Origin: Erysipelothrix sp.
GTDB taxonomy: Bacteria; Bacillota_I; Bacilli_A; Erysipelotrichales; Erysipelotrichaceae
Direction: 5' to 3'
NCBI GenBank assembly: GCA_012520695.1
Contig: JAAYNU010000002.1
Coordinates: 1-5,802, forward strand
DNA length: 5,802 bases
Shown here: piece after piece, positions 1 to 5,802 of the stretch
Position numbering within the stretch: position 1 is the stretch's first letter
Layout of the letters: each line of letters starts with the position of its first letter
Notes under the pieces: generated by a model
Told to the model about the DNA's origin: nothing
Database searches by the model: none
What the model saw: only the letters and a program-made list of their open reading frames with translations
Program-made: the position numbers and the translations under genes

Positions 1-2
1 CT

Positions 3-260
3 AAAACTTTTGAAATTGATCCAGAGATTCATGATGTAGATAGTGGTTTGAAATTCAAAGATACTTATAAATCGTGGGATTATGAAGTTGGTGAAGTAGT
101 TCTAGGATTTACGGACAGTATTTCTGAAGGACTTATCTACTTTGATGCTGAAACGGATAACTCAACTAAAACTGTAGCGATTACTTCATCAGTGGGGCTT
201 GTAACTGTTTCTGGTTATGTTCTCGCAACAACGTTAATGAATATTCGTAAACGTAAATAA
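3..260 (+). CDS. C-terminal fragment of a membrane-anchored protein (5' end missing)
   Basis: The reading frame is open from the first complete codon at base 3 to the TAA at 258-260, so 85 residues of the C-terminus are visible and the true start lies upstream of the window; the TTG at 48 has no reason to be a start. The fragment has an acidic soluble part (about residues 1-55), then a hydrophobic stretch rich in V, T, S and L (about residues 57-79), then a basic tail ending RKRK. This is the layout of a single C-terminal membrane anchor with the bulk of the protein outside the cell. No LPXTG-type sortase motif precedes the hydrophobic segment. I do not recognise the family. The beta-rich stretch before the anchor could be the end of a DacA-like D-Ala-D-Ala carboxypeptidase C-terminal domain, but this is only a weak resemblance. 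A terminator directly follows. Confidence 0.6.
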   Translation, partial: KTFEIDPEIHDVDSGLKFKDTYKSWDYEVGEVVLGFTDSISEGLIYFDAETDNSTKTVAITSSVGLVTVSGYVLATTLMNIRKRK

Positions 261-272
261 GATTAAAATTAG

Positions 273-314
273 CTCTTGGGTGATTGTGTTCACTCAAGGG
301 TTTTCTTTTGTTTT
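273..314 (+). terminator. Rho-independent terminator after the first partial gene
   Basis: Bases 273-283 pair with 290-300 in an 11-bp stem containing two G-T wobbles, around a 6-nt loop (284-289). A T-rich tract (301-314, interrupted by one C and one G) follows. It lies 12 nt after the stop codon at 260 and separates that gene from the operon starting at 367. Confidence 0.8.
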
Positions 315-319
315 CTATC

Positions 320-348
320 ATGATAATAGAGGTGTTTTATGGTAAAAT
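320..348 (+). promoter_or_regulatory. Candidate sigma-A promoter of the tseB-dnaD-nth-murF-ddl-alr operon
   Basis: TAAAAT at 343-348 is preceded by TG at 340-341, giving an extended -10 element (TGnTAAAAT). With a 17-nt spacer the -35 hexamer is ATGATA (320-325), matching TTGACA at four of six positions. It sits between the terminator and the first gene of the operon, which is where a promoter is required. The weak -35 is compatible with an extended -10. No operator or riboswitch-like structure is seen in the short leader. Confidence 0.5.
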
Positions 349-366
349 AATACCAGAGGTGTTGGA

Positions 367-834
367 ATGAAAAAGACGGGTCGTGTGTTTGCGATTAACC
401 TCCTTTTAATACTAGTTATTGTAATTTTATTGGGCGTTGGATATGTGTGGTTTATTGCTGGTCCAAGTCGTGCTTATGATAAACAAGATGAATTATATGT
501 ACTGGAATTTTTGGAAGGTGAAGATTATGATGAGGCTCGCATGGTGAGTCGTTTTTCATTTGACACAGTGTATTACATCCTTGAGGTGAAGGAGAATGAT
601 TTTCCTTCATTAGTTTGGTTTGACCATACCTTTGAGCGCTCGGGTGTTCATGATAATGTGGGCTTTGAGCCAGTGTTTGAATTGGCTGATAAGTATGGTG
701 TTGATCGTGAATCAATTTCGTTTGGTGTTTATGAAGATAAGTTGGTGTATGTGTTGCGTCGTAAGGATATGTTTGAAATATTTGTCTCGGTGGATACTTT
801 GGAAATTGTCTTGCATATTGGAGGTGTGTATTGA
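367..834 (+). CDS. TseB/YpmB-like membrane-anchored cell wall elongation protein
   Basis: This encodes 155 residues: a short basic N-terminus (MKKTGR), one hydrophobic segment at about residues 8-31, then an extracytoplasmic domain. The domain contains an aromatic beta-strand (YYILEV, then LVWFD) and ends in a paired strand region around residues 117-152 (ISFGVYEDKLVYVLRR...). This resembles the YpmB/DUF5590 fold, where a similar W/Y-rich hairpin ends the protein. In Bacillus, YpmB (renamed TseB) is a single-pass membrane protein linked to PBP-dependent cell wall elongation, and its gene lies just upstream of aspB-dnaD-nth. Here dnaD and nth follow directly and aspB is absent. The ATG at 367 has AGAGGTG at 355-361. 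The family call rests on size, topology, local motifs and this synteny; overall sequence similarity is low, so the symbol is left empty. Confidence 0.65.
   Translation: MKKTGRVFAINLLLILVIVILLGVGYVWFIAGPSRAYDKQDELYVLEFLEGEDYDEARMVSRFSFDTVYYILEVKENDFPSLVWFDHTFERSGVHDNVGFEPVFELADKYGVDRESISFGVYEDKLVYVLRRKDMFEIFVSVDTLEIVLHIGGVY
820..826 (+). promoter_or_regulatory. Ribosome binding site that decides the dnaD start
   Basis: GGAGGTG lies inside the end of the preceding gene. It is 7 nt from the ATG at 834 but only 4 nt from the in-frame TTG at 831, so the ATG is the better start. Confidence 0.7.
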
Positions 835-1331
835 TGTGGTGGAATAAAGCGTATGTTTCGCGTCGTGATTGGGTTCTTGAGAACTTAGGTGTTTTGAAGT
901 TAAGCGCTCATGAGATCGTGATTGTTTTGATGATTGATTATCTTAATGGCTTAAAGGTTGCGATTACACTTGAGGAACTTGCGGCTCGTACGGGGTTTGC
1001 GGTTGATGTGGTGGATGAAACCATTCAGTCACTTGTGGGTCGTGGATTTCTGTCGGTTCGTATGGAGTCGGGTTCGATTGCGTTTGTGATTGATGGCTTG
1101 TTTCAAGATGGTACCTTATATGAATTCGTGGATAAGGGAGTCTTTGAAATATTCGAAACGGAGTTTGGTCGTTTATTGAGTCAAAGCGAACTTGAAACCC
1201 TTAATTTATGGTTGTCTAAGTATACTCAAGAAGAGGTCCTTGATGCTTTGGGTAATGCGATCATTTATAAGAAGGTTTCGATGCAGTATATTAATGCGAT
1301 ATTGCATAATATGGAGCAAGAGCGTAAATGA
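834..1331 (+). CDS. dnaD: DnaD-like primosome protein, short form
   Basis: This encodes 165 residues from the ATG at 834, whose A is the last base of the previous TGA stop, so translation is probably coupled. Residues about 16-90 look like the N-terminal winged-helix domain of DnaD (DDBH1): a helical part, then a helix-turn-helix-like stretch (TLEELAARTGFAVDVVDETI) and a hairpin (GFLSVRMESGSIAFVID). Residues about 105-160 match the C-terminal DnaD domain (DDBH2: FETEFGRLLSQSELETLNLW, then YTQEEVLDAL, then YINAIL). DnaD helps load the replicative helicase at oriC and during replication restart in Firmicutes. It is shorter than the roughly 230-residue Bacillus protein, mainly because little follows DDBH2. 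The YxxxIxxxW signature near the end reads Y152, I156, M160, so the tryptophan is replaced by methionine. The neighbour nth is the usual partner gene. Confidence 0.82.
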   Translation: MWWNKAYVSRRDWVLENLGVLKLSAHEIVIVLMIDYLNGLKVAITLEELAARTGFAVDVVDETIQSLVGRGFLSVRMESGSIAFVIDGLFQDGTLYEFVDKGVFEIFETEFGRLLSQSELETLNLWLSKYTQEEVLDALGNAIIYKKVSMQYINAILHNMEQERK

Positions 1332-1948
1332 GTGTTGATGAGATAATTTGGATTTTGCGTCATGAATTTGGTGATGCGGGTTCGGACCTTGATTACAGAA
1401 ACCCATTTGAGTTATTAGTTGCGGTAACGCTGTCTGCACAGACTACGGATGCGATGGTGAATGTCGTTACAAAACCATTGTTTGAAGCGTATCCCGATGC
1501 TTTTGCTTTGAGTCAGGCTTTGGAGTCCGATGTGGCTCAGATTATTAATAAGATTGGTTTGTATCGTAATAAGTCTAAATTTATTATTGCGGCATCGAAG
1601 ATCTTAGTTGATAAGTATGATGGTGAAGTTCCTAAAACACGTAAGGCTCTTATGGAACTTCCGGGAGTGGGGCGTAAGACTGCGAACGTTGTTTTGGCAG
1701 TAGGTTATGGTATTCCTGCGATAGCGGTTGATACGCACGTTGAACGGGTTGCCAAGCGCTTAAAACTTGCGAAGCCCGATGATTCAGTGTTGGCTGTTGA
1801 ACAGAAACTAATGAGAAAAATTAAGCGGGAAGATTGGGCGGATGCTCATCATCTCTTATTATTGTTTGGTCGATACATTTCAAAAGCGAACATCAAAACA
1901 GATGCTTTTGAACTGTTGGAGAAATTGAAGGAGAAACACGAATTATGA
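1328..1948 (+). CDS. nth: Endonuclease III, cysteine-free (no Fe-S cluster motif)
   Basis: This encodes 206 residues. The enzyme is a base-excision-repair DNA glycosylase/AP lyase that removes oxidised pyrimidines. Supporting motifs are LLVAVTLSAQTTD (29-41), the helix-hairpin-helix LPGVGRKTANVVL (111-123) with the catalytic lysine K117, and AIAVDTHVERVAKRL (131-145) with the catalytic aspartate D135. These match K120 and D138 of E. coli Nth with a constant offset. The length agrees with the family (about 211). The odd feature is the C-terminus: after HHLLLLFGRY, where the family has C-x6-C-x2-C-x5-C holding a [4Fe-4S] cluster, this protein has none of the four cysteines, and none anywhere in its sequence. 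The reading frame continues normally to an ending of about the right length, so this is not a truncation. The ATG overlaps the dnaD stop (ATGA) and is preceded by GGAG at 1313-1316. Confidence 0.93.
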   Translation: MSVDEIIWILRHEFGDAGSDLDYRNPFELLVAVTLSAQTTDAMVNVVTKPLFEAYPDAFALSQALESDVAQIINKIGLYRNKSKFIIAASKILVDKYDGEVPKTRKALMELPGVGRKTANVVLAVGYGIPAIAVDTHVERVAKRLKLAKPDDSVLAVEQKLMRKIKREDWADAHHLLLLFGRYISKANIKTDAFELLEKLKEKHEL

Positions 1949-3258
1949 AAAATTTAAGTTCGAGTGTTATAGCATCGTGGTTAGGAACATCGGTTGATGT
2001 TGATGTTTCCTTGGATGGTGTCAAAGTAGATTCTCGTTTTGTAGAAAAAAATGATTTATTTGTATGTCTTCTTGGTGAGCGCGTTGATGGTCATGCTTAT
2101 GCGCGTCTTGCGTTGGAAAAGGGTGCTGCGTGTTTGCTTGTTGATCGACACTTGGATCTTGATATTCCGCAAATTATTGTAGGGGATACTTTAGAGGCTT
2201 TGAGACGTATTGCGCGTGAATATCGTAAAACATTGAATGCATTTTTTATTGGAATTACGGGGAGTAATGGAAAAACATCTACGAAGGATATTCTTCATGC
2301 TATCTTGCCAAATTCAGTTGCGACCTATAAGAATCAAAACACGGAGATTGGAACGTATCTAAATCTCTTTAGAATGGATTCGATGACTGAGTATGGAATT
2401 CTTGAATTTGGTTTGGATTATGAGGGTGATGTTGCATTAATGAGTTCGATTGTGGAGCCTGATGCAGCACTTATCATGAGTTTAGCGCCTGCTCATATGG
2501 CGAACTTTAATTCTATTGAGCATATCGCTTCTGAGAAGTTCATGATTTTTGATTCTCTCACAAATGATGATTTAGGTTTTTACCAAGGAGATTTCTCATT
2601 GTATCGTGCTTTGGCGAGTACTCAGCACAGCTTTGGCTTTGATGATTCAAATGAGTATGTCGTGAGTGATGTGGTATTGAATAATGTGGGTATTGACTTT
2701 AAGGTTAATGGTGTGAGTTATGCATCCAATCTATTAGGGAAACATCAGGCAAGTAACTGTGCGGGTGTGATTGCCTTAATGGAGAAGATGAACATTGATG
2801 ATGCTTTGATTCGTCATGGTTTGATGAATGTGGGTCTTACAGAGCTTCGTACTGAGATCGTTGAAGTAGGGAAGTCTTTAGTCTTATTGGACGCATATAA
2901 ATCAAATGCGAGCTCGACGAAGTATGCTCTTGATATCCTTGTGAATTATGACTTTGATGGTGATAAGATTGCGGTATTGAGTGATATGGTTGAGATGGGT
3001 GAAGAGAGTTTGAATGTTCATCTTGATGTATTGAATGAACTTGCGCGTTTAGATATTAAACACGTTTATACTTTGGGTTATGAATTTAATGATGCGCTTG
3101 GTGAAAGTGATCTTGATGCATCGAAGCTAACCAATTTTGATTCATTTGAAGCACTTGATGCGTTTGTCCAGTCTCTATTTGATACCAAACAAATGATTCT
3201 AATCAAGGGGTCGCGCTCTCATGCGCTTGAGTGTCTCATCCGGAAAGAAGGAAAATAA
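1945..3258 (+). CDS. murF: UDP-N-acetylmuramoyl-tripeptide--D-alanyl-D-X ligase (MurF)
   Basis: This encodes 437 residues, close to the usual 450. MurF is a cytoplasmic, ATP-dependent Mur ligase that joins a D-amino acid dipeptide to UDP-MurNAc-tripeptide. The N-terminal UMP-binding domain includes VDSRFVEKNDLFVCLLGERVDGH (28-50). The central ATPase domain has the P-loop GITGSNGKT (103-111), the KNQNTEIGTYLNL segment (129-141) and SLAPAHMANFNSIEHIASEK (179-198). The C-terminal domain has LLDAYKSNASSTKYALDIL (314-332), IAVLSDMVEMGEES (342-355) and ILIKGSRSHALE (418-429); KGSR near the end is typical of MurF. The motif usually read as D-D-S-Y-N-A-N-P is here L-D-A-Y-K-S-N-A, so several positions differ. 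The ATG overlaps the nth stop by 4 nt and AAGGAG lies at 1928-1933. The next gene makes the dipeptide MurF uses. Confidence 0.93.
   Translation: MKNLSSSVIASWLGTSVDVDVSLDGVKVDSRFVEKNDLFVCLLGERVDGHAYARLALEKGAACLLVDRHLDLDIPQIIVGDTLEALRRIAREYRKTLNAFFIGITGSNGKTSTKDILHAILPNSVATYKNQNTEIGTYLNLFRMDSMTEYGILEFGLDYEGDVALMSSIVEPDAALIMSLAPAHMANFNSIEHIASEKFMIFDSLTNDDLGFYQGDFSLYRALASTQHSFGFDDSNEYVVSDVVLNNVGIDFKVNGVSYASNLLGKHQASNCAGVIALMEKMNIDDALIRHGLMNVGLTELRTEIVEVGKSLVLLDAYKSNASSTKYALDILVNYDFDGDKIAVLSDMVEMGEESLNVHLDVLNELARLDIKHVYTLGYEFNDALGESDLDASKLTNFDSFEALDAFVQSLFDTKQMILIKGSRSHALECLIRKEGK
3247..3252 (+). promoter_or_regulatory. Ribosome binding site that decides the ddl start
   Basis: GAAGGA at 3247-3252 lies 7 nt before the ATG at 3260. 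An in-frame ATG at 3221 would add 13 residues overlapping the end of murF and has no such site, so the 3260 start is chosen; it also places the family motif (ALVFGSVNSEHDIS) at the normal distance from the N-terminus. Confidence 0.8.
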
Positions 3259-3259
3259 T

Positions 3260-4276
3260 ATGAAAAAACAAATCGCTTTAGTTTTCGGTTCCGTTAACTC
3301 TGAACACGATATCTCGGTTGCATCTGCGGCTTCGGTCTATGAGTATTTCCCTCATGATGTGTATGATTGTGTTTTACTCTACATTGCGAAAGATGGTACG
3401 TTTAATGTCGGTGATTATACATTAGAGGATATGTACAATAATGATTTAAAAAATCATCGTTCATTGTATTTAAACTTTGATTATCAAAACCCTGGATTCG
3501 TTGAACAAGCGAGCGGTAAGGCTGTTTCGATTGATGCAGCATTCTTAATGCTTCATGGTCAAATGGGCGAAGGGGGCCACGTTCAAGGGCTTCTTAAGTG
3601 CGCTAATATACCGTTCACGGGTTGTGATGTGCTGTCATCATCATTATGCATGGATAAAGGCTTTACGCATGAGGTTTGTGAGGCTAATGGTATTCCTATG
3701 GCAGGGTATCAATTAATTTATTCTCTCGAGGATATTGATTACTCTCGCATAGATTATCCTATGATTGTGAAGCCGTGTCGTGAAGGATCTTCCTTTGGTG
3801 TTTCAATTGCGCATTCAAAAGAAGAACTTCTTAAGGCTTGCGAATTTGCGTTTGGATTTGATCAACGCATTCTAATTGAAGACTACATTGATGGTGTTGA
3901 GGTTGGTGTGAGTGTTCTGAAGACTGCGGATGAGTTCATTGTTTCCTATGCGGACCAAGTAAACGTCTCGGGTGAAATCTTTGATTTCCAAGAAAAATAT
4001 CATCCTCATGCTACTGAGACACTACCGTATGCACTGTTTCCAGAAGAGATTACTGAGAAGATTCGTATGTATTCAAAACAGGCATTTGAGATACTTGATT
4101 GTGAACAATTTGCGCGTATTGATTTCTTTATCTCGAAGGATCATGGAGTGTTCTTTAATGAAATCAATACAATTCCAGGGTTCACTGTGAACTCTCGTTA
4201 TCCATCAATGATTGCGAGAATGGGAACGGACTATACAACACTGATTACAAAACTCATTGAAGGAGCGCACTCATGA
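3260..4276 (+). CDS. D-alanine--D-X ligase, VanC/VanG-like (predicted D-Ala-D-Ser type)
   Basis: This encodes 338 residues with ATP-grasp architecture. Visible motifs: VFGSVNSEHDISVASA (8-23, with E15), LMLHGQMGEGGHVQG (96-110), GCDVLSSSLCMDK (121-133), IVKPCREGSSFGV (169-181), the omega loop IFDFQEKYHPH (240-250) and FFNEINTIPGFTVNSRYP (298-315). Housekeeping D-Ala-D-Ala ligases of Firmicutes usually read FYDYxxKY and SMYP at the last two sites. This protein has F241 and R313, as in VanC and VanG, where the equivalents (VanC2 F250/R322, VanG F252/R324) determine use of D-Ser; VanG D243 also matches D232 with the same offset. The EKY of the omega loop favours the VanC/E/G group over VanA/B. 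I infer D-Ala-D-Ser ligase activity; a plain Ddl role with unusual residues is the alternative. The gene starts 1 nt after murF and overlaps the racemase by 4 nt. No vanRS, vanX or vanXY is in the window. Confidence 0.85.
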   Translation: MKKQIALVFGSVNSEHDISVASAASVYEYFPHDVYDCVLLYIAKDGTFNVGDYTLEDMYNNDLKNHRSLYLNFDYQNPGFVEQASGKAVSIDAAFLMLHGQMGEGGHVQGLLKCANIPFTGCDVLSSSLCMDKGFTHEVCEANGIPMAGYQLIYSLEDIDYSRIDYPMIVKPCREGSSFGVSIAHSKEELLKACEFAFGFDQRILIEDYIDGVEVGVSVLKTADEFIVSYADQVNVSGEIFDFQEKYHPHATETLPYALFPEEITEKIRMYSKQAFEILDCEQFARIDFFISKDHGVFFNEINTIPGFTVNSRYPSMIARMGTDYTTLITKLIEGAHS

Positions 4277-5382
4277 TTGAGAATTCAGCACTGATTGTCG
4301 ATAAAAAAGCTGTCATTGATAATACTGAACTTCTTAGAAGTAATCTGAATCCTAATACTAAAATCATTTCAGTCATTAAAGCTAATGGATACGGTTTGGG
4401 ATTGGTTCAAGTTGCTGAGTTGTGCGAGGAGATGGGGATTGATATCCTAGCAGTTCTAGATGTGGAACAGGCCCGTGATCTTCGTGAGGCGGGGATTAAG
4501 AGTCCAATCTTACTTCTAGGTGCTGTTCTTGAAGATAACTTTAAATACTTAATTGAATATGATCTAATCCAGGTTATTATTAATCATGAATATGCTCTTA
4601 AGATGAATGAGTATGCCTTAGAACATGGCGTTAAAATTAAGACGCATGTGAAACATGATACCGGTCTTAACAGACTGGGTATGCGTGATTATGATGAGAT
4701 TAAGTCATGTTACTTCCTGGAAGGACTTGATGTCCAGGGGATTTATACGCACTTCACTGCCAGTCAATCCTATGATCCTGATGATGTCGCGTTCTCTCAT
4801 CTTCAAATTAAGACATTCAATGATGTGTTGGATCGTCTAAGAAGTGAGGACATTGATGTCGGCATGACACACATGCAAAACAGTCCTTCCATTCTTCAAT
4901 TTGGGGATTTAGGATATGATGCGGTGCGTTGTGGAATGGTGATGTTTGGTTTATTCCATCCATCTCAGCGACAAATTGCCTATGATGCAGGCTATCGCTC
5001 GGTTATCTCTTTTGAAACTCATATCTGTATGGTGCGTGATTTACATAAGGGTGATGCGGTTGGGTATTCTCGTAGTTATCGTGTTGATGAAACAATGCGC
5101 GTCGCAACACTCAGTACTGGGTATTGTGATGGCATTATGCGATCACTTAGTGTGAATGGCGGTGGTGTTGTGGTGAATGGGGTTCTATGCCCAATTCTTG
5201 GCGACATTGCGATGAGTCAATTCATGATTGATGTCACTAACGTTGATTGTAAGCTTGAAGATAAGGCCATTGTCTTTGGTCATGAACTACAATCTGTCTA
5301 TGAAACCATTGACCTAACCGGACAAACAATCAATGAATTTATTTCACATCTACGCTATGATTTGAAACGAATATATCGCTAA
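4273..5382 (+). CDS. alr: Alanine racemase, PLP-dependent, with altered substrate-entry residues
   Basis: This encodes 369 residues, a normal length for the family, with no membrane segment. It interconverts L- and D-alanine (possibly also serine) to feed the ligase encoded just upstream. Visible elements: the PLP lysine in ISVIKANGYG (K36) with Y40; the carbamylated-lysine and arginine motif VKHDTGLNRLG (K127, R134); IYTHFTAS (H160); MQNSPS (N203); AVRCGMVMFG (R219); the catalytic tyrosine in GDAVGYSRSY (Y265); and STGYCDGIMR (Y284). All catalytic residues are therefore present. Odd points: the normally conserved GRI(C/S)MDQ reads GDIAMSQ (310-316), so Arg is Asp and Asp is Ser, and the Asp after the catalytic-site THF motif is Gln165. 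The gate tyrosine (Y354 in Geobacillus Alr) appears kept as Y362, whereas VanT serine racemases have Asn there. AAGGAG at 4260-4265 precedes the ATG by 7 nt. Confidence 0.92.
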   Translation: MIENSALIVDKKAVIDNTELLRSNLNPNTKIISVIKANGYGLGLVQVAELCEEMGIDILAVLDVEQARDLREAGIKSPILLLGAVLEDNFKYLIEYDLIQVIINHEYALKMNEYALEHGVKIKTHVKHDTGLNRLGMRDYDEIKSCYFLEGLDVQGIYTHFTASQSYDPDDVAFSHLQIKTFNDVLDRLRSEDIDVGMTHMQNSPSILQFGDLGYDAVRCGMVMFGLFHPSQRQIAYDAGYRSVISFETHICMVRDLHKGDAVGYSRSYRVDETMRVATLSTGYCDGIMRSLSVNGGGVVVNGVLCPILGDIAMSQFMIDVTNVDCKLEDKAIVFGHELQSVYETIDLTGQTINEFISHLRYDLKRIYR

Positions 5383-5405
5383 ACTGGAGTAATCCAGTTT
5401 TTTTT
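5381..5405 (+). terminator. Rho-independent terminator ending the operon
   Basis: AAACTGGA (5381-5388) pairs perfectly with TCCAGTTT (5393-5400) around a 4-nt loop (GTAA) and runs into an uninterrupted T tract to 5405. It starts inside the alr stop codon. The stem has only four G-C pairs, so some read-through into the next gene is possible. Confidence 0.88.
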
Positions 5406-5419
5406 GGTTTAATAGAGAG

Positions 5420-5427
5420 AAAGGAGG
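5420..5427 (+). promoter_or_regulatory. Strong ribosome binding site of the hydrolase gene
   Basis: AAAGGAGG is close to a perfect anti-16S match and lies 7 nt from the ATG at 5435. It shows that translation is meant to begin at 5435, in a different frame from the hydrolase domain downstream, and so reveals the frame break in this gene. Confidence 0.85.
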
Positions 5428-5434
5428 CGACTTC

Positions 5435-5802
5435 ATGGCCTATTTCGTTACAGCTCTAGTTATTATACTGGTGATTCTTTACTTCATTGCGCGTCATTTT
5501 TATGAACCGCAATACAAAGAATTTCTTCAGTGGAAATATGGAAGAGAAGGTTGTGAGTGAGTCTCGTACTCGATTAAACCAGTGGTTTGATGATCATACA
5601 ACACCGTGGTCCATCACTTCGGATGATGGCTTAAAATTAAATGCTTACTACATTGAAAATGAAGTACAGAGTGATACTGTGGTCTTAATGGCCCATGGTT
5701 ACTTAGGTAAAGTCAAAGACATGAGTACTTTTGCACAGATATTCTATCCTAAGGGATTTGATTGCCTTGCACCCGATGCATGGCCCATGGTTACTTAGGT
5801 AA
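5435..5802 (+). CDS. Membrane-anchored alpha/beta hydrolase, N-terminal part, frame interrupted and 3' end missing
   Basis: The gene starts at the ATG at 5435 behind a strong ribosome binding site. The first residues (MAYFVTALVIILVILYFIAR) form one hydrophobic anchor, but this frame stops at 5558-5560. The hydrolase body is in the frame one base over: MNRNTKNFFSGNMEEKV from 5502, then WSITSDDGLKLNAYYI, then VVLMAHGYLGKVKDM, with the HG oxyanion-type motif of the alpha/beta hydrolase family, then GFDCLAPDA ending at 5779. Removing one T from the T5 run at 5497-5501 joins the two parts as ARHF-MNRNTKNFF, as expected of membrane-anchored hydrolases of Firmicutes. From 5780 the sequence repeats 5688-5710 out of frame and reaches a TAG at 5796-5798. 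The nucleophile motif (GxSxG) would lie beyond the window. The substrate is unknown. The interruption may be sequencing or assembly error rather than a true pseudogene. Confidence 0.7.
5688..5710 (+). repeat. First copy of a 23-bp direct repeat (inside the hydrolase gene)
   Basis: The copy begins ATGGCCCATGG and ends TTAGGTAA. It encodes MAHGYLG in the hydrolase frame, so this is the genuine position. An identical copy occurs 92 bp downstream. Confidence 0.9.
5780..5802 (+). repeat. Second copy of the 23-bp direct repeat, at the very end of the window
   Basis: Identical to 5688-5710 over 23 bases; the preceding base differs (C at 5779, A at 5687). The spacing of 92 bp is not a multiple of three, so this copy is out of frame and breaks the hydrolase after APDA, where the family would normally continue with R-G-H-G-like sequence. 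Its end coincides with the window end, which points to an assembly overlap artefact or the start of a tandem duplication. Confidence 0.85.

What the first reader, a model, noticed from the sequence alone, without database searches (positions are those of the whole stretch)
3260..4276. Vancomycin-resistance-type ligase residues in a housekeeping cell wall operon
At the two positions that separate D-Ala-D-Ala ligases from D-Ala-D-Ser ligases, this protein has the resistance-type residues: F241 in IFDFQEKY (instead of Y) and R313 in SRYP (instead of M). D232 also aligns with VanG D243 at the same offset of 11. The EKY omega loop fits VanC/E/G rather than VanA/B. Yet the gene lies between murF and alr in a constitutive-looking operon, without vanRS, vanXY or vanT. 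If it is the only ligase in the genome, the cell would build D-Ala-D-Ser stems all the time. Erysipelothrix rhusiopathiae, a possible relative, is known to be intrinsically vancomycin resistant, and this could be the mechanism. The residue mapping is from memory of the families.
Basis: partly seen in the sequence, partly recalled or inferred. Interest (0 to 1): 0.85.

Follow-up and report, generated by a model that had tools for sequence, protein, structure and literature searches.

The report
Erysipelothrix's built-in D-serine wall ligase
The only D-Ala ligase gene found in this Erysipelothrix genome carries the residues of vancomycin-resistance ligases and sits beside a racemase with the residue found in serine racemases of resistance clusters, so the bacterium likely ends its wall precursors in D-serine all the time, which would explain the genus's long-known vancomycin resistance.

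Summary
The ligase (3260-4276) has D232, F241 and R313, aligned with VanG D243, F252 and R324. Three reference Ddl enzymes have G/I-Y-M/L there; VanA, VanN and a VanG-like ligase have D-F-R. It is the only Ddl found in this 88%-complete genome. In 12 of 13 genus genomes one Ddl passes the cut-off; 11 are D-F-R.

Across 63 ligase-racemase neighbours, 53 of 55 D-F-R ligases pair with Asn and 0 of 8 others do, but only two contrasts are independent. In the sister family 8 of 8 van-cluster racemases have Asn and 21 of 21 other Alrs have Tyr.

Best reading: a housekeeping D-Ala-D-Ser pathway, as reported for Clostridium innocuum. No activity was tested. AU tests do not fix the ligase's placement, published MICs are mostly above the usual D-Ser range, and D-Ala-D-Lac is not excluded.

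The parts
367..834 (+). short protein with a hydrophobic N-terminus, first gene of the run
   Evidence: ORF; no Pfam or NCBIfam match
831..1331 (+). DnaD-like gene
   Evidence: DnaD_dom and DnaB_2 matches over cut-off
1328..1948 (+). nth, endonuclease III
   Evidence: TIGR01083 over cut-off
1945..3258 (+). murF, adds the ligase's dipeptide to UDP-MurNAc-tripeptide
   Evidence: TIGR01143 over cut-off
3260..4276 (+). ddl-type ligase with D-F-R triad, predicted D-Ala-D-Ser ligase
   Evidence: model mean pLDDT 92, best fold match VanG 4fu0 with DdlA almost equal
3953..3955 (+). codon of D232 (VanG D243)
3980..3982 (+). codon of F241 (VanG F252; Tyr in the reference Ddl enzymes)
3992..4000 (+). E245-K246-Y247 of the omega loop
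   Evidence: K246 and Y247 invariant in a 33-row alignment
4196..4198 (+). codon of R313 (VanG R324; Met or Leu in the reference Ddl enzymes)
4273..5382 (+). alr-type racemase with Asn at position 354, predicted to supply D-Ser
   Evidence: best NCBIfam score is vanT-G-Cterm, 301.7 bits, under its cut-off of 460; alr model 263.6, over its cut-off; best solved-structure match serine racemase 4ecl; Asn354
5332..5334 (+). codon of racemase N354
5381..5400 (+). terminator-like hairpin after the racemase
   Evidence: 4 found in the window, 3.6 expected in shuffles, so weak

Best explanation
The gene at 3260-4276 encodes the only D-Ala-D-X ligase found in this genome, has the Asp-Phe-Arg triad of vancomycin-resistance ligases, and likely joins D-Ala to D-Ser made by the adjacent Asn354 racemase, so that MurF would build D-Ala-D-Ser stems all the time. 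Shown: the triad, the EKY loop, the Asn354 racemase overlapping the ligase gene by 4 bases, a second unlinked Tyr354 Alr in the same genome, and no second Ddl found. Inferred: that the Tyr354 Alr supplies D-Ala and the Asn354 racemase D-Ser, that the ligase prefers D-Ser as second substrate, that the run of genes is transcribed constitutively, and that vancomycin then lacks its high-affinity target. With no D-Ala-D-Ala ligase, a VanXY-type clean-up enzyme would not be needed.
For: Triad aligned to VanG and absent from three reference Ddl enzymes. One Ddl over the cut-off in 12 of 13 genus genomes, 11 of them D-F-R; three weaker ATP-grasp hits that were read are not Ddl. Ligase-linked racemase Asn354 in 11 of 11 genus genomes with the linked gene, unlinked Alr Tyr354 in 13 of 13; the linked racemases of the window and of G005 score best with the VanT-G model, the window genome's unlinked Alr with the alr model. 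Sister family: 8 of 8 racemases within 4 kb of a VanG-model hit are Asn354, 21 of 21 others Tyr354 (triad read in 4 of the 8). 53 of 55 D-F-R ligases have an Asn354 neighbour, 0 of 8 others. 15 of 28 murF-linked D-F-R operons with enough flank also carry a VanT-membrane-like gene, 0 of 7 Y-Y-L/F-Y-L operons. Resistance: 32 mg/L in one E. rhusiopathiae and one Erysipelothrix sp. isolate. Precedent in the literature: C. innocuum precursors ending in serine (one passage of PMC8888209).
Against: No activity measured. Curated cut-offs: over Ddl models, under VanG, D-Ala-D-Ser and VanT models. AU tests do not reject Erysipelothrix with ordinary Ddl (p 0.25 and 0.39), and with 39 positions removed the free tree did not hold the 14 Ddl rows together. 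Only two independent contrasts underlie the 53/55 figure; two D-F-R ligases have a Val or Tyr neighbour (L038, L090). Several D-F-R-only relatives have a single racemase, the linked Asn354 one (e.g. G013, G022, G031, G036), so Asn354 cannot mean serine only unless D-Ala comes from elsewhere. The VanT-membrane-like gene is missing at all 8 Erysipelothrix loci with enough flank, and only 5 of 13 genus genomes have a relative of it anywhere. The linked Erysipelothrix racemases have lost three residues usual in Alr and VanT (309, 311, 313). MICs: rows ending 64/256 mg/L for 38 strains and 256/512 for 18 strains exceed 2-32 for VanC2 and 4-16 for C. innocuum; 6 of the 18 appear far lower.
Confidence: 0.75

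Rival explanations
1. The ligase is a drifted but ordinary D-Ala-D-Ala ligase, and vancomycin resistance comes from elsewhere, for instance the vex23-vncRS locus or the unusual stem peptide.
For: Curated models name it Ddl. AU tests do not exclude a Ddl-side placement. PMC9637936 infers D-Ala-D-Ala from the murF annotation and proposes vex23-vncRS (passages and one section). Single-racemase relatives show that an Asn354 racemase can coexist with a D-Ala need.
Against: A murF annotation says nothing about the dipeptide, and that paper's peptidoglycan table lists no ddl. Three reference Ddl enzymes and 15 of 15 murF-linked sister-family ligases lack the triad. An alanine-only pathway does not call for a second racemase with the VanT residue in the ligase operon.
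Confidence: 0.14
2. The ligase makes D-Ala-D-Lac, as VanA does, and that depsipeptide gives the resistance.
For: VanA has the same D-F-R triad. VanH-like dehydrogenases occur in 13 of 13 genus genomes, best 37-40% identity. High MICs fit D-Lac better than D-Ser. PMC9637936 cites an older D-Lac claim.
Against: VanA lacks the E-K-Y loop that this ligase shares with VanN, the VanG-like ligase and Ddl; Leuconostoc-type D-Lac ligases have Phe for the loop Tyr (recalled), here Tyr247. The linked gene is an amino-acid racemase, not a dehydrogenase. The VanH-like hits are a broad family, not shown to make D-Lac.
Confidence: 0.11

Closest known systems
Clostridium innocuum intrinsic resistance (David et al. 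2004; seen as a citation and a one-sentence summary in PMC8888209; gene layout recalled)
   Same: Chromosomal genes, serine-ending precursors without an acquired cluster, vancomycin resistance
   Different: MIC 4-16 mg/L there against mostly higher values in E. rhusiopathiae; ligase type of a named C. innocuum genome was not read here
VanG / VanN D-Ala-D-Ser ligases
   Same: D-F-R triad and EKY loop; best solved-structure match by sequence and fold is VanG
   Different: Under the VanG and D-Ala-D-Ser cut-offs; murF-linked; no vanXY or vanRS in the window
VanT serine racemase
   Same: Asn354; best NCBIfam score and best structure match are VanT-G type
   Different: No membrane half, under the VanT cut-off, unusual residues at 309, 311 and 313
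Housekeeping Ddl
   Same: ATP-grasp fold, invariant catalytic-site residues, murF linkage, over two Ddl-model cut-offs
   Different: D-F-R instead of G/I-Y-M/L at the second-substrate pocket; VanT-like racemase partner

Membership tests
D-Ala-D-Ser ligase (VanG type) | D-F-R selectivity triad | tested here: met
D-Ala-D-Ser ligase (VanG type) | EKY-type omega loop | tested here: met
D-Ala-D-Ser ligase (VanG type) | Score over the curated VanG (495) or D-Ala-D-Ser (520) cut-off | tested here: not met
   292.9 and 256.2 bits
D-Ala-D-Ser ligase (VanG type) | Groups with Van ligases rather than Ddl | tested here: inconclusive
   Van side in the full tree and with three columns removed, but AU p 0.25 and 0.39 for the Ddl side
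D-Ala-D-Ser ligase (VanG type) | Serine racemase partner | tested here: inconclusive
   Adjacent racemase has Asn354 but is under the VanT cut-off
D-Ala-D-Ser ligase (VanG type) | D-Ala-D-Ser activity | not testable with these tools
   needs an assay
Inducible vanG-type cluster | vanXY and vanRS next to the ligase | tested here: not met
   absent from the window. Genome-wide: VanY-family genes in 13 of 13 genus genomes; 2 of 21 hits scored, both under the VanXY cut-off; vanRS not searched
Housekeeping D-Ala-D-Ala ligase | Tyr and Met/Leu at the two selectivity positions | tested here: not met
Housekeeping D-Ala-D-Ala ligase | Score over curated Ddl cut-offs | tested here: met
   NF002528 299.2 over 262; TIGR01205 275.1 over 245.65
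Constitutive intrinsic D-Ser resistance (C. innocuum type) | Chromosomal ligase and racemase genes outside an inducible cluster | tested here: met
   the C. innocuum layout itself is recalled
Constitutive intrinsic D-Ser resistance (C. innocuum type) | Precursors ending in D-Ser | not testable with these tools
   needs mass spectrometry
D-Ala-D-Lac ligase (VanA type) | VanA-type omega loop without K-Y | tested here: not met

The most novel reading that the evidence does not exclude
In Erysipelothrix D-Ala-D-Ser is not a resistance state but the only wall terminus the cell can make. The murF-linked ligase and racemase of this bacterial family moved together from alanine to serine chemistry, moved back together in a few lineages (Y-Y-L or F-Y-L ligases with Asp, Ser or His at 354; a D-Y-R ligase with Tyr354), and in one Erysipelothrix branch (x-A-L ligases; adjacent racemase gone in G009) moved on to a third, unknown terminal residue. 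The inducible vanG and vanL clusters would then be mobile cousins of a housekeeping operon.
Probability: 0.4. Interest if true: 0.85.

Novelty: new variant of a known kind. Interest (0 to 1): 0.66.

Why it matters
Intrinsic vancomycin resistance of Erysipelothrix has conflicting explanations in print: D-Ala-D-Lac, or D-Ala-D-Ala with a vex/vnc locus (PMC9637936, one section and passages). The sequence points to a third, which one precursor mass spectrum can test. It would also mean that a resistance-type ligase can pass as housekeeping Ddl in annotation, and that a genus may live without D-Ala-D-Ala.

Tried and rejected
Anchoring on K39, Y265 and C311-M312-D313 moved the position to the Tyr of TINYE and reversed the conclusion. 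Counts use, made after that.

The model and fold search rank VanG first, but DdlA scores almost the same, so they do not discriminate; the loop 242-250 is modelled poorly. A single VanT-membrane search and the locus survey did not find that gene at the Erysipelothrix locus. VanH-like enzymes are in all 13 genomes, so the D-Lac rival stays. The Fisher p of about 1e-8 is not used as evidence, because shared ancestry leaves two independent contrasts.

Rows dropped before the 63-pair count: loci repeating a genome; four neighbours without a readable position 354 (L041, L042, L046, L051); pairs over 300 bases apart, such as L097 (D-Y-R ligase beside vanRS, Leu at 354) and L080. In the 116-genome table weak ligase-like genes in four genomes (L236-L239) were not counted.

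Full report
What is there. The window is contig C191 of an 88%-complete assembly from the genus Erysipelothrix, judged by named relatives (E. anatis, aquatica, urinaevulpis, inopinata, tonsillarum; 59-65% ligase identity). Six genes run in one direction: a short unknown protein, dnaD-like, nth, murF, the ligase and a racemase. dnaD/nth, nth/murF and ligase/racemase overlap by 4 bases; murF and the ligase are 1 base apart. A terminator-like hairpin follows the racemase, but the promoter and terminator scans found no more sites than shuffles, so constitutive expression is inferred from layout alone. The order dnaD-nth-murF-ligase-racemase is the same in four genus loci read with long flanks (L187, L188, L193, L243) and in E. 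inopinata (L035).

The observation. D232, F241 and R313 align with VanG D243, F252 and R324. In one alignment the triad is G-Y-M in E. coli DdlA, I-Y-L in DdlB, G-Y-M in a Pontibacillus Ddl, and D-F-R in VanA, VanN and a VanG-like ligase. That these residues set D-Ser selectivity is recalled from the VanG structure paper (not held) and from VanC2 mutant work (title seen in a reference list).

Only ligase. In 13 genus genomes, 12 have one match over the Ddl cut-off: 11 D-F-R and one C-A-L (G009). G010, 97% complete, has none. Of the weaker hits, three were read and look like a biotin carboxylase, a polysaccharide-locus ATP-grasp protein and PurD (names are my reading); the rest were set aside by low score, most of them in much longer frames.

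The racemase. In the window it scores best with the VanT-G model (301.7 bits, cut-off 460) and also passes the alr cut-off; its best structure match is serine racemase 4ecl. Mapped on Geobacillus-Alr numbering through an Anoxybacillus Alr it has Asn at 354, as VanT-N does, where that Alr has Tyr. Each of 13 genus genomes has two racemases. The ligase-linked one is Asn354 in 11 of 11; the unlinked one is Tyr354 in 13 of 13; G009 and G010 have a Cys354 copy in place of the linked one. The window genome's unlinked Alr scores best with the alr model. That Asn354 favours serine is recalled from work on Geobacillus Alr and VanT; here it is backed by the sister family, where 8 of 8 racemases within 4 kb of a VanG-model hit are Asn354 and 21 of 21 others Tyr354 (triad read in 4 of the 8). 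Against a serine-only meaning: several D-F-R-only relatives have just one racemase, the linked Asn354 one, so there it would also have to make D-Ala, as VanT is recalled to do weakly, or D-Ala comes from another enzyme. The linked Erysipelothrix racemases also read D, A, S at 309, 311, 313, where the Alr and VanT references read R, C, D; this is unexplained.

Family survey. In 116 genomes of the same family (ligases read): D-F-R only 29; D-F-R plus a long PGSL-type ligase 28; long type only 42; long type plus another ligase-like gene 1; Y-Y-L or F-Y-L only 8; D-Y-R only 2; no Ddl found 6. Linked pairs: 53 of 55 D-F-R ligases have an Asn354 neighbour and 0 of 8 others do. The D-Y-R ligase of L077 has a Tyr354 neighbour. 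The tree gives only two independent contrasts; trait b goes the same way in 1.9 of 2 on average, which cannot reach significance. In the sister family 15 of 15 murF-linked ligases are G-Y-M and 3 of 3 beside vanXY are D-F-R. Of 28 murF-linked D-F-R operons with enough flank, 15 carry a VanT-membrane-like gene after the racemase; the 13 without include all 8 Erysipelothrix loci of the set. Of 7 Y-Y-L/F-Y-L operons none has it; the one murF-linked D-Y-R operon does. Two such membrane proteins score with VanT models only, under cut-off.

Phylogeny. With all columns the split of Ddl and Van sides has 100/99 support, and Erysipelothrix lies on the Van side, with the Y-Y-L/F-Y-L ligases inside that side and the x-A-L branch inside Erysipelothrix. 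With three trait columns and three long rows removed the free tree keeps the split (100/94), but holding Erysipelothrix with Ddl is not rejected (p 0.25). With 39 loop positions removed p is 0.39, and the free tree did not hold the 14 Ddl rows together, although a tree that does is no worse. The tree is consistent with the reading and does not prove it.

Function and phenotype. The best account is a built-in D-Ala-D-Ser pathway. Reported vancomycin MICs: 32 mg/L in one E. rhusiopathiae isolate (PMC9637936) and one Erysipelothrix sp. (PMC11520285); a table row for 38 E. rhusiopathiae strains ends 64 and 256, read as MIC50 and MIC90 (PMC12837339); a row for 18 strains ends 256 and 512, with 12 strains in the two highest filled classes and 6 far below (PMC12108183; column heads not seen). 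VanC2 gives 2-32 (PMC12004154) and C. innocuum 4-16 (PMC8888209). The high values could reflect a complete lack of D-Ala-D-Ala or a second factor; the low isolates are not explained. No E. rhusiopathiae genome was identified by name here; the named D-F-R genomes are other species of the genus.

Known or new. C. innocuum is reported to make precursors ending in serine, presumably through two chromosomal genes (one passage of PMC8888209). For Erysipelothrix, PMC9637936 argues for D-Ala-D-Ala from the murF annotation and lists no ddl in its table. No paper proposing D-Ser for Erysipelothrix was among the rows listed; these cover open-licence PMC papers only, and of 88, 775, 48 and 79 papers found, 20, 20, 15 and 8 were listed. 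I therefore call it a new variant of a known kind. By curated cut-offs it is not filed as VanG or VanT; the claim is that it works like them.

Noticed in passing
L008 / L182:9490-10500 (G009); P0048-P0052 and P0054-P0061: An Erysipelothrix branch whose ligase reads x-A-L (C/V/L/G/T-Ala-Leu) at the three positions; in G009 the adjacent racemase is missing. The enlarged pocket may mean a third second substrate.
   Followed up: partly
L062, L082, L090, L108, L117: MurF and the ligase lie in one open frame of about 810 aa, apparent MurF-Ddl fusions.
   Followed up: no
L068-L079, L082, L084, L091, L108, L117: A separate gene like the VanT membrane half follows the racemase in many murF-ligase-racemase operons of relatives, recalling the split vanT of the vanL cluster.
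   Followed up: partly
L077 (G104): A ligase with Phe changed to Tyr (D-Y-R) sits beside a racemase with Asn354 changed to Tyr, as if both had turned back to alanine together.
   Followed up: partly
L087-L089, L095, L096, L198 and others: A second, long (about 390-420 aa) ligase type with NTIPGSLxFYL, often beside a roughly 530-aa Mur ligase, is common in the family; its product is unclear.
   Followed up: no
window 4273-5382 and linked racemases of the genus: Linked Erysipelothrix racemases read D, A, S at Alr positions 309, 311 and 313, against R, C, D in the Alr and VanT references.
   Followed up: no
window 5688-5710 and 5780-5802: The last 23 bases of the contig repeat a stretch 92 bases upstream, which looks like an assembly-end artefact inside a truncated hydrolase-like gene.
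   Followed up: no
G025, G026, G060, G083, G099, G010: Six family genomes, all listed as at least 91% complete, show no Ddl at all; G026 and G060 also lack any Alr match.
   Followed up: no
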